Assembly (NCBI GenBank): GCA_013375355.1
Contig: JABXJV010000044.1
Location: 1 to 8,197 of the forward strand
Reading direction: 5' to 3'
Length of the DNA: 8,197 bases
DNA from: Candidatus Helarchaeota archaeon
Lineage (GTDB): Archaea > Asgardarchaeota > Lokiarchaeia > Helarchaeales > JABXJV01
Shown one piece after another: positions 1 through 8,197 of this stretch. A model generated the notes under the pieces. It saw only the letters and a list, made by a program, of their open reading frames with translations. It was not told the DNA's origin and ran no database searches. How positions within the stretch are numbered: position 1 is the stretch's first letter; each line of letters begins with the position of its first letter. The position numbers and the translations under genes are program-made.

Positions 1-357
1 TTGATAAAATACGGCAATAAATTTTTTAATTTGAAGAAGTATCCTGGAGCAATTAGAATATTTTATAATATTTTAAGAAATAATCCAAGTAAAAAAATTA
101 AATTAGGAGCATATATTGGTCTTGGCAATTCCCTTAGAGCGGAGTATGAAATTGAATTGGCAGAAAAAATGTACAAAAATGCCTTGAATATAGCTGAAAA
201 TTTAGAAGATACCAAAATGATTGAATTAATTGATAAAAAAATTAAAAATATTTATGTGTTTAAAAAAGAACGAGATTTGAATCCAGTACAAATAGGATTC
301 TTCATGAGAACGATAATGAAATTACTATCATTTTTAGGCAAAACAGATTGGTTTTAA
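1..357 (+). CDS. TPR-like helical repeat protein, possibly 5'-truncated by the window edge
   Basis: The 118 residues are almost entirely helical. They contain one clear tetratricopeptide-like unit at about residues 5-29: a small residue, then the Y-x2-A-x3-F pattern, ending in an N-N-P turn. A second, more degenerate unit lies at about 37-68 (AYIGLGNSL followed by AEKMYKNAL). TPR repeats are protein-protein interaction scaffolds, but nothing here identifies a partner. The frame is open from base 1 (TTG), so the true start may lie upstream and more repeats may precede. The C-terminal 25 residues are more hydrophobic (IGFFMRTIMKLLSFLG) and could be a capping or membrane-touching helix. The radical SAM gene follows after a 62-base gap, so co-transcription is possible. 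I am sure it is a coding helical-repeat protein but not of its role. Confidence 0.6.
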   Translation: MIKYGNKFFNLKKYPGAIRIFYNILRNNPSKKIKLGAYIGLGNSLRAEYEIELAEKMYKNALNIAENLEDTKMIELIDKKIKNIYVFKKERDLNPVQIGFFMRTIMKLLSFLGKTDWF

Positions 358-419
358 TGGATTTTAAAGATTTTAAATTTTAAACTAGGCAATCTTAATA
401 AAATTCTGGAAGAAAAATA

Positions 420-2381
420 TTGACTCTTGATAGAATATTAATGCTAAAGCCGCAAGGTGCTGCGGGGTTAGGTATTATAGTAGGTGCGTTGATTCCACAT
501 GCTTGTGAGTATCTTGCTGGAGCTATAGAAAAAATTGTAGAGCGGGTCGCGATATTAGATAGAGATTTTCATCACTTTTCCAATAAATATTATTTGAAAT
601 TCCTTAAGAAGTTTAAACCTAATTGTATTGGAATATCAATGGAGGCTACTGAACATATTGATGGGATCCGTTTAGCTAAGCTTGCTAAAAATTTAAATCC
701 TGAAATTAAAATTGTTGTAGGGGGATTTCAACCTACTGCGCTACCAGAAGTATTTTTAAAAGAAAAATGTGTTGATATTGTTGTAAGAGGAGAGGGCGAA
801 GAAAGTTTTCAAGAAATAGTTAAAAAAGAAAATGCTAAAGATGTTTTGGGATGTTCTTATAAAGAAAATGGTGAAATCATTCATAATGAAGATAGACCCC
901 TTATTGAAAATCTTGATAAACTCCCTTTTCCAGCACGTCATTTACGAAGATATAGATATCATTTTTCTTGGGCATTAAAAAAAGAGGCGGATCAAGTCTC
1001 TTGGGGTAGAGGATGTTATGGGAAATGTACTTTCTGTAATGAACCAAGGATGAATCGGAGTACAATTCGACATCGTTCTCTAAAAAACATCTTAGAAGAA
1101 CTTGAAAGCATTCTAGAATATCATAAATATAGACCAGTTCATATAATGATAGCCAACCCGAATGTTATGGGTAGAAAAGACTCTGATTTAAAGTGGATTG
1201 AAGAAATTTCGGACTCAATTATTGAACTTCAAAAAGATAACCAGTTAGATCTCACTTTTAATGCAATGGTCAGGTGTGATGTAGTTGCAAAACATCCTGA
1301 TATAATGAAAAAAATGATACAAGCAAGGATATCACGTTATTGTATGGGCATTGAATCAGATAATCCGGAGGATTTTAAGAAAACGCTTAAAGGTACTCTA
1401 AGTGGGGAAATTCAAAGAAAAGCAATACATACAATTCGAAAATACGGAGGGCAAGCAGGTGGAACTTTTGTTATTGGATTACCTTGGCATAAAAAAGAAG
1501 AAATGATTAAATTTCCAAAATATGCCAAAAAAATGGGTTTAATGTATTCTGCATACGGAATTGCTACTCCATTTCCAGGTAGTGACTTTTATGATGAATT
1601 AGAGAGTAAAAATCTAATTTATGAAAAGAATTGGAGCTTTTTTGATGAAATGCACGGAACTTTTCATATAGATGGTATAAAAAAAGGTGAGATGGAGGTA
1701 ATTAATGCAATTTGCTTAGGGCGATTTTATACCCCAGACACACTATTAGATCAAATAAAGATTGAGAGGATTCGAACTAATAAAAAGAAAATTCATATAT
1801 TAGATTTTATTTCATCACGTATAAATGGCATGTTTTTTATGTCTCATGGCGGTCTTGGCTTACGAGGCAGGGAGTTTAAAAGAGATGCGAAATATTTTTT
1901 TGAAGGACAAGCATTAGATGGGGAAATGGTAAGGGAAAGGACTAGTAAATCAATAAAGGGGGGAGGATTGAAAACTAACGAAATTCTAGAAATGAAAAAT
2001 TTCTTAAGGTTTATGGGAAATCAAAAAATCCAAATCACACTTAATAATTGCGGTAGACCTCTTACAAGTTATATACTGAAATCCAATAATTATGAAATAG
2101 AATATATCGAAGTAGTACCGGGAATGATGAAAAATAATATTACTTCTCAATTTTATGTTGATTTAAATGATTTAGACATAAATAATCCTATGCAAATTCC
2201 TGGGTTTTTTTATCGAGGAATCATTAAACCTTATTTTAATTTTAATCAAAGTCCAGTTGAGACCATAAAAAGGTTTTTTTATCAAACTCGAATGTTATTA
2301 GCTACTGCTTATTTAGGTATTGAGCTTGTCTTAAGGAAATGTTATAATTTTTTAAAGCGAATTTTTTTAGGAAAGAAATGA
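420..2381 (+). CDS. B12-binding-domain radical SAM protein
   Basis: This 653-aa protein has the architecture of cobalamin-binding-domain radical SAM enzymes (class B methylase/BchE-like superfamily). Residues 1-165 resemble the N-terminal Rossmann-like B12 domain: the GGFQPTALPE segment at 101-110 and VVRGEGEESF at 121-130 correspond to the GGxHxT..P and V.GEGE motifs of the family. The radical SAM core begins near 190; the cluster motif CxxxCxxC is C199, C203, C206 in GRGCYGKCTFC. Further core landmarks are GIESDNPEDF (310-319), VIGLPWHKKE (351-360) and ATPFPGSDFYDEL (382-394). About 250 residues after roughly 400 match nothing I recognise; the end (about 623-653) is a hydrophobic/basic helix that could touch the membrane. 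The start is TTG at 420, with GGAAG at 408-412 seven bases upstream. The substrate cannot be deduced. Methyl transfer or another cobalamin-assisted radical reaction is inferred from the family. Confidence 0.88.
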   Translation: MTLDRILMLKPQGAAGLGIIVGALIPHACEYLAGAIEKIVERVAILDRDFHHFSNKYYLKFLKKFKPNCIGISMEATEHIDGIRLAKLAKNLNPEIKIVVGGFQPTALPEVFLKEKCVDIVVRGEGEESFQEIVKKENAKDVLGCSYKENGEIIHNEDRPLIENLDKLPFPARHLRRYRYHFSWALKKEADQVSWGRGCYGKCTFCNEPRMNRSTIRHRSLKNILEELESILEYHKYRPVHIMIANPNVMGRKDSDLKWIEEISDSIIELQKDNQLDLTFNAMVRCDVVAKHPDIMKKMIQARISRYCMGIESDNPEDFKKTLKGTLSGEIQRKAIHTIRKYGGQAGGTFVIGLPWHKKEEMIKFPKYAKKMGLMYSAYGIATPFPGSDFYDELESKNLIYEKNWSFFDEMHGTFHIDGIKKGEMEVINAICLGRFYTPDTLLDQIKIERIRTNKKKIHILDFISSRINGMFFMSHGGLGLRGREFKRDAKYFFEGQALDGEMVRERTSKSIKGGGLKTNEILEMKNFLRFMGNQKIQITLNNCGRPLTSYILKSNNYEIEYIEVVPGMMKNNITSQFYVDLNDLDINNPMQIPGFFYRGIIKPYFNFNQSPVETIKRFFYQTRMLLATAYLGIELVLRKCYNFLKRIFLGKK

Positions 2382-2505
2382 AAAAAGTAAAAAAACAGAA
2401 TATATTCTATATGTAAATTAAAAAGATACAATTATATACTCTTTTTAAATATATAATCTTAATAAGAAATTTTCTTTTCTTTGTTATTTTACTGGGTATG
2501 GAAAA

Positions 2506-2721
2506 ATGTTTGAGGAATTTGAGAAAAAAAAGTATCAAACTCAACGCCCTCCACCTACTGATATATCTGATTTTGTTTTAGTAGAAAAAAGAAAAATGGA
2601 AGATTTTAAATGTGGAGAGTGTGATGGGAAAATGTATATGTCAATATACTATTGTTCTTCCCCGAGTAGATACATTAAACAAATTAAGTGTTCCAAATGT
2701 AATTTAGAAACTTGGAGATAA
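2506..2721 (+). CDS. Small zinc-ribbon protein, function unknown
   Basis: The 71-aa product has a basic, proline-rich N-terminal third (QRPPPTD at 13-19) followed by a likely zinc ribbon. C36/C39 (KCGEC) pair with C62/C65 (KCSKC), 22 residues apart, with an extra C50 between. Two CxxC knuckles separated by about 20 residues are typical of small archaeal zinc ribbons that bind nucleic acid or proteins. The ATG at 2506 has only a weak purine stretch upstream, so the start is less secure than for its neighbours. It stands alone, 124 bases after the radical SAM gene and 233 bases before the E2F-like gene, in AT-rich flanks. The paired cysteines and the W near the end argue for a real gene. No specific function can be given. 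Confidence 0.6.
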   Translation: MFEEFEKKKYQTQRPPPTDISDFVLVEKRKMEDFKCGECDGKMYMSIYYCSSPSRYIKQIKCSKCNLETWR

Positions 2722-2954
2722 AATAAATATACCTGTTATCGTTTGATTTAGAATAATAATAATAATTAAATTAATAAATAACGAAAAAACTCTTTATTTT
2801 TAAATAATGACTCTTTTAATTAAATTGGAAATATTTTAATAAAAAGAAGTTATAAGAGATTAAAAGTAGTATATACAACTATTTTTATCAAATAAAAGAC
2901 GTAGTAATAAAAGAACTATTATTACACCAAATCTAAAATCAAAGAGGTTAAATA

Positions 2955-3461
2955 ATGAAATTAGTTGAATTAGCGAAGAAAGCAATAAATTTACTTCAAG
3001 ATGCCGGTGATAAAGGTTTCAACAATATTGACCTAGCTCAAAAACTTCACATGCCTAGAAGAAGAGTATATGATATTATTGCTATTCTAAGGGCTGCTGG
3101 GTTAGTCGAAGCAAAGAGGGAAAAAGGTGGTACAAGAATAAAGTGGAGAGGTATACCCGTTGTGAGTGAAGTAAAGCCAGACTCAAGTGTAAGCCATGAT
3201 CTGACGGAAAAATTAGATAAAATTACGGAAGAAAAGAACGAATTAGAGTCTCAAATAGACGAATTGAAAGATAAAATACTGAAATTAAAAGAAGAACAAG
3301 AAACATCCACCATGGAGGTCAGTACAATCAAGACAAAATTTGAAGTTCAAAAAATCAGCATAAAAACCTTGAAATCCGCAAAAATTACTAAAGTTCAGAC
3401 ATCACCTATCGAAATTATTCTGGAAGCAGATAAAAAAGGTTTTGTTATAGAACCTGGATAA
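2955..3461 (+). CDS. E2F/DP-like winged-helix transcription factor with coiled coil
   Basis: This 168-aa protein looks like a compact E2F/DP factor. Residues 1-70 form a winged helix: LLQDAGDKGFNNIDLAQKL (helices 1-2), then the recognition helix with RRRVYD at 35-40, which contains the RRxYD signature used by eukaryotic E2F and DP to read the CGC core. It continues as IIAILRAAGLVEAK and ends with a wing strand and IKWRGIP (62-68). Human DP1 has RRRVYD and IKWIGLP at the same places; E2F1 has RRIYD and IQWLG. Residues about 82-116 are a heptad-rich coiled coil (LTEKLDKITEEKNEL onward), where E2F/DP have their dimerisation coil. The last 50 residues are beta-rich (SPIEIILEADKKG). The start is ATG, with GAGGT at 2944-2948 six bases upstream. 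A DNA-binding dimer is inferred. An exact E2F consensus lies in the divergent promoter at 4175-4182. Ordinary archaeal winged-helix factors lack this motif set. Confidence 0.83.
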   Translation: MKLVELAKKAINLLQDAGDKGFNNIDLAQKLHMPRRRVYDIIAILRAAGLVEAKREKGGTRIKWRGIPVVSEVKPDSSVSHDLTEKLDKITEEKNELESQIDELKDKILKLKEEQETSTMEVSTIKTKFEVQKISIKTLKSAKITKVQTSPIEIILEADKKGFVIEPG

Positions 3462-3485
3462 TCTTGTTTATTTATTGAAATTTGA

Positions 3486-3493
3486 TATTTTTT
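3486..3493 (+). terminator. Possible oligo-T terminator after the E2F-like gene
   Basis: A run of six T (3488-3493) lies 27 bases after the E2F-like stop and directly abuts the stop codon of the convergent cyclophilin-like gene. Archaeal RNA polymerase terminates at oligo-T without a hairpin, so this could end the plus-strand transcript. The run is short, so confidence is low. Confidence 0.3.
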
Positions 3494-3889
3494 CTATTCA
3501 CGGTCAATAATAATTGTAGTTCCCGCTTTAACCTTTGATTTTAAAAGGTCTAAATTCTCTGTAATTCTACCTATTACATTTACTTCTGAATATGGTTCAA
3601 TTTTTTCTAAAAAAATGCAAATACCATCACCTAAGGGCCAATAAGCAATATCACCTTCCTCAACATCCAAGGTTGGTTTCTCCCGTCCTTTTTTAACACC
3701 AATACCTTGAATATATATTTCTTTTTCTTTATAGATGCTCGCTCTATCTTGAATGGGTAAATTATCCCAAATGGCCTCAATTGTTAATGGATTTTTAATC
3801 CTTTGAAAATTTCCCTTGACCGTTTTAGATTCTCCAGGAATCTTAATTACAATTTTATAAATACTACTCAAATTAACAAACTTCCTCAA
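3494..3889 (-). CDS. Cyclophilin-like domain protein (PF04126-type)
   Basis: The 131-aa product carries the hallmark of the small prokaryotic cyclophilin-like family (Cyclophil_like, TM1367-type). This is the block EEGDIAYWPLGDGICIF at 77-93, followed by VNVIGRI at 103-109 and an AIWDNLP segment at 39-45. Members share a cyclophilin beta-barrel fold but generally lack the prolyl-isomerase active site; their biochemical role is not established. The start is TTG at 3889, two bases after the stop of the upstream coiled-coil gene, so the pair is one operon with probable translational coupling. A second in-frame TTG at 3871, preceded by a GAGGA stretch, is an alternative start that removes six residues. 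The convergent E2F-like gene ends 32 bases away. The family call is firm; the function is unknown. Confidence 0.78.
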   Translation of the reverse strand: MRKFVNLSSIYKIVIKIPGESKTVKGNFQRIKNPLTIEAIWDNLPIQDRASIYKEKEIYIQGIGVKKGREKPTLDVEEGDIAYWPLGDGICIFLEKIEPYSEVNVIGRITENLDLLKSKVKAGTTIIIDRE

Positions 3890-3891
3890 GA

Positions 3892-4089
3892 TTAACCTTT
3901 TAAGAATCGAAATTGGACCAAACGATCCATAACTTCAACTATCTTTCTTTCAATTTTATTTTTTTCAATTTCATAATCTTCTTCGGGAATCTCATTTCTA
4001 GATTTTACATCTTCTAACTTTTCCATTTCTTTTATTAATTTTTTCTTCTCCTTTTCCATTCTTTTGATTTCATCATTTATTGATGCCAT
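3892..4089 (-). CDS. Short coiled-coil protein, SHOCT-like C-terminal hairpin
   Basis: The 65-aa, highly charged protein has a coiled coil at about residues 3-30 (heptads rich in K/E/M/I). A short break, NEIPEEDYE (32-40), and a second helix to residue 61 follow. The 'I-P/S-E-E-D/E-Y/F-E' turn followed by a K/I-rich helix resembles SHOCT-like helical hairpins, which act as oligomerisation modules; that comparison is from memory. The start is ATG at 4089, with GGAAG at 4101-4097 seven bases upstream. It is the first gene of a two-gene operon with the cyclophilin-like gene (2-base gap). Its promoter lies in the 148-base divergent region holding the E2F-consensus palindrome, so it is a candidate target of the E2F/DP-like protein. 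Confidence 0.6.
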   Translation of the reverse strand: MASINDEIKRMEKEKKKLIKEMEKLEDVKSRNEIPEEDYEIEKNKIERKIVEVMDRLVQFRFLKG

Positions 4090-4164
4090 GAGATTTCTTC
4101 CAAATTTAAATTATTTCAAATTATCAAAATTCTCTTTTTTAATTTAAAGTTAAGAAATATCAAA

Positions 4165-4187
4165 ATATTTAAAGTTTCGCGCACGAA
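4165..4187. promoter_or_regulatory. Divergent promoter with an E2F-consensus palindrome beside a TATA-like box
   Basis: Bases 4175-4182 read TTTCGCGC, an exact match to the eukaryotic E2F site TTTSSCGC, and the only one I found by eye in the window. It sits in a short inverted repeat, TTCG-CGCA-CGAA (4176-4187), standing out as GC-rich in AT-rich intergenic DNA. Immediately to the left, TATTTAAAG (4166-4174) is TATA-like in both directions. Reading minus, CGAAAC before TTTAAATA resembles a BRE plus TATA for the coiled-coil/cyclophilin-like operon. Reading plus, the same box could serve the gene starting at 4238. A protein bound here would overlap BRE/TATA, the usual position for archaeal repression. 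Regulation by the E2F/DP-like product is inferred, not shown. Confidence 0.5.
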
Positions 4188-4237
4188 TGTTTTATAATAA
4201 AAAAAATTCTTAAATTTTTGATTTTGGAGTTGAAAAT

Positions 4238-4600
4238 TTGGTAAAAGAGGACGATAAAGTCCTAATTCAGTTTATTTATAAGGATAACACCAAGAAATCT
4301 CTATTAATTCCACCTGATCGCGCAAAAGAACTGGAAATTTTAGCAATTACTGGAGTACCGAGAAGAATTACAAAGGCTATTATACGAATCGGGAAAAAAC
4401 TTTTAGATCGTAAAGGTGAAGTAAATAATAATGATGTCCTTTCACCTTCGAGGAGTGGAGACCTTTACAATGCCTTGAATTTCTTAATTAAAGAAAAGAT
4501 AATTGAAAAAAATAAAGAAAGAAAAAAAATAAAGGTTATTAATTTTGATAAACTCAATTCCTTACTTTCAGAATTAAAAGATTTAGTTCGAGAAAAATAA
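4238..4600 (+). CDS. Hypothetical protein with possible C-terminal winged helix
   Basis: The 120-aa product starts at TTG with GGAG at 4226-4229, eight bases upstream, a good archaeal ribosome site. Residues 1-35 look like beta strands (KVLIQFIYKD, KKSLLIP). Residues about 40-100 are helical: ITKAIIRIGKKLLDRKGEV, then SGDLYNALNFLIKEKIIEKN and a basic wing-like KERKKIKVINF. The order helix, helix, recognition-like helix, wing suggests a winged helix-turn-helix, but no family signature is visible. A further helix ends the protein. It is transcribed divergently from the coiled-coil/cyclophilin-like operon across the E2F-consensus palindrome and may share its regulation. The function is not recognised, and the DNA-binding idea is tentative. 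Confidence 0.55.
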   Translation: MVKEDDKVLIQFIYKDNTKKSLLIPPDRAKELEILAITGVPRRITKAIIRIGKKLLDRKGEVNNNDVLSPSRSGDLYNALNFLIKEKIIEKNKERKKIKVINFDKLNSLLSELKDLVREK

Positions 4601-4764
4601 ATATCCTCTTTCTTAAAATTTTTGGAATAACAGACTAGTTCTTTGATTCACAAAATTTGTTGTTTTAATTTACAATGGGATTCTCCAGATATTACCTACG
4701 TATTCATTACTAAAATAAAGTTTTGATAATCAACATAAATTAAATTACAAATGAGGAATAAAAA

Positions 4765-4905
4765 ATGAATGAATATTACAAGGATTTAAAAAAAGCAATA
4801 GCGGCTCTAGAAAAATATGTGGCTTCTTTGGAGAAAGATGAATATAATTATTTGTATTCCTCTTTAGAACGCATATCAGATATACAAAGAAATTTTCGCC
4901 CATAA
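4765..4905 (+). CDS. 46-aa helical small protein, function unknown
   Basis: A short ORF begins at ATG 4765 with GAGGA at 4753-4757, seven bases upstream, and ends at TAA 4903-4905. The product (MNEYYKDLKKAIAALEKYV...) is predicted by eye to be two amphipathic helices with regularly spaced Y/L/A residues and balanced K/E charge (LKKAIAALEKY, YLYSSLERISDI). It has no cysteines and no membrane segment. The ribosome site and the T-tract immediately after the stop (4910-4916) make it a self-contained transcription unit. The 164 bases before it hold no other gene I can see. No family is recognised; chance ORFs of this size are common, so confidence is moderate. Confidence 0.45.
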   Translation: MNEYYKDLKKAIAALEKYVASLEKDEYNYLYSSLERISDIQRNFRP

Positions 4906-4909
4906 ATTA

Positions 4910-4916
4910 TTTTTTT
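4910..4916 (+). terminator. Oligo-T terminator after the 46-aa gene
   Basis: Seven consecutive T lie five bases after the stop codon of the 46-aa ORF, with no stem upstream. This matches hairpin-free archaeal termination. Confidence 0.4.
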
Positions 4917-4970
4917 AAATTTTAAAGGCTATTTTTGATAAAGAAAATCTAAAATCTATTGAAATTTTTC

Positions 4971-4989
4971 AAAAAAATAAGTAAAAAAA
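4971..4989 (-). terminator. Double oligo-T terminator after the minus-strand zinc-ribbon gene
   Basis: On the minus strand two T7 tracts (4989-4983 and 4977-4971) follow the stop of the 54-aa zinc-ribbon gene by about 20 bases, separated by five bases. Tandem oligo-T tracts are typical archaeal terminators, and this pair supports the minus-strand gene being the transcribed one. Confidence 0.45.
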
Positions 4990-5008
4990 TAAATTACGAA
5001 ATTTTTAT

Positions 5009-5173
5009 TTATATAATTGTCCAATCAGCAAACATTGTTCCGCAATTAGGACATTTATATGATTTCCAAAATGATTTACAACTATTACAAAGAGGAAATC
5101 CTGCTTTACAATTTTTACAAACTGCAGTCGCTTTAACGAAACCGGAGCCACATTTTGCGCATTTTCCACTAAT
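5009..5173 (-). CDS. Small double zinc-ribbon protein, apparent ATT start
   Basis: The minus strand encodes a 54-aa protein with four CxxC knuckles: C5/C8 (KCAKCG), C19/C22 (CKNC), C29/C32 (CNSC) and C41/C44 (CPNCG). It ends in FADWTII. This is two consecutive rubredoxin-like/zinc-ribbon units, common in small archaeal adaptor or nucleic-acid-binding proteins. No in-frame ATG, GTG or TTG precedes the first knuckle before a TAG at 5182-5180. AGGAG at 5187-5183 is nine bases upstream of an in-frame ATT (5173-5171), giving M-S-G-K-C. An alternative is one missing A in the run 5165-5162, which would give a GTG start (M-E-K-C). It diverges from the gene at 5349. The family is clear from the cysteines; the start is uncertain. 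Confidence 0.65.
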   Translation of the reverse strand: MSGKCAKCGSGFVKATAVCKNCKAGFPLCNSCKSFWKSYKCPNCGTMFADWTII

Positions 5174-5348
5174 TTTTATCTACTCCTGTTTTTTGATTTT
5201 ATTTCTCTTAAGAATTTAAGATTTCTAAATGATATAAAGAGTATTAAAAAAGAAATATATTATTGATATTTAAACCTTTTAAAATATGAAAAAAATAAGA
5301 TTTATGAGTCATAAAATAACTTTGCTTGTTTAAAATGAATGTGATAGA

Positions 5349-5624
5349 TTGCCAGAAGATTTAAATAAAGAAAAAGAAGGTTTAACTAAAGCTAAAGAGA
5401 GTTTTATAAAAAAAATATTAGAAAATAAGACTGAAGCTCTATTAGCAAAAAAATATTGCTCCGAAATTGAAGAGTTAATTAAAGCAAAGAAAATTATCTC
5501 GATTGATGAGGTTTCAAAAAAATTAAATCTAAATAACACTGATGTAAGGACGATTTTTGAAGAATTAATATTATATAATGTTATTACTGGGAAAATAGAA
5601 AAAGATCAATTGATTTTGGATTAA
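5349..5624 (+). CDS. Small helical protein with winged-helix-like C-terminus
   Basis: The 91-aa product has two charged helices (about 3-45, with a single C37) followed by a winged-helix-like segment: IISIDEVSKKLNLNNTDV (helix-turn-helix), RTIFEELILYNVITG (third helix), and a short beta hairpin KIEKDQLILD. The last part resembles the winged-helix end of PCI-type domains and of many archaeal regulators, but the match is by shape only. The start is TTG at 5349, with GTGAT at 5341-5345 pairing with the inner part of the anti-Shine-Dalgarno. It lies 17 bases upstream of the GltD-like oxidoreductase and is surely co-transcribed, so it may regulate or accompany that enzyme. No specific function is recognised. 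Confidence 0.6.
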   Translation: MPEDLNKEKEGLTKAKESFIKKILENKTEALLAKKYCSEIEELIKAKKIISIDEVSKKLNLNNTDVRTIFEELILYNVITGKIEKDQLILD

Positions 5625-5641
5625 TTACCTGAGGAATTGAG

Positions 5642-7045
5642 TTGTCTAATCAGAAAAAAAAAGTAAAAAGTAAAATCGCGATAAAACCCCATCTTTTACC
5701 AGTTGAAGAGCGTAAGAATACATTTAAAGAAGTTAATTTAGGATATATTGATGAAAAAGAGGCTATTGAGGAATGTGAGCGATGTTATCAATGTTATAAA
5801 AAACGAGATCCAAAAGTTAAACCTCCTCCATGTATGGAACAATGTCCAACCCATTGTAATTCACGAGAGATCATTCAAAATATATTGGATGGCAATGTTG
5901 ATGAAGCACTTAAAATTGTATATGATCATTATGCATTTCCTAAATCTGTTGAAAGAATTTGTCCCGGATTCTGTCAGACACATTGTACAGCAGGTAAAAA
6001 AGGAGATCCAATTCAAATTCCTCATTTGAAACGATATTTTGTTGATCACCATGGGGTCCCTAAAGATTATTTTAAATGCGAACCAGATACTGGAAAGAAA
6101 GTGGCAATTATAGGTTCTGGTCCTTTAGGATTAACTGCTGCTTATTTCTTACGTAAACTTGGTCATGAAGCTACTGTCTTTGAAAAATTGGGTGTAATAG
6201 GCGGCATGTTAGCAGTAGGAATCCCCGAATTTAGATTACCCAAAGCTATTTTAAATGAAGAAATTGAAAATTTAAAAAAATTGGGAATAATTTTCGTCAT
6301 AAATAAAGGATATAATAAGGAATTTAATTATCAAAAAATCTTTGAATCTGGATTTGATGCGATTTTGTTAGGAATTGGAACACACAAATCTAAATGGATG
6401 AAAATTCCGGGAGAAGAAGGTAAAGGAGTATTACATGCTATTAACTTTCTACGAAATTATAATCTTCAAAAGGATATGCCAGATGTATCAGGTAAAAAAA
6501 TTGCAGTCGTAGGTGGAGGAAGTTCTGCGACGGATGCAGCAAGAGTTGCTAAGAGACTAGGAGCAGATGTTTTTATTGTTTATCGAAGGCAAAAAGAACA
6601 AATGCCTGCAGGTGAGGTCGAAATTCATCATACTGAAGAAGAAGGTATTCCTATTAACTTCCTTACAAATCCAACAGCAATAATTTGTATCAATGATGAA
6701 GTAGTGGGCATTAAATGCATAAAAATGAGATTAGGAGAAGAAGATGCAAGTGGACGTCCTCGTCCTATCCCAATTGAAAATTCATATTTCAAAAAAGATG
6801 CAGTTTTTATGATTGAGGCAATTAGTCAAGAGCCTGATCTTTCTGATTTCGATAAGAACAAATTTGAAATTAATCGTTGGAATACATTTGAAGTAAATGA
6901 GAATTATTCTACATCGGTACCTGGTGTGTTTGCTGGTGGAGATTGCGTTACAGGGCCAAAATCTGTTGTTGACGCAGTTGCTCAAGGAAAAAAAATCGCT
7001 AAGAAGATTCATAAATTCTTAGGTTTCGAAAATGAAGAATCATAA
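5642..7045 (+). CDS. GltD/NfnB-like FAD-dependent NAD(P)H oxidoreductase with N-terminal Fe-S domain
   Basis: The 467-aa protein matches the glutamate synthase small subunit family. The N-terminal cysteine domain has C45/C48/C51, C64/C68/C72 and the ERICPGFCQTHC block (C107, C111, C115). Next come a FAD dinucleotide fold GSGPLG (158-163), family motif GIPEFRLPK (193-201), an NAD(P)H fold GGGSSATDAAR (291-301), YRR...MPA (314-323, typical of NADPH-preferring members) and a FAD-closing AGGDCVTGP (431-439). Such subunits move electrons between NAD(P)H and iron-sulfur partners in glutamate synthase, NfnAB-type transhydrogenase or sulfide dehydrogenase. No large subunit is in the window, so the partner is unknown; the polyferredoxin at 7925 is a candidate by proximity only. 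The spacing C51-x12-C64 is longer than the usual x3. The start is TTG with GAGGA at 5631-5635, six bases upstream. Homotetrameric archaeal GltA-like function is an alternative. Confidence 0.88.
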   Translation: MSNQKKKVKSKIAIKPHLLPVEERKNTFKEVNLGYIDEKEAIEECERCYQCYKKRDPKVKPPPCMEQCPTHCNSREIIQNILDGNVDEALKIVYDHYAFPKSVERICPGFCQTHCTAGKKGDPIQIPHLKRYFVDHHGVPKDYFKCEPDTGKKVAIIGSGPLGLTAAYFLRKLGHEATVFEKLGVIGGMLAVGIPEFRLPKAILNEEIENLKKLGIIFVINKGYNKEFNYQKIFESGFDAILLGIGTHKSKWMKIPGEEGKGVLHAINFLRNYNLQKDMPDVSGKKIAVVGGGSSATDAARVAKRLGADVFIVYRRQKEQMPAGEVEIHHTEEEGIPINFLTNPTAIICINDEVVGIKCIKMRLGEEDASGRPRPIPIENSYFKKDAVFMIEAISQEPDLSDFDKNKFEINRWNTFEVNENYSTSVPGVFAGGDCVTGPKSVVDAVAQGKKIAKKIHKFLGFENEES

Positions 7046-7050
7046 TTAAA

Positions 7051-7227
7051 TTAACGCCTAATTATTCCAAAATATATTAATATAGCACCAATGAAAGCTC
7101 CTGCATTTAAGAAATTCCTAATTAATTCAAAGCCTGGAATAATATGCATATTATTAATAATTATTCCCAGGATCGTAATATCAATAAATATAACCCCTAA
7201 AACAAAAAACTTGAATTTTTTTTTCAT
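7051..7227 (-). CDS. C-terminal part of a frameshifted membrane protein (two helices)
   Basis: Taken alone this is a 58-aa ORF from ATG 7227, with two membrane segments: about residues 7-25 (FFVLGVIFIDITILGIII) and 39-56 (LNAGAFIGAILIYFGII), ending in R-R. The frame is open well upstream of the ATG. It reads FSLNLYKELSLD into MKKKF and meets the end of the preceding membrane ORF exactly, so I read it as helices 6-7 of one protein rather than a separate gene. There is no good ribosome site close to the ATG. The stop lies only five bases from the stop of the convergent GltD-like gene. Confidence 0.55.
   Translation of the reverse strand: MKKKFKFFVLGVIFIDITILGIIINNMHIIPGFELIRNFLNAGAFIGAILIYFGIIRR
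7216..7224 (+). terminator. T9 tract, possible terminator for the GltD-like transcript
   Basis: The longest T run downstream of the oxidoreductase on the plus strand is nine T at 7216-7224, inside the convergent membrane gene, where the opposite strand encodes its KKK. With just five bases between the two stop codons, the plus transcript has to end within its neighbour, and this is the best candidate. Confidence 0.25.
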
Positions 7228-7253
7228 ATCCAGTGATAATTCCTTATAAAGAT

Positions 7254-7733
7254 TTAATGAAAATATAGGATTATTGCAAATAATGTTTCACCTACTATTA
7301 ATTCATAGATTCCAAAAATAAAAGACCATATTGGAATATTAAGTTCTACTCTAATTCCTTGTGGAATGAGGGCACGAATTAAATTAATAATTATAATAAT
7401 AATAATAAAAAAATAGCGTAAGTTACCTCGTATTATTTCGTCTTCTCCTTTATAGATAACTAAAATGCCCAAAAGTAATGAAAATGTACCGATATTTACT
7501 ATTGATATAGCTAAAAAGTTCAAAAAAGCAATTAAAAAATAATTGTTACTAAATAAATAAATTAAAGTAGAAGCTAGTGCCATTGCAAAAAACCAAAAAC
7601 TTAGAGCAAAAAAACGATTTCCCCAATATTTTTTATCTTTACGAAGAACAAGAATTCCTAAAATTATACAAAATACCACAGAGAATGGATATACAATTAA
7701 AACGTTAACATATCTTGAGGTTTGTCCATCCAT
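7254..7733 (-). CDS. Multi-pass membrane protein, N-terminal part of a frameshifted gene
   Basis: The 159-aa product is almost wholly hydrophobic, with membrane segments at about 10-30, 40-61, 66-94, 107-125 and 135-158 separated by short basic loops (RKDKKYWGNR, IIRGNLRY). The fourth segment contains seven consecutive isoleucines. It stops at TAA 7256-7254 right after the fifth helix. Adding one T to the T4 run at 7263-7260 continues the frame into the 7227-7051 segment, giving one protein of about 227 aa with seven helices. Seven-helix proteins of this look occur as stand-alone sensors or as sensory modules of kinases; no family signature is visible. I chose ATG 7733, since AGGTTGAT (7748-7741) sits seven bases upstream; an in-frame TTG at 7745 is the alternative start. 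Confidence 0.6.
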   Translation of the reverse strand: MDGQTSRYVNVLIVYPFSVVFCIILGILVLRKDKKYWGNRFFALSFWFFAMALASTLIYLFSNNYFLIAFLNFLAISIVNIGTFSLLLGILVIYKGEDEIIRGNLRYFFIIIIIIINLIRALIPQGIRVELNIPIWSFIFGIYELIVGETLFAIILYFH

Positions 7734-7924
7734 GTTATAAATCAACCTTAAATATTATAATTAATAAGATTCTTACGCTTAAAAAATATGAACTTAATTA
7801 GTTCAATTGCACTTAAATTAATTTTGAATTATTAAATTCCAATATAACATAAATTTTTAATAAATTTTCAAAATGTATTACTGACTAGAGTCCTTTAGTT
7901 AAAATGAAAAAAAAGTGATTTAAA

Positions 7925-8197
7925 TTGATTATTAACGTAGATATTGAGAAATGTAATGGTTGTAAACTTTGTGAACTGGCTTGCACTCTAAAAAATGAAG
8001 GTGTGGCTTGTCCAGCGCGATCTAGAATAGAGGTAATTGAAGCTAAAGATCACGTATGGGTACCAGTCTTCTGCTTCCAAATGTAAATACAAATGTAATT
8101 ACAGGAAACTGCGAAGATGCTACCTGTATGAAAGTCTGCCCTGTAAATGCTTTGAGCCGAGATGACAAGGAAGACCTTATTATAATGGATAAAGAAA
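7925..8197 (+). CDS. 4Fe-4S ferredoxin-type electron carrier (AOR-associated type), frameshifted and cut by the window end
   Basis: The protein begins M-I-I-N-V-D-I-E-K and has a full 4Fe-4S motif, C10-x2-C13-x2-C16-x3-C20 (KCNGCKLCELACT). It continues with PARSRIEVIE and WVPVFC (C50). This order (cluster, xPARSRIxV, VPVxC, EDxxC, CPVxALSRD) is characteristic of HycB/aldehyde ferredoxin oxidoreductase-associated iron-sulfur subunits that carry several clusters. The frame meets TAA at 8084-8086 after residue 53. The family sequence resumes in another frame as NCEDATCMKVCPVNALSRDD (from 8107) and is open to the window end. One extra A at 8079-8081 restores the frame through a 12-base tandem repeat. 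The start is TTG, with GTGAT at 7914-7918 upstream. It probably transfers electrons from a tungsten oxidoreductase or a flavoprotein; partner genes would lie beyond the edge. Confidence 0.75.
8079..8102 (+). repeat. Imperfect 12-base tandem repeat at the ferredoxin frameshift
   Basis: AAATGTAAATAC (8079-8090) is followed directly by AAATGTAATTAC (8091-8102), with one mismatch. The unit length is a multiple of three. In the frame used by the downstream half it encodes NVNT-NVIT, a loop inserted between two cluster cysteines. In the upstream frame it carries two TAA stops. Confidence 0.7.

Follow-up and report, generated by a model that had tools for sequence, protein, structure and literature searches.

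The window analysed here is a stretch of 8,197 nucleotides from Candidatus Helarchaeota archaeon. It contains an open reading frame on the forward strand (2955-3461, start codon ATG) that encodes a protein of 168 amino acids assigned to the E2F family on the basis of a match to PF02319 (E2F_TDP; E = 5e-10) and of 35 homologues at E <= 0.001, several of which are named Helarchaeota or Promethearchaeota. From the Pfam stretch (residues 3-66) and the secondary structure predicted by AlphaFold2 (helices 3-17, 24-31 and 35-47, strands 51-56 and 59-64) we delimited a winged-helix DNA-binding domain in residues 1-68 (2955-3158, forward strand). The AlphaFold2 model continues with a predicted dimerisation helix (coiled coil, residues 81-118; 3195-3308, forward strand) and a conserved C-terminal domain of four strands (134-138, 144-149, 154-158 and 163-167) that appears marked-box-like in predicted structure (residues 134-167; 3354-3455, forward strand). 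The last strand directly precedes the end of the protein at residue 168, which thus has no Rb-binding or activation tail.

The two motifs named in the original prediction, RRRVYD at residues 35-40 (the recognition motif; 3057-3074, forward strand) and IKWRGIP at residues 62-68, are both present in the translation. The coil that it placed at residues 82-116 lies inside the predicted helix, but does not follow the winged helix immediately: residues 69-77 intervene, and their pLDDT below 50 makes them look like a flexible linker. The winged helix and the coil were thus rightly listed, but the C-terminal beta domain was overlooked. The claim of an E2F-like domain order agrees with the model, in which the order is probably winged helix, dimerisation helix and small marked-box-like beta domain.

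The E2F gene is followed by a cyclophilin-like gene on the reverse strand (3494-3889; PF04126, 2.1e-20). In 53 of 78 loci such a gene lies close to E2F, and in 48 of the 78 it is the next, convergent neighbour, a pairing that is unusual because a convergent pair cannot share a transcript. Upstream lies a gene for a small Cys-rich, zinc-ribbon-like protein (2506-2721, forward strand), relatives of which were found upstream of E2F in 7 loci, the window's included. A 91-residue protein (5349-5624, forward strand) matches the UFMylation factor DDRGK weakly, at 23.6 bits and thus below the cut-off of 27.8. No Rfam match, tRNA or tmRNA was found in the window.

Family assignment, copy number and relation to E2F and DP

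The profile search proposed in the original prediction gave 39.4 bits for PF02319 against a cut-off of 25.7, so the resemblance to the family is not due to chance, and the claimed E2F/DP winged helix, with RRRVYD at its expected place, is upheld. Residues R35-R37, Y39 and D40 are invariant among 32 close relatives; across 28 diverse sequences from Asgard archaea R36, R37, D40 and W64 do not vary, and Y39 is conserved in at least 90%. The closest relative in a genome, 92% identical, belongs to Candidatus Helarchaeota LW55_61, in line with the Asgard origin that had been claimed. A profile of the 28 Asgard sequences, compared with all PDB sequences, matched E2F8 (3.7e-12, 50 bits), E2F4 (1.2e-7, 35.3 bits) and DP2 (0.017, 18.6 bits) as the top three of 18 matches, and BLASTP against chimpanzee E2F1 aligned residues 8-168 with 137-309 at 23% identity (E 2e-5, a value that applies to one single comparison). 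Neither the Asgard alignment nor E2F1, used as queries, confirmed a viral relative.

The next winged-helix model was that of TrmB (PF01978; 6e-4, 20.1 bits against a cut-off of 25.6), and no NCBIfam model scored above its cut-off for the protein. Archaeal TrmB-type proteins have the generic winged-helix fold in common with the window protein, and it is generic winged helices that fill the list of a structural search with the whole model, in which the winged helix alone was matched and no E2F/DP chain stood among the best 50. We nevertheless consider it very improbable that convergence has made a common archaeal winged helix, of TrmB type or similar, resemble E2F: the E-value of PF02319 is a million times better than that of TrmB and its score is over the cut-off, whereas TrmB stays under its own, so that the better match to an ordinary archaeal family, which would have spoken against the family call, did not appear; and the top three PDB profile matches are all E2F or DP. 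At the level of sequence, membership of the family and the RRxYD helix are firmly established. Placing this Asgard protein in the E2F/DP winged-helix family is right and was already known: a published account (PMC7617429, 'The Archaeal Cell Cycle') names E2F homologues from Asgard archaea and suggests that they are linked to transcription in the cell cycle, so this is not a first sighting. A C-terminal domain, a DNA site and target genes are absent from the part of that account considered here, and none of the openly licensed titles and abstracts found describes the C-terminal domain or E2F sites in archaea.

Of 227 genomes of the phylum, 75 scored over the cut-off for PF02319, as did none of 14 control genomes. 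One match was present in 72 of the 75 and two in the other three; the 78 matching places yielded 77 proteins, as the weakest match gave none with our own profile. The DP domain PF08781 was over its cut-off in none of the 227 genomes. This single-copy pattern without DP is a new point, the second in certainty of three. With DP (DP2 1cf7_B, DP1 2aze_A) the window protein has the wording RRRVYD and IKW.G.P in common, but the alignment shows an insertion before RRRVYD in DP that is absent from the window protein, and the profile score of DP is lower than that of E2F. Eukaryotic E2F (E2F4 1cf7_A, E2F8 4yo2_A) has the same RRxYD winged helix and the same order of winged helix, coil and beta domain, and differs by its tail and by its DP partner, for which no counterpart was found. 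On these sequence comparisons the window protein is probably nearer to E2F than to DP. Since one copy per genome is usual and no DP domain was found, homodimerisation is the simplest reading; the homodimer would form through the helix and the beta domain. The idea of a single ancestral-type E2F/DP that could homodimerise fits the copy number, but the scores lie nearer to E2F than to DP.

The C-terminal beta domain

The tail could be aligned in 69 of the 77 Asgard E2F proteins, and eight have another C-terminal part. Among the 69, a stretch of at least 28 residues without P or G precedes the tail in 49, and 12 are short proteins (at most 133 residues). The profile for the E2F coiled-coil/marked-box region, PF16421, was over its cut-off in 0 of the 227 genomes; against C-terminal halves it matched 8 of 44 at E values up to 1 (best 0.034). 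When residues 78-168 were modelled alone and compared with the PDB by Foldseek, the first three of the 71 highest-ranked chains were E2F5, E2F1 and E2F4, all three of them E2F coiled-coil/marked-box chains that covered helix and sheet. This points to a marked-box-like domain as far as the predicted structure goes, shorter than the marked box of the eukaryotic E2F chains (2aze_B, 5tuu_B and 5tuv_B) and not recognisable by sequence; it is a new point and the least certain of the three.

Several attempts to establish homology of the tail and the marked box by sequence were rejected. The tail alone gave hhalign E values of 0.52-0.7, which are not significant; coil plus tail gave 0.031, with the coil alone aligned; and the E value of 4.8e-11 at full length comes from the winged helix and the coil. 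An HMM of the archaeal tail left 4 of 12 marked boxes unscored and gave the other 8 scores that 23-63% of 4302 decoy windows also reached, and a strand-only marked-box profile scored 71 of 76 archaeal proteins with a median reached by 5.8% of decoys, which is too weak. A profile of the C-terminal part matched only coiled coils among the 60 best PDB rows. The four strands might instead be an unrelated small domain, for instance one through which a one-component regulator binds a ligand or a partner, but we hold this to be rather unlikely, given that the leading Foldseek chains span helix and sheet and that the BLASTP alignment with E2F1 stays in register up to the end of the protein.

E2F-type sites in Thorarchaeota-type genomes

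The published E2F consensus is TTTSGCGCS (PMC3356364) or, alternatively, GCGSSAAA (PMC4862756). We counted the palindrome TTTSGCGCSAAA in the 227 genomes, with the reversed pattern as a control, and found a match in 106 of them. A block of 48 genomes (G180-G227) is called Thor-type here, as its E2F proteins best match sequences that are mostly named Thorarchaeota, some at 93-100%. In the 41 E2F-containing genomes of this block there were 63 sites against 5 for the control, compared with 81 against 49 in the 145 genomes outside the block that lack E2F (Fisher p 1.8e-6, and 7.2e-5 once 13 sites in rpoB were removed). The remaining groups gave 14 against 14 (34 E2F-containing genomes outside the block) and 6 against 3 (7 genomes inside it without E2F).

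The position of the sites was examined for 60 palindromes of Thor-type E2F-containing loci, drawn from 32 of the 36 block genomes with a match (L173 and L232, from G182, a genome without E2F, were left out). Twenty-five lie within ORFs of at least 120 residues, 13 of these in rpoB, and 35 lie outside. Twenty-two of the 35 precede one orthologous gene of about 250 codons by 141-206 bp. The product of this gene has no Pfam match (loci among L171-L229, e.g. L175:1695-2450, forward strand). In 14 aligned loci, selected by the presence of the 12-mer, the upstream DNA otherwise barely aligns around it, and the 12-mer is followed by an ATACCC..GTATG element and then a TATA-like stretch. Among 30 control loci, a mixture of 9 E2F-containing genomes outside the block and 21 genomes without E2F, 25 sites lie within ORFs and the largest shared group consists of two. 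Two perfect palindromes were found upstream of thymidylate synthase (PF00303, 2.5e-23). In the promoter of the E2F gene itself, no shared palindrome was seen by eye in 77 upstream regions.

E2F switches on DNA-synthesis genes in dividing human cells, and PCNA and MCM are classical targets. These two come from a set of three named beforehand, ribonucleotide reductase being the third, and alanyl-tRNA synthetase (AlaRS) served as a control gene; thyA is a post hoc target because it was first noticed through its sites. The null set comprised 729 genes from an 800-kb sample of one Thor-type genome (G185). The thyA sample was taken without four second copies, the MCM sample was 24 of 25 Thor-type genomes (one split gene out) and 3 of 5 others, PCNA stands for 30 loci of 33 matches, and AlaRS is represented by 22 of its 30 loci, without those where the match was partial or to the second domain. 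A match of at least 10 of 12 positions was found upstream of 12 of 21 thyA, 9 of 24 MCM, 1 of 30 PCNA and 0 of 22 AlaRS genes (null 22/729), and one of at least 11 of 12 upstream of 7, 2, 0 and 0, respectively (null 4/729). A control motif with its core turned to CGCG was matched at the lower threshold by 6 of 21 thyA and 3 of 24 MCM promoters (null 22/729) and at the higher by none of either (null 2/729). The strict core TSGCGCS occurred within 200 bp of 17 of 21 thyA, 10 of 24 MCM and 2 of 22 AlaRS genes (null 23/729). In genomes without E2F, thyA had matches in 2 of 18 cases at 10 and in 0 of 18 at 11. The counts among Thor-type genomes are not independent events, since these genomes share ancestry.

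The most certain of the three new points is the occurrence of E2F-type sites in the thyA and MCM promoters of Thorarchaeota-type genomes with E2F, which places the E2F-type palindrome at genes of the kind found under E2F in eukaryotes. The Thor-type E2F would bind palindromic operators of the form TTTSGCGCSAAA, most of them 70-200 bp ahead of the genes for thymidylate synthase and MCM and of the gene of about 250 codons, and such binding would let it coordinate DNA-synthesis genes, as the DNA patterns suggest. We infer that the E2F protein itself binds the sites, with importance for the cell cycle. A different regulator might occupy the GCGC palindromes of these promoters while the E2F-family winged helix controls other genes; the equal counts in the other E2F-containing lineages, the lack of a shared site in the E2F gene's own promoter and the second conserved element beside the site at the gene of about 250 codons all fit this. 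We consider it unlikely, though, because the site is the E2F consensus known from the literature (PMC3356364), is present at both thyA and MCM promoters, and thymidylate synthase is reported to be under E2F1 control (PMC4887526). Our preferred reading, to which we give a probability of roughly 60%, is that this Asgard protein belongs to the E2F/DP family, stands closer to E2F than to DP, ends in a small marked-box-like beta domain, is homodimeric and, in Thor-type relatives, acts on GCGC operators of DNA-synthesis genes.

Origin of the switch and the Helarchaeota lineage

In a tree (LG+G4) built from 37 Asgard and 7 animal winged helices, which rests on a domain of about 60 residues and on thin sampling, E2F and DP form one group that excludes every Asgard sequence (UFBoot 93). 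This fits a split of E2F and DP after the divergence from Asgard archaea, so the proposal of an ancestral-type protein gains from the E2F/DP clade, but is limited by the seven animal sequences and the short domain. The neighbour of eukaryotic E2F/DP in this small tree, at a UFBoot of only 61, is formed by the Asgard proteins whose C-terminal part differs. The eight such proteins, mentioned above, have kept the winged helix. A recent transfer of the gene from a eukaryote has sequence similarity to eukaryotic E2F in its favour and nothing else, and is scarcely credible in view of its presence in a third of the phylum's genomes (75/227), the deep divergence, the several architectures and the single E2F/DP clade.

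More tentatively, and with more doubt than belief on our part, the factor of the G1/S switch, its site and its targets may predate eukaryotes, in that a single homodimeric E2F with coil and proto-marked-box acts in Asgard archaea on palindromic operators of the type TTTGGCGCCAAA in the promoters of thymidylate synthase and MCM, while the separate E2F and DP arose by later duplication. The origin of the E2F switch is testable, as a named protein, a 12-bp site and named promoters allow a gel shift; if an Asgard E2F binds these promoters, the link between the factor and DNA-synthesis genes is older than eukaryotes.

For the lineage of the window itself, in which the DNA is AT-rich, the suggested relevance to the cell-cycle switch lacks the link to DNA-synthesis genes that was seen in Thorarchaeota-type genomes. 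The palindrome TTTSGCGCSAAA does not occur in the Helarchaeota genome G001, the closest to the window, and the intergenic DNA of the first 800 kb of its contig C3 is not enriched in E2F-type words. No recognised replication gene lies behind any of the 12 intergenic GCGC places in these 800 kb; one of them lies 201 bp before a purL-like gene. At a threshold of 10, none of 6 thyA and none of 3 MCM promoters matched in G001 and other E2F-containing genomes outside the Thor-type block. The Helarchaeota protein has the same recognition motif and would therefore be expected to recognise a similar GCGC core.

Two places in this lineage are leads only. The half-site TTTCGCGC in the window (4175-4182, forward strand), 56 bp before an unknown ORF (4238-4600), is conserved in the LW55_61 relative, but 64 of 200 shuffled versions of the window also contained a match to it. 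A lone GCGC within AATCGCGCTTAA lies 123 bp before the MCM start of G001, in a very AT-rich stretch. In the coding DNA of C3 (1-800000), GGCC and SGCGCS occur at 0.31 and 0.08 of expectation, which perhaps reflects avoidance of restriction sites.
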